Shown one piece after another: positions 1-64,000 of a stretch of DNA of 64,000 nt; positions within the stretch are counted from its first letter, which is position 1, and the number at the start of each line of letters is the position of its first letter. The stretch lies in NCBI GenBank assembly GCA_030323885.1, contig CM059193.1, forward strand, positions 72,763,543 through 72,827,542, written 5' to 3'. This stretch comes from Branchipolynoe longqiensis (Eukaryota > Annelida > Polychaeta > Phyllodocida > Polynoidae). The translations under genes and the position numbers were made by a program. The notes under the pieces were generated by a model. The model ran no database searches. It was not told where the DNA came from and saw nothing but the letters and a program-made list of their open reading frames with translations.

Positions 1-283
1 CTATGATTTATGACCGAAAAAACATAGTAAACCATACCTTAAAATATTAGGAATTGTATTTTAGTTCGAATTATCCCAAAGCAAATCATATTAAAGGCAA
101 GAAATGGAAAGAAAACATGATTAATTCTGTTTCACTATGTTTTGACATCACAACTCTCCGGGATTTGCCGCCTCGAACCCATGAAAGCAGCTAATTAATG
201 GTTTATGCCATGCCTAAGGACTGCTTCTTTGTGGCTGGGGACCAAGCTAGCTGCACCCCCACCACACACGGTCACACTGCAAA

Positions 284-865
284 TCAATGGCTATGGTCGA
301 GCAATCTTCCTACAAAAAAAGTTAAATATCTCTAAAACCACACCACCTAGAAACAAACAGCTTGGCAAACAAACAGATTATATTAAATTTATACATTCAG
401 GGTTCTGCATTTCTATTAATTTTGAATAAAATTAACGTTTTGCCCTGTGCGTACCAGTGTTGCGGTTTCCGCGGCACACCAGTTTGACAAGGACACATCC
501 ATTCAAATGCATTGTCAATGGCCATGAGCAAATCTTCATACAGAAAAAGTCAAATATCTCTCAAATTACACCACCTAGAAACAAATCGCTTGGTACACAT
601 ATAAAAAACATGTTTACCAAAAAGTCTATGTTAAATTGATAAGGTTGGGGTTCTTGATTTCTATTAGTTTTGAATAAAACTAACATTTTTCACTGTGCGT
701 AACGTCAAACTCAAGGCATTGTCAATGGTCGTGAGCAATGTTCATACAGAAAATAAAGAAAAAGTGAAATATCTCTAAAACCACACCACCTAGAAACAAA
801 TCATTTGGTACACATATAGAAAACATCTTTACCAAAAACATTATATTAAATTTATAAGGTTAGTC
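284..865 (+). repeat. Diverged ~190-bp tandem repeat, three units
   Basis: Three diverged units start near 284, 513 and 717. Each carries a '(c)aatggc..gagcaatcttcc' start, then 'aaatatctctaaaaccacaccacctagaaacaaa', then an AT-rich end with 'tttgaataaaa', and the first two also end in 'ctgtgcgta'. A fourth unit lies at 2448-2640. The second and third units sit between the arms of the foldback at 457-943, so array and foldback are interleaved. The short open frames here are by-products of the repeat and show no protein character. Confidence 0.75.
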
Positions 866-943
866 ATGATGCTGTTCGACTTTGACGCATGCGCAGAAGC
901 GATGTGTCCCTGGCAAACTGGTGTGCCTCGGAAACTGCAACAC
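457..943. mobile_element. Foldback element, long inverted arms
   Basis: The left arm at 457-503 starts GTGTTGCGGTTTCCG. It is matched in reverse complement at about 900-943, which ends CGGAAACTGCAACAC. Next to the inner end of the right arm is the motif GCATGCGCAGAAGC (about 888-901), shared with the foldbacks at 24.4 and 62.2 kb. No coding potential is seen, so this is a non-autonomous foldback or MITE. The transposase family is unknown. Confidence 0.65.
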
Positions 944-1189
944 CGGCAAACTCAATGCAATGTCAATGGGGTACAATCGGTACTAAAATTCCAGGTGGCG
1001 CTGCGACGCAAGTCGGGCTATCGTGGGCGATAATACAGTGAAAAGCAGTACATGCTTATTTGGTTGGTTGGTTGGGGGGGGGGGGGGATAGGTGGGGGGA
1101 GGGGGGTTGAGGGTGTGCTTGGTTGGTGTGTAGGTGTGGCTGGAAGGGGGATTGGGTGTAGGTGGCTGTTTGTTGTTTTTCTATATCAT

Positions 1190-1487
1190 AGCAACATCTC
1201 AGGACGGGTACCAATTTGTGACAGTGCGCACTCATGGCGACTTTATAGTGCTGCCCCACTGGGAGACCAGGCCGCCAGCACCATGACCTGATATCCCACT
1301 CGGTCACATCCTGACACTGAGCTAACCAGTCCTTGGGCTATCCTAATAATGCTAAGCGCCTGGCTAGGAAGCGACACGTATTAATTTTTATGTCATTGGT
1401 TTGACTCAACCAGGGTTCGAACCCACGATCCCATGGTCTACCAACACGGGAGACAGACGCTCTAACTGATTCGGCCATCCCCTCTGG
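1190..1487 (-). mobile_element. tRNA-derived SINE (SINE-A), near full length, minus strand
   Basis: Read on the minus strand it has a tRNA-like head with A-box (GGCCGAATCAGTTAGAG) and B-box (GGGTTCGAACCCTGG) at the right. A conserved body follows (GGTCATGGTGCTGGCGGCC, CACTATAAAGTCGCCATGAG, CACTGTCACAA) and it ends near 1190. It is the same family as the full copy at 39084-39412. The head is not a functional tRNA: the cloverleaf is degraded and continuous with the SINE body. Confidence 0.85.
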
Positions 1488-1494
1488 TTGGGTT

Positions 1495-2260
1495 GGGGCA
1501 TAGCTGTGTATGGTAGGTGGTTGTGTTGTGGGGGCGTATGTTTGTGTGATGGGTGTGTGGTAGAGGTGTAGGGGTGTGGTGAGGATTTTGGTGTGTGTGG
1601 TGGGGGGATTTAGGGGTGTATGGTGGTGGGGTAGGGGGTGTGCGGTGAGTGGGTAGGGGGGGGGGGTGGCGCCTTAGGTATGTGGTGGGGGTTCAGGGAT
1701 GTGGTGGGGGTGTAGGTGTGCGCGTTGGAGGTTGACTGTGTGGTTGGGGTTTAGCGGGTATGGTGGGGGTGTAGGGTGTGTGTGGTGGAGGTGGAGGTGG
1801 TTTGTGGTCGAGGTGTCGGGGTGTCTTGCAAAGCAGCACCCCCACCACACACACCTATACCCCCACTACCCCTACACCCCCACCACGCACACCTACACCC
1901 TCACCACACACACCTACACCCCCGCCACACACACCTAGACCCACACCACCACACACATACCTACACATCCCTAAGCCCCCATCACACATCTACACCCCCA
2001 CCAGACATCTACATCCCCACCACACACCTACACCACCAACATACACACCTACACCCTCACCACACCCCTAAACCCTCATCACACACCTACACCCCGACCA
2101 CACAAACCTACACCACCAACATACACACCTACACCCTCACCACACCCCTAAGCCCTCACCTCACACCTACACCCCCACCCCACAAACCTACACAACCAAC
2201 ACACACATCCACCTACATCCTCACCACACACCTAAACCCTCACCACCCATTGGCTCCAGT
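1495..2260. repeat. Strand-switching GGTGTAG / CACACCTACACC minisatellite
   Basis: From about 1495 to 1835 the + strand is G/T-rich (gtgtggtgggggtgtagg-type units). From about 1838 to 2260 it is C/A-rich (ccaccacacacctacaccc-type units), the reverse complement of the same unit. The switch falls around 'cttgcaaagcagcaccccc' at 1830-1850. The array is thus one large imperfect inverted repeat that could form a long hairpin, with G-runs that could form quadruplexes. The His/Pro/Thr-rich open frames here are repeat translations, not genes. Confidence 0.85.
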
Positions 2261-2447
2261 GCATAACCATGTCTGTCCTTGGCCCGAGTTGCGTCGCAGC
2301 GGCACCTATCGATCCAGCTAGATAAGCATCACTTTTCTAGAATCCTTTCTGTCTGTAAGGAATTTGTATGCATTTATTGTATCACCTCAGTTTATTGTAA
2401 ACATACCTTTCAGAGAGTTAAAATAAAAGAATTGATTGAATTGTCTA

Positions 2448-2640
2448 ACCCCATGGCTGTGAGCAATCTTCCTACAGAAAAAGTTAAATATCTCTAAAAC
2501 CACACCACCTAGAAACAAACCGCTTGGCAGACAAACAGATAACATGTTTAACAAACAGATTATATTAGATTTGTAAGGTTATGGTTCTGCATTTCTATTA
2601 ATTTTGAATAAAACTGACGTTTTGCACTGTGCATATCGGC
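2448..2640 (+). repeat. Dispersed copy of the 284-865 repeat unit
   Basis: It has the same order of blocks as the units at 284-865: 'gtgagcaatcttcctacagaa', 'aaccacaccacctagaaac', 'ttctattaattttgaataaa' and 'actgtgcata'. A T-rich stretch with 'gaggtgctggtcttccggcc' follows at 2750-2840. A similar T-rich segment occurs at 35262-35350 and may be a LINE 3' end, although I cannot name it. Confidence 0.6.
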
Positions 2641-2989
2641 AAACCGAATGGCAGTGTGCCTTCATTCTGCAGCCATGGTGCGCGCGCATACACAATGTTT
2701 ATAAAGATTGAAAGGGGTCTATAACGGGCTTGTTTAAGTACGACATGCTTTTTTATTTTTTTTAAATTTTTTTTATTCCAGTTGAATAACATCTTTTTTC
2801 AGCACCGAGGTGCTGGTCTTCCGGCCTTAAAAATTATAGTGCATATGAACTATTCATAGATAAGATGATGAGATTGTATAAACAATATAGACAATCGTAG
2901 GTTAAAATCAGGCATTACAAATATAGTGGGGATCTTATTTTGCACATGTAGACTGGAGAATACCCATTTACCTTTGGACGACTCACGAC

Positions 2990-3317
2990 CAGACAGGGTG
3001 GCTGAGCATCCGTCTACCGTGTTGGTAGACCATGGGATCGTGGGTTCAAACCCTGGTCGAGTCAAACCAATGACTTTAAAATTAATACTTGTCGCTTCCT
3101 AGCCAGGTTCTCTGCATTATTAGGACAGGGCAAGGACTGGTTGGCTCAGTGTCAGGATAATGTGACTGAGTGGGATATCAGGTCATGGTGCAGGCAGCCT
3201 CGTCTCCCAGTGGGGCAGCACTATAAAGTCGCCATGAGTGTGCACTGTCACAAGTCGGTACCCGTCCTGATATGACCTTAGATGTTGCTAGGACATAAAA
3301 CAACAACAAACAAACAA
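2990..3317 (+). mobile_element. tRNA-derived SINE (SINE-A), near full length
   Basis: The order is a tRNA-like head with B-box (GGGTTCAAACCCTGG), 'gagtcaaaccaatgac', the conserved body with 'cactataaagtcgccatgag', 'gatatgaccttagatgttgc', and an A-rich tail 'acaacaacaaacaaacaaa'. It is the plus-strand counterpart of the 1190-1487 copy and aligns over its whole length with 39084-39412. Confidence 0.9.
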
Positions 3318-3562
3318 AAACCTTTGGACTATATCAGTGAGGAGACATGAATATAATGGGCATGACTTGCTGATACAGGTTGTCGTTAGTATGTTTTATT
3401 GGTTTAGTCAGGCGTTATAGGCTGGTGGGTATAGGTAGTTGTTATTTCATTTACTCTTTTTGCCAGGGGGGATTTCAGAGAGGGAGAGGGGTGGGAGTGG
3501 TTTGGGACTATGTATTTATTTTGGTTCTCAACTTTTGTGGTCTATCCAGGTAGGTTTATTAA

Positions 3563-3907
3563 AGTTGCATAGTCTGATGGTTTTGAGTTTTTGTGATTTT
3601 CTGAGATAAATATATTAGATTGATCATTATAATGTACCTTGTTTTAGTTTGAAGTAACTTATATTTTAAATGGGTAACTTATGAGATATTTGAAGTGCAA
3701 ACATGCTAAATTAATTTTGGCAAGCTTGCCAAAACTCTGATACCATAGATTTTGCAGTAACAGGTTTTATTAAATTGCCTCCGTATTTCCTTCTATGTGG
3801 CGATAAATGTTTAATAAGTAAACCAGTACCTAAGTTAGATATGTAGAATCAAATTCAGATGATTATTTTGATTTTGAAAATTTGATCCTTCATCGGACTA
3901 TGCAGCT
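3563..3907. mobile_element. TTAA-type MITE (MITE-T), complete copy
   Basis: Terminal inverted repeats are AGTTGCATAGTCTGATGG on the left and CATCGGACTATGCAGCT on the right. They are flanked by TTAA on both sides (3559-3562 and 3908-3911). The length is 345 bp with no coding frame. Internal landmarks are 'agataaatatattagattgatc', 'gagatatttgaagtgcaaacatg' and 'cagtaacaggttttattaaatt'. Related copies lie near 24.7, 43.7, 59.8, 61.6 and 62.8 kb. A TTAA target duplication suggests piggyBac-type mobilisation, but the ends do not show the usual piggyBac CCC start, so the family is not assigned. Confidence 0.8.
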
Positions 3908-6029
3908 TTAATGTATGACTATGTTGGATACTCAACCTTAATCTAGATTTAAATTGCAGGTAGGTTGTTGCATTCCTGGTTTTGGCAGAGAGTTTGTTCC
4001 AGAGTTGGCTTCCCTGATAAATAGGTGCTCTTTTGAGTTTGTTAGTCCTTGGATACGGAATTTTCAAGAGGGTACCATCAGCTGCCCTAGTATTGTGAAT
4101 ACTTGTGTTGGTATATATTGTGTCTTGGGCTCTATTGTACATGAGTCCTAAAAGATTCCTTTTGCCCCTTGTCTCTAACTTGTCCATTCCAGCTTTAGCA
4201 TGTAGTTCTTCTGTGTGTACAATTTGCTCTTTCTAAACTGCCCTGAGTGCCCTATTTTGTACTGTTTGAAGCTTTGCTTGTTGCTGTTTTGTGAGTAGTT
4301 CATATATTAGGTCATTATAATCAATTATTGGGAGGATCATTCTTTTGTACATAAGAGCTGTTTTTCCAGTTATAAACCCCTTGATTTTTCTGAAGGTGTT
4401 CAGTTTCATTTCCAGTGACTGATTTAATTTACTTAGTTGTTTATTCCCATTTAGAGTTGCATCCAGTTCAGTTCCCAAATATTTGTAGGTCTCTACCTCC
4501 CTTAGTGTTTCATTCCCAATCTTTATTTGTACTTCTGGGGCTTTGCCCTTCTCAGTATTGGTGCCATAGATAACATTTTCAGTTTTGATTATATTGAGAG
4601 TTAATTTGTTTTCTTTGCACCATATATTTATTCTAGCCAAATTTTCATTTGTCAATTCTGCTGCTTTTGCTAAGTTACTGTTTCATACCAGTTAGGCTGT
4701 GTCATCAGCAAATAGAATGCATTTAGTTTGCCTCAGTGCTTGGGGTAAGTCGTTTATGAACAGAAGGAATAGAAGGGGGCCCAGTGTTAATCCCTATGGT
4801 ACCCCAGTTTTTACTTGTCTTAAAGTTGACTCAATGCCATTTAGTCTGGTACTTTTGATTGGAAAGATAGCTCGTCAGAAAGGCTACTGTTTTTGGACCT
4901 AACCCACTCTCGACAACCTTCTGCAAACGGATTTTTTTTATCTATAGTGTCAAATGCTTTTTTTAAATCAATGTATACTACTATAGTAAGTTTGCCAGAA
5001 TCCATCACACTTAGAAGCACATCAAGGAGTGTTGAGAGTGCTTTGGTTGTGGACCTTCCTTTCCTGAAGCCATTTTGTTCATCTGCTAGGTAGGTTGTTG
5101 CTTCAAAAAATGTTTTTAGTTGATCATGATTGAGTTGTTCAACTATTTTACCAGTTATGGGTAGAAGAGAAATTGGTCTGAGGTCATTGCATGTTTTAGG
5201 GTTGCTGACTTTTGGGATAGGTACAACTGTAGCAATGTTCCAATCATCTGGGAAAATACCTGTTTCAATTGATAAGTTTACTATATGGGTGAATTCTTTG
5301 AATAATATAGTTATTGCATCAAGTAGTATCCTTGAGCTGAGATTTTATGTTTTGTATTCAGACAAGACCGTAATCTTTTTAAGTACTTCTTCCTTAGTTA
5401 CTGCCTCATGTCATATGTGCATTTGGCTTTACTATATTAACTTTATCTTTTCTGGTATATTGTCTAGTTTATCTGCTAACTTCTCCCCTATCTCTATGAA
5501 CTAGTTATTTATATTTTCAGTTGTTTCTTGGGTTGTTAATTTGTCCCCTGTTAACTCACCCACTAAGCTGGAGATAGTTGGGGTGGTTTCTGTGGCTATG
5601 CTCTGTATGACTCCAAAATCTCCAGGCATCTTCTTTATTTTGTAGGACTTCAGACTGTATGTACCTAGCTTTTGCATTCCTGACTGCAGAATTGGCTCTG
5701 TTGTTGATTTGAGTTGCTAAGAATTTGTCTTCAGGTAGATTTGTTTGCTCTGATTTTTCTTTAAAGTAGTGTATCTTTTTGTAACTCAACTTCATTGTTA
5801 AACCATTATGGTCGACTATCTTTCACATTGTATTTTCTGAGTTCCTATAGCTTCTTCCCCAGAATTCTATTAATTTCCTATCATCTTTAGTTTTTTTTCT
5901 TAATTATGTAAATTGGCTTTTGGTCACTAATATTATAATTCAGAACTCCAGTGTTTTTGCAGTACTTCATGTTTGTGAATGCTAGATCAATTTTTCTGTT
6001 TGTTTCAATTGTTATTCTTGTACCCGATG

Positions 6030-6185
6030 TGTGAAAGTACGACGTCTGAACACTTTGACTTCTGGATACTGAATGACTTTATTCCCCTCCAGGGCTCAAA
6101 CCATAGCCGGCCAAACTTTTCCATGATGTCATCTCATTTGCATATATTACAGACGTGTCTAGACGTCTCTTACGCATATATCACA
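6030..6185 (-). repeat. 3' LTR of the miniature LTR element
   Basis: This left-hand copy is the 3' LTR in minus-strand orientation. It is about 95% identical by eye to 6926-7081, with differences such as tacgac/tacaac and cccctcc/cccgtcc. The polypurine tract directly abuts it at 6186-6195. Confidence 0.85.
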
Positions 6186-6925
6186 TCCCCCCCTCAAAGT
6201 ATTTCTGAGACATGAAATGTTTCAAAATCCCCATAAAACATACCAGGTGTACTCATTCATCATACAGTAATACAATAAAATATACAAGCACTTAACTTAA
6301 GCGAGTAGGTGTAAGTAAGGAAGTAACTTAAACCACAGGTTTAGCGAGGGTCCGAGTGCACTATGGCACTGAAGTCCTTTGAACTGTCCAGCTGCTTAGC
6401 CTCCACAAAACAATTACCATCACTAATAACTAGTCTATAGCAATATTATGATGGAATTATATATCAATATCAGTGGCCTGGCATCCGATGCTTGCATCTC
6501 GGTGCTCCGTGTTCACTGCGCGCTGCCTCACCTGTTGCTTAGCTGGCCTGACATTCTGCGTGTCTTCATCCTGGCCGTTTTCATTACAGCTGTTCATCTC
6601 TGTCAACGATCTGTGCATCTGTGCTACTTGGCATCTGTGCAGTCGTGTCTGTGCCTCTAGTCATCCATGCATCCGTGTGCCATTTTTCCAGGCATCTCTG
6701 CATTTGTGGGCCATCACTTCGGGCCCTGTCCTCCAATCTGTCCATTCAGATATGGCGTTCTGCTTGCTTGTCTGTGGTAGAGCAAACTCACAGTAACTTG
6801 TTAATGCTGCTTCATTTGGTTACCAGGGAGTTGCTGCCTGGTGAACCACAGCTATACGACACTGTCTTTGTTGGTAGCCGGAAGCAATGGGCCTAAAAGC
6901 ACCATTGCCTCCACATCTGACACCA

Positions 6926-7081
6926 TCTGAAAGTACAACGTCTGAACACTTTGACTTCTGGATACTGAATCACTTTATTCCCGTCCAGGGCTCAAACCAT
7001 AGCCGGCCAAACTTGTCCATGACGTCATCTCATTTGCATATATTACAGACATGTCTAGACATCTCTTACGCATATATCACA
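6926..7081 (-). repeat. 5' LTR of the miniature LTR element
   Basis: This right-hand copy is the 5' LTR in minus-strand orientation. The primer-binding site TGGTGTCAGATGTGGAG lies immediately inside it (6909-6925, minus strand). The inner terminal base pair is mutated relative to the other LTR (TC instead of TG at 6926-6927 on the + strand). Confidence 0.85.
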
Positions 7082-7800
7082 CGATGTAATGACCTCAAGT
7101 GCTAAGGTTGTTGCAGATTGTCTTATTTTGTCAGCTGTTATTGAGGTTTTCTTTGCAACATCAGCATTGAAGTCTCCTATGAGGACCAATTCAAATTTGT
7201 CTGTGTCTGGTATTTCCTCCAGGATCGATATTATTTGTTCAAGTGCTGAGTCCAAGTTTCCATTTGGTGGCCTGTATATGTTTCCTGGGAGTATTTTCTT
7301 TCAATAGTCCCTCTCTATTATGACCCACTTCATCTCTATATTTGTATTTGAGTGATTATGTTTTGCGAATGTATCAGTATCTATGTGGAGCCCTTCTTTA
7401 GAGTAGATTCCCAGGAATCCACCCGCCTAGTTTGACAGATGTTAATTTATTTTCTGTGGTTGAGTTCAGCCAGGTTTCTGAGATTGATAATACATCAAAA
7501 CCTGAATTAGGTAGATCAATCCGTAATGTTTCAATTTTGTTGGTTAGACTTCTAATATTTAGATGTCCTATTTTGAATCCTGGTAGACCTTTGATGCCAT
7601 CTAAGGGTATTTCCTATTTCCCTTCACTCGTGCCCTTCCCAGACCTCCCCGGAAACTCCCCCTCCACGATCGATATTATCTTGCTTGAATCCCAAAATGT
7701 GTGTGTGTCGGGGGGTCCTGCATTGCTTATTCATATTAGAACTAGGCTTTGGTCAGATAACCATGAGAAGTGGCATTTCACAGTACAACTACAAGCCTAA

Positions 7801-10183
7801 AATAGTTCAGTCACAGTCAGTGAGTGACAACTTCAATCAATCAATCAATAGGATACAGCTATAATAGGCCTTGGACCTGTTAGCCGCTCTTAATTAATAG
7901 AAATGGAGACAGTTCTTCAGATGTGGTCGATCGTAGCAAGTGTCACTGGCTCCAAGATATATGTAATGCTTGACAAGTATGCATCCAGTCGGGACTTCAA
8001 ACAGTTCACAGACTCTGCTGCTATGACACTCTGCATTCCACAGGTCAACCACCCTAAAGCCTAATTACTCCTCTGTAAAACTGGTTCACTGGGGTCAGCA
8101 AAAGTTGGTACTGTACATCACTTGCCATGGACCACCATCATAGCAAATAATACCCACTTTAACTATTGGTAAAATAACATAATATAGGCTATAGCAAGCA
8201 TAGACCATGTACGTCTAAACAGGGCGGTAATAAGGGGACACCATAGAGTCTTATAGTTCTATAATATTCCTTAAGGTGGCGAGATGAGACTTCTAACATG
8301 CTGCCACCTGGTGAGCTTGGTTGAGAAACGTGTATGAACGACGGCCCGGTCTCGTTGAGAATCGAGAGTACGATGTGACACGCCTTCGGTTACAATCAGT
8401 GCGCCGGTTATTATTCCGCTTCGAAACGTAATCCCAATAATTCGGATGCGATCACATCAGTTTACTATGACAACTACCAAAACTGCATTACCCGATAGGA
8501 AATTAGAATATGACAGAAATTCAATAACAGAATGTCATTGTTTCTGAAAGTGATCGCTCAACTCTCGCGTGACCTAGTTTGGTGAACTACTTTCAACCTT
8601 GCGAATGGGTGTGCTGTTCGGCTCTAACCGCCATTACATTCAGGAAGAGGCGACGTGATTGGATTTTTACAGAAAGTAAATGCATACACTAACAAAACAA
8701 AACTTTTCTAATCGGATACTTATTGTACGGATACACAGGACTTTATTAATGTCGACTCCGGTGCAAACAGTGTAACATTGCGGCGTTATAACCCGGGCGC
8801 CGAGCCGGTTTTTGCAAGGTGAGTTCTGTAGAAGTCAAGAGCTTGGGACGTAGAGTATGGTTTGGTATTTTGTGACATGCTTTACGCCTTTGGGCATTTG
8901 GAAGCATACGATTTTGATAGTGAAATACTCACAAGATGTTCTTAATAGTATGTATTATTAACTGATGAGTACTTCCAATCAAGGAATTCGTCACTAACTG
9001 GGTCAAATGGCGGATGTGTTATGAGACAACCTCCTATTTAATATAATATCTACTAAGTCTTGTCTTGTGTTGTCTGTTGACTACACACCGTGACCCGAGT
9101 ATTAATACAACTTCAAATCATTCATGTACAGTTTGATTGAATAATGTTTGGTCTCCGTCAAAATGAACAGTGGAAATCCGGGGTATTAAGTCTCAATAGT
9201 AGTGTCTACTTTATTCCCACTAAGTTATTGACTTAAGAATCGGTATGACCTGATGATCGTGTCAGGCTGTGCTGTCACTAGTGTCAGGAGTAGAAACGAC
9301 TAGTTTACTGTTTAGTCGTTACTAAGTTAGGTGAAACTGGACTACTAGTACTTGTAGTACTAGTAATAGTAATACTACTAAAAGTCTACTTCAAGTTCAG
9401 TAAAGTTGTGTGAACCATCAGCACTTTATATACTGAAGATATCTACCAACTTAATATTTACATATTCGATATTGATGCAGTCATGCTTTTTATACTCATA
9501 AGTTATATAATATTAAATATAGCTCTCATTGACATTGGCCGATTGGGGGCATTCGACTGGGCCTCTCTATGCGAATATCAAAATATTTCCTTACAATTTC
9601 CGGAAGTGGGTTTCTTTCCGTATGATTCGGATGTGTGTTGTCACAGTTGTGGCTCAATCCGATCCATCCGTAAATCTTGCGGATAGAATTAGAAAGGTCC
9701 CAGTCGAATGCCTCCATTGTCGACTGGGGTTGATTTAGCATGTCATGACATGTGGATAATGCTTACTCAGTTACTCAGCTGTTATTGTCAATAGACAATA
9801 CTACTATTACTAGATTGGGCTTAGGTTTAAAAATAGGTAGTGGCTACGCATATGTGAGCCGCCTGGTGGGACTAAGAACTACGAATATCTTCCCCACCCC
9901 CAGCAGGAAATCTTCATCCCATGTAATGCCTAATGATGAGATGACACATTAGTCATTACTAATACTACCCAAACTGAATTGGTCTAGACGTATGGCAGCG
10001 TCTGCGTGTGTGCCCTAGTTCCTTGCATAGTTTAGCCTCCTTGGCTCCACTTATGTGAGCCAAGACTTCGCTACACGTACAGTGGCATTATGTGGATATA
10101 GTGATTGGTAGACAGGAAGTGTGAACACTTATTTGTCTCTCATTTTTGCTTGAGGTCAAGTAATTAGCAACACAAGGAATAAA
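7801..10183. other. Mostly unique sequence, no convincing gene
   Basis: No long open frame or recognisable repeat is seen apart from short CATC/AT patches. The only structured part is a CpG-rich stretch at about 8330-8830, treated separately as a possible 5' UTR exon. A motif of the 'gtggctacgcatatgtgagccgcc' type at about 9839 belongs to the TACGCGTA-like family also seen at 17.9, 19.8 and 21.9 kb. Confidence 0.5.
8330..8830 (+). promoter_or_regulatory. CpG-rich patch with a strong splice donor; candidate promoter/5' UTR exon
   Basis: This stretch is richer in CpG than its AT-rich surroundings (acggcccggtctcg, gcgccgg, ttccgcttcgaa, cccgggcgccgagccgg). It contains an inverted CCAAT (gattgg, about 8657) and ends in CAAG|GTGAGT, a near-consensus splice donor with the cut after 8818. 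A non-coding first exon of Arf6 spliced to the acceptor at 25465-25466 would fit. This is inference only; no transcript evidence is available. Confidence 0.3.
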
Positions 10184-10366
10184 TTAGTAGCATGTGGTGA
10201 ATAAGTGGTCAAATTTCCCTGTATCATCAGCCCATGCTTTTTCTAATCGGTTCTTGAATGAATTTATTGAGCCGGCATCTATTACATTTTGTGGGAGACT
10301 ATTCCATATATTTATGATCGACATCAAATATACTTTTAAATGGGTGGAAATAGTTCTAAATAACAT
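10184..10366 (-). pseudogene. Non-LTR retrotransposon fragment, RT C-terminal end
   Basis: The minus-strand frame contains 'IWNSLPQNVIDA' followed by 'SINSFKNRLEKAW'. This is the typical C-terminal tail of CR1/L2-group reverse transcriptases. Only about 60 codons survive, so it is a 5'-truncated dead copy. It is separate from the LINE at 3.9-7.8 kb, whose tail differs. Confidence 0.75.
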
Positions 10367-10675
10367 AATTAGATCATAGCAGTGAATAGATTTGTGCTTT
10401 TACATTCGCTATAACACTGCTGATGCGATGCTTCGATTAGGCGTTTAATTTGACCAAATTTCACTTATTGAGTAAGTCATGCACCTAAAATACATTATTT
10501 CACCCCCCGATTGAATATTTGTGGTTCTAAATAACAGAATTAGATCGTAGCAGCGAATAGATTTGTGCTCTTTGTTTTATTTAGATTCGCAATAACGCCG
10601 TCGATGCGCCGTTCATATCTCTCAGATTTTGGGTTTAATTTTACCAAAGTAAGTCATGCTCCTAAATAACATTAT
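10352..10675 (+). repeat. Two-unit tandem duplication (~165 bp)
   Basis: 10352-10501 and 10526-10675 share 'ttctaaataaca.aattagatc.tagcagcgaatagatttgtgc', a 'cgatgc' block, and 'aagtcatg..cctaaa' with 'cattattt'. The first unit also overlaps the end of the LINE fragment, so the duplication may have carried a piece of it. Confidence 0.7.
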
Positions 10676-10770
10676 TTAATAGGAGTAGAGCTTATCGGAT
10701 TATACCATTATAAAGAGCTCATTCTAAAGGTGTTAAATCTAAACTTTCATGTTATTCTATAAACAATTCT
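10676..10770 (+). repeat. Direct repeat, left copy (partner at 17700-17795)
   Basis: This block ('gagtagagcttatcggatta', 'ttctaaagg', 'ctttcatgttattctata') recurs in the same orientation at 17700-17795 with roughly 75-80% identity by eye. The two copies bracket YR retrotransposon 1. They are too diverged to be obvious terminal repeats of that fairly intact element, so an older host repeat split by the insertion is equally likely. Confidence 0.55.
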
Positions 10771-11171
10771 ATTGAGGGTTAAATTGCACGACTTTCAGGT
10801 GCCGACCGATGCACAATCGTGGTGAGCGGTGCTACTAACCTAAATTCAGCCGTCGAAACATGCCTAATATAGTAATATTCATTGTGCATGTTATGTAGTA
10901 ACATGAGTAATTCATAACAATTGGTCACCTCACATCTCCTGAATTACTTGGTTGCCAAAAACAGAACAAATTAAAACATAAGAACTGGCATAACTCACAG
11001 CTTAGATCTTATTATTCTGTACACTATGCTGACAGGCAAAGAAATAATCAAAAACAAAAGTTATTAACCTTAATTTAGAAAAAACCCAGTTAATTCATTT
11101 GGCTAACCAAGTAATTCTATTACATGGTGTGACGTATTCCACATAACTGGTTGGGCTTACAAGTAATCTAA

Positions 11172-12230
11172 TGGATAAACTGGTTAACTCATATTCTGGA
11201 GATACTGTTATGATAACATATAAAAGGAATAATATAAGAAAATGTCATAAACTATGAAATTAATTAATATAAGTTGATCTCCAACTGCTAGTGGATGTCT
11301 CAATGAATTTGAATTCCCAGTTCTATATATGCATGTTATATAACTCTTCAGTAAATTCTAGACTAGGATTTATTCATCTCTATTGTTCTCTTGTAAACTC
11401 ACAAATGGGTGCAAACTTAGATGAAGTTCTATCTACTAATTAGATTGAGCTTCTAAGTAAAAATAATAGATAAACTGGGTTAACTCATATTCTGTAGATA
11501 GTGGTTTCATAGTTTCAAATAAAATCAATTACCTTGCAGATATGTATCTACTAAAATTTCTTAAACAAGAACTTAAATGATTTTTAATTGATCTCCAACG
11601 TTTAAATAGACAATCTCAAAGAATTAGAACTCCCAGTTATATCTGCAGGTTATATAATTCATCAGTAATTTTAGACTAGGATTTATTCCTTCTTTGTTCT
11701 GTTATAAACTGACAAATGGATTCAAACTGAAGTTAAGTTCTATCTATTAACTAGATTGAGCTTCTAAAGCATTATAATAGATAAACTGGGTTAACTCTTA
11801 TTCTAGAGATAATGGTCTCATACTTTCAAAAAGAAATCAAATACCTTACTAATATGTATCTAATGAAATTTATAAACATGAACCCAAATAAAATTCAATC
11901 TCCAACTATTAATGGACAATCTCAAAGAATTAGAAATCCCAGTTCTATATATGTATGTTACATAAATCATCAGTAACTGGGTTAACTGATATTCTAGAGA
12001 TAATGGTCTCCTAGTTTCTAAAAAAATCAAATGCCTTGCTGATATGTATCTACTGAAACTTGTTAAACTTGAACTTAAATAAAATTCAAATTGATCTCCA
12101 ACTATTAAATGGACAATCTAAAAGAATCAGAATTCCAAGATCTATCTATGTATGTTATTTAAGTCATCATTAATGTTAAAAACTAAGATTTAATTCATAT
12201 TTCTTGTTCTGTATTAAAAATGCCAAAGAA
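11172..12230 (+). repeat. ~300-bp tandem array, about 3.7 units
   Basis: Units begin near 11172, 11471, 11781 and 11966 with 'aactgg(g)ttaactcatattct.gagata'. Shared inner landmarks are 'gatctccaac', 'tctcaa.gaatt', 'ccagttctatatatg' and 'gtt.tataa'. The third unit is cut short after about 185 bp, where the next begins. Units have diverged substantially, so the array is old. It lies directly upstream of YR retrotransposon 1 and could be part of its 5' region or a satellite next to it. Confidence 0.75.
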
Positions 12231-12577
12231 CTCTGTTAGAATGACTGAACCACAACTAGAAGATCTCTGACTTTCAAACTGGTGTTGCCAGGTGATGTAA
12301 ACAAAACTTGTATGCGTTGCCATATCCACTCAATTCAATCTGTGATCCAAGGACTTTGCATCTGTGTTGCTAGGTCCGGTAGTCAAGAAACATTCATGTC
12401 TCCAAGCACTCAAATCAAATGTCAACAACAATCTCCAAGGAAACCCTTAGTATATATAGAGGTGGAAAAACCTAGGCTCTCCAACTCACCTGGTCCTGGC
12501 ACTCATACAGTAAACACCTGGAAGACGGTCTCCATTGCAAGTACTACACATCCTCCTTTGCAAGTGTTACAGATATT

Positions 12578-14095
12578 ATGCAGCAAGTTCGGAAATCCAC
12601 CCGTGTGCGTCGGCCATCTTCTATAATGCAAGATTCGACAGACTTACAAGCGTCACCCAAGCCTTCAACAAGTCGGAAAAAGTCGTCGAATATAGGGGAA
12701 TCTGTCGACGAGCTGCCCGTCGACGTCGACCTGGCCGAGATGTCGTTATCCACAGTACATTCAGCAATCGACACTAAGCTTGCGTCGTTCTCAAAAGTTT
12801 TGTTAGGTCGATTAAAAGTTATTGAGGCGAATTGTACTTATCGACGCGGAGCAGCTAAGAATGTCGATGACGTCACAGATGACGTCGCCTCGGAGCAGGA
12901 GTTGCGCCCTGAGTCGCCCTCTGGTGTGTTGCGGTCGAATCAAGCGGAAACGTCCCGGAAGAGGCGTGGGTGCCGGTCGAGGCCTCGACATGCTCCTCTC
13001 TCGTCAACTCAACACTCAAGTAAACGTCGTTCACATTCATCAGATTCAAGCAGTTCGCAAAAGAGATCTAAGTTTCGACGTACTACTGAAAAGCATGTCG
13101 GAAAAGTCGTCGATGATATGTTTTCAAGTTCGGATGAAGCAGTCGAGTCGCCATCTAGCGGATTGTCGCCGAAGCGATGGCCAACAACCCGGAAGCGGCA
13201 TAGGGACCAGCATACAAGCACACGGTCGGGGGATCTACATCGTCGACACAGACTTCATGCATCTCCTACGGCGAAGCGGTCGAGGCAGTGTCGTTCTTCC
13301 TCGTCAGATTCGGACAGCGCTCAAGAAAACAGACGGCGTCTCAGATCCAGTCGTCGGGAATTCAAGAGAACTTCAGAAAGCAAGATGTTGATTGCAGAGT
13401 TACTATCATCAGCTGGTGTTACACTAAAGAAACAGAAAGGTAGGGATGATTTTATGCCACACTTGTATGTCATTAGAAAAGAAAAGAAGGGTAAAGTAGG
13501 TACTGGGGAGTCAGAGTGGTTTGAGTATTTTACTGCGTTACACCGTATGAGGCGAGATAGCCGTTTGCCTGAGGGTTGGGTAGATCACATCAAAATACAT
13601 GAAGAGGATCTTATGCTAATGGCGGCTGATTGGGAATGGAGTACGTGTCTCACTTGGTCAGAACGCATTTTCACTATGATTAATGATGGTCGGTTGGCAA
13701 CGGGGTGGGATGATAGGTATGCAATCAAAGATATCATGCGTGATGTAATGGCGGTAGGTGAAAGACGTGCCTCTTATAAAAACTCTTTTAAATCTGAATT
13801 TCATAAATCAACTAACTTTAGTAAGGAGTATGACTTTAATGTGGACGGGAAACCTTGCTACTCTTGGAACTGGGGCAAATCTTGTGAATTTTCTAGCTCT
13901 CATGGAGTCGGACAGGATAGGAAGTGTCATTACTGTGCATGGTGTATAAATAAATATAGGAAAGCTAACTCACACCGTGAGGTTGATTGTAATAACAAAA
14001 AGAGGGTGTTGGACAGGACGGCTTCTCGAGTTGACTCTGGTACCAAAACCGGGGAAGTTAATTCTAATAATGTTACCCAGGATTTTCAGTCATAG
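12578..14095 (+). CDS. Gag-like ORF1 of YR retrotransposon 1
   Basis: An open frame of 505 codons. The N-terminal half (to about residue 260) is low-complexity and very rich in Ser, Arg and Lys (RS-like), as expected of a nucleic-acid-binding region. The C-terminal half (from about residue 270) is conserved with the gag of element 2: 'MPHLYVIRKEKKGKVGTGES', 'EWFEY', 'W..HI', a W-rich helix, then a Cys/His cluster ('CYSWNWGKSCEF', 'CHYCAWC', 'HREVDC') that could bind zinc and resembles finger motifs in Ngaro/DIRS gag proteins. The frame has no internal stop. Its 3' end overlaps the next ORF, which is in the -1 frame. The first ATG may not be the true start. Role (particle and RNA binding) is inferred from position. 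Confidence 0.8.
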   Translation: MQQVRKSTRVRRPSSIMQDSTDLQASPKPSTSRKKSSNIGESVDELPVDVDLAEMSLSTVHSAIDTKLASFSKVLLGRLKVIEANCTYRRGAAKNVDDVTDDVASEQELRPESPSGVLRSNQAETSRKRRGCRSRPRHAPLSSTQHSSKRRSHSSDSSSSQKRSKFRRTTEKHVGKVVDDMFSSSDEAVESPSSGLSPKRWPTTRKRHRDQHTSTRSGDLHRRHRLHASPTAKRSRQCRSSSSDSDSAQENRRRLRSSRREFKRTSESKMLIAELLSSAGVTLKKQKGRDDFMPHLYVIRKEKKGKVGTGESEWFEYFTALHRMRRDSRLPEGWVDHIKIHEEDLMLMAADWEWSTCLTWSERIFTMINDGRLATGWDDRYAIKDIMRDVMAVGERRASYKNSFKSEFHKSTNFSKEYDFNVDGKPCYSWNWGKSCEFSSSHGVGQDRKCHYCAWCINKYRKANSHREVDCNNKKRVLDRTASRVDSGTKTGEVNSNNVTQDFQS

Positions 14096-16194
14096 GCCCT
14101 GCAGGGCCAGAACCATTAGACAATGTCTCTAATATTGATGTCCATTCTTTTTCATATGATAACTCGGAGAGCGATTTGATCTGCCGTGATGGTGACTTAC
14201 GTCCTCCAACTAACGTGCTCCATCCTCCAACTTACGTGCTCCAATCTTTCGTCCTGCATTCACAAGACGACGACATTACTGTTTCCAAGCTGGGAACTAA
14301 GGTTAGTCACTCTGGCATACCGTCCCTTATTGACTCTGATATGGTAGATACAAAATTGAGCAGCACAGATATTTTGGATTGTACGGGTGGTCCTGGGTTG
14401 ACTGAGAGTAGAACTTCATTAAGTGTTAAAGGTAGTTTGCAGAGTGTTAGTAAAAAATTTCATGATAGTAATTTATCAGATTTTCCCAGCTTGAGTTCAC
14501 ATACGGTAAACAGTCGTCGTTTTGATGAAGATCCCAAGAGCTCGTTGAATTCCCAGAATTCAAATGACGTTCCTCTGGCATCGACTCATCCACTTGAGTC
14601 TGGCTCATCCTCAACTTCGTGCAAAGCGAATGTCGATCGTGGTACCACTACCACTGTACCTCGGGTCTCCATGGCCCTGTCTGAATCCTTACGTACAACT
14701 TCTGAAAACAGTATTGATAATAATTTCAAAAATTCTCCTGACCGCCCCATTTCGCCGGTGGCGTTCAGATCAAGCTTGCTCGGTTTCTGGCCGACTGTTG
14801 CTCTAAACAATGTTGTCTCGAGTCAATATCTTAGTATATATGCTGAAGTACGGTCTTCAGGTTTGCCAAATTACTTATCTGCCCGGATACCTATACCCTC
14901 CGGCCTTAACATACCTATGTGGAAGTTCCTACTACAGGACTATGATGATTTTGAAATCGTAAGCTATCTAGAGTATGGTTGGCCTGCTAACTATACGAAA
15001 TCATTACCGCCGACTCCTTCATATGTCAATCATAAGGAGGACCCGAATAATTTCGTTTGGGTAATCAAGTACATTGCAACAGAGTTGAAACACAATGCTT
15101 TGCTGGGGCCTTTCAAGACAGTTCCTTTCACACCTTGGGCGCAGATAAGCCCTATAATGACTAGACCTAAAAAGAAATCTTTAGAAAGACGTATTATAGT
15201 GGATCTTAGCTTTCCTAAAGGTGCTAGTGTAAACTCCGGTATTAGGAAAGGTTTTTATCAGGGGCGGGAGATCAGCTATACACTGCCTAACATAATGGAC
15301 TTGGCGAATGAATTAGTTGCTTTAGGGAAGGGTTCTTTCTTATGGTCAATTGACCTGGCTAGAGCTTATAGGCAACTTCGTACATGCCCCCTCTCAGTAC
15401 CGCTATTTGGGATTACTGTAGGTGGGCACTACTATTTCGATATCGCTCCACCATTTGGATGTAGAACATCCTGCTTAGCTTGTGCCCGTACCACTAATGC
15501 GGTGGTCCATTTAGTTAGGAAAAGAGGTCACTTTGTACTCTGCTATCTTGATGACTTTGTCGGTGTAGCTCGCAATGAGGAAGAGGCAAAGTTGGCCTAT
15601 AGTGCAATTTTAGAAATTACTAGTCTGTTGGGTCTAAATTTATCTTTAAAGAAATGTGTTTCCCCAACTACAGATTTAGATTGGTTGGGATACAATGTTA
15701 ATACAGAATTAATGAGGATAACAATACCAGACGTAAAGTTGAAGGAAATACTAGATGAATGTAGACTTTGGAAGCAGGGTAAGCTAGTTAGTAGGAAAAA
15801 CTTGCAACGGCTGATTGGTAGACTCCAGTTTATTGCGAAATGTGTAACCCCTGCACGTCGTTTCATGAATAGAATCTTAGATATGCTTAGGGATACACCA
15901 TATAAGTCCAGGCGTAGGGTCACTGTGGAGCTAATGAGGGACATTAGATGGTTCTTGCGTTATGCTGAGAATACAAATGGCCTCGTACTATTGAATACTT
16001 CCCCAAGGTGTGATTGGTTAATTGAGTGTGACTCTTCCCTGAAAGGGGCCGGTGCGTATTCTAAATCAAGTTATTATTCTGAACTTTACTCTGAAGATGT
16101 GCTCTGCCTGTACACTAACATAGCGCAGTTAGAGGCGCTGAACTTGGTTGTTGCACTCCAAAATCTCGGTCCTCCCAGATATTCAAAATTATAG
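14071..16194 (+). CDS. Reverse transcriptase (with start of RNase H) of YR retrotransposon 1
   Basis: Open from 14071, just after the last in-frame stop, and overlapping gag by about 25 nt in the -1 frame. There is no nearby ATG, so expression by -1 frameshifting or reinitiation is likely. The first ~220 codons are Ser/Asn-rich and unrecognised. The RT follows: 'PWAQISPIMTRPKK', 'RIIVDLSFP', 'WSIDLARAYRQLR' (catalytic Asp), 'FGCRTS', and the YLDD active site at 15544-15555. It continues into the RT-RNase H connection ('GRLQFIAKC', 'MRDIRWFLRY') and the first RNase H Asp ('IECDSS'). It stops at 16192-16194 because of a single extra base near 16178. The rest of RNase H continues in the next frame, so this copy is probably defective. 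Confidence 0.85.
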   Translation, partial: CYPGFSVIGPAGPEPLDNVSNIDVHSFSYDNSESDLICRDGDLRPPTNVLHPPTYVLQSFVLHSQDDDITVSKLGTKVSHSGIPSLIDSDMVDTKLSSTDILDCTGGPGLTESRTSLSVKGSLQSVSKKFHDSNLSDFPSLSSHTVNSRRFDEDPKSSLNSQNSNDVPLASTHPLESGSSSTSCKANVDRGTTTTVPRVSMALSESLRTTSENSIDNNFKNSPDRPISPVAFRSSLLGFWPTVALNNVVSSQYLSIYAEVRSSGLPNYLSARIPIPSGLNIPMWKFLLQDYDDFEIVSYLEYGWPANYTKSLPPTPSYVNHKEDPNNFVWVIKYIATELKHNALLGPFKTVPFTPWAQISPIMTRPKKKSLERRIIVDLSFPKGASVNSGIRKGFYQGREISYTLPNIMDLANELVALGKGSFLWSIDLARAYRQLRTCPLSVPLFGITVGGHYYFDIAPPFGCRTSCLACARTTNAVVHLVRKRGHFVLCYLDDFVGVARNEEEAKLAYSAILEITSLLGLNLSLKKCVSPTTDLDWLGYNVNTELMRITIPDVKLKEILDECRLWKQGKLVSRKNLQRLIGRLQFIAKCVTPARRFMNRILDMLRDTPYKSRRRVTVELMRDIRWFLRYAENTNGLVLLNTSPRCDWLIECDSSLKGAGAYSKSSYYSELYSEDVLCLYTNIAQLEALNLVVALQNLGPPRYSKL

Positions 16195-16486
16195 AATTAT
16201 TATCAATACTGACAACACGGCTTCACAGCAAGTACTCTCTACGGGCGCTGGTAAGGACCCTGTCCTTTGTGCCTGTGCGCGCGAAATCTGGCGATATGCA
16301 GCGGATCACAGCTGTGAGGTGCAAGTACGGCATAAACCTGGCGCGGACCTCGTCCTGGCCGATGCTCTGAGCAGGCGACACTTTAATGATAAAGCGGCGT
16401 TCACCGCAGATTCTCTTTGTACCGAACTCGGAATCACGAGGATCCGGGTCTCCCATGAAGTATCCGTGTTTGACTTAAATCTGTAG
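16178..16486 (+). pseudogene. RNase H C-terminal part, displaced by a 1-nt frameshift
   Basis: The frame begins within sequence that overlaps the RT ORF end and carries 'IIINTDNTASQQVLSTGAG' (an RNase H catalytic Asp), 'CACAREIWRYAA' and 'LADALSR'. Element 2 has the same block in a single frame with its first RNase H half, which shows that the break here is a mutation (an extra A around 16178). The frame ends in TAG at 16484-16486, on which a perfect hairpin begins. Confidence 0.85.
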
Positions 16487-16527
16487 ATCTGGGAAGGTAG
16501 TGATATTGGCTCTACCTTCCCAGATCT
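16485..16527 (+). promoter_or_regulatory. Perfect 16-bp hairpin on the RNase H stop codon
   Basis: AGATCTGGGAAGGTAG (16485-16500) is exactly complementary to CTACCTTCCCAGATCT (16512-16527), leaving an 11-nt loop. The stem starts at the second base of the TAG stop at 16484-16486. The frame after the stop is open and is the recombinase frame. A role in stop readthrough, ribosome stalling or transcript processing is inference. Confidence 0.75.
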
Positions 16528-17479
16528 CCCTAATGGCCTTCATCAACAAGTACTAGATCTGTTTAAAGCAGGACTGTCGGCAGGAACCTGGAAGAACAAA
16601 CTGTACCATGTTAGGGCTTACCTGAAGTATTGTGCGAATTATCAAGTTAATCCTACTAAGCCACAAATATATGATGTAATGGCGTATGTAGCAGAGCTAT
16701 ATGGTCAATTAAAAACTCCAGGAGCTCTTAATAACTATGTCAGTGGAGCGAAAACCTGGGTTTCTCTGTATGGTGGTGATGTACAAGCATTTGAGTCATA
16801 TCCTGTTAAATTGGTCAAGAAAGGTGTGGGTAGATTGTCAACGCATAGTCCAACTAAGGCACTTCCTCTGTCTGTAAACGATATCATAAATATAGTTCAT
16901 TACTTTAAATCTGCCGGTAGCTTAGCAAATGTATTGATTGCTGCAACTCTAATAGGTTACTTCACGTTATTAAGGCAATGTAACTTGTTATTTTCCGGTC
17001 GAGACGATGATCCAGGCCACGCACTCGTAGGGGCGGATATACGTGAAAGCAGACACACGCTTCTGATCCGGGTTCGATCAACAAAAACCTCACGTGGAGC
17101 ATCAGGCCGGTACGTGGTGGAAATAGCAGCGATTCCTGGCGCGACTTGCTGTCCCTTGAAAGCCTGGCGCAAGTATGTTGGGTCTACACAAGTTGTCCCT
17201 GCGGGTCCTGCGTTTCTGCTCCCGTCCGGCGCCCCCCTCTCAGGCCCTACCTTGTTAACAGCAATAAGACTTGCTCTTGTTAAAACCGGTCACATTAATC
17301 CAGAGGCCGTCACTCTTCATAGCCTAAGAAGAGGTGCGGCCAGGGCCTGTGCGGAGGCGGGCGCTTCTATCAAGGATGTCCGTGAGTTAGGTAGATGGCG
17401 CTCCTCAGCGATATTTGATTACGTTCCTAAAAATGTGTTTAGTGCTGCACCTCTAACACTCGCTACGCAATTTGGCTGA
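16487..17479 (+). CDS. Tyrosine recombinase (YR) of YR retrotransposon 1
   Basis: This frame is open directly from the TAG that ends RNase H. The first ATG is at 16679, already inside the conserved N-terminal SAM-like domain ('AGLSAGTWKNKL', 'YLKYC', 'LNNYVSGAKTWVSLYGG'), so translation must begin upstream without that ATG, by readthrough, reinitiation or from a non-AUG codon. The catalytic domain has the expected R-H-x-x-R-Y set: 'LLRQCNLLF' (Arg I), 'LHSLRRGAARA' (His-x-x-Arg), 'LGRWRSSAIFDYV' (Tyr nucleophile). The enzyme would join the circular cDNA to target DNA, replacing a DDE integrase. No internal stops are seen. A hairpin covers the TGA stop. Confidence 0.9.
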   Translation: MWEGSDIGSTFPDLPNGLHQQVLDLFKAGLSAGTWKNKLYHVRAYLKYCANYQVNPTKPQIYDVMAYVAELYGQLKTPGALNNYVSGAKTWVSLYGGDVQAFESYPVKLVKKGVGRLSTHSPTKALPLSVNDIINIVHYFKSAGSLANVLIAATLIGYFTLLRQCNLLFSGRDDDPGHALVGADIRESRHTLLIRVRSTKTSRGASGRYVVEIAAIPGATCCPLKAWRKYVGSTQVVPAGPAFLLPSGAPLSGPTLLTAIRLALVKTGHINPEAVTLHSLRRGAARACAEAGASIKDVRELGRWRSSAIFDYVPKNVFSAAPLTLATQFG

Positions 17480-17490
17480 GTGTTAGAGGT
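17449..17490 (+). terminator. 13-bp hairpin across the YR stop codon
   Basis: ACCTCTAACACTC (17449-17461) pairs perfectly with GAGTGTTAGAGGT (17478-17490), with a 16-nt loop. The TGA stop is at 17477-17479. Element 2 has a 12-bp hairpin in the equivalent place (48176-48225), although its sequence differs. A function in 3' end formation or in cDNA priming/circularisation is inferred. Confidence 0.6.
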
Positions 17491-17699
17491 TTTGTCGGTT
17501 GAATCGAACCCGGAACTTTGAGTGTGTGTGTTTAATAACATAGCCTGTGTGTTCTTATGATATGACTTAAACTGACAAGTGATATAATACTTCTGTATAC
17601 TTACAAATGATTGATGTACAAACCTATTTGCTACGAATAAGCTTGAAGATGTAAATAAATTATAAATTTACTCCCAGTCCAGTCTTTTGTTATGAATTA

Positions 17700-17795
17700 T
17701 ATAATAAGAGTAGAACTTAGTGGATTAGACCAATGTAAAGAGTTTATTCTAAAGGTTTTAAATCCAAAGTTTCATGTTATTCTATAGAATTGGCT
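17700..17795 (+). repeat. Direct repeat, right copy (partner at 10676-10770)
   Basis: Blocks 'gagtagaacttagtggatta', 'ttctaaagg' and 'tttcatgttattctatag' align with 10676-10770 in the same orientation. It lies about 210 bp after the recombinase stop. See the left copy for the alternatives. Confidence 0.55.
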
Positions 17796-18377
17796 GGGAG
17801 TCAGTTGATATAACACTACGTCCGCCATGCTCAACATCAACAGTGTAACTGACATATTTCAAACGGATGTGTGCACATTTTGCGAAACACATGCATGCAC
17901 ATCCTCACATGCGCCTAGACCGCCAGGCTACGTGTACGGCTCACATATGCGTAGAGACTACGTTAATGGCAAGGAAGTTAACAGTGTCAGTGAGTTGGTC
18001 ATTACATAATTAATACGGAGTGGCTATTCGTATGGCAAGTCGTATGAATAGCTGATATTCTATTTGTATGGCGAAAGCACAAATTATGTCAAATGGTCAC
18101 ATGACTGATTGTAACACGTTCAAACATGCGACATGGCAGACGACGTGTTGTTCGTTGGTGCCAAAAGAATGTACGATAGGTTGGCCATTAATGCAGATAA
18201 GATTTAATGTATTTATCAGGAAAAGCAACCATAAGCAGATGAGTCTTACAGATTTAAAAGTCATAAGCGTCGAAACCTAATTTTGTTGGGGGCTAAGATG
18301 TTTTGGAGCTACGAATATATATAGACTATTAGTTTTACCACACTGTCCAAAATTTCTGAAATGCATGTCCTTTATTC

Positions 18378-18645
18378 AAGGATGGAAGTGGTCTCCGCGG
18401 AAATGCAGATATCCTTCCATAGATTTAGCATTGTCCGGGAATCACGGAAAAGCCGGGTTTCATATAGATGTTGGTATATATGCTGATACTGGTGATAATG
18501 CTGTGCTGTTTGAAGCCTGTATTAGTAGTATATGCTGATAGTGCTGCGACGTCTGCACCACATATTAGTATATATGCTGATGGTGCTGCGGGATAGACTA
18601 CATCACGGTTCCGACTGCGCATGCTCTGACAAAGGCGTTGGGAGC
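18378..18645 (-). mobile_element. Remnant of the CAGGGATGAAAG-type MITE
   Basis: Begins 'aaggatggaagtggtctccgcgg', which matches the reverse complement of the right ends at 22.4 and 26.8 kb. It continues with 'gcattgtccgggaatcacgg' and repeated 'tatatgctgat.gtgctg' blocks found in both intact copies. The far end is degraded. Confidence 0.55.
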
Positions 18646-20155
18646 AAAGCAAATGCATACTGATATTGAGGTTACCGATACGTCTAGGTCAAAACTGGCA
18701 ATTCAAAATAAATAGAAATACATAACAATTTGTCACAAACATGACTGGAAGGATGCAATATAATAATATAATGAATATGTTTAAGACACAACTCTCCATA
18801 ATTAAGCATTTTGAGCTAAGAAACATACAATTTCAGTCACTTTACAGGCTGATGTTTACATCACCATTGATTAGCCAGAGGTAATTCTTGTTCTAAATAT
18901 TAAAATGTCAAATGTGTCAACAAAAACTTGTTTCAAAGAAATATATTACCAATGTCTGATTAACCCTACTCATTTTCTATTTCTACATATGTCATTAACC
19001 ATAGGATATAAATAAAAACATGAATAAAATAAATAAAACTGACTCTGGCTATGGCTCTAACATTAGTCTGAGTGCCTAGATTTGTCTAAATCTAAATGCA
19101 CACGGCATAAGATGTGCTGATTATATTGATGTAAATGCTATCGGTATGCAGGTATTGCAATACCTCAGGGAGTTTGGCGCCCCTGCCCTGCAGAGTTGTA
19201 AACCACTGCCTTGTAGTACAGGTTCCTGACAGAACCGAAGGCTAAGGGAGCAAACCCTAAATAGAAAACCATGTCACTGTGGCAGCATCAAAGGCGGTTG
19301 ATGTATGGAACTCCCAACATCTCCGGACCAGCCGCTGCAGGGACAAATAGTTTTGCGCCTGTCTGGACATGTTCTTGCCGGTGTGAGACCTCTATTTGCT
19401 CCCCGAGAGAGTGCCGCTGGTAACTTTCAAAGGCCAGCAACACTTTTGCAGGCAGCTTTCATGAAATGGACATTAAGACTGACTCATGGACATAACTCTC
19501 ACAGCAGAGAGCTAAATAGAGAGTGATAGTCAAGTAATGAAAGCAGTCTTTGTCGCATCGCGACTGACAACATGATGATGATGAAATGTAATGCTGGATA
19601 AAAGATTAATATCTTTAGTTATTTATTTTGTTGTTGTTGATGGTATTCTATGTTTCAAACAAGAGATGAGATGAGCTGAGCTGAAACTAGCACATTTCAT
19701 AGCTGCATTCAGTGTATTACTATTAGCATTAGCCATGTGCTTCTCGCGGGTATGTTTTGCTCTGATGCATCCCACAAGGCAGTGGCTACGCGTACGCGCC
19801 CGTATTCGTAGATTCAAAGTATGTGCGCCGTCATTCCTCACATGTCTAAAGTTAGCAGTGTCTACGCGTACATGACTGTATTCGTAGACTCGAAGTCTAG
19901 ACGTACGTACGCATGCGCCATCGTTCCTCGCGTATCTTTAGCAGTGTCTACGCATATGTGACCATATTCGTAGCAATATTCATTTATACGAGAGAAATAT
20001 AATGAATGGGCCTATGACAAAAGTTTGTTTTATATTGATTTTGTAAACAAATACAAATCTGAAAGGAATAGGTAACATTAAATTGAAGACATAATTACGA
20101 ATTTTTAAAACAAACATGTATTTTTGGGGATTGCTTTGGGCTGATTGGCAATATA

Positions 20156-20806
20156 CAGTACAACCCTGTTAATCCAAACTTTTATCGGCGGCCCGGCAAA
20201 ATGCTACCATTTATCATATTGTCGTGGGGGTGATGAAAATGGGAAATATTGCGCCTAGAGCGGGACTCGAACCCACATCTCTTTGCATTCCGGGCCAGTG
20301 TGCTAACCATTACACCACCTAGGCTCCCGGATATCAACACACTATCCGCGCCTACCTGTCTATGTTGCTCCTTGCCTGAGAGGTCAGTGCAGAACACTAC
20401 AATATAAAAGAGTTGGTTAAACCAAAATCGGTTAATCCAAATTATCAGTTAATCCAAACAAAATTGTCAGGTGCCAGGCCACTTCCGGTACGTTAAACCA
20501 AGATTTTATGTGGTTATAAGGTCATCTGAGACCCCCACCAACTTTTTTAATATGATAATTGGTAGTAATTTGCCAGGCCGCTGAAAAAAAGTTTGGATTA
20601 ACCGAGCTTGGTTTGACAGAGTTATACTGTACATACATATAAAAAAAACTATGAAAGTGTCCACATATATTGTATATATTGCATTCATAATGCACCCACG
20701 TTTTTGCCCAAGCCAAGTCGAAGCCAAAGCTCGGTTAAACCAATGACCGGTTAATCCAAACAAATTTCTAGGGTCCCTTCAAGTTTGGTTTAGCGATGTT
20801 ATACTG
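20156..20806. mobile_element. Pogo-like MITE, composite of nested copies
   Basis: The left end CAGTACAACCCTGTTAATCC at 20156 and right ends '..GTTATACTG' at 20629 and 20806 are each next to TA. The interior has repeated 'ggttaatccaaac' and 'ttaaaccaa' blocks. Termini of the CAGTATAACC..GTTAA type with TA target sites are characteristic of pogo/Tigger-group MITEs. The simple copy at 30590-30850 matches both outer ends (20156 and 20806). The inner end at 20629 therefore suggests a second copy nested inside, and a tRNA-derived insertion sits at about 20205-20400. Confidence 0.65.
20253..20325 (-). mobile_element. tRNA-like head of a SINE or tRNA pseudogene
   Basis: On the minus strand it runs GCCTAGGTGGTGTAATGG, TTAGCACAC, then GTGGGTTCGAGTCCCGC and CTAGGC. 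Acceptor, D and T arms can pair and the B-box is good, but the anticodon arm (CTGG..CAAAG) does not close. It is therefore called a tRNA-derived pseudogene or SINE head, not a working tRNA. It lies inside the pogo-like MITE. Confidence 0.55.
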
Positions 20807-21589
20807 TAGGACATTTTAAAATTCCAAATGAACAATGCACTTAATGTGCTATTTTACTCAGAATTTCAGGTAGAATAGGAAGGTACGTGTAAAACTTACC
20901 GACAAATTATAGCCATAATAAATATAAAACTGAAATGAAAGTGTACGGCGTAAAGCAACCATCAATCAATCAGTGTACGGCGAGCCGTATCAATAGCAAC
21001 TAGACTATTCGTACGGCCGCCGTACGAATAGCAGCTACCTAATTAATACGGTTGCTTATCTCACTTGTATTCTCGATGTCGGACATCCAGGCATTTTACA
21101 CCACAGCAACCACCATGAAGGGTAACAAACCCAGAGTAAGTGATATACCTCACTGTCACCATGGTAAACATGCGCGAGCAAATGCTAATAAAACAAAAGC
21201 ACAATATCAGTGGATATTCCAATGCTTCTATAGGTATTTCACCTAAAATTTTATAACTGTTGTACAGTACTCCAAATTGATAGCTCACAGTATAGAATAA
21301 ATATTTTTTTAATTATAGTATCTACGCATACCTGAGGCATGCGCGTATCATGGTGGTCTAGACATACGTGAGGATGCGCACACATCCGTTTGTCATTTCA
21401 TGTGTGTGCGTTTATCATGGCAGAGTTAGTGCTGAGTGCTTTTTTCGTTGTGGTTTTACGTCAATAATGAGAAAGTGCTAAAATTGAAGAAAATGAGCAG
21501 GCGAACGGCAAAGTTCACTGTCATTGCGGTAAACAAGTAGTAGTAGTAGGCAGGGGGTACAACGATTTACCCAATACTAATTTTAAAAA

Positions 21590-21790
21590 AAACACATTTC
21601 TACTAGTTCAAATACAAACTATATCCAAGAACAACATTTCTGTAAATTATATTAATATTAATAATAACAGATTTTGACTAGTTCAAATACAAACTATATG
21701 AAAGAACGTTTCTGTAAACTATTATATATATATATATTTTTTTAACACATTTCGACTAGTTCACATACAATGTTTCTGTAAACTATGAGA
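21590..21790 (+). repeat. Three-unit ~75-bp tandem repeat
   Basis: Units share 'aacaca.ttt.(g/t)actagttca' and 'atacaaactatat' followed by 'tttctgtaaact'. AT spacers of variable length separate the units. No gene is present. Confidence 0.65.
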
Positions 21791-22187
21791 CATTAAAATA
21801 TTTATCAACCAAAAGGGAATCGGTCTATGGTGTAGTTTTGGGGATAGTATTGGGTACATCGTAGGCAGATGGTCTAAGCGTACGGCTCATGTATGCGTAG
21901 TCATGACCGCTAAAGATACGCCTGGAAATCAGGCGCAGTGACAGTGCCGTACGTTTAGACCGCCAGGCTACACATACAGCTCATGTACGCACGCGTAGCC
22001 ACTGCTTTTTTAAATCATGTAAATATTATTGGTTCCATAGTTATATACCATTTAGTTTTCCTAGAAATCAACATTTTGTCCTGTTGGTTATACCTATAAA
22101 GTTGTGACCTTTTGTGTTCCAGGATATCATTTTGGGTACAAATACCAGTTTTGGCAGTTTCCAAGAGCCAGTGTTTAGCTACGTCAG

Positions 22188-22472
22188 GGATGAAAGATCT
22201 CCGCGATTTCACGGATTTCTGGGATTCTTACTGTCGGACCCTACTGCAATCCCGAAGCACGCTCAGCATATACTAGTAATACATGCTTCAAATGGCACAT
22301 CACTATTATCGTACACTACTAATACATGCTTCAAACGGAGCAGCATTATCAGCGTATACCAATATGTATGAAACCTGACTTCCGGGAATTTCCGCGATTC
22401 CCTGACAATGCTAAACCTATGGGAGAAAATCAGCATTTCCGCTTTTTTTTCCCAGAGACCACTTTCATCCCT
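22188..22472. mobile_element. CAGGGATGAAAG-type MITE (hAT-like termini)
   Basis: The left end CAGGGATGAAAGATCTCCGC and right end GACCACTTTCATCCCTG form inverted termini. The interior has 'gcgattt.cgg', 'atactagtaatacatgcttc' blocks and 'cctatgggagaa'. CAGGG ends are typical of hAT elements, but a clean 8-bp target duplication is not visible here. Another copy lies at 26593-26834, with a remnant at 18378-18645. Confidence 0.6.
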
Positions 22473-24354
22473 GCTACATGTGAATTATTTTAGAATGTAT
22501 TTGATATCGATGGAAAATATCAATGGAAATAGCTTGACTTGGACTTAATCATGGTAGCCATATCATTTTTCTCAAGTAAATAGCAAGAAAGTTATCTTTA
22601 TTTGAAGTTGGGAAAATCCGTGTCATTTTGGCCCCTTTGTTCTATGGTAAAGCTGCTAAAAGCTGTCACCCAAAATCGAGCAAGCAGGAGGAAGAGCTGT
22701 GAGTGAACTCAGAGCCTGGGTGAGAGACTTTGTTGACATCAACTATTGTGCATCCTCAAAATGCATCTGATTATCACTCAACCTTCATGAAAATTGCCTT
22801 ATAGATAGAAAAAGGGTATGCAAAAATGAATATATATGGTAGTTTAAAAAATAATTGTCAAATTTACTGATTTGCAAAGGTTTTTTATTATACTAATAAT
22901 AACAAAAATTGGAGCAATTTTCATTAAACTAGATACAGCTATAAAGCACTGATCGCATCGATTAATTTCAACCAAACTTCACAAGTCAGCAGATAAATAA
23001 TCAAATAATTATGCAATCAAAGTGACTGCCCGGGGCAGATATCGCCCGGTGGTGGCGCTCGGGCCCGGCCAGGTCAACGATTGGACAATAATATAAATAA
23101 CAAAGTATACGAAATAATAAATAATAATGAAACTCCGCCTGTTTTTATATCTGCATAATTCATTATACATCCTATATATATAAAAATGTACTCATCTTCA
23201 ATAGCAAAAATGATGAATTTGATGGCCTGACTTTAGCTTAAAACTGAAAGCAGAAGTTGGACACTAATGACATGCTGTGTCACAGCTTCAGTCCTTCCTG
23301 GGGGACCAGCGGAACTTGGAATATCCGTATTGGTACCAGACCGGTTCGTGTTGTGGCTGAGAGTGCGACCTTTAAAAGGCCATTGGCTGACTTTACTGCA
23401 ATCAGCCTTCTTCCACCATTATACTCCGGCCAGCTGGCGTCTTAGATAATTGCACAGCTAACTGATCAGGGTCAATATAGGCATTCTGTTTGACATTGTA
23501 TGAACGGTAGCAGCTGGAAATGGTCAAGCTATCTGCATTTCACTTTTTACTTGTGTGATATAATCTGATAATTTACGAAAGAACAAAGTTATAAGTTGTA
23601 TGCAAGTAACTAAGTCATATTCCTAATTAAATGCAGTTGACAAGTGTGCCCTGTTTTGTTGAGCTGGCGGGGTATACACATACATGACGGCTCTTATCAA
23701 CGTCACAGTGGCCGTAATCGATTAACACGACCCGGGCGACTCTGGTCACCCGAGTCGGCAGAATTTCAAATCGAACACCTCGAGTGGAAATACACGTGCC
23801 GTGTGCAAAACTACCCGACCCCAGTAACCCACCTCTTGGCTGGGGTTTGCTAGTAGTGATGACGTCACATCTGTGCTGGTACCTTTAGGATAACAGCTAC
23901 CAGTACAAGTACTACATGTTGTTTTAATGATTTTTTTTTAATAACCCAGATTATCAGCTTCTACAATCATAAAATACATTAAATCCTATTTTGCTGTCCA
24001 TATATATCGGTTATTGAACACAAATATTAAGTTTTAGATTAAGCCACCATTTTGTCCACCCCGAGCGTATATCAGCCAATTGGAAGTTCTTGAATTTATT
24101 TTGCGAAAATAGTTTTTGAGGCCATGATCTGGTAAAGCTAATACTGGCACTGACACTCAGAATATCCCAACTTTCACTATTATCTCTGTTTTTAATACTT
24201 TCAGAGTAAATTGCTCTTAGCCTAGGTTACATTAAATACTTCAGATCTTCCTCTTCAATTGCGCATTAAGATATTTTTAATCGATCCAATGAAAGCTTTT
24301 AAATCTATTTTACAAAAAAAAAGTATACAACCACTGGCAGGGCACTCAAACTGC
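22473..24354. other. Non-coding DNA, no recognisable gene
   Basis: AT-rich sequence with no convincing open frames or family matches by eye. The segment with 'gcccggggcagatatcgcccgg' near 23030 is a local GC-rich patch. Confidence 0.4.
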
Positions 24355-24646
24355 GACACCGGTTTCAGTTCTCAACCAGTCTCAGTTCTCAACATCGCTT
24401 CTGCACATGCGTCTAAATCCAACAGCGCCGTCTGCACATGCGTCAAAAATGACCAGTTTCAAATCGTGGCCTGATGTATTTGGATAGTGGATTCTATCAG
24501 TTCACTAAACTCAACAGCGGCTTTAGAGTGATTTACACATTAGAAATTGCGACACTCTGCAGTTTGAAGTCGTCACTCGAATCTACGCATGCGCAGAAGC
24601 AACAGTTGAGAACTGAAACTGGTTGAGAACTGAAACCGCGACACCG
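24355..24646. mobile_element. Foldback element with GCATGCGCAGAAGC arms
   Basis: The left arm (about 24361-24414: GGTTTCAGTTCTCAACCAGT, GCTTCTGCACATGCG) is the reverse complement of the right arm (about 24586-24640: CGCATGCGCAGAAGC, ACTGGTTGAGAACTGAAACC). The right outer end, read inward, is CCGGTGTCGCGG. Each arm contains an inner direct repeat of 'agttctcaac'. It is related in end sequence and core motif to the foldbacks at 457-943 and 62219-62571. Confidence 0.75.
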
Positions 24647-24675
24647 GGCGGGCGGCCCGACGCCGTAATGTGGCC

Positions 24676-25368
24676 ATTAAAGTTGCAGAGTCCTATGGTT
24701 TGAGTTTCTGACATTTTCAGAGATAAATACATTAGGTTGATCGTACACTGCCCAGATTTGGTGGAACTGTAGAATGTACATTAGAAAACTGAATGTAGCA
24801 TATAATGACATTATGAGGTTATTACTCCGGCTACCTAGGTATCACAGTGCTAGTCAGTTGTTTGCAAATATTGATGTGCCAGCCTTCCAGGCTGTTATCA
24901 GGAATCTAATATTAAAATTTATTACTAGACTTGACAACTCAGAAAATGTTATAGTACAGAGACTTGTAAACCTAGAAGAGAGTGATCTCAGATTTACGTC
25001 TGCCACATGGAGTCATTAGTACAAACTACTGTATGTAGACCAACATTTTGATATTGGTTAGTATGGTAGTATTCATACTATTACTTATATCCTATTCACA
25101 TTAATTTTTATATCTACCTATTATGGACCAAATTATGTAACTACCATAATCCTGAGTCTGAAATAAAGAATTGAATTGAATAATGTACCTTACTTTATCT
25201 TAAAATAACTTTTATTTTAAATGGCTAACTTTTGAGATATTTGAAGTGCAACCATGCACTATTTGCAACCATCCCAAAACTGCACTAACACCATAGGCTT
25301 CCGCAGTAACAGATTCTATTCAATTGCTTCAGTATTCCCTTCTATGTGTCGAGAAATGTCACAAGTTG
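24676..25368. mobile_element. TTAA-type MITE copy split by a LINE insertion
   Basis: The left end after TTAA is AGTTGCAGAGTCCTATGG with 'agataaatacattaggttgatcgt'. The element resumes at about 25190 with 'aatgtaccttactttatctt', 'gagatatttgaagtgcaacc' and 'gcagtaacagattctattcaa', then breaks off at about 25368, where a SINE-A tail (25369-25425) begins. The gap holds a LINE 3' fragment. The right terminus is lost. Confidence 0.7.
24744..25190 (+). pseudogene. 5'-truncated non-LTR retrotransposon (L2/CR1-like) 3' end
   Basis: A short frame encodes 'KLNVAYNDIMRLLLRLPRY', a block typical of the C-terminal end of L2/CR1 reverse transcriptases. It is followed by a stop, about 170 bp of 3' UTR, and a terminal 'aataaagaattgaattgaat' with short GAATT repeats. 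The 3'-end microsatellite fits this group. It is inserted into a TTAA-type MITE. Confidence 0.8.
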
Positions 25369-25466
25369 GTACCCATCCTGATATGACCTTAGATGTTGCC
25401 CAGGCATAAAACTCCAACAATCAACCAGCCATGTTATATTGACCGTCTTCTTTTGTCTGCTTCCAG

Positions 25467-25591
25467 GGGGTGGACACAGGCTGGGCACGGAACGCACACA
25501 GCCGCCACCATGGGGAAGTTACTGTCGAAAATATTCGGCAACAAGGAGATGCGAATTCTCATGTTAGGACTAGACGCAGCAGGAAAGACCA
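25467..25591 (+). CDS. Arf6: Arf6 exon 1a: ADP-ribosylation factor 6, N-terminus (coding 25510-25591)
   Basis: Encodes the first 27 residues of Arf6, a small GTPase that cycles between plasma membrane and endosomes and controls endocytic recycling and cortical actin. The start ATG at 25510 has a full Kozak context (GCCGCCACCATGG). Gly2 is the N-myristoylation site, residues 2-13 form the amphipathic helix, and GLDAAGKT (residues 20-27) is the P-loop. Exon 1a ends after 25591 in phase 1 with donor GTATCC. The remaining codon is completed by CT of exon 2, giving Thr28. A pyrimidine tract and AG at 25465-25466 suggest a non-coding exon upstream, so the UTR part is 25467-25509. All exons together give 175 residues, the standard Arf6 length. 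Confidence 0.93.
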
Positions 25592-25768
25592 GTATCCTTT
25601 TCTTTTTGTGTATTTGCTCCGCCTTGGATCCTGCCAACACTGGGAAGTACTGGCACTTGTATCTTCGTGGTGGTTATATTTAAAGATCTACTCACCTGAT
25701 TTTAATATGTCCCTTGCATGAATTTTCACTTTGTATTTCTATTGTAGAAATATTAACTGTATTACACC

Positions 25769-26186
25769 TAGATAAAGGATTCACCCAGTACTCGCAGTAC
25801 ATGGGTGAAGACCAGCCTTATATAAATACGGTCGATAAATCGGGCTAATGAAATGAGTCTTTATGAGAGCCTAATTTCACAATCTAAGAAGCAACATTTA
25901 TTCTTTGTATATGTCTTCATATTCCCCCACTACCTTTGAGTTGAAAAATATAATAAAACATCTGGTTTAATAAGATTTAAAACTGAAATCGACGGTGTTC
26001 TATGGCCACCATCTTGTCTTTTTGCATTCTCTCCCATTTCACCAATTCTGTGCCGATATAAGTAACCATTTGACACTGGAGCCAGGCATTGTACTTCCTG
26101 TTCCATGCTAAAGCTATTTTCGCCCGTATTTACAGTACGTTGTCCTTCACCCGTGTACTACAAGTACCAAGTGAATCTTTTATCTA
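25769..26186. mobile_element. 9-bp-TSD MITE (MITE-N), copy 1, 418 bp
   Basis: Ends are TAGATAAAGGATTCACCC and GTGAATCTTTTATCTA. The flanking 9-bp target duplication is TATTACACC / TATTGCACC (one mismatch; 25760-25768 and 26187-26195). Just inside each end a short palindrome (TTCACCC..GTAC..GGGTGAA type) can form its own hairpin. No transposase is present. A 9-bp duplication points to Mutator-like or Merlin-like transposition, unproven. It lies in Arf6 intron 1. Confidence 0.9.
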
Positions 26187-26592
26187 TATTGCACCTAGAA
26201 TAATCATGATATACTCGGCCTAACGTCCTAACCTATTATATTGGAGCTCAAAGTGCTTATTTTGTGACGTCATGCAGGGAAGGGCTACGTGGAGTTACAT
26301 AGGTTATAAGGTATAGTCAACGGTCTTCAAATTCAAAGGAAGCTTAGTGCTACTTTCCTTCGGGACATCTATTGTAGTGCACTGATTCTTTATATAAACC
26401 ATTCTCTATAATTAGTGAACCTCGGGCCTAAGCCTATTTCGGATCCTATTTCAGTGTCACTGGGGCCTGCGGTAGATGAGGGAATTTAGTTTGATAGGCT
26501 TTCTTTGAAATAGAACTGAAAATTATTCTTAGGACTGATACATCGAATTTTCTAAATTCGAAATGCTTACCCAGATTTTATCTTACATGTCC

Positions 26593-26834
26593 AAGGATGA
26601 AAGATCTCCGCGCTTTCGCGGATTTCCGGGATTGTTCCTACTAATACGTTGGTCAAACGTCGCAGCACTATCAGTGTATTCTAATAGTTGTTTAACACCG
26701 CAGTACTATCAGCGTATACCAATATTTATGAGAACATACTTCCGGGAATTTTCCGCGATTCCCTTACAATGTTAAGCCTATGGGAGAATATCCGCATTTC
26801 CGCTTTTATTGCCCGAGACCACTTTCATCCCTGA
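26593..26834. mobile_element. CAGGGATGAAAG-type MITE, second copy
   Basis: Starts at about 'aaggatgaaagatctccgcg' and ends 'gaccactttcatccctg', sharing the interior 'agcgtataccaatat', 'acttccgggaatt' and 'aagcctatgggagaa' with 22188-22472. ATGTCCAA occurs on both sides (overlapping the left end), which may be the 8-bp target duplication expected of hAT elements. Confidence 0.65.
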
Positions 26835-27808
26835 TGTCCAACTAGATAGTAGTGATAGTGCTCTTGGACTTAGTAAACGTTTATTGCTGCGTGGAAGGAA
26901 TACAATGTCAATTTATGTCCAGCATTTCCCACATTTATTTTGCAGGTTTTCTCATTCAAATATTAACAAAGTTGACCGTTTAACAGTAGTTACTTCGAAG
27001 TAACGTAGAATAGGTTATTGATGAGTCCAACAGAAAATGGGGGGGGGGCGGCTGCTGAACCTAGTTGGCCGGACACAGTCGGTATCTGATTTAATTTCTA
27101 CATTATGTGGGTCCCTTATTAACCAGTAGGAGCTTGGTCGTACACACAGCAGGGCGACAGTCATAATTGGTAAGCATACAGTTAACGGTCTGCTTAGCTA
27201 AAACCATTGCATAACTCGTCGGTATTCTCTCCCGGGGGTGGGGGTCATGTTGTGACAGCTTTGGGCCATGCACTGAAACGTGTCCAGTTGTATTCGACTG
27301 TTCCCCTCCCCTCACCTCACCTCCCCTCACCTCCCCTCCTTTTCACTACCGTTGCGATATTAATAAGGCCCCTGGAGCATGGTGAGGCTTTTGGGTCAGT
27401 TAATCGCAAGCGGTACATGAAGCATTGAATATAAATTTGGCTTCTTAGTTCAGCCAAGGTCCCATCTACATGGTACCCCAGTGGGGAAGCACTATAAAAT
27501 CGCATTGAGGGTGCACTAACAAATGTCGATGCTTGGTGTTACTAGGAAGCAAACACCAATAAAGAAACCCAACCCCAAACCTTATTTGTGCTCGATTCTT
27601 AGTGAATGGAATGAACTAATAAGGATGAGAAAGAAAGAAAGAAAGAACTCATTGCCCCATTTGATGAATTGATAATGAAGTATTTATAGACCAACATCAC
27701 AATGGCGTCAATGCTCGTCCCAAAGAAGGTAGTGATGTCAGGCTATCCGAAACTTACACCGGCTGGTCGCGGTGGCCCGCCCACCGGACGTTCAGGTTTT
27801 CTCCGACT
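26835..27808. other. Intron sequence with partial SINE-A fragment
   Basis: No gene seen. There is a (CCCCTCACCT)n-like patch at about 27300-27340, a degenerate SINE-A body fragment at about 27455-27560 ('cagtggggaagcactataaaatcgc'), and a short GAAA run at 27629-27643. Confidence 0.45.
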
Positions 27809-28069
27809 AATACCCCCACCACACCAAACTAGTTCTCAGTTCGTTCTTGAAAATGTTGCTGAACGGGCTCAAACTGTGCGATCAGAATCGACGTAGTAGC
27901 AACTTTTTAGTCTGTTTACTAACGGAATGGGCGGGCTAGAACAGAATGGTGCTCCAGAACTTTGAGATTGCCCAAAATTGTCTTGCAGCCATGTTCTACC
28001 CTGACCACAGCCTGTTTTAGAACGGGGTCGGACGGTTTGAGAACTAGTTTAGTGTGATGGGGGTGTTAG
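27809..28069. mobile_element. Foldback/MITE, ~260 bp
   Basis: The left arm 'aatacccccaccacaccaaa' with 'ctagttctca' (27809-27838) is inverted at 28038-28069 ('tgagaactagtttagtgtga', 'tgggggtgtt'). The interior has a further weak complementarity (ttcgttcttgaaaa / ttttagaacgggg). It differs in sequence from the other foldbacks. Confidence 0.65.
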
Positions 28070-28227
28070 TGTCATGGTTCAGTGACCACAGCTAAAGACT
28101 ACACTGTGCCCACCCTTGCCACGACTAGCTGGATCACCCTTTCATATCGGCACCCCGTGGTTCAGACCTTGGATTTGCCATGGTGGTGGGGTTGTGGCGG
28201 TTGGTTGGGTGGGTGGGTAGGTGGAGT

Positions 28228-28500
28228 TTTATGTCCTTGCAACATCTACGGTCATATCAGGATGGGTACCGACTTGTGACAGTGCGCACTCATGGCAACT
28301 TTATAGTGCTCTCCCACTGGGAAAGCAAACCACCAGCACCATGACCCGATATCCCACTCAGTCACATTATCCTGACATTGAGCTAAGCGGTCCTTGCCCT
28401 ATTCTATTAATGGCGAGCGCCTGGCTAGGAAGCGACCAGTATCAATTTTATACGTCATTGGTTTGACTCGACCGGGAACCGAACTCCCGCTCTACTGATT
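28228..28500 (-). mobile_element. SINE-A copy, minus strand
   Basis: Carries the family body ('gacagtgcgcactcatggc', 'ccagcaccatgacccgatat', 'gcgcctggctaggaagcgac') and a B-box-like 'gactcgaccgggaaccgaac'. The far tRNA head is partly missing. Confidence 0.8.
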
Positions 28501-28617
28501 TGGCGGGATGTTGGGATCGTCTGGTTTATATTGAGGGCCATTCATTACCATATACAGGAAATGGGGAGTGTGTACAGTATGGAGGCATGTATGTAAGTGT
28601 ATGTTCCACTGACCTCA

Positions 28618-28770
28618 AGCACGGTGGTCGAATTGGTAGAGTGAAGGCTTCCCATGCGAAAGGTCGTGAGTTTGATTCTCAGTCGAATCAAACCGATGAC
28701 TTACAAAATTGATATTAGTCGCTACCTAACCTGGTGCTTGGCATTACTAGGATAGGGCAAGGACTGGTAG
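28618..28770 (+). mobile_element. SINE-A copy, truncated at 3' side
   Basis: The tRNA-like head ('ggtggtcgaattggtagagt', 'ggtcgtgagtttgattctc') is followed by 'agtcgaatcaaaccgatgac' and the start of the body ('gcttggcattactaggatag'). It breaks off after 'gcaaggactgg', near which a partial TTAA-type MITE follows (28800-28970). Confidence 0.75.
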
Positions 28771-28978
28771 ACCTACCTCTATCGTCTGACGCTGATTGAA
28801 GCTGCGTGGTCCAATGGTTTTGAGTTATGTGTTCATGTTTTCCTTCCTTAAATATCGCAAAAGTTATCCATTAAAATAAAATTTACTTCAGCCTAAAATA
28901 AAGTAGCTTATAGCGGAAAACCTAATATATTTAGCTGAAAAGTATCGCAGGAGCTCAAAACAATTGCTTTATGTAGAT

Positions 28979-29410
28979 CCTGCCGATCGGCGGTTTCCCG
29001 GCTTTTGGGCAATGGACTGCTCTTTTAGTCATATATAGAGGGATGAGAATTTACCACCGATCGGCAATTCCCCGGCTTTTGGGCAATGGCCCGCTTTTTT
29101 ATTTGTATATATAGGGATGTGGATTTACCACCGATTGGCGGTTTCCCGGCTTTTTGGGCAAATGCCTGCTATTTTAGTTGTATATGTAGTGGGATTAGAA
29201 TTTACCACCAATCAGCAGTTTCTCGGCATTTGGGAAATGGCCTGCTATTTTAGTTGTATACATAGGGATGAGAATTTACCACCGATCGGCGGTTTTCCAG
29301 TTTTTGGCCAATGGCCTGCTTTTTTTGGGTCATATATAATAATACAGAAATGAGAATTTCCTGCCCATCAGCACTTTCCCGACTTTTAGGCAATGATCTG
29401 CCTTTTTAGG
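28979..29410 (+). repeat. ~75-80-bp tandem repeat, five units
   Basis: Each unit reads roughly 'gatgagaatttaccaccgat', 'cggcggtttcccggc', 'ttttgggcaatggcctgct', 'tttagttgtatata'. Units diverge gradually. No coding frame is conserved between units. Confidence 0.8.
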
Positions 29411-29584
29411 TCTGACCTGTTCTGATCCCTGGTTAAATTTAATATACTAATGTTCTCAGTATACAGACACTACACAGTCTTACATATGCACCCCGAATTG
29501 TGCCACAGCGCCCTCTGTAGGATTAGTTCTTGACTGTACTATATGATGCACGGTGACAGTCTGAACGTGGTGCATATATATATG

Positions 29585-29992
29585 TAGATAAAAGATTCAC
29601 CCGGTACTTGTAGTACACGGGTGAAGATCAGCCTTATATAAATACGGGCGAAAATAGCGTTAGTATGGAAGTGAGGCTCCAGTATGTGGCTCCAGTATCA
29701 AATGGCTACCCATATAGGCACAGAGTTGGTGAAATGGGAGAGAATGCAAAAAGACAAGATGGCGGCCATAGAACGCCGTCGATTTCACTTTTAAATCTTA
29801 TTAAACTAGATATTATATTATATTTTTCAACTCAAAGGTAGCGGGTAAATATGAAGACACCTACATAGAATAAATGTTGCTTCTTAGATTGTGAAATTAG
29901 GCTCTCAATTCTTTGACCCGCATTTTCGCCACCTTTTACATAGGGTTGGTTTGCACCCCTACTGCAGCAGTACGGGGTGAATCTTGTATCTA
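29585..29992. mobile_element. MITE-N copy 2, 408 bp, opposite orientation to copy 1
   Basis: Ends are TAGATAAAAGATTCACCCGG and GGGGTGAATCTTGTATCTA. It has an exact 9-bp duplication ATATATATG (29576-29584 and 29993-30001). The subterminal palindrome is TTCACCC..GTACTTGTAGTAC..GGGTGAA. Interior matches copy 4 (56590-56997) in the same direction and copies 1 and 3 in reverse. Confidence 0.92.
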
Positions 29993-30589
29993 ATATATAT
30001 GGTGCTCTGTCTGTACACACATGGCTCAGTGTCGTCGGGAAGGTTAGATAAATAATGACCTACGTCTTCTGCCGCCCACCCAAATTGGGTGGCCGCCCAC
30101 CCATTTTGTGTGGTCGCAAGAACTGCCATGAACCTGTGTCTGGCGCAAGCCAGTCAACAGACTGGCTAATTTCCCGAATCAATTTGTATTAATTTTTAAT
30201 TATTTTGATTGATTTATTAACTCTTTTATTTGGAATATCGTATCATTAGCCAGATAGTTTGACATTGCAGGAATACGCCTACAATATTGGGTATCTAATA
30301 AAAGTAATAGTAAATATTACTTATAGAGGCTATGGTCTGTCCTATATGATGTTTCCCAACAGCATGTTGCCACAATTCATGATGCAATTACTATTAGTAT
30401 TAGTATTAAGCCGAGATTCTATTAACATCTGTTGCTGAATGTAAACCCTCATGTTTAAATTGTAATGCTTTAAACAAACAACCCCCCCCCCCACCCCCCA
30501 ATTGAAATGCTGGTTGATTTATGAGAGTAATCTCATTATTACTATTAGTGTGTAACCATGTCTTTTCACTGGGTATAATAATCCATGTA

Positions 30590-30850
30590 CAGTATAACCA
30601 CGTTAAACCAAACTTGAAGATACCCTAGAAATTTGTTTGGATTAACCGATCATTGGTTTAACCGAGCTTTGGCTTTGATTTTGAGTAAGAGTAAGAGTCT
30701 ATTGCACATGTGATATACAATGTATGTGGACAATTTGATTATTGTTTTTTTATGTATGATAAATGGTAGTATTTTGCCAGGCCGCCGAAAAAAAGTTTTG
30801 ATTAACCGATCGTTTGGTTTAACCGAGCTTGGTTTAAGAGGGTTGTACTG
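30590..30850. mobile_element. Pogo-like MITE, 261 bp
   Basis: The left end is CAGTATAACCACGTTAAACC and the right end GAGGGTTGTACTG, with TA on both sides (30588-30589 and 30851-30852). Inner blocks 'tttggattaaccgatc' and 'ggtttaaccgagctt' repeat. It is the simple form of the composite element at 20156-20806. Confidence 0.75.
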
Positions 30851-31016
30851 TAGTATGTTTTCACACCCGAATTTAGAGAGTGGGCATCATGAGAGTGGGA
30901 GAGGGGGGCCCCAAAGAATACTAGCCAAAATAGTAACTGCGACATACAGGGTTGAGTGAATAAATGGAATCTTACATCCTATCGACATCTGAAGTTATGG
31001 GTACCAGCATTTTACA

Positions 31017-31330
31017 CACTGAACTAATGGAATTTACACGTTCTAAGCTGGTGGAATCTCAGCTTTGCGCATGCTGAGTCAATGGAATCTTAGCTTTACA
31101 CATGCTTAGCTTTACACACGCAACTAATGGAACCTTGGCTTTACATACTGAACTAATGGAATATTAGCTTTACACACTGTCAGCCAATGGAATCTTAGCT
31201 TTGCACATTCTGACCTGATGGAATCATTGCTTGACATACTATGTGCTAATGGAATCTTAGCTTCACCTACTATGTGCTAATGCAATCCTAGCTTTACGCA
31301 CTGTGGGCTAATGGAATCGTGGCTTTAGTC
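31017..31330 (+). repeat. ~30-bp minisatellite
   Basis: About ten imperfect units of the form 'taatggaatcttagctttacacac..' differing mainly in the spacer (ctgaac, tgctgagtc, atgtgc). No coding sense; lies in Arf6 intron 1. Confidence 0.8.
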
Positions 31331-32294
31331 GAGCTGTCTTATAAGGAAACACTGCACCGGCAACTGTAATACTCATAGGCTGCTACGTTGTCAACATCCA
31401 TCGGAGTGGTCGAGTACATTGCATGTGTACATATGTCCCAGTTACAGTCGGTTGCTGGTGATTTAACGCCATGTGGATATCAAAGGACACACTCATGGTG
31501 GGACACTACTTTCCTAGTTACCCGCATTACAGGTACACATGGGCCGGCCATATTATGTACCTTTTTTTAAAATACAATTTTTTATTGATGGCAAAAGAAA
31601 GCTAATACATGGAATTGAAGAGCATCAAGGTCACTTATGCAACCTGAGTCGTGATGCCCTACAATCCAGCCCAGATGGCGCTTAGAACTATTTACATATC
31701 AAATTAAGTGATTTGTGAATTTTATGGAAGATGGGATGGGTGATATGAGGCAAGAGAGAAAACAAACAAAATAAACAAATTAAAAAAAACACCTGAACCA
31801 CAACAGATGTACAAATAGCAATTTGATGTTCTAAGAAATAGTACATAATAGTCCAGATTAACAACTTCAATAAATGAAACAGTACATACTTAGTATTTAC
31901 TAATACTGAGACCCATACAAGGAATGTATTAGTTGTTAGGCACATTTAGGAACAAATGCTTGGAGTAATTCTTGAATGCATCACCTTATGATGAATTTGG
32001 ATTTATACTTACTGGGAATAAGACAGTATGTTTATCTTCAGGGTATGTTCATATTGGCGGGCTTGCAAATTGCACTTGTGCTTCTGTATATGTTTGTAGT
32101 TGTACATGATGCATGTATACATAAAGGGAATTGAAATTCATTAGCAGTCGTATCCTTATTGTTGGTAACCCTAGGGAAAACTCTTAATATAGGTAAAACT
32201 CTTAATATAGGTCATACACAGGTTTTTAAATGTATATATTTATGTCTTGTGTATTACATACATTCATACATGCGTATGTACATGTATACATACT
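31331..32294. other. Intron sequence, no gene seen
   Basis: AT-rich, with T- and A-runs and a T-rich start near 31560 that resembles the LINE-like 3' ends at 2.75, 35.26 and 63.43 kb. A short tandem 'ctcttaatataggtaaaa' pair lies at 32175-32215. Confidence 0.4.
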
Positions 32295-32515
32295 TTAAAA
32301 TTGATGTTTGTCGCTTCCTAGCCTGGCGCTCGGTATTATTAGATACGGTCAGTGTCAGGATAATGTGACTGGGTGGGATATCAGGTCATGTTGCTGGCAA
32401 CCTGGTCTCCCAATGGGGCAGCACTGTAAAGTCACCATGAGTGTGCACTGTCACAAGTCGGTACCCATCCTAATATGACCTTAGATGTTGCTAACAAACA
32501 AGCAAATCAACAAAA
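32295..32515 (+). mobile_element. SINE-A copy, 5'-truncated
   Basis: Starts within the body ('gtcgcttcctagcctggcgc') and continues through 'gtgtcaggataatgtgactg', 'agtcaccatgagtgtgcac', 'gaccttagatgttgct' to the tail 'aacaaacaagcaaatcaac'. The tRNA head is absent. Confidence 0.8.
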
Positions 32516-33689
32516 TGGATATGACTGAATAATTTGCAGACACAACTACACATGCACACTGGTCTGGGTCAGAGGATAAAAGTGCATTTTCTGCAGCTTG
32601 TAAACCTAATAGGGAAGTTTTGTATGTCATACTTTTACTCATTACTTTGGGCGTATCGTTATAATGGTGGGCTTATCATTATAATGGATAGAATGTCCTG
32701 GTTTGCGTACGGACATACATACACACATAAATAACATACATACACTTACATAACATACGTGCCGTGGTGTGGTGGGTGGAACAGACAGGGTGGTGACTTG
32801 CTAAACGCTGAATGCCTAGAGAAATATGGGCCATGACTTGGGGGGCGGGGGGGGGGAGGGGCTACAGACATGTGGTAGCTTGTCTCACAATAGAGGTCCT
32901 TTAATAACTGTAGTGAAGGCGCTTTCATTCATCACGTGGTTATATTCACATAAGGAACCGTGACATGTATTATCATGACTTTCCCCATGTGGTTGCCACG
33001 CCCATGTCAAAGTAGTTGACAATACCGTTTTGTGCGATTATTCTAGACCATGACACCGGTTGTTTTTTCTTCGAAAGAAAATGATTTATTCATCACGTTT
33101 TAAACAAAGATTGTTTGTGCACATAACCACTTTTGTAGCTTTCAGTTGCAAGTGTGTTAACCTTTTGTGGGAGGCTCTCCGTGTGACCTATATATCATCA
33201 GTTTAAATTATTTTTTTATTGATACAGTATTTATTCTGCCCATATCGTGTAAGGTCCCGTGAGGGTGCTTGTTTTCAAGGCTGGGCAGCTGTGAGGAATG
33301 TTATGGTGTATGTCCCGGTTCCTGGTTGGCATCCGGGACATTCACCAGCATTTTTTTAAGTAGTTAGTATCTATGTTAGCTTTTTGGGGGTGTATAACTT
33401 CCTATCATACAACTAATATCCTAGTATGTACATCTAGTGAGATGGTAATAGGATTGTGGGTGAGGACGTGTTCCCAGAATTTGTTTGTTTGTTTTGTTTG
33501 CAGCTTTGCTTTCACTTGTGCCCTGTCCCTAGTTAGTGCCTAAGTTATGTGTACCATTACAAATTCGCCCTTCCGTGATTATCAGGCTACTACAATTTCG
33601 CCGTCCTCTCCTCTCCGAAATGTCACTCATGTCGTGTGTACTTCTCCCCCTTTTACTTTTTGTTTTATTTTGGCTAGAAACATCTAATG

Positions 33690-33943
33690 TCATGTTACAC
33701 CAGAAACTGACTTGTGATAGCGCACACGCGTGGATACTTTATAACGCAGTCCGACTGGCAGACAGGGTCGGCGACAGCATGACCTGATATATCCCACATA
33801 GTCACACTATCCTGATACTGAACAAACCAATTCTTGCCCTATCCTATTAATGTTAAGCGCCAGGGCTACGTAGTGACAAGTATCCATTCTCTAAGTCATT
33901 AGTTTGACTGGTCCAGTGCTCGAACCCACGACCCGCCGCGCAG
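33690..33943 (-). mobile_element. SINE-A copy, minus strand, diverged
   Basis: Body landmarks are 'cttgtgatagcgcacacgcg', 'cagcatgacctgatat' and 'gcgccagggctacgtagtga', then the head with 'ccagtgctcgaacccacgac'. The minisatellite at 33944-34925 begins immediately at its head end. Confidence 0.7.
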
Positions 33944-34925
33944 GCAGTTGCCCTATTCTGTGACATGTAGACTGGGTACAGTTGGACTATTCTGTGACAT
34001 GTAGAGTAGGTACAGTTGGACTATTCTGTGACATGTAGACTGGGTACAGTTGGACTATTCTGTGACATGTAAACTGAGGACAGTTGGACTATTCTGTGAC
34101 ATGTAGAGTAGGTACAGTTGGACTATTCTGTGACATGTAGACTGGGTACAGTTGGACTATTCTGTGACATGTAGACTGAGGACAGTTGCACTATTCTGTG
34201 ACATGTAGAGTAGGGACAGTTGGACTTCTATGAGATGTAGAGTAGGGGCAGTTGCACTATTCTGCGCCGTATCGAGATGGAACAGTTGGTCTATTCTGTG
34301 GCTTGTAAAGGTTGGGGCAGTTGGTCTTAACCTACGACGTGTAGAGGATTGGGAAGTTGGTTTATTCTACATGGAGAGGTGGCGCAGTTGGTCTGTTCTA
34401 TGATGTGTATAGATAGGACAGTTGGTCCATTCCACGACGTGTAGAGGAGGGACAGTTGGTCCATTCTATGACGTGTTAGAGATGGGCAGTTAGTCTATTC
34501 TATGATGTGTAGAGCTGGGGCCATTGGTCTATTCCACAATGTGTAGAGATAGGACAGTTAGTCCATTAGACAATGCGTACGATATGGGGCAGTTGGTCTA
34601 TTCAACATGTAGAGATAGGATGGTTGGTTGATTCTACGACGTGTAGAGGTGGTGGGACCATTGGTCTATTCCACAATGTGTAGAGGTGCTATAGTTGGTC
34701 CATTCAATGACGTGTACAGGTGGGATAGTTGGTCTATTCCACGACGTGTAAAGGAGGGACAGTTGATTGATCTATTCTACAACGTGTAGAGGTGGGGCGT
34801 TTGGTCTATTCCACAACGTGCAGAACTTCTAGAAGTGGGACAGTTGGTCTATTCTACAGTATACTTTGTTGAGATGGTCTATTCCACGACGTGTTGAGAT
34901 GGGACAGTGGGCCTATTCTTAACCC
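33944..34925 (+). repeat. ~33-36-bp minisatellite, about 28 units
   Basis: Units of 'acagttggactattctgtgac' + 'atgtagactgggt' (consensus-like) are nearly identical from 33944 to 34230, then drift ('ggacagttggtctattccac', 'gacgtgtagaggtgg') to 34925. The homogeneous left third and degenerate right two thirds suggest recent expansion at one end. There are no spacers of CRISPR type. Confidence 0.88.
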
Positions 34926-36814
34926 AGAACAGCAGGGTGGCGCCTATATTTCAGTGACCACTGTCGGCTGTAGAGTGCAAGGCGCGTGGGAGGAATGTGG
35001 GTTATGAGGCTACCACATCAGGGTGTTGGTCTCGTCAGCGGGGCTTCACACTATTTTTTTATACCACCCTTTCCATTTCTCTCTGTTGTGGTGCTAAGTT
35101 GCCAGGCATATATATTTCTATTTATGTTATTAGGTACTCCAAACCGATTTTTTAAATGTATGTTTGCGTTTCACTTTTGTGATAATCAGATAGAACTTTA
35201 TACCCTGATTTCAGTGGTATGATATTTATCTTGATGTGATAATCGGTTCAAAAGTTATGAGCATTTTTTTTTTTTTTAAGTGTGGTAAGTATGTTTATTC
35301 TGCTGAATAAGTCTTTTGTTAGTGCCAAAGCACTGGTCTTCCAGCCATTTTTCAATTCAGGGTTATTTACACAAAAGGTATATAGAATAAGGTATACAAT
35401 AACTGTTGAATACGCAATTTGCAGCATGTAACACAATGAAATTCTGTAACCCAAAAGTTCCATAGCAATATGGTAACAGTAGTGTCATATAACTAGATCA
35501 ATATTAGTCAGATCAATGTAAGTATTTACATAGTATAATTTAGAATATAAGCACAAGTTATCTTATGTATCCAGTTGGTAAAGTTGTAGTAATATAACAT
35601 AGAATATATAATTTTGAGTGCTTTTCTCGTCCAAAATCGAAATTGGCAAATTCATAAAGCATGTGCATATAACTTGGATACCAAAACTAAGGACATAATT
35701 ACTACCTAACAATAAAATTAACATTTTCATGGAAATTTCAAAATGTCATATCTCAGCTTCTAATTAAGATACAGAGATACATTTGGTGTCACTAGAACCA
35801 GCAGAACTGTATCTATTACTTGCATGTACTTTAACAATTTTTCGACAACTGAACGCTAAAATTGTGTTCCAACTACTATTCATGACACATTAAATTTGGT
35901 TGCATGCCTCCACAATGTCTTCAATACACTCCACATGACAAAAACAGCATTCACTGCTCACAGACAACATTATTATGAAGTAGGAATCATTTCCATAACT
36001 TCATCCACTTTGGAGCATTTGAAATAGTGTTTTCAGCTCACTGGTTGCCAAATCGGTCTCACTTCTTCAGCTTCTTGGTTCGCGTGCCGTGAATGAATTT
36101 ACTATATTTTATGCTGATTTAATAGAAAAAGCTTGCCCTTCAATTTGAAAGGTGTTGAACCTGAAATTGTTGCCTCTGTCTCTGTGAAATCTTGTTTTCA
36201 ACTTTTCCTTTTGAATTTTCCCTCACTTCTATTTCATGTATCTCAACAGGTTTGGTCTAAAAAATGAGGCTCAAACTGTCTTCTGGTCTGCCATTGTTAG
36301 ATATTTTTAGTTACTGTTTAACATGCCAATCACTGCCACACAATAGACATAGGAGTTCAGTGCCAACTCCTGCCAGGTTTCATGCAGCCTGGCTGAGTCA
36401 CTGATGGCAGCCTGTTTGGAGTACCTATTGTTATTAAAAGAGTACCTAATGTTATTAAATATGACTACGACGCTTGCATCAGTAGGGTATTTATTTTATT
36501 GTAATATGGTTTATTTACCAGGGTATAGTCTTCTCAATGTCAACACTGTACTTCCGGCCGCGAATAAGTATAGTTAAATCATGAAAAAGTAATAAAAAAT
36601 GGATTAATTTTATATGGATGTGAAATTATGAAAATAAAAAGTGGCTTTCCACAAAGACTGGACTAACGTTCCTGTCGCTTGGTTATGGTGTACTGTCCAA
36701 GATGGTGGAGTATAAACAATGGTGATGTGTCTTTTTAAATCTTTTTACAAATCTTTATAATGTTGAATCCTCAATATCATTCTGTGTGCGCGAAAGCATG
36801 ACTGGTGTGAAGGG
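34926..36814. other. Intron sequence, no gene seen
   Basis: AT-rich. A T-run with 'gccaaagcactggtcttcca' at 35262-35350 resembles 2750-2840. Nothing else recognisable. Confidence 0.4.
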
Positions 36815-37099
36815 GTGGGTTATCCGATGGAACTCCACATTAACTGCAACATAAAATTACTAACAAATAGAAGAGGACTACACCACAAGCTACTTGCACA
36901 CCACTACACCACAAAACATGCTGGTAGAAACAGCAGACATACAGGCGCACCAGTGCTAAAAGAAACCATAAGCATTATTATAATACATGAGAGAAGTGTG
37001 TTAGTCATGGCTGCGCAAGCCTGGAACAAACAACCACCTCCAGTCAGAGCAATCAAGAAACTGGAGGTCTATAAACAATTCTTTAAAAAGAACAAATAA
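36815..37099 (+). pseudogene. Non-LTR retrotransposon fragment, RT C-terminal end
   Basis: The frame ends with 'RSVLVMAAQAWNKQPPPVRA' then 'LEVYKQFFKKN', a tail typical of LINE reverse transcriptases (CR1/L2/RTE-like). The upstream part includes 'GLHHKLLAHHYTTKHAG'. A 5'-truncated relic in Arf6 intron 1. Confidence 0.75.
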
Positions 37100-37884
37100 A
37101 AACCATACACCATCATATGTGCACCAAATAACACCTGACTGGGCGCGGTCAAGGCAAACTGTGAAAGAGCAAACATGCCAAGGACAGACCACGGAAGAGG
37201 GTCCGCATCAAACCTATAAATGGGTCGTTCTCGGAAACTGTACCACTTGAGACAGTCTACTTGAATTGCATATTTCAAAGAAACCCATTATTGGAGTGTC
37301 AATACTTAGATTTCATCATTTATCCCAATAATGTGGGAGATGTTTTAGATCAAAAGTAAATGCTAATATTGTGTATTATGTATCTTATTGGGATGGATAT
37401 AGCTAAATAAATAGTCAATTACATCACTAATTTGCAAAAGGACATACACATTGAGGAAGCTTGTATATATAGGACTTTGACAGCATTATGATTTTGTGGT
37501 ACTGATGTCACAGTATTGGCACAAGTGAAAGAAAAGCTGCAAATAAAACAAACAAACAAATTCTGGGAACACATCCTGATCCACAAGCCTATTACCATCT
37601 CACTAGATGTACATACTAGGCTATGATATTAATTATATGATAGGAAGTTATACCCCCCCCCCCCCAAACAAACAAAAACCAACCCAAAACTAACATAGAT
37701 ACTAACCACTGAAATAAATGCTGGTGGATTTCTCGGATACCAACCCGGAACCAGAACCCGAGCATACACCATAACATTCCTCACATCTGTCGAGCATTGA
37801 AAACAAGCACCCTCGCAGGAGCTTACACACTATGGGCAGAATAAATACTGTATCAATAAAAAAAAATATATTAAAAAATCCTTC
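37100..37884. other. Intron sequence, no gene seen
   Basis: Contains a C-run with 'aaacaaacaaaaaccaaccc' near 37655-37685. Its reverse complement resembles 33330-33500 ('catttttttaagtagttag', 'ttcctatcatacaac'). These two stretches form a long, diverged inverted pair about 4 kb apart. Confidence 0.5.
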
Positions 37885-38155
37885 TCAGTGGACCCATTTG
37901 CAGTTTGGGCTATTTTCCATTCCAACCAGTGGTCCACAACTGGTTCATCAAAGGCTGTGGTAGGTGCTGTCTTGTCTGTGGGAAAGTGCATATAAAAGAC
38001 CCCTTGCTGCATATGGGAAAGAGTAGCCTATGTGGCGGCAGCAGGTTTCCTCTAAATAAATATGTCAGAATGACCATATGTTTGACGTCCAATAGCCAAT
38101 GATATGAAAATCAATGTTCTACTTCTAGAGGTGTCGTTAACTTATTTACTGATTG
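37885..38155 (+). mobile_element. SINE-B copy (molluscan-type tRNA SINE), body and tail
   Basis: Body blocks are 'ttgggctattttccattcca', 'ccagtggtccacaactggtt', 'gtgcatataaaagacccctt', 'gtggcggcagcaggtttcc', 'gacgtccaatagccaatgat' and the tail 'gaggtgtcgttaa'. The same sequence lies in reverse at 43936-44275, where a tRNA-like head is retained. I recognise this body as a type widespread in molluscs, from memory only. Confidence 0.75.
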
Positions 38156-38761
38156 GTATCGGTGTGCCATTGAGTCTCGGTTATATTATTACTAATGCTA
38201 CATACATAGTCCGATAAAAGGATAATATTTTCGATTCCAAACTACTTAGCCACATAGCATCCTACCCATCCTATCAATGTACCCGAAGCCTCTGATTCTG
38301 TGCATTTCAAGATGCACGCCAATATTAATTTGGGTTGTTCTTGCTTCAAATATCTCCAACGATAGCCATTTATTATAGTTACTTCAAACTAAAGTAAAGG
38401 TTCCTTATTGGGGCTTTAAATCCTAGCAACATCAGTGTGGTTATCGATTACTGTTAAAAAAACAAACAAAAAAAACATTTGAGCCTTTTTGAGGACAGCT
38501 GGACTGTATCACCTCATATAGTTGACTAAATAGATTCTATCAATTATTAATACAACTTTTCTTTTTCTATGGGAATTTGTTCCCCTTGACCACAAATATA
38601 TGATTGTGAGCTTTCTAATTTAATGAGTGTATATTGGCACATACTTGATTGTCTGCTTTTACATGTAAAAGCGATGGTTTGAACAAAAAACAAACATTTC
38701 TCGCCGTGAATATGGCCTATGCTGCCGAGACGGCGTAAAGCAACCACCAATCAATCAATCA

Positions 38762-38930
38762 ACTGACAGTGTACACTCATGAGAAATTTATAGTGCTGGC
38801 CCATTGGAAGACCAGGCCACTGGCACCATGACCCGATATCCCAATGTCACATGATCCTGATACTGAGCTAACCAATCCTTGCACTATCCCATTAATACCG
38901 AGCGCCAGGTTAGGTAGTGATAAGTGGGTC
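38762..38930 (-). mobile_element. SINE-A fragment, minus strand
   Basis: Body landmarks are 'gacagtgtacactcatgag', 'ccactggcaccatgacccga' and 'gagcgccaggttaggtagtg'. It follows a short 'acggcgtaaagcaaccaatc'-type tail of another SINE at 38722-38760, also seen at 20945-20970. Confidence 0.7.
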
Positions 38931-39083
38931 GTTCTCAGAAGTTGTGTACCAATACTGTGACATCAGTACCACAAAATCAAAATGCTGTCAAAGTCCTATA
39001 TATACAAGCTTCCTCATGTGTATGTCCTTTTGCATCTGAATAATTGAAAATAAACATATTCTGACATTTTTAAGTGACCAGAC

Positions 39084-39412
39084 GGGATGGCCGAATGGGT
39101 TAGAGCGTCCGTCTCCCGTGCTGGTAGGTCGTGGGTTCGAGTCCCGGTCGAGTCAAACCAATTACTTTAAAATTGATACTTGTTGCTTCCTAGCCAGGCG
39201 CTCGGCATTAATAGGATAGGGCAAGGACTGGTGGGCTCAGTGTCAGGATAATGTGACTGAGTGGGATACCAGGTCATGGTGCTGGCGGCCTGGTTTCCCA
39301 GTGGGACAGCACTATAAAGTCGCCATGAGTGCGCACTGTCACAAGTCAGTACCCGTCCTGATATGACCTTAGATGTTGCTAGGACGTAAAACAACAACAA
39401 ACAAACAAACAG
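39084..39412 (+). mobile_element. SINE-A, best full-length copy
   Basis: The head is GGGATGGCCGAATGGGTTAG (A-box) and GGTCGTGGGTTCGAGTCCCG (B-box), then 'gtcgagtcaaaccaattac'. The body holds 'gctcagtgtcaggataatgt', 'gcactataaagtcgccatga' and 'gatatgaccttagatgttgc', and the tail is 'aacaacaacaaacaaacaaa'. Total about 330 bp. The intact boxes and clean tail make it the youngest-looking copy here. It would be transcribed by RNA polymerase III and moved by a LINE partner sharing its 3' end. Confidence 0.92.
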
Positions 39413-40844
39413 ACATTCTTAAGTTGGTCAAATGATGCTCACACCCAATAAATAGCAGTATAGCATGGAAACCAATCTGACTCCAAAATCAAATATTTTC
39501 CACACAAAGCTTGATATTTTAAAGACATTTCACATGCCACCTGCTTTATAAACAGTAGTAATACAACTTTAAAACCTCATTGCTATGGTTTTGTGTTATT
39601 TGTGATTAAAGAGAAAAGCAGAAAAATATTAACAATGTAACAGTACAAGTGGAATCAACAATTTTACACAAATGCTCGGCTCAAATTTCAATGTTACGGG
39701 GCAATTTCAGGATTTATCTTTTACTATATCATAACAGGGTCCATGCATAGAGTGTCAAATGGTGAAAATAGTTCCTGTACTGTGTCTGTACTCAGTGTTT
39801 GATACAGAGTTTCATAGTACTTGCAAGTGGAAACGAAATGTTACGATGTTAATGACTCCAGAAAAGGTTAACTATTTCATAAAGTGAACTACCCATGTAT
39901 CAATTTTCTATGTCATTGGTTTGACGCGGTCATCGTTTGAACACACCACCTGCCAAATGAGAATCTCATTGGCGCTCTTAAGAGATTCGGCCTTCCTGGC
40001 CAGGTGTTGTTGCTAATTACGGGTTCATATATAAATCGATATAGATGCATGTGTATGGCGGTGCTGATGTTAAATCTGGGTCCATGCAACATTCATAGCG
40101 CACCCTAGTGACTCATGCCGTCGTACACAAGCTCACCCAATCCCAAAACCTACTTTTCACACTGCCCCAGTTTGCTACCCTCGGGCTCAGTTCACAGCGC
40201 GGCAGTGCAGGCCCCGCCCCCAGCCCCCCACCCCCCCCCCCACCCCCCCAAAGACCGGGGTTCGCTGATTAATCCATCAACCTGGAATCATGTGAACATG
40301 GACACCATCACGTTGTTAGCGGCAGCACAGATTTTCGCCGAGCGGTTAAATAATTAATTTTAAGACATTAAGTTTTAAACAAGGGTGCGCCGTGATGTTG
40401 TGACGTCATGAGGACTTTACTACCAACCATGTGAATGAGGGCTACAGTGAGGAATTGTTGGGTTGAACGGTTGCGTGTGGATTGAGAGGGCAGAGAAAGA
40501 AGGGGTGGGAGTTTTAAAAAACGACCCCAAAAAACACGAAAAAAGGGTTGTTAACCTGTTGTACGCCTGTCCCACTCCATGGCGTACTCATCAGGTGATT
40601 CACCCGGGCCGTGGAGCCTCCCACACTACCCCTGGTTCGGCCAACACAATGCGCCAGCTGGGCGTGTCGAGGGTGGTGGAGCGGCCATGTAGTGTGTCGC
40701 CTATTTCCCCTGCCGCCCCTGTCAGTGTCAGTGGGTCCGTCACAGCCATCTCTTCCTGGGTGGGGCTCACATCGACTCTTGTCTGTCGGCCCTGGGAAGT
40801 GTAGGGTGGGTGGGTGGGTTGCTTGTTGGTGTTTTACCTCCTTG
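39413..40844. other. Intron sequence, no gene seen
   Basis: AT-rich to 40080, then more GC-rich with C-runs at 40217-40250. The short Pro-rich frames here follow the C-runs and are not supported as genes. Confidence 0.4.
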
Positions 40845-41580
40845 CAACATATACGGTCATATCAGGACGGGTAGTGACTTGTGGCAGTGTGCACTTATGG
40901 TGACTATATAGTGCTGCCCCACTGGGAAATCAGTCCACCGGCACCTAGATAAAAGATTCACCTGGTACTTGTAGTACATGGGTGAAGACCAGCCTTATAT
41001 AAAAACGGTTGAAAAATCGGGCTAATGAAATGAGTCGTTATGAGAGCCTAATTTCACAATCTAAGAAGCAACATTTATTCTTTGTATGTGTCTTCATATT
41101 TACCCGCTACTTTTGAGTTGGAAAATATAATAAAACATATACTTTAATGCAATTTAAAAGTGAAATCGACAGCGTTCTCTGGCTGCCATCTTGTCTTTTT
41201 GCATTCTCTCCCATTTCACCAACTCTGTGCTGATATAAGTAACCATTTGACACTGGTGCCAGGCATTCTACTTCTTGTTCCATACTAAAGCTATTTTCCC
41301 CCGTATTTAGCCTACGTTGTCGTTCACCCCTGTACTGGAAGTACGGGGTGAATCTTCTTTCTAACCGGCACCATGACCCGATATCCCACTCCAGTCACAT
41401 TATCCTGATACTGAGCTAAACAGTCCTTGCCCTATCCTATTAATGCCGAGGCCAGGCTAGGAAGCGGCAATTATCAATTTTATAAGTCATTGATTGGTTT
41501 GACTCGACCGGGAACCAAACTCCCGATATCTCCCGCACGCGAGCCCGTGAATCTACCGATTCGGCCACCGCCCCCCGGTT
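40845..41580 (-). mobile_element. SINE-A copy split by MITE-N copy 3
   Basis: The SINE body runs from about 40845 to 40945 ('ttgcaacatatacggtcata', 'ccactgggaaatcagtcc') and resumes at 41364 with 'accggcaccatgacccgata' through 'gaggccaggctaggaagcgg' to the head with 'gactcgaccgggaaccaaac'. Removing 40946-41363 plus one 9-bp repeat restores a normal SINE-A, which proves the MITE insertion and its target duplication. Confidence 0.88.
40946..41363. mobile_element. MITE-N copy 3, 418 bp, inside a SINE
   Basis: Ends are TAGATAAAAGATTCACCTGG and GGGGTGAATCTTCTTTCTA. It has an exact 9-bp duplication ACCGGCACC (40937-40945 and 41364-41372). It is the same length and orientation as copy 1. Because other SINE-A copies show the empty site, this is the cleanest definition of the element ends. 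Confidence 0.95.
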
Positions 41581-42008
41581 GAAGGTAGGTTGGGTGGGAG
41601 AGAGGGGTGTTGAGGAGGAGGAGGGTGTTCTTTGAGGGTGGGGGTTGGCAGGCTCAGAGCTGCTCACACCGGCCGGCCGGTAGTAGGGGACTGGCCGGCG
41701 TCGTTAACAGGTCCCGGAGGGTGGAGAGCCTTCTCTCCGCGGTAGAAGCCAGCGACCGGAGGTGACAGGGGTGCTAGCTATAAAGGCAGAGGCACTTCGC
41801 TGGAGCGGGAGGCACCGGGTGTCTGGACCACGGAGACTGGGGGCCTGTGGTTGAAAGCCATCTCCACCCGGCGTGTGGGTGTATCTACACGTGTGGGTAC
41901 ACCGGGCAAGACGATTGTTGGAGTGAAGCTGGTTCCTACTCTGGTGACGGTGGTGACTAGTTGCCTCTGCCTCGCTCCCTCCCTCTTCTCATCCCGTTCC
42001 CTTTTCCT

Positions 42009-42190
42009 GTCTGTCTGTCTGTCTGTCTGTCTCCCTCCTCTCCTCTCCTCTCCTCTCCTCTCCTCTCCTCTCCTCTCCTCTCCTCTCCTCTCCTCTCCTC
42101 TCCTCTCCTCTCTACTCTACTCTACTCTACTCTACTCTACTCTACTCTACTCTACTCTACTCTACTCTACTCTACTCTACTCTACTCTCC
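42009..42190 (+). repeat. Compound microsatellite (TGTC)n-(TCCTC)n-(TACTC)n
   Basis: About six TGTC units (42009-42032), then about fifteen TCCTC units (42036-42110), then about fifteen TACTC units (42113-42187). The last two differ by one base (C to A) per unit, so one array probably arose from the other. Confidence 0.95.
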
Positions 42191-42499
42191 ATTCCTCCAT
42201 TCCCCTCCATTCCCCTAGTGTGTCTATCAGTATCAGCGGCGGGGTAAGGCGGGAAGGCTACTCAACAGGCCCTGCCAGATTAGCGGCCATAGTGGCGGAT
42301 TGGCAGCTATTCCTGCCCCGCCCCCCACACACGTGATTCATTCATCCACCAGCGCCGGCCTGCCGTGCCGTGCCGTGACTGGGTGGGAGCATGGTGACCG
42401 CCCCGGAGGAGTCCATCCGCTAAGGCCTCAAGAGGACGCAAAGCAGTTGGTGCTGCAGTGTTCTCTCACACCATCCCCGGCGGCGTACGGTCCCCCCTC

Positions 42500-42612
42500 C
42501 CTCTCCTCCCGGCCGCCTCCTCCCCCTCTCCTCCCGTCCCGGTCGCCTCCTCCCCCTCTCCTCCCGTCCCGGTCGCCTCCTCCCCATCTCCTCCCGGCCG
42601 CCTCCTCCCGCT
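42500..42612 (+). repeat. 30-bp minisatellite, three units
   Basis: The unit is 'cctcctccccctctcctccc' plus 'gtcccggtcg'. It is pyrimidine-rich on the + strand. Confidence 0.85.
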
Positions 42613-42823
42613 GCTATTGCGGCTTTGACATTACTCACCCCTCACGGCGGTGCGCCCCACTACTACTTGTACTATACTGCAGACAGTCTGTCTCCGGCTT
42701 TATCTTATCTGGACAGTAAGCAGGCGTCACAGACGCTACCCCGCTGCTATCACCGTCAGACTGGAAGAAGACTCTTGTGGTTGTGACTGTGACAGAGAAT
42801 CAGAGAATCAGAGAATCAGAGAT

Positions 42824-42878
42824 CATGCTCATGCTCATGCTCATGCTCATGCTCATGCTCATGCTCATGCTCATGCTG
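42824..42878 (+). repeat. Hexanucleotide (ATGCTC)n microsatellite
   Basis: About nine perfect units, preceded by three 'agaatcag'-type units. No gene is implied. Confidence 0.95.
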
Positions 42879-43706
42879 CACCCTGAACCGTGGGTGGGTG
42901 TTGTTGTCTAGTGCTTACCGGTGGCCCTTTAGATGACATCACCACCCACACAGCAGTCGGTGACGTCATACTCATGGCATTGCTCACCATCAGCGACCCT
43001 CCCTACACCCACCCCACACACACTCACTCACTCACATACACACACCCTACCTCTGCTCACCATCAGTCACCATAGACTTCAGCAGTGGATACGAGCGGTG
43101 GGTGAGGAGGGTCTGGCGTCGCCCTTCTGGACCCTTTCCGGCTTGGTGTTGGTGTTGGGTCAGCCACTGTGAGTGTTTAATGTAGCTTCCGTTGTGTGGT
43201 TTCCCTGGCCTGGTGTGGCAGTGTGACGGCGTGGCAGGGTGGCAGTGTGACGGCGAGACGCCCGTCTGGTTGTGTTGGCTGGTCGCCGGTCGCGGCCGCC
43301 TGGTGTTGTGACATACCGATTCAAGAGTATTTTGTCTCTCTGTCTCTGTCAGACCCGACCACTCCTCTAAATGCTGTCGCATGTTAACCACAAACATCTT
43401 ACAACCTATGATGCCAGGTTTGGAGTGTAATGTGCTCTTAGCACGCATTCCACTCTGCAGGAGGGCGTGATTAAAATATTAACAAAATTAATTAACAAAA
43501 TTAACGCAAAAATACCAGCAAGAAAATCTGCGATTGACTTTTGTGGTAATTGCCATTGCAAATACTGTCCTATTATTCATTCACCTGTGTTGAAATTGAA
43601 GCTAGACTACCGTACATACTCGGATCCTTTTGAACACTTGAAAGTGCAAGTCTCGGGTGTCCGGCTGCTGGATTTATTTGTGTTCATATATTGTAACAAC
43701 AAAGTT

Positions 43707-44495
43707 TATTAAAGCTGCATGGTCCGATGAAGAATCAACTTTTCAAAACCAAAACAATTAACTAGAAAACATATTTAACTTAGATACTGGTGCACTTATT
43801 AAGCATTTTTTGCAATATGGAAACATTTAACTAGAAAACATATTTAACTTAGATACTGGTGCAGTTATTAAGTGTTTTTTTTTGCAATATGGAAGGGAAT
43901 ACTGGGACAGTTTAATAGTAAAATGTAGAAGTAAAGCTTGTTTTATTTAACAAAGCCTCTAAAGTACATTGATTTTTATCAACAGCTATTGGACGTCAAG
44001 CATATATATGGTCATTCTGACATTTCTTTTGGGGGAAACCTGCTGCCGCCACATAGGCTACTCTTTCCGATAAGCAGCAAGGGGTGTTTTATATGCACAT
44101 TCCCATATACAGGACAGCACCATACCACAGCCCTTGATGAACCAGTTGTGGACCACTGGTTGGAATGGAAAATAGCCCAACCTGCAAATGGATGCACTGA
44201 GTTGGATTGATCTGGTGACCAATAGCTTCACATGTGGACACTCTACCACCTGAGTTGGGTCCTGCTCCCAACTATTTAATTGAAGCTGTTACTGCTGATG
44301 CCCATAGTGTCGAGGGTTTTGGCATGCTTGCCAAAACTAATTTCACATGTTTGCACTGCAAATATCTAAAAAACCTATCCATTTAAGATAAGTGTCTTCG
44401 AACTAAAGTAAGGTAGATTATGACAATCAATTTAATCTATTTATCTCAGAAAAATGACAGAAACTCAAAACCTTTGGACTGCAATTTGAATAATA
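43707..44495. mobile_element. TTAA-type MITE copy split by SINE-B, minus orientation
   Basis: Begins after TTAA with AGCTGCATGGTCCGATGAAG. It contains a 62-bp internal tandem duplication ('aactagaaaacatatttaac', 'ttagatactggtgcac') and 'gaagggaatactgg'. After the SINE (43936-44275) it resumes with 'gctgttactgctgatgcc', 'gcatgcttgccaaaactaat', 'gataagtgtcttcgaactaa' and 'cagaaactcaaaacctttgg'. Its right terminus lies about 110 bp upstream of Arf6 exon 1b. Confidence 0.75.
43936..44275 (-). mobile_element. SINE-B copy with tRNA-like head, minus strand
   Basis: Read on the minus strand: head 'caactcaggtggtagagtg' (A-box) and 'ggtcaccagatcaatcc' (B-box-like), the body as in 37885-38155, and a tail of 'gaggctttgttaaataaaac'. 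It is inserted in the TTAA-type MITE. Confidence 0.8.
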
Positions 44496-44605
44496 ATAAT
44501 AATAATTGCCAACCCACCCCTGGACACACAGTGACATTGCACCCAACACGGCATGTGGGGGACAGACACACTGTGGGCACCGACATTTCTGAGCTTGTGA
44601 GCGCC

Positions 44606-44687
44606 ATGGGCAAGTATGTGTCCAAGGTGCTGGGAACCGGCGAGACCCGCATCCTCATCCTGGGCCTCGACATGTCGGGCAAGACCT
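44606..44687 (+). CDS. Arf6: Arf6 alternative first coding exon 1b
   Basis: An 82-nt open exon with the same length, phase and donor context (GACCT|GTATCCTT) as exon 1a. It encodes 27 residues, of which 17 match exon 1a: Met-Gly-Lys start, SK at 6-7, Gly10, Glu13, RIL at 15-17, GLD at 20-22 and GKT at 25-27. The P-loop is GLDMSGKT instead of GLDAAGKT, and helix residues 4-5, 8-9 and 11-12 differ. Spliced to exon 2 it would give Ser28 instead of Thr28 and continue as normal Arf6. Codons differ at most synonymous sites and are GC-rich, so this is an old, constrained copy. Start context is GCGCCATGG. A weak AG acceptor lies at 44530-44531. It could also be a non-functional relic, but no stop or frameshift argues for that. 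Confidence 0.78.
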
Positions 44688-44806
44688 GTATCCTTGTCGG
44701 GTATAGGGCGAAACAGGCATTGCCTTTGACCTTGTCGATGGACATTGGGTACTTGCCAAAACAACGGTAATGGATGAGTTCCACCACTCAATCGAAGAGC
44801 TAATGT

Positions 44807-45148
44807 AGTTGGTAGCAGCGCCCTGTGCAGCATGCTCTGTGGAAAAGGTCTTATAGGGGATTTCCACTACCTATCTACCCACCATCTGATGGTAGTGGGA
44901 AGAAGTAATGTGGGTAGCAGCACATTGCAGCATGCCCTCTGGAAAAGGTAGTATAGAGGATTTCCACTACCTGTCTCCCTACCATCTGATGGTAGTAGGA
45001 AGAAGTAATGTTGGTAGCAGCACATTGCAGCATGCCCTCTGGAAAAGGTATTATAGAGGATTTCCACTACCTGTCTCCCTACAATCTGATGGTAGTGGGA
45101 AGAAGTAATGTTGGTAGCAGCACATTGCAGCATGCTCTGTGGAAAAGA
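44807..45148 (+). repeat. ~101-bp tandem repeat, 3.4 units, directly after exon 1b
   Basis: Units start at about 44807, 44908, 45009 and 45110 with 'tggtagcagc.c.ttgcagcatg', then 'tctggaaaaggtattatag', 'aggatttccactacctgtct' and 'ccatctgatggtagt'. The CTACC.ATCTGATGGTAG part is a short palindrome in each unit. A diverged fifth copy lies near 45340-45440. The array starts about 120 bp after the exon 1b donor. Confidence 0.88.
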
Positions 45149-45705
45149 GCAGTTTTTTTCTAGCTTTGTTGTTGTTGCTGTAACCCACATAAAGAACTGC
45201 CTTTTTTGTGTTCCGACCCAGTATGAGATTGTCGCACTCACTTGCTTATTTTTTGTAGATTTTTTTTCTGTTTGTTACCACCCATTTTTTTTTAATTTTG
45301 TGACCCACTATTGGGTCGGGAGCCAAAGCTAGGGGGGAACAAACTCTTATAGAGGATTTCCACCACCAATCTACTCGCCATCTAATGTGTGGAGCAGTTC
45401 ACTGCATATGTTCCGTGGAAATGGTCTATAGACTCATCCAATTAGCTCTCCTACCACCTAGCCGGATGAAATCCACACTGCGGTTTTGGGTTGAGGAAAC
45501 ACTCCATGCCTATATATATGCACTCATATTGGATATGTACAGTCGATAACTACTTTTACTTTGTTTTCTGTAATTGTGTTATTTTATGGAGTTATTTATT
45601 TATTCCCCTTGAATGTCTTCTCAGTATAATTGGCCATGTTCTTGATTGTCGAAGATGCTACCGGTGATGTATGCATTAGTGCTGATGCTTACTTGGCAGG
45701 TTTTG

Positions 45706-45768
45706 CTATTGCTATTGCTATTGCTATTGCTATTGCTATTGCTATTGCTATTGCTATTGCTATTGCTA
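45706..45768 (+). repeat. Hexanucleotide (TATTGC)n microsatellite
   Basis: About ten near-perfect units. The Ile-Ala repeat in the overlapping short frame is a repeat translation. Confidence 0.95.
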
Positions 45769-45962
45769 TTAGGTTCCAAGGTCAGTCGAGTTTCGGCCGC
45801 ATCATTCTATTGAGTGTTCTTTTATTTGGCTATGAACAACATGCCTACCGCACCATTAGGCTTAAAGTTGTGTCCGAATGCAAATAAGGGATTATTTCGG
45901 AAACTACTTTGACGAGGAGGCATGCAGTTATTTACTTTTAGATTTGGCGCATGGTGCGCTTA

Positions 45963-46377
45963 ACTAAAGGCCCTGTCACATTACGGCGTATGGCGGGAGC
46001 GTATTGAAAACCTACGTAGGTCCTGCACGTGCCGGCCTATGATGACATTTGGTGACCTTTCGGGTGGTTTTGAGCGTATGTGGAACCTACGAGGAGCGTA
46101 TGGGAGCGTGCTGTGACATTTTTTGACAGTATGGGCCATACGCCCTCATAGGTCGAGTTTTTTTGAGCATGCACAAAAAAAATTGGACGGACGGATTTAT
46201 GAAAGCGTATGGCGGCGTATGCCTCATACGCTTCACATACGCTGGCATCTGGCGGCGTATGAGTAGCGTATGCGTAGTGTATGAGTAGCGTATACGGCGT
46301 ATGCCGACGTATATGACGTAACGCGCTTACGCCGCCATACGCTCCCGCAAAAAAACCTAATGTGACAGCCCCTTTAA
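45963..46377. mobile_element. Foldback MITE with GCGTATG-rich interior
   Basis: The left end ACTAAAGGCCCTGTCACATT (45963-45982) and right end AATGTGACAGCCCCTTTAA (46359-46377) are inverted. The next blocks, 'cgtatggcgggagcgta' and 'tacgccgccatacgctccc', are also inverted. The interior repeats GCGTATG/CATACGC about fifteen times, so many alternative hairpins are possible. No coding frame. Confidence 0.85.
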
Positions 46378-46963
46378 GCAGGCTATATATAATGGAGGGT
46401 GCGTGTGTTGAAGGTATTCAGGTAGACTTTATTACAAAAATAGTTTGTCCTATATATGTGGTTTGCGTGTTTGATCATGGTTATAGTCATATATATGTGG
46501 TTTGTGTGTTTGATCATGGTTATATCTAAAAAGTCTGGGTAAAGTAAGTTATATTTGATTACCGGTACCTAACACTAACTTAACTAAATGTTTTGTGTAC
46601 ATTTCGGAGGTGAGATATATATATATACAAAACTCGCGTACATTGGCTACAATAAAACAATTCGATGTGCATTTTTAATATTTCAAGGATGAAACCTATT
46701 TTTGCGATTCGCTGATTAATATCCACAAAATGTCCAAATTCCCTTCTTATTTGACCTTAGATGTTGCTAAAAACATAACACCCACACAAGAAAGAGTTAT
46801 GGTATGGGCGATAATGTTGACAGTAAGGACAGCACTATAAAGTCGCCATCATTGCGCCCTGTCAAAAGTCCGTACCCTTCCTGATATGACCTTCGATGTT
46901 GCCTGGACGTAAAACTCCAACAACCAAACAACTAATTTTGCCTGTTTTCAGTTCACATACCTC
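46378..46963. other. Short tandem pair and 5'-truncated SINE-A
   Basis: At 46440-46526 there are two copies of 'tatatgtggtttg.gtgtttg' + 'atcatggttata'. At 46805-46925 a 5'-truncated plus-strand SINE-A ('agcactataaagtcgccatc', 'gatatgaccttcgatgttgc', tail 'ccaacaaccaaac') precedes the YR element 2 boundary by about 40 bp. Confidence 0.65.
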
Positions 46964-47464
46964 TAATTCAATAAACCCGACACGGATCAACTTTTTTGTT
47001 GGGCTAATAAATTTATTAAACAGGCTTAATAAATTTTTACACAGCCTTATAGCCTGATACTTTCCAAGACATGACTTCAACAAGCTTCTCTCAATAGTAC
47101 AATTGAGAATATTTGCTTTTACCTACTCTACTGTTCCAGACAGTACAGCCTGGTTGCTACTATCTTTATTATCATTACGTATGTGCAGGTTAGAGAACCG
47201 GGAGGGTTATTAGCTCAGCTATTACTTATGTGCAGGTTATAGCTCCATCGGTTTGTTATCATAATTTCATATGGTACGACTACTAGAATGCAGGATTCTT
47301 TGGTGTACTTGTCAGTTGAAGACGATAATCAGCAGCTACGGGCAGATCACGGTCACACGTTCATCTCACATCCGGGACACACACACAATTTTCTTTTACT
47401 TTAGACATGCATCACTTTTTCACGACACAGGGTGGTAGCCTATCGGGATCATAAGTTCTCAGCC
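46964..47464 (-). repeat. Split direct repeat B2 (3' terminus of YR element 2)
   Basis: 501 bp, matching 47696-48196 with about two differences (for example cacgacaca/cacgacaga). It starts TAATTCAATAAACCCGACAC and ends CATAAGTTCTCAGCC on the + strand. Confidence 0.93.
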
Positions 47465-47503
47465 CTATCAAACATAGGATTAGGCTAAGGGAGGGTGGGA
47501 TGG

Positions 47504-47699
47504 ACAATTTCAACTATTCCAGCTCGCCGATCCATCGTCGACTAAGGCCAGGTATGGAATGGATTACACTTTAAATCTACTACCGGAAGTCAACTAATGT
47601 TCCTAGCGACGCGCGCTAGGAACTGTCTCTATGGTATTCATAATATCAGGCCCGTAGTCAGGTTTTTGAATTACGCATGTTACCGGCAACATGATTAAT
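47504..47699 (-). repeat. Split direct repeat A2 of YR element 2
   Basis: 196 bp, matching A1 at 53561-53756 with about three differences. It starts ACAATTTCAACTATTCCAGC on the + strand. It overlaps the start of B1 by four bases (TAAT). A 39-bp unique spacer (47465-47503) separates it from B2. Confidence 0.93.
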
Positions 47700-48196
47700 T
47701 CAATAAACCCGACACGGATCAACTTTTTTGTTGGGCTAATAAATCTATTAAACAGGCTTAATAAATTTTTACACAGCCTTATAGCCTGATACTTTCCAAG
47801 ACATGACTTCAACAAGCTTCTCTCAATAGTACAATTGAGAATATTTGCTTTTACCTACTCTACTGTTCCAGACAGTACAGCCTGGTTGCTACTATCTTTA
47901 TTATCATTACGTATGTGCAGGTTAGAGAACCGGGAGGGTTATTAGCTCAGCTATTACTTATGTGCAGGTTATAGCTCCATCGGTTTGTTATCATAATTTC
48001 ATATGGTACGACTACTAGAATGCAGGATTCTTTGGTGTACTTGTCAGTTGAAGACGATAATCAGCAGCTACGGGCAGATCACGGTCACACGTTCATCTCA
48101 CATCCGGGACACACACACAATTTTCTTTTACTTTAGACATGCATCACTTTTTCACGACAGAGGGTGGTAGCCTATCGGGATCATAAGTTCTCAGCC
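47696..48196 (-). repeat. Split direct repeat B1 of YR element 2
   Basis: 501 bp copy of B2, ending 18 bp before the recombinase stop codon. Its end supplies one arm of the hairpin on the YR stop (48176-48187). Confidence 0.93.
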
Positions 48197-48225
48197 AAGT
48201 TGGGACAGGGGAGCTTATGATCCCG
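48176..48225 (-). terminator. 12-bp hairpin across the YR stop codon of element 2
   Basis: CGGGATCATAAG (48176-48187) is complementary to CTTATGATCCCG (48214-48225), with a 26-nt loop. The TAA stop (48215-48217, minus strand) is inside the stem. This is the counterpart of 17449-17490 in element 1, with unrelated sequence. Confidence 0.6.
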
Positions 48226-49318
48226 TCTTGAATATATTTTTATTAACATAATTAAAGACACTATCAGATTTCCACCGACCCAGTGTTCTTATACAGTCCA
48301 GCGGCATCCCCACTCTCGCATACTCTTGAGCCCCCCCTCGACGTAGACTATGCCCAGTGACCAACGGCCACCATGGGAGTCCAGCTGCCTTCAGTGCGAT
48401 ATGCATGCACCTTGTGAAGAGTCGAGCCGTCAGTGGAGCTCCGTTCGCCATTACGAACGCTGGGGCATCCTTATGCACTGGGAACCGCCTGCTGTATTTG
48501 AGCCACGCTTGAACTGGGCAGAGTAGAGAGCCTTGCACCCGAGGTAATTCAACTTTGTAAACGTCCTCATGTCTACTTGACGTTTTTGTGGACCTCACCG
48601 TGATCGTCAGGTGTGTGTTGTGTGCCTCGATGTCACCTCCGATCATCATGTGACCGTCATCCCCCGTTATCTCGGAGTAAAACAAATTAGATTGTCTTAG
48701 TAAACATAAATAACCTATCAGTAATGCAGCAATCAACACAAAACCATCCTGATCAATTTTCCTGAATTTTACAATTATTATTTTAATATGTTCAATCCTT
48801 AATGGGAACGCCCTATTTACAGGTTTGGTTTTCAACTTACACATGCCCGATTTAATTACCGCTACGGCATAACTATCAAACGCCGACGTGTTACCTTGTA
48901 ATAGCCTTACCCACGACCTTGCCCCGCTCATATAGTTCTTTATAGCCCCTCCAGTTTTTAATCTATCGTTTAGGTATAAAGAGTATAACATTACCGTTCT
49001 TAGTCTGGGTTTCTTAGGGTCATCCTTTTTGTTCTTACAAAACTTCAAGTATTCCCTAAATTGTACCCTTTTATTTTTCCACGTCCCCTCCGCTAATCCT
49101 GCTGTGAAATACACGCTAAGCCTGTTCACTACTGCGTGATTGCTATCTGCAAGTTGATAAGGCCAAATCATTAAATTAGCAACTTGTAGAGAACTATAAG
49201 GACAGATCAAGAACATCCATGTGACTAGAAACATGTATCTCTGATAATAGTTTTTCCTGACACAATGCGGCAGCAACGGACCGAAATTTATCCTCAAGAA
49301 ACAACCGACTGAGGGCAT
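48215..49318 (-). CDS. Tyrosine recombinase of YR element 2
   Basis: 367 codons, of which the first ~75 overlap RNase H or are unconserved. The conserved part starts near 'AGLAEGTWKNKRVQF', then 'YLKFCKNKK' and 'GAIKNYMSGARSWVRLLQG' (N-terminal DNA-binding domain). The catalytic set is present: 'LLRQSNLFY' (Arg I), 'TGHSLRRGGAQEYA' (His-x-x-Arg), 'LGRWKSDSVFNYVNK' (Tyr). It aligns throughout with the element 1 recombinase. It overlaps RNase H (49194-49318) in the +1 frame, so it is expressed by frameshift, reinitiation or its own RNA. In element 1 the relation is in-frame across a TAG. Open to its stop. Confidence 0.92.
   Translation of the reverse strand: MPSVGCFLRINFGPLLPHCVRKNYYQRYMFLVTWMFLICPYSSLQVANLMIWPYQLADSNHAVVNRLSVYFTAGLAEGTWKNKRVQFREYLKFCKNKKDDPKKPRLRTVMLYSLYLNDRLKTGGAIKNYMSGARSWVRLLQGNTSAFDSYAVAVIKSGMCKLKTKPVNRAFPLRIEHIKIIIVKFRKIDQDGFVLIAALLIGYLCLLRQSNLFYSEITGDDGHMMIGGDIEAHNTHLTITVRSTKTSSRHEDVYKVELPRVQGSLLCPVQAWLKYSRRFPVHKDAPAFVMANGAPLTARLFTRCMHIALKAAGLPWWPLVTGHSLRRGGAQEYARVGMPLDCIRTLGRWKSDSVFNYVNKNIFKTGS
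49183..49200 (-). promoter_or_regulatory. Small hairpin on the RNase H stop codon of element 2
   Basis: CTTATAG-TTCT-CTACAAG on the minus strand: 7-nt arms with one mismatch. The TAG stop is at 49196-49194, at the end of the first arm. Weak alone; noted because element 1 has a perfect 16-bp stem in the same place. Confidence 0.35.
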
Positions 49319-49838
49319 CCGCTAGCACCAGGTCCTTTCCAGCCTTGTGTACGATCTGCACTTCGCAATTATTCACCGCAGCAAAGCGCCAAATCTCCCG
49401 GGCACAAGCACACAAGACTGGATCCTTACCAGCACCAGAAGACAACACCTGCTGGGAAGCTGTGTTATCTGTATTAATTATAATAAGATAATTGTGAGGG
49501 TCAGGGGGAGACAAGGCCTGTAGTGCCATAACCAAATTTAACGCCTCTAACTGGGCTATATGAAAACCTTTTGCAAGAAACTTAGCGGAGTATTGATTAG
49601 AATAAAATTGTGTGTCACTGAACGCACCCCCACCTACGAGAGACGAATCACACTCGATGACCCACTTTTTTGCCGGGAAGTGTCGGAGCAGCACCAGCCT
49701 GTTTGACCCTTCTGCATAACGCAAGAACCATGCTATGTCCCGAACAAGCTCCATGGTAACTAACATTTTTCCTACAAATGGGCAGGATCTCAGAAAATCC
49801 AAGATACGATTCATGAAAATCCTAGACGCACTTAGCAA
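49194..49838 (-). CDS. RNase H domain of YR element 2 (separated from RT by a frame break)
   Basis: Carries the RT-RNase H connection ('FMNRILDFLRSC', 'VRDIAWFLRYAEGSNRLVLL'), then RNase H: 'VIECDSSLVGGGA' (first Asp), 'AQLEALNLVMAL' (Glu), 'IIINTDNTASQQVLSSG' (Asp), 'KDLVLADALSR' (last Asp). The four acidic residues expected for RNase H are thus present. RNase H removes template RNA during cDNA synthesis. Relative to element 1 about nine to ten bases are missing at the RT junction (near 49828), which shifts the frame and introduces the RT stop. Confidence 0.88.
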   Translation of the reverse strand: MLSASRIFMNRILDFLRSCPFVGKMLVTMELVRDIAWFLRYAEGSNRLVLLRHFPAKKWVIECDSSLVGGGAFSDTQFYSNQYSAKFLAKGFHIAQLEALNLVMALQALSPPDPHNYLIIINTDNTASQQVLSSGAGKDPVLCACAREIWRFAAVNNCEVQIVHKAGKDLVLADALSRLFLEDKFRSVAAALCQEKLLSEIHVSSHMDVLDLSL

Positions 49839-52380
49839 TAAATTGTAGACGACCCACTAACCTCTGAACATTCTTACGTGTAACCCTCTTCCCTATTAAC
49901 CATTTTTGACACTCTAATAAAATATCCAGGAGCTTGTCATCTGGAATCCTCACCACAAGATCGACCGAGTTAATCTCGTAACCCAACCAAATCAGTTTTT
50001 GCACGGGCGGGCTGCACTTCTTCAGCGAAAGCTGGAGACCCAGCTCCTTAGTTAAATCCAAAATACAATTATACGCTAATTGGGCCCTCTCGAAACTGGC
50101 TTCCACGCCGACGAAGTCGTCTAAGTAGCAAATGGCAAAAAATCCCCTTTTTTCCATTAAATGAACGACAGCCGCTGTCGTCCTGGCGCAAGCCATGCTA
50201 GAAGAGCGACAACCAAACGGCGGAGCAGTGTCAAAATAATATTTACCATTAACCTTAATACCAAACAGAGGGACACTCAAGGGGCAGGTCCTCAACTGCC
50301 TGTATGCCCTGGCCAGATCGATCGACCAAATGTAGCAATTTTGCCCTAATTTTGTCACCTGTTTTCCCAAAGTCATAATGGTCGGCAAATGATACTTAAA
50401 ACGCTTCCCCTGATAAAACCCTTTTACTATCCCTGAATTAACGCTACGGCCTCTTGGAAAGCTTAAATCAACAATAATTCTGCACTCAGTAGTGTTCTTT
50501 TTAGGTCGGGTCATTATAGGACTGATTTGAGCCCATGGGACAAACGGGGGATCATCGAACGGACCCAACATAGCCTTATGTGCTACTTCAGTGACAACAT
50601 ACTTATTGATCCAAAATACATCCTCCTTATCACATGTATGATTATTCATGGTAGCAGTAGGAATAAACGACCCTGTGAAATTTGAAGGCCAGCCAAACTC
50701 TAAGTACTGAATAACGTCTATGTCACCGTAACCGCTTAATAGCTCTTTCCACTTGTCAATTATTAGACCCGATGGGACAGGCAATCTAGCCTGCAGATAA
50801 TTGGGCAACCATGTTGCCCTTACTGCAGCATAGATCGACGCATAATCTAGAAACAAATTACAATTTGCTGTCAAGTTAGGCCAGCTAGCAAGAACATACG
50901 GTTGACACTCTAATGGGGACAGCTCGCAAAACTCCAAGCAACTATCGCTCGCGGTAGCTGAGTCAACAACAGGATCAACACTACCCGCTAGCACGTTATC
51001 AATACATACATCACCCCTAATTTTAGCAAACGTAGGAACATTAACAGGGAAATGGAACGGGACTTGAACGTCAGAGCAATTATGGACTAACTTAACGGGG
51101 GCGATCATGCCACTATGGCCTCCGGGATTAGTATCTAAATAGTTTTTGGGAGGTCGAGGCGACCTCCCGGCACTGGAAACACAGCCAGAGCCGGTGTTGC
51201 TGGCAACACACATTGAACGACTGACGCCCGAAATAACAATAGGTGTAATATTCATATCAGGCCGTACCCCAACATTCAAACTGGAACTAACAGGCAACAG
51301 TAACTCACAAGGACGGGATAACAAAGACGGGCTGTGATATGAATGAGGAGGAGAAAAACGAACTAAACTAGCGGCAGGACTAGTACAGGTTATGTCCGGA
51401 AGCGCAGGGCTATCCAGGGAGGGGGAAACACAGCCCCGACCGGTGGTGTTGGAACCACTAGACTGGCAAGCAGTATGTCCATCTGAGACGACAGGTATCC
51501 CCGTGACAAGGGAGGATGCACCCGGAGGCGACGACACACCATCCGCGATGTCGGTGTTACACGTGTGCGAGACAGTGTGGGAGTGTTCTGAAGGATGGCG
51601 ACCAACATGAAGGGATGTTGCAGACACGCGATCAGAAGCAATGCGAGAATCATCAAACGCATCATGGCAATCTCTGCCATGGGACCCAGTCAATGGCCCA
51701 ACCTTCACTGACGGTTTTACTTTTGCACCCATCCCTAAATTTACCCCGACAACACCCACCTCCTGCCCAGTGAACCGCCCCGCTGCACTGAATTTTCTCA
51801 TTGATCTATTAAACCATTTAAATGCAATACCCGTCCTACGTCGACCGCGAACACATCGGCGTGTCACTCTATGGCTAACCCTATCCTGGCGGGAGACAGT
51901 CCCGTACCGCCCGTCAAACGTGCAGTCACGTTTACGAGGACAGACAGTTGACACTATCCGCCGTCCAGCTCCAGATGTAGACATTGGATAACGTTCCACA
52001 ATAGGGCAGCACACGACGGAACACGATGGCGACAAGACGACAGAGGGAGGGACGGAAAGAGTACAGTCATGGTTTACACCACCATGAGCAGCAGCGGGAA
52101 CAATTACAGGAGGCAGACCGGGTAAACAAGGGGATGGCGTAGAAACAAAAGAAAAAACCGTACTGACCTGATTATGGCAATCGCTGACTGGGTCACTGTT
52201 ACACGAACCGCAGGCGCCCTCCTCTGACGTCACGACATTGTAGCACTCGGACAAATCATCAACCTCAGTACGCACGTCTGTAATTAGGGCAGCAGCTCCT
52301 AGCCAGTTGCCACCTAAAAATTCTTCGCACGAGCATCGGTGTCGGCTTGCTTCTCCCGTGCACGCAGCTTCGTCTTGCAC
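49822..52380 (-). CDS. Reverse transcriptase of YR element 2, with long unrecognised N-terminal region
   Basis: 852 codons. Residues 1 to about 490 are Ser/Pro/Cys-rich and unrecognised. From about 540 to the end is the RT: 'GDIDVIQYLEFGWPSNFTGS', 'PWAQISPIMTRPKK', 'RIIVDLSFPRG', 'WSIDLARAYRQLR' (Asp), 'FGCRSSSMACARTT', YLDD at residues 752-755 (about 50127-50116), 'LSLKKC', 'WLGYEI' and 'GRLQFIAKC' at the end. The gene overlaps gag by 67 nt in the -1 frame, as in element 1. It ends at a TAG produced by the frame break at the RNase H boundary. No methyltransferase motif was seen. Confidence 0.9.
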   Translation of the reverse strand: MQDEAACTGEASRHRCSCEEFLGGNWLGAAALITDVRTEVDDLSECYNVVTSEEGACGSCNSDPVSDCHNQVSTVFSFVSTPSPCLPGLPPVIVPAAAHGGVNHDCTLSVPPSVVLSPSCSVVCCPIVERYPMSTSGAGRRIVSTVCPRKRDCTFDGRYGTVSRQDRVSHRVTRRCVRGRRRTGIAFKWFNRSMRKFSAAGRFTGQEVGVVGVNLGMGAKVKPSVKVGPLTGSHGRDCHDAFDDSRIASDRVSATSLHVGRHPSEHSHTVSHTCNTDIADGVSSPPGASSLVTGIPVVSDGHTACQSSGSNTTGRGCVSPSLDSPALPDITCTSPAASLVRFSPPHSYHSPSLLSRPCELLLPVSSSLNVGVRPDMNITPIVISGVSRSMCVASNTGSGCVSSAGRSPRPPKNYLDTNPGGHSGMIAPVKLVHNCSDVQVPFHFPVNVPTFAKIRGDVCIDNVLAGSVDPVVDSATASDSCLEFCELSPLECQPYVLASWPNLTANCNLFLDYASIYAAVRATWLPNYLQARLPVPSGLIIDKWKELLSGYGDIDVIQYLEFGWPSNFTGSFIPTATMNNHTCDKEDVFWINKYVVTEVAHKAMLGPFDDPPFVPWAQISPIMTRPKKNTTECRIIVDLSFPRGRSVNSGIVKGFYQGKRFKYHLPTIMTLGKQVTKLGQNCYIWSIDLARAYRQLRTCPLSVPLFGIKVNGKYYFDTAPPFGCRSSSMACARTTAAVVHLMEKRGFFAICYLDDFVGVEASFERAQLAYNCILDLTKELGLQLSLKKCSPPVQKLIWLGYEINSVDLVVRIPDDKLLDILLECQKWLIGKRVTRKNVQRLVGRLQFIAKCV

Positions 52381-53570
52381 TCAACCTCTTTATGCGCATG
52401 CTTTCTTCTTAGTTTGTACGCGCAGTACGAGCAAACATGCAGAAAACGACTGCTACCGTCGCCATGGTCACTCGTGAACCCACAATCAGTTCCCTTATTC
52501 CAAAGAACACAAGGCCGAGGGTCCACACCCCTATTGTAATCGGACCGCGGTGTTTCCTGCACAGATTTTGTAGTGGCGACGTCCACACGTTTACCGAGAC
52601 CACATACGTCACGACGCACTTCAATAATCTTTGCCTCATCATCCCAACCATCCGGTAATCGTCGATCAGCGACCATTGCAAACACTTTCTCGCTGTAGTC
52701 CAAACACGTCTTCCATGTGTAATTATGAGCCATAGCAATAACTGAGTCCATATGATTATCAATATGCGGGATCCAGTCAGACGGAATATCACCCCGTTTG
52801 ATCATTCGCCTCACCGCCGCCATGTATTCGAACCACTTGGATTCCCCCTGTGCAACCTTTCCCTTTTTTTCATCTCGAATTACATATCTATGAGGAAGCA
52901 ATTTCACTTTCGCAGAACGTCTGGCCCTCTTACCAGCAATGCTTATTAAGTCTTTCATCATATCGTCATCCGTCTCCGTGTCCACGTCACTACAACAGTT
53001 ACTACAACCAGCACGCCGACGTACGACATGGCACGTACCACAACTAGCAGAAACCACCGCCTTTTTATTACCTTTGTCACGACGTGCTCCAGCACGTTTC
53101 TTGCAAGTATTACACGCCAGTGTCGGCTGGGCCGGCAACTCCGGCTGAGTGCATACGACTGTAACGCCGTCTTCCTCGATGACGTCATCATCCACAACAC
53201 CCGTGCCAGCCGCTGAACGATCAAGCGAAATCGAATCAGAAATATCACGATCCTCCAAAGTTGCAATTCGAGCCAACAGTGGCCCCTGAGCAGCAGATAA
53301 TTTTGAGTCGAGGAGACGGGAAATCTCCTCCAACGTCGCCCCTCGACTCACACAATTGGGCACCACTGGCGTCGACGAGCGTAAATCCTCCAGTCTCACA
53401 CGAGACGATGTTGATGGCGGTCGACCCACCGACCGACGTACATGAGAACTTGTCGACGGTCCAGATCCAACCATTGAATCAATCAATGCCTTTGAATAAC
53501 GGCCAACTTCACTTCGCACACGACCAACCTTAGGCATTCTGATAATATACTCGACACACAACAATTTCAA
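52314..53570 (-). CDS. Gag-like ORF1 of YR element 2
   Basis: 418 codons. The frame's first Met is at 53570 inside A1; a second Met at 53537 ('MPKVGRVRSEVG') is a likely alternative start. The N-terminal part is Ser/Arg-rich with a possible helix ('LEEISRLLDSKLSAAQGPLL'). A Cys cluster follows ('ACNTCKKRAG', 'CGTCHVVRRRAGC'). From about residue 225 it matches element 1 gag: 'LPHRYVIRDEKKGKVAQGES', 'KWFEYMAAVRR', 'CLDYSEKVFAMV', and a C-terminal Cys/His set ('CVLWNKGTDCGF', 'CSYCAYK', 'HKEVEC'). Function as structural/RNA-binding protein is inferred. Confidence 0.82.
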   Translation of the reverse strand: MKLLCVEYIIRMPKVGRVRSEVGRYSKALIDSMVGSGPSTSSHVRRSVGRPPSTSSRVRLEDLRSSTPVVPNCVSRGATLEEISRLLDSKLSAAQGPLLARIATLEDRDISDSISLDRSAAGTGVVDDDVIEEDGVTVVCTQPELPAQPTLACNTCKKRAGARRDKGNKKAVVSASCGTCHVVRRRAGCSNCCSDVDTETDDDMMKDLISIAGKRARRSAKVKLLPHRYVIRDEKKGKVAQGESKWFEYMAAVRRMIKRGDIPSDWIPHIDNHMDSVIAMAHNYTWKTCLDYSEKVFAMVADRRLPDGWDDEAKIIEVRRDVCGLGKRVDVATTKSVQETPRSDYNRGVDPRPCVLWNKGTDCGFTSDHGDGSSRFLHVCSYCAYKLRRKHAHKEVECKTKLRAREKQADTDARAKNF

Positions 53571-53756
53571 CTATTCCAGCTCGCCGATCCGTCGTCGACT
53601 AAGGCCAGGTATGGAATGGATTACACTTTAAATCTACTACTGGAAGTCAACTAATGTTCCTAGCGACGCGTGCTAGGAACTGTCTCTATGGTATTCATAA
53701 TATCAGGCCCGTAGTCAGGTTTTTGAATTACGCATGTTACCGGCAACATGATTAAT
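53561..53756 (-). repeat. Split direct repeat A1 (5' terminus of YR element 2)
   Basis: 196 bp, the partner of A2 (47504-47699). It contains the first codons of the gag frame. The right flank from 53757 turns into TTAA-type MITE-like sequence ('atgttacttcaaaggtata', 'gatcaacctgatagtgtatt'), which marks the element edge. Confidence 0.93.
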
Positions 53757-54497
<741 letters not shown>

Positions 54498-54589
54498 TAA
54501 TTTGTTATTTTGCAAGACATTTTCATTTATATTTGAATGCAGGGTTTTTTAAAAGTTTTTTTTTATTCGTGCTAATTTATTTGAATAGC

Positions 54590-55215
54590 CTGTCTATATC
54601 ATCTACAAAGTAAACATGCTTTGGTAATTAATTTATTTCTAATGTTTGTGATATTGGTTAAATCCGGGACTTCTTTAAAAAAAAGTATTTTTATGTACAT
54701 ATGTTGTTTTAATTCAAATGTTATATCTGTAGCATAGTTTACCAGCAAAATCATAAACTAATTAAAAAGTAAACGTGTTTTACTAATTAAGTATTTCTAA
54801 TGTTCGTGTCATTGGTTAAATCCAGGACTTCTTAAAAAAATATATGTGTACATATATTGTATTGATTCAAATGTTATAGCTGCAGCACAGTTTACCAGCA
54901 AAAACATGAAATTAAAATTAACTAAGAAATTAAACATGCTCTACTAGTGTTTGACATTGGCTAAATCCATGACTTAAACAATTTTATGTACATAAGTTGT
55001 ATTAATTCAAATGTTATAGCTGCGGAATAATTTAGCATAAAACAAAAAACTATCTAAAAAGTAAATATGCTTTACTAATTAATTATTTCTAATGTTCGTG
55101 ATATTGGTTAAATATGGCACTGGAAGGAATAATTATTTTTTTAAAAACTTACTATGCATAATTATGTTGTAATTCGAATGTTCTAGCTGCAGCATAGTTT
55201 ACCAGCAAAAAAACC
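54590..55215 (+). repeat. ~155-170-bp tandem repeat, four units, in Arf6 intron 2
   Basis: Units share 'catgctttactaattaatta', 'tttctaatgttcgtgatatt', 'ggttaaatccgggacttctt', 'tgtacatatgttgt', 'ttcaaatgttatagctgcag' and 'catagtttaccagcaaaa'. The last unit ends about 65 bp before the exon 3 acceptor, so the array abuts the branch-point region. Confidence 0.85.
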
Positions 55216-55280
55216 CTAAAAACTACGTTTTTTTTTTTTTTTTAACTAACTAATCGCCGGCCATTTTACTCAACCCTTAG

Positions 55281-55479
55281 GATGTAGGAGGGCAGGATAA
55301 GATCCGGCCCCTCTGGCGTCACTACTATACGGGCACGCAGGGCCTCATCTTCGTAGTGGACTGCGCTGACCGGGACCGGATTGACGAGGCCCGCCAAGAA
55401 CTGCACCGGATCATCAACGACCGAGAGATGAGGGACGCTATCATCTTAATCTTCGCCAACAAACAGGACCTCCCTGATG
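55281..55479 (+). CDS. Arf6: Arf6 exon 3
   Basis: Acceptor CCCTTAG (AG at 55279-55280), donor GTGAGT after 55479. It encodes 66 residues plus one base: [18 protein letters not shown] (switch II with the catalytic Gln67), '[17 protein letters not shown]', '[19 protein letters not shown]' and ANKQDLPD (the NKxD guanine-specificity motif). Identical to the conserved Arf6 pattern by eye. Confidence 0.96.
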
Positions 55480-56580
55480 GTGAGTTGTCATCGAGATGAT
55501 AGTTGAAGTGATTGATTTAACCCTTTCAGCCTAAAGAGATTTCAATTTGTATGTCCCGAATTATTGAAAAATCGTAATGTGATGTTAGTGCAATTAAATT
55601 GACATGTCTCAAAAACCGTTGAAAGTCTAGTTGATTTTATATGAAAGTAAATTTATTTCTCTGTCAAGTAATATTACCAAATTTAGCCTCCTTGGAATTA
55701 CTGGTTATGGGATATGGTGGGCGCCCTGTAAGCATGTGTAACTTGCGGGGCGCATTTGGGCATTTCCAACCTTAAAGGGTTAAACCTGGAAGTATAGATT
55801 GAAACTTAGATAATGAGGCACTCATAATAATTTCTTTCTGGTCTTCCCCTGAGGAAAGTGAAAACTTTGGTTTTAGCAGGTAATAACATAATCTAAATGA
55901 AGCAATGGCATATTCCACTTGCTCTCAAGTGGTGTGCTTACTCACATTATTTTGCATACATTATTTCAGATATTTCTAATGTTGACCAATTACTATCAAA
56001 GTTACTCCAAACTGAAGTAGAGTAGGTTATAATGATCAACAAACTATATTTATCTTATAAAAAAATATATATGCCAACAATTGTACACCAATAGATAATG
56101 CAACTTTAATCAGCAATTAGCAATGAGTTTGTTTCAAATTCCAAATCCTTCTTGGTTTGACATTTTGACAAAGCTGATGCAGAAGGATTTTATTAATGGA
56201 TATTAAACTGATTTTAAAATTTTCACTTTTTTAAGTAGTGCTGAGCACCAAAGCAAGTTAGCGACTAGTATCTTGTTTGTAAGTCGTTGAAGCCTTAACA
56301 AATTTATATTTGTTGCTACTTTGCCTGGCGCATTGCTCACATGGAATAATTAGCTGTGTCATAATAATGTCACTGAGTGAGATATCATAGTATGGTGTAA
56401 AATATTCCGATAATCAGCCGAGGGGGGAAATGGAAATCCTCTATTATAATTCTGTGTGGCCGGCCATATTACATATGGGAAACAAAATTTCATTTATGTT
56501 GTTTTCCAGCATGGTAATGGCACATTACTGGAAAGAATCATCACCGTGAAATCCTGTAGGTTGCACCCAACAATAAACTC
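55480..56580. other. Arf6 intron 3, left part
   Basis: Contains a TTAA-type MITE fragment (about 55955-56110, right end 'gataatgcaactttaa') and an old SINE-A relic (about 56225-56420: 'tgagtgagatatcatagta'). At 56550-56580 the sequence 'aatcctgtaggttgcaccca' starts the tandem duplication described for exon 4. Confidence 0.55.
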
Positions 56581-56589
56581 ACTCCCTCC

Positions 56590-56997
56590 TAGATAAAAGA
56601 TTCACCCCATACTGACAGTACAGGGGCGAACGACCACATAGTCTAAATACGGGCGAAAATAGCTTTAGTATGGAACAGGAAGTAGAATGCCTGTCACCAG
56701 TGTCAAATGGTTACCTATATCGGCACAAAGTTGGTGAAATGGGAGAGAATGCAAAAAGACAAGATGGCGGCCATAGAACGATGTCGATTTCACTTTTAAA
56801 TCTTATTACACTAAATGTTTTATTATATTATTCAACTCAATGGTGGCGGGGAAATATGAAGACATATACAAAGAATAAATGTTGCTTCTTAGATTGTGAA
56901 ATTAGGCTCTGATTTCATTTCCCCGCTTTTTCGACCGTTTTTATATAGGGCTGGTATTCACACCTGTACTACAAGTATGGGGTGGATCTTTTATCTA
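56590..56997. mobile_element. MITE-N copy 4, 408 bp, in Arf6 intron 3
   Basis: Ends are TAGATAAAAGATTCACCCCA and GTGGATCTTTTATCTA. It has an exact 9-bp duplication ACTCCCTCC (56581-56589 and 56998-57006). It is inserted into the upstream copy of a tandem duplication that includes the start of the last exon. Confidence 0.93.
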
Positions 56998-57006
56998 ACT
57001 CCCTCC

Positions 57007-57058
57007 CTGCCACAGCAATGGAACCGCACGAGATCCAGGAGAAGCTGTGCCTGACAAA
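57007..57058 (+). pseudogene. Duplicated start of Arf6 exon 4, with decoy acceptor
   Basis: Reads CCTGCCACAG then CAATGGAACCGCACGAGATC and continues as exon 4 to 'gaagctgtgcctgac', with Lys changed to Glu ([11 protein letters not shown]) and Gly to Cys, then switches to intron-like 'aaaatcctgtaggttgcacc'. It has a working-looking 3' splice site but no donor. If used, it would read through to frame-shifted sequence that stops early and loses the Arf C-terminus. The true exon copy follows about 100 bp later. Confidence 0.85.
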
Positions 57059-57115
57059 ATCCTGTAGGTTGCACCCAATACTAAACCCGAACTCGCTCTT
57101 CTCTCCCTGTCACAG

Positions 57116-57258
57116 CAATGAAGCCGCACGAGATCCAGGAGAAGCTGGGTCTGACGCGGATACGGGACCGGAACTGGTATGTGCAACCGTCGTGCGCCAC
57201 GACGGGGGACGGGCTCTATGAGGGGCTGACGTGGCTCACGTCCAACGCCAAGTCGTGA
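57116..57258 (+). CDS. Arf6: Arf6 exon 4 (C-terminus and stop)
   Basis: Acceptor CTGTCACAG (AG at 57114-57115). It completes the Ala codon left by exon 3 and encodes '[20 protein letters not shown]' and [17 protein letters not shown], ending LTSNAKS and TGA (57256-57258). CAT in SCATTGDG contacts the guanine base. The C-terminal NAKS differs from the NYKS usual in vertebrates. Total protein 175 residues. Confidence 0.96.
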
Positions 57259-59829
57259 CTGGCGCGCCATCGCGCCGCGCTGTACATAGACACTACCCTT
57301 CTCTCATACACTCCATCACCCCCGTTGCCCCCACGCAGCGGCGCGCCCTCAGTGATGAGGGATGCCCGTACTGCCACTACCAGCACCACCGCCACCACCG
57401 TCGCCAGCAGCACCACCGTCGCCACAGGTCTCGGTCTCTCGCTGCAGCGAGTTGTCGTGAGATTTGCACCGTTGCTGCGGTTATTCGCATCGGTCGTCAC
57501 AAGTTGGATCATGGTCAGAACCTAGTGGCCTTGGAACTAACAATAACTGGCCAGCAGCAAACCTAGATTTTTTTCATTTTTAATCTGCATTTTTTTGTGT
57601 TTTTTTTTCATGAATGAAACCTTGTTATAGTTTCATTAGAGGAGGACAGGCGTTGTTCTTCTGTAGCATATATGCTTGATGGTGTGGAGGTCAGCGGTGA
57701 TGTTGAGTCTGTCGTCGATCACCTTGGGGAGTGAATGCATCATGCTGGCGACATTTGCAGATTGTGTTATATGTGGGTGGGTGGGAGTGGGGGTGCTTGC
57801 GGAACTTGACCTTGCGTGAAAGTTGAAAGATTTATATGGGTGACTGCAGATTCTTTTGTATTGTTATCATTGTTGTTATTCTTTTTCCTTCTTTTGTTTA
57901 ATTAAATACAAAACCGACGACACGATTTAAAAATTTTAAAAATCAATAAGTGAACCGCAAACTGTGGGAATCAATGTGCCTGTAGTGGACCTGGCTTCAA
58001 TTGTACTACTTACCCTAAGGGAGCTGTGGATTGATTGCTTGTGGTGGGCATGATGTGCACGCACACACACACACACACACACACACCCCTCCCCCCCCCC
58101 CCTCACCTCCTCAATATGGCTAGGTGAAACAAGGCACACCCCAAGACCTACATGCGAACTGAACCGAAGTCACTAGCAGCTGTGAGATATGAGATATGCT
58201 CTCTCTGTGTATGTGGTTGTAAGATAAGAATGGAGAAGATTTTAAACAAAACGGAAGCATGGTCGCAGCGTGGTACCACGTGGTACACAAGTCTGTTGCT
58301 TGCAGCGGTGAATGTGCATAGTTGACAGTTGACAGTAATGGTTGGCAGTAGTGGTGTGCAAAGAGAAGGGCCATGTGTGTGTGTGGAATATGGTCACCGA
58401 CACGCAGTAGTCACCTTGCATTGTGCGACTGGATCAGTCACGGCCGGTATGTTTCTCCTGCATTGTATAGTGATGTATTATTATTACCAAACTGGGTTCT
58501 CTTTTTATACCAATAGTCACCGAGGAGCCGTGTTTGTATGAGTGATGGCGCCCCACTATAACTCGCCGTCACTCATTCACTCACGATTGTGTATATGTAC
58601 AACAAAGCAGACTGTGACAGTAATCCCCCTCCCCCGCCCCCCTACCCGGCGGTAAACGGATGCTAATATTGGCGCCAGCCGTGCAGTGCTACCACCTAGT
58701 GTCACACCTACAAAACCACCCCCCACCCATCGTCATCACTTATCACACACGTCACTAGTGACGTAGCAACGTTGTGCTTTGTCATGCCCCACGTGCCCCT
58801 ACATAATATACTTGTAACCACACACATACATAGATATAAAACAACATAAACCCACTATTATTTGTACAAAGATAGGATCCACTTCAAATCAATCATCTGC
58901 TGAAGAGAAGTCCACAGAACAGTGGCACTGCCTGCCGTTGGAGCACCACTTTCCCTCCCTCTTTCATGTATGTGTTATTTTTGTATTTATTTGTTAATTA
59001 TCAAACATGCCATGGCACCATTAAGAGCCACAAAACCACCTGGCAGTTCTAGGTTGAGTAGGATTGTGTAAATATACCAAGGGGACATCTGACACCTGAG
59101 GCATTGCGGGGCAGAAATCTGCCCCTGTTTGGGGGGGGAGGGGGGTAAGGGGTATGGGTGACTGGGGTTTGCGGTACTGGTAATTGTATCGAGGGCATTA
59201 GTCTTTGCAAGATTCCCAACGAACACAAAACACGCAAACACCCCGGTCTCCTGCTCAATGTGTGAACTTGCGTCACTGATTGGATTGATGTCCCTCAGCA
59301 ACTGCCCTGTTAGTGTGTAAATAAGTGAAGAATTAAATAAATGCCAGTGTACTATGCATTTCATCTGTAGCTGTCGGGATCACTTGGTGTGAGTGTGTGT
59401 GTAAAGGAAAACAAGCAAACAAACAAGAAAGAAAAAAAGAAGAAGTAACTGTATACTGTGAAGTATCGGGTCTTTCATGTGTAGATGTAGCCACACTGAA
59501 CAAGAACGCAACTAGCTTGCCTCGCCATGGCTCTGCAGTCACACAATAATGGCACTTTTGACAACACTGTTTTTACTTTTGCCGAGGAAAGTCTTAACTG
59601 AACATTGTTTTACTTGTTGACAGTCCAACATGTTCTCGGGCCAAAAGATCCTGGTGTCGGTAGAGATCGACGTGTATGTCGCATTAGCACAATGTGTGTG
59701 TATCAGGAACTTTGGTAGGAATTAATTTTTTTAAATAGTGATTTATGGTAGCTATTAAGGAAGCCAGTTTAAAAAAATGTTTTTTTAATGTTGCCAATGG
59801 TTTTCAGCATCAGTGATTTAAAATAAAAA
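57259..59829 (+). other. Arf6 3' UTR / downstream region
   Basis: GC-rich just after the stop (57259-57560, CCACCGTCGCC-type triplets), then mixed. It has a CA run (58055-58086), C-runs, and a candidate poly(A) signal AATAAA near 59335. The 3' end cannot be fixed. Short frames across the CCACC triplets are not supported as genes. Confidence 0.5.
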
Positions 59830-60429
59830 AGTTCATTATATTAGGTTGATCGTTATAATCTTAGTTTACTTTGGCTTGAAGTAACTTTTATTGTAAATGG
59901 CTAACTGGGAAACATTTGAAATGAAAAGATGAGAAATTACTTTTTGGCATGCATGTCGAAATGCTGGAGACTAGGCTTAAGGAGTAACAGGTTCTATTAA
60001 ATTTATTCCGTGTTCCCTTGTGTGCCGCAACATATGTTTAATCAAAACATCAAAACTTAAGTGGCATATGTTTTTTGGTACATTAGTTGATTAAGCGGGG
60101 GAGAAATTTCAATCGTGGACGATTGGTCTTCCACATTCCACTGCTCCTTGCGCTATCCTAATAATGCCGAGCGCCAGGCTAAGAAGCGACAAGTATCAAT
60201 TTTTTACGTCATTGGTTTGACTCGACCAGGATTCGAACCCACGATCAACAGGGCTGTCCTGATATGACCTTAGATGTTGCTAGGACGTAAAACAACAACA
60301 AGCAAACAAACATCTACCAACACAGGAGACGGGCGCTCTAAACCATTCGGCTTTCCCGTCTGGTAGGATAACATTTGGGTAAATCTTTTGGGTTTCGAAA
60401 ATGTCATGCTCTCATCGGACTATGCAACT
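59830..60429. mobile_element. TTAA-type MITE, left end lost, interrupted by SINE-A
   Basis: The interior starts 'tatattaggttgatcgttat', then 'gaagtaacttttattgtaaa', 'gagtaacaggttctattaaa', and ends 'catcggactatgcaact' before TTAA (60430-60433). Between about 60136 and 60365 lies a minus-strand SINE-A whose head is itself broken by a short plus-strand SINE-A tail (60251-60312). Confidence 0.7.
60136..60365 (-). mobile_element. SINE-A with a second SINE-A tail nested in its head
   Basis: The minus-strand body and B-box ('ctcgaccaggattcgaaccc') run to 60250. They are followed by plus-strand 'gtcctgatatgaccttagat' to 'acaacaacaagcaaacaaac' (to 60312), and then the rest of the minus-strand head ('ctaccaacacaggagacggg', 'ccattcggctttcccgtctgg'). 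The inner piece is a severely 5'-truncated SINE-A. Confidence 0.75.
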
Positions 60430-60433
60430 TTAA

Positions 60434-61648
60434 ATAAAACTTCTTTTAGAGGAATTGACTTCAAGAATAGGCAAGAATTCACGAAGGAAAACAAATCATG
60501 TGCTCAGAATTCACTTATGTAATACATTCTCACTCTGTGTACCCCATAATCTTTTTTTTGTGGGGGGGGGAGGGGTCCAGTTGTGGCATTATCTTGTGTT
60601 TTTTTTTTTGGTGTTTTTTTTCCTCCACCACCTCCCTGATGTAGGGATCTTCATTTGTAATTACTTAGCTGACTGGCTATTAGTTTGTATCTATAAATGT
60701 ACTATAAATATCACTGTCTGAATGCCTGGAGGATCACTTGGGTAACACTGAAGCAGTCCCATACGCGACGATTCAAGTCATTAAGCGTGGAATTGATTAA
60801 ATTGCCGACAATTGACTAAACTTGAGTAGCAAGTGTACATGTTTATAAATACTTAACAGGCAGGTTATTGATGTATGTAGATGATGTATTTATGTAAGTT
60901 AGGCACTGCATCAATATGTGTGTGGGGGGGGGGGGAGCACAAACTGTATATTTGGTTGATGCCTCTTTTTTTATATATTTTTTTTTAAATTATTTGTTTT
61001 GTTACTGATGTTGATATGAAGCAGTGGATTAATGCCTGATTAAGCGGTTCATAAGAACCCCCCCCCCCCCCCCCTTGACACACACCCGACCCCACCACCA
61101 TTTTTCCTCGCTTCACAGTAACGCTGTATATGTCGAGGTTTTATTGCTTAGTTTGAAAATTGAAGCGTGCGGATTTGGGATCTGTACAATGTTACGCGGC
61201 AGCAAGGTAACGGTGTGAAGATGTGTGTGCTTGTGCGTGTAGAGAGAGGTGCACCAAATCAGTGTAAAAGCGGTGAGCTTTTCAGGGGCATGGATTGTTG
61301 GCAGCCTTCAGTCTTGCATTTGGGGAGCTGAGACTTGTGAAATTTTGTGTAAATTACCATCTTTAAGTGTTTTCTTTTTGTTTTGTTATATAAACATTTT
61401 TGGTTAAAAAAATTTACGTTATTGGTTTTGTAATTAGTGATGTTATTTTTTAAATATATTTTTTTCATATAAATCAGGGAAAGTAAGTTTCTATTGTCAT
61501 TTACCATTGAATCAAAACACCTCGAACCATATTGGTTCGAATGTGTCGCTGTGTGAAGTTTGCTCTCTATCTTTTTAATTTTTGTTATTAAGCATTTCCT
61601 AATTTAATATTTGATTTAATATCTCCTGAGTGAGCGATGCTTCCTTAA
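60434..61648. other. Non-coding, AT-rich with homopolymer runs
   Basis: T-runs at 60600-60610, a G-run at 60925-60936 and a C-run at 61058-61074. No supported gene. Confidence 0.4.
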
Positions 61649-62002
61649 AGTTACATAATCCGATGGTTTTGAGTTTCTACAATTTACAATTTATTTATCC
61701 TGCAGTCTATGTCTTCTATAATATATATAACAAATATATATACATAGCTTAGTGGATTAATCGGTATAATTTACTTTTTTTATTTTAGTTTAAAGTAGCA
61801 TTTATTTTAAAAGGTTAACCTTAGATATATTTGGACTGAAAACATGCGAAATTATTTTTGGAGTGCACACCAAAATGCCCGATATAGGCTTTGCTTACCC
61901 GTCTTCGAGAGTAGCGCAGGTGCATCAAACTCCAATAAATGTTTAATGAGTGCGCTACCTAAGTTGGATGGAAATTTGATACTGTCACCGGATTATGCAG
62001 CT
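61649..62002. mobile_element. TTAA-type MITE, complete copy
   Basis: Left end AGTTACATAATCCGATGG after TTAA (61645-61648), right end ACCGGATTATGCAGCT before TTAA (62003-62006). Inner landmarks as in 3563-3907, with about 354 bp and greater divergence. Confidence 0.8.
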
Positions 62003-62218
62003 TTAAGTAAATTAAAAATAATCATTTTCTTTTATTTCTCTTTAATGGAAAACCAAACTAATGTTGCATTTAGTTGCTGCCTACATCAGCTCGTTCAAAG
62101 TGTCTTTATGTTAGGATCCTGGTGTCTTGTCTAGTCCGTGAAGTTCAGTCGCCTCAAGCGGCTGTTAGTGCTGTGGTGGGACGCGACTGGTGTTCATGGA
62201 ATGGTCGGCGGAGGGTGT

Positions 62219-62571
62219 CCGGTGTCGTATTCTCAGCGCCCGGTCATTCTCAGCGGCCTGTCGTGGCTTCTGCGCATGCGCGGATTTTAAGACATATGCA
62301 AAAGACCTGTGGCCTCGCCGGCTACAAGCTCAGCTGGTGCCCGGCAGTGTTAGGGTCCGATCAGGCCGAAATCTATTGAATGCCATCATATTTAACAGAA
62401 TTACATACTCAAATAATGAAATTTCATTAAATTAACCTTAAATTCCAAGCGATATTAACGTAGCAGCTAACAACGTAGCAGTAAACAAAACAAATAGCAG
62501 TGCTCGCCGCAACGTGCGAAAATCCGCGCATGCGCAGAAGCCACGACAGGGCGCTGAGAATACGACACCGG
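62219..62571. mobile_element. Foldback element with GCATGCGCAGAAGC arms, intact
   Basis: The left arm CCGGTGTCGTATTCTCAGCG (62219-62238) with inner GCTTCTGCGCATGCGCGGAT pairs with the right arm ATCCGCGCATGCGCAGAAGC ... CGCTGAGAATACGACACCGG (62522-62571). The left arm has an extra 15-bp insertion ('cggtcattctcagcg'), an internal duplication of 'attctcagcg'. The interior is non-coding. It is the best copy of the family with 457-943 and 24355-24646. Confidence 0.85.
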
Positions 62572-62761
62572 CATGTCCTTGTGTGAACGTGTTGACATGT
62601 GCCATGCAGTGTGTGAGGATCAGAGCCGGTGTACTGATAATTATGATGTGTATATATATATGTATCTTCTGATTACCAATTGTCGCATGTGCTGCTACTC
62701 GAAAAGAAAAGAAAATTGATGTGTGTGGTGTGGGCAGGGTATTCAGTTTATTTTTATTTAA

Positions 62762-63064
62762 AATTGCACAGTCCGATGGTTTGGGGATTCTGCCATTTTT
62801 CTGAAATAAATATATTAGATTGATCATTATTGACTTTACTTTAGTGTGAAGTAACTTTTATTTTAAATGGTAAACTTTTGAGATATTTGAAGTGTGAACA
62901 TGTAAAATTAGTTTTGGCAAGCACACCTAAATTGACTCGGTATTCCCTTCTATGCGGAAACAAGTGTTTAATAAATGCATCAGTATCTAAGTTAGACATG
63001 TGGAATCATATCTAAATAATTGCTTTGGTTTTGAAACGTTGATACTTCATCGGACTATGCTGCT
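62762..63064. mobile_element. TTAA-type MITE, complete but internally shortened copy
   Basis: Left end AATTGCACAGTCCGATGG after TTAA (62758-62761), right end CATCGGACTATGCTGCT before TTAA (63065-63068). It lacks about 45 bp around the 'cagtaacaggttctatt' region present in other copies. Confidence 0.82.
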
Positions 63065-63068
63065 TTAA

Positions 63069-64000
63069 TTAATTTGCATCTTGTGGTTTTGGTGGGGGGA
63101 GGGGTTATAATAATTTATTGCAATATTCTGTGCTCTTTCTTATGAGTCCGTTCCATCTCTTTGTGTCTACTACGGAAAGACCGAGGTGATTTAAGGATGG
63201 GGCCGATTATCTATTGCGATGTGGTCGTTTGTGGGAATTTTAAAGTGTTCTTCCAGGGCCTGTTTCAGAATGTGCACTCAGTGCAGGTGAAGCCTGGGTC
63301 CACTGCTATGATCAGTGTGCTTTAGATATCGCCTAGCGTTGTCAGCGAACCGGCTGTCTTGTATGGATAGTTGACAAACTGACCCAATAGGGGACGCCGC
63401 CATACACTCAAGTATAGTATTGCACGCAACCAGCCTTTTTTTTCTTTAAAACTTTTTTTATTTTACATTTTTAATATTTTTTATCACAGCTCTACATTTG
63501 TTAAAAATACACAGCTGTAAAATAAACCACAGCTTGATCCTGGGGCTAGAATTACTATGTACTAAGTACTTCTACTATTAGAGAGCTATAAAACTGGACT
63601 TTCAGTGGCAGATTACCGTACTAGACAAGGAGTCCAGATGGTGATGCCTTTACTTAGAAGCATCCCTTGATTAATCAATCACTAGATAATTAATGATGTT
63701 GCACTGCTAGATGCGCCCCAAGCTCTCACTATTGAGTTGTGCTGCTTAATAATTTCAAATATTGTATTGATATAAAGGGTGGGCAATCGCGTTAGTATTA
63801 ACTGAATTATCTCAGACTTGTCATTTAGCAAACTGCCTTGCTAATTTTGTACAAGACTAGGACAATGTATCTATGTATATGGTCAGAGTGTATATTGTAA
63901 GTATAGCTGTTGAGCTTCAGACAATGTTCTCCTTGACACGGGGGATAAAGTGCGGAAGAATAATTTTAGAAAATAAAATATTATATAAAAACAAAATTGT
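63069..64000. other. Non-coding end of window
   Basis: T-rich segment at 63430-63490 resembling the LINE-like ends at 2.75 and 31.56 kb. Nothing else recognised. Confidence 0.4.

Follow-up and report, generated by a model that had tools for sequence, protein, structure and literature searches.

The Arf6 locus

The stretch of DNA analysed here (64,000 nucleotides; the window) contains one Arf6 gene on the + strand, whose four coding exons give a 175-aa protein. Exon 1a (25467..25591) consists of 43 nt of 5'UTR after a U2-type acceptor and 82 nt of coding sequence (25510-25591) for residues 1-27 and the first base of codon 28. It is followed by the U12-type donor GTATCCTTT (25592..25600). Exon 2 (54355..54458), exon 3 (55281..55479, with U2-type introns on both sides) and the coding part of exon 4 through the TGA (57116..57258), all on the + strand, would be common to the two forms of the protein discussed below. 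Intron 1 is 28,763 nt long (approximately 28.8 kb) and includes, on the same strand, exon 1b (44606..44687), a putative alternative first coding exon for residues MGKYVSKVLGTGETRILILGLDMSGKT and the first base of codon 28. The U12-type donor of exon 1b, GTATCCTT, is at 44688..44695 (+), and exon 2 lies 9.7 kb from 1b. The U12-type branch site CTCCTTAAC (54336..54344, +) places the branch A 11 nt 5' of the exon 2 boundary. A weak candidate U2-type acceptor upstream of 1b, cccacccctggacacacAG (44530..44531, +), is assigned with low confidence.

The window holds a single set of exons 2-4, besides a partial copy of exon 4. This partial duplicate of the exon start and its acceptor (57003-57057) is 100 nt 5' of the true exon 4, is identical to it at 36 of 42 exon bases and 12 of 13 preceding bases, and runs into sequence that recurs nearby. 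Two retroelements are present, at 12578-17479 (+) and 48215-53570 (-), the second within the intron between 1b and exon 2. In both, the reverse transcriptase frames score above the Pfam cut-off and the tyrosine-recombinase frames do not reach it, and we take both to be DIRS-like. The sole tRNA found in the window is tRNA-Ser (GGA) at 20251-20324 (-). Directly 3' of exon 1b, at 44826-45147, is a repeat in three copies with 100 bp spacing.

Exon 1b resembles exon 1a

A sequence-only reading had proposed 1b as a second first coding exon of Arf6, matched to the first in length and phase, and the match was found as described: 82 nt, an ATGGGC start, a phase-1 end and a GTATCCTT donor. Exon 1a likewise has 82 coding nucleotides and then GTATCCTT, and the two exons are identical at 51 of the 82. 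We obtained the same count of common residues that had been claimed (17 of 27; the 1b residues are MGKYVSKVLGTGETRILILGLDMSGKT). The P-loop pairs AA (1a) and MS (1b) and the alternatives Thr28 and Ser28 were also read correctly; joining to exon 2 gives codon 28 as ACT (Thr) with 1a and TCT (Ser) with 1b. Joined to exons 2-4, 1b encodes a 175-aa Arf6, as 1a does, and the two isoforms differ at 11 residues. The N-terminus from 1b (MGK...GLDMSGKT, 27 residues) aligns with that from 1a without gaps and has the Arf6 length, Met-Gly and a GxxxxGKT P-loop. No stop, frameshift, or damage to the start or donor is present in the 82+8 nt of 1b, and its start context is GCGCCATGG, a favourable one.

A tblastn search of the window with Arf6 recovered 1b with E 1.2e-7, and the best match outside the Arf6 exons had E 0.75. 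Against the Pfam Arf profile (PF00025), 1b by itself, a short fragment of 27 residues, reached 19.1 bits (E 0.00094), below the curated cut-off of 22.3; the corresponding residues of 1a reached 30.4 bits. In the PDB the whole 1b isoform is closest to ADP-ribosylation factor 6 (2a5d), with E 2.7e-110 over residues 1-175 against 1.6e-80 for the best Arf1; this rank is due mostly to the exons common with the 1a form. The first 40 residues of the isoform, 13 of them from the exon 2 junction onward, also rank Arf6 first. Among N-termini of the same genome, BLOSUM62 scores against 1b were 86 for 1a (ungapped), 71 for an Arf1-like protein (gapped; its N-terminal alignment needs a 4-residue gap) and 69 for an Arl1-like one. 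Derivation of 1b from an Arf1 or Arl1 exon is less likely given these lower scores, the Arl1-like sequence being a reading frame with a provisional start.

Age and constraint of exon 1b

The 30 differences between 1a and 1b over the 81 bases of codons 1-27 are distributed 7/5/18 among codon positions 1/2/3. Neutral copies of 1a, simulated with 30 random changes, kept a mean of 9.5 residues; at least 17 were kept in 2 of 20,000 copies, or in 1 of 20,000 with the base composition of 1b, and 72% of the copies in the first simulation run contained a stop. By the Nei-Gojobori method pS is 0.76 (beyond correction), pN is 0.24 and pN/pS is 0.32, and a ratio this low occurred in 1 of 5000 stop-free simulations. 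The claim that most silent sites have changed is thus borne out, with silent divergence near saturation. All 8 donor bases are kept, compared with 9 of 27 third codon positions and 4 of the next 20 intron bases. G or C occupies 25 of 27 third positions in 1b and 16 of 27 in 1a; part of the silent divergence is due to this GC shift in 1b, and estimates of age are therefore unsafe. From these comparisons we infer that 1b is an old duplicate of 1a held by protein-level selection, the constraint test being blind to whether 1b is still used at present.

Several other origins were considered and set aside. A chance ORF is excluded by the frame and donor match, the tblastn E value, the simulations and pN/pS, and a retrocopy by retention of the donor with 8 intron bases. 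Recent segmental duplication is excluded because homology of the 3-kb flanks amounts to 95 bases (66% identity) besides dispersed repeats, and because silent sites are near-saturated. An intronless Arf reading on beyond 44687 was also rejected: the frame is open to 44770, yet has no likeness to Arf past KTCIL.

Intron 1 is of the minor-spliceosome type

The donor sequence GTATCCTT is a U12-type (minor spliceosome) 5' splice site at both 1a and 1b. That the two donors match had been recognized from the sequence, as plain similarity; the identity stands, and what that reading missed was the minor-spliceosome class, which accounts for it. Two papers give the U12 consensus, one with the donor /RTATCCTTT and the branch site UCCUUAACU (PMC2846911), the other with the donor RTATCCTT and the branch site TCCTTRAY (PMC10853781).

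We scored U12 donors and branch sites with approximate matrices. On that scale the 1a donor (15.7) is the top of the window on both strands, and the 1b donor scores 13.5, level with two unrelated sites in the window (13.6 and 13.5). The branch site plus AG of exon 2 (13.1) is the top U12 acceptor on either strand; the next (12.7) is at 63.9 kb, past exon 4. Among the 12 best + strand branch-plus-AG sites, one besides that of exon 2, at 49422 (7.9), lies between 1b and exon 4, and none lies between 34.9 kb and 49.4 kb. The branch site before exon 2, with its A 11 nt from the boundary, has a U12 form like TCCTTAAC, a word with a single occurrence in the window, both strands counted. In U12-type introns the distance from branch A to acceptor keeps to a usual range. 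The + strand of the window has 5 exact RTATCCTT sites and the - strand has 0. Introns 2 and 3, with GTAAGT and GTGAGT donors, belong to the ordinary U2 type.

The organism has a minor spliceosome, judged by its U11 and U12 snRNA genes: in its genome (1.85 Gb) a U12 snRNA scores 119.7 bits, and U11 is present at two loci that score 94.2 and 94.1 bits. A pattern combining the P-loop with the U12 donor, GGNAARACNNRTATCCTT, had 4 matches in the 1.85 Gb. Exons 1a and 1b account for two of them, and the remaining two have no preceding P-loop. The reversed control had 9 matches, more than the pattern itself, which by itself is therefore not significant, and equal-scoring donors exist in the window; thus the 1b donor is telling only because of where it stands, directly after a P-loop exon.

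The codon-28 intron in other organisms

Used as a protein query, the 1a frame in unspliced form gave 438 proteins with E<=1 among 445 candidates, and we read the best 120 of the 438. In 57 of these 120 the sequence continues GKT-TI, the intron being absent there or spliced. The other 63 diverge after GKT, and they include a frame from Ladona fulva (P0104). After GKT, 52 of the 63 have SIL, 7 SIF, 2 SE, 1 SKCS and 1 SIYS. SIL is the read-through of A|GTATCCT(T), and so 52 of the 63 diverging frames among those listed fit a U12 donor; these counts are biased, as the query itself contained SIL, which raises such matches, and they come from protein letters with the codons unseen. One frame, P0001, continues through a short intron to a terminal FSLTCKISTAILYK, which would agree with a TTCCTTAAC branch site. 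In many organisms the Arf6 codon-28 intron is apparently minor-class, and as a U12-type intron it is probably old. In two Arf6 read-through ORFs (P0010 and P0093) GKT is followed by SE, the reading expected from a U2-type GTGAG donor, and they are possible U12-to-U2 conversions of this intron.

Searches of open full texts found no paper that pairs Arf6 with minor-class or U12-type introns. Pairing U12-type introns with ADP-ribosylation factor in open full texts found two papers, on barley microRNAs and Arabidopsis cells. Minor-intron databases may already list the Arf6 intron. According to an ARF family survey, intron positions mark an Arf6 clade and duplication of Arf6 seems only sporadic; the terms alternative splicing, isoform and U12 are all absent from its main text (PMC8358228).

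Genome searches for a second exon 1b

A search of the organism's own genome with Arf6 gave 37 matches, with 86-96% identity at the four exons of the locus and at most 80% elsewhere; 1b itself is absent from these matches. Arf6-grade exons 2-4 outside the locus are not among the 37. One contig (C1487; 58-79%) carries an Arf1-like gene in which codon 28 has no intron. Another Arf-family gene, on C5 of the same genome (L006, 1501-2958), has an intron that splits the P-loop before GKT.

A second genome search used 1b and the start of exon 2 as the query; all 16 candidates were scored, and 14 matches had E<=1. In order, these are 1b (E 7.2e-11), 1a, exon 2 and eleven other places. Seven of the eleven are Arf-family matches of the Arf6 search or overlap them, and the remaining four are weak, with E from 0.07 to 0.43 (C13:78056660, C1:163610314, C7:68304191 and C1:66428484). 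No second 1b-like exon is among these 14 matches, and none of the eleven other places covers the first residues at the identity of 1b. In the 200,917 bp flanking the window (approximately 100 kb on each side), tblastn found no Arf exon (best E 0.37).

Relatives of 1b were also sought elsewhere. Among proteins, the spliced 1b isoform had one match, an Arf6 with a read-through intron. The unspliced 1b frame found no relative in the protein database, in a search confined to ORFs of comparable length that have three words in common with the query. Scans of viral and prokaryotic contigs found no relative; one scan gave 13 pattern-matching stretches, of which 0 were confirmed.

Transcript start and choice between exons 1a and 1b

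We measured acceptor strength by a simple pyrimidine score, expressed as a percentile among the 3436 + strand AGs of the window. The three U2-type acceptors of the gene are at percentiles 0.975-0.999, and the one that begins exon 1a at 25467 is at 0.998. Because a strong acceptor precedes 1a, there is probably a noncoding exon upstream; 1a would thus open the coding sequence and probably not the transcript itself. The best acceptors before 1b are 44450 (0.938), inside a dispersed repeat, and 44532 (0.869). A dispersed repeat ends approximately 100 nt 5' of 1b. The AG at 44530-44531, if used, would give 1b a 74-nt 5'UTR. No CpG richness was found 5' of 1b.

Alternative promoters and mutually exclusive splicing had both been offered as the means of choosing between the exons. 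A promoter fits better: without a strong acceptor before 1b, a separate 1b promoter is favoured over classical mutually exclusive splicing, and a second promoter for 1b is the likelier arrangement. We postulate that an old duplication of exon 1a within intron 1 gave rise to 1b, that 1b is transcribed from a second promoter just 5' of it, and that the minor spliceosome joins the U12 donor of 1b to exon 2, whose U12 acceptor lies 9.7 kb 3'. The types of both sites are as described above; their use is what the model supposes. U12 donors are expected to be spliced to U12 acceptors alone. The 1a donor would thus skip 1b, and inclusion of both exons, 164 nt in total, would shift the frame, so that a transcript would encode one isoform or the other. 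A joint 1a-1b transcript is unlikely, given this frame break and the lack of a U12 acceptor at 1b for the 1a donor among the 12 best + strand sites (none between 34.9 kb and 49.4 kb).

The same two isoforms could instead arise from one promoter, a common 5'UTR exon being spliced to 1a (at 25467) or to 1b (for example at 44532) in a mutually exclusive manner. The strong acceptor of 1a and the probable noncoding exon upstream suit this arrangement, and the weak AG at 44530-44531 could serve 1b. An alignment of the 1a 5'UTR with the bases preceding 1b covers 26 columns, 19 of them identical (shuffle p 0.014), and is also consistent with it; as homology of two 5'UTRs we set this alignment aside as weak. 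However, the best acceptors available to 1b fall below the percentiles of the gene's own three, and the stronger is in a dispersed repeat. We regard this single-promoter scheme as possible and somewhat doubtful, and its probability overlaps that of the preferred explanation.

Is exon 1b in use?

It is likely, in our view, that 1b functions as an alternative first coding exon and gives Arf6 a second isoform. The earlier proposal is supported in part: frame and phase, constraint, the U12 donor-acceptor match and the genome searches all favour 1b as an alternative first coding exon. The animal is probably able to produce two forms of Arf6 that differ at the membrane-binding end, and 1b is most likely in use through the minor-class intron. 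Against its use, 10 of 27 residues differ from 1a, whereas the 120 listed ORFs have 0 to 3 differences from it.

Exon 1b could also be a relic, a formerly used alternative exon that recently lost its promoter or acceptor and is now silent. The lack of a strong acceptor 5' of 1b, the repeat end close by, the failure of the protein search to find a 1b relative and the departure of 10 of 27 residues from a nearly invariant exon would all be expected of such a relic. But the 82+8 nt are intact in frame, start and donor, the start context GCGCCATGG is favourable and the signature of constraint is still strong, and we think that this outcome is unlikely. It is highly improbable that 1b heads a separate Arf6 paralogue with its other exons elsewhere: saturated silent sites would suit an old independent copy, but the genome search matches include no Arf6-grade exons 2-4 beyond the window, the 200,917 bp flank has no Arf exon, and 1b would have to bypass the nearest matching U12 acceptor, 54355.

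Our preferred explanation, that 1b is a functional alternative first exon, can be extended. We give about an even chance to the fuller proposal that one Arf6 gene would encode two promoter-chosen switches that differ in helix and P-loop, both dependent on U12-type splicing, the 1b form being a natural, selected Arf6 whose nucleotide pocket is altered (Met23, Ser24, Ser28).

Predicted consequences for the protein

Exon 1b keeps Gly2, Lys3, Ser6, Lys7, Gly10, Glu13, RIL, LGLD and GKT, and its isoform would thus retain the myristoylation start (Gly2, Lys3, Ser6, Lys7). The changes from the 1a to the 1b isoform are L4Y, L5V, I8V, F9L, N11T, K12G, M14T, M18I, A23M, A24S and T28S. In the helix, the residues at L4Y, L5V, I8V and F9L all remain hydrophobic or aromatic. 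Mean hydrophobicity of residues 2-14 is 0.305 for 1a and 0.228 for 1b, the helical moments are 0.31 and 0.36, respectively, and amphipathicity gives no sign of a broken 1b helix. All 120 listed ORFs have A23 A24, the conserved P-loop pair that 1b replaces with M23 S24. F9, N11, M18, A23 and A24 are invariant in the 120, a list that leans to these residues since the query held them. Half of the ten changes in 1b therefore affect residues that never vary in this list. This suggests that the isoform is specialised and not redundant, or, if 1b is a relic, that it has decayed. The 1b isoform probably differs in membrane residence and nucleotide exchange.

Parallels can be drawn with three known arrangements. 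Compared with an Arf6 (class III Arf) that has only one first coding exon, the gene described here agrees in N-terminus length, Gly2, Ser6/Lys7, RILxLGLD and GKT, and in the phase 1 intron with a U12-like donor in codon 28; it differs in having a second first coding exon that changes the helix and the P-loop (M23 S24, then S28). Tandem-duplicated mutually exclusive exons likewise are equal-length homologues of the same phase, with a frameshift on double inclusion and a minor-class site. In one study, human mutually exclusive clusters with U2/U12 acceptor incompatibility number 5 cases, or 0.79% of clusters (PMC5740500). Unlike those exons, the pair here is a first coding exon, has a U12 donor on both copies and is likely chosen by promoter. 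There are also genes in which alternative promoters and first coding exons alter an N-terminal membrane anchor. These too put different N-termini on a common body, whereas in Arf6 the alternative exons are homologous and include the P-loop, so that nucleotide handling may change too, and the common junction is a minor-class intron.

If 1b is a second selected N-terminus, it would provide a natural experiment on the parts of Arf6 that set membrane residence and nucleotide exchange. The minor-class codon-28 intron links Arf6, a core membrane-traffic GTPase, to the minor spliceosome.
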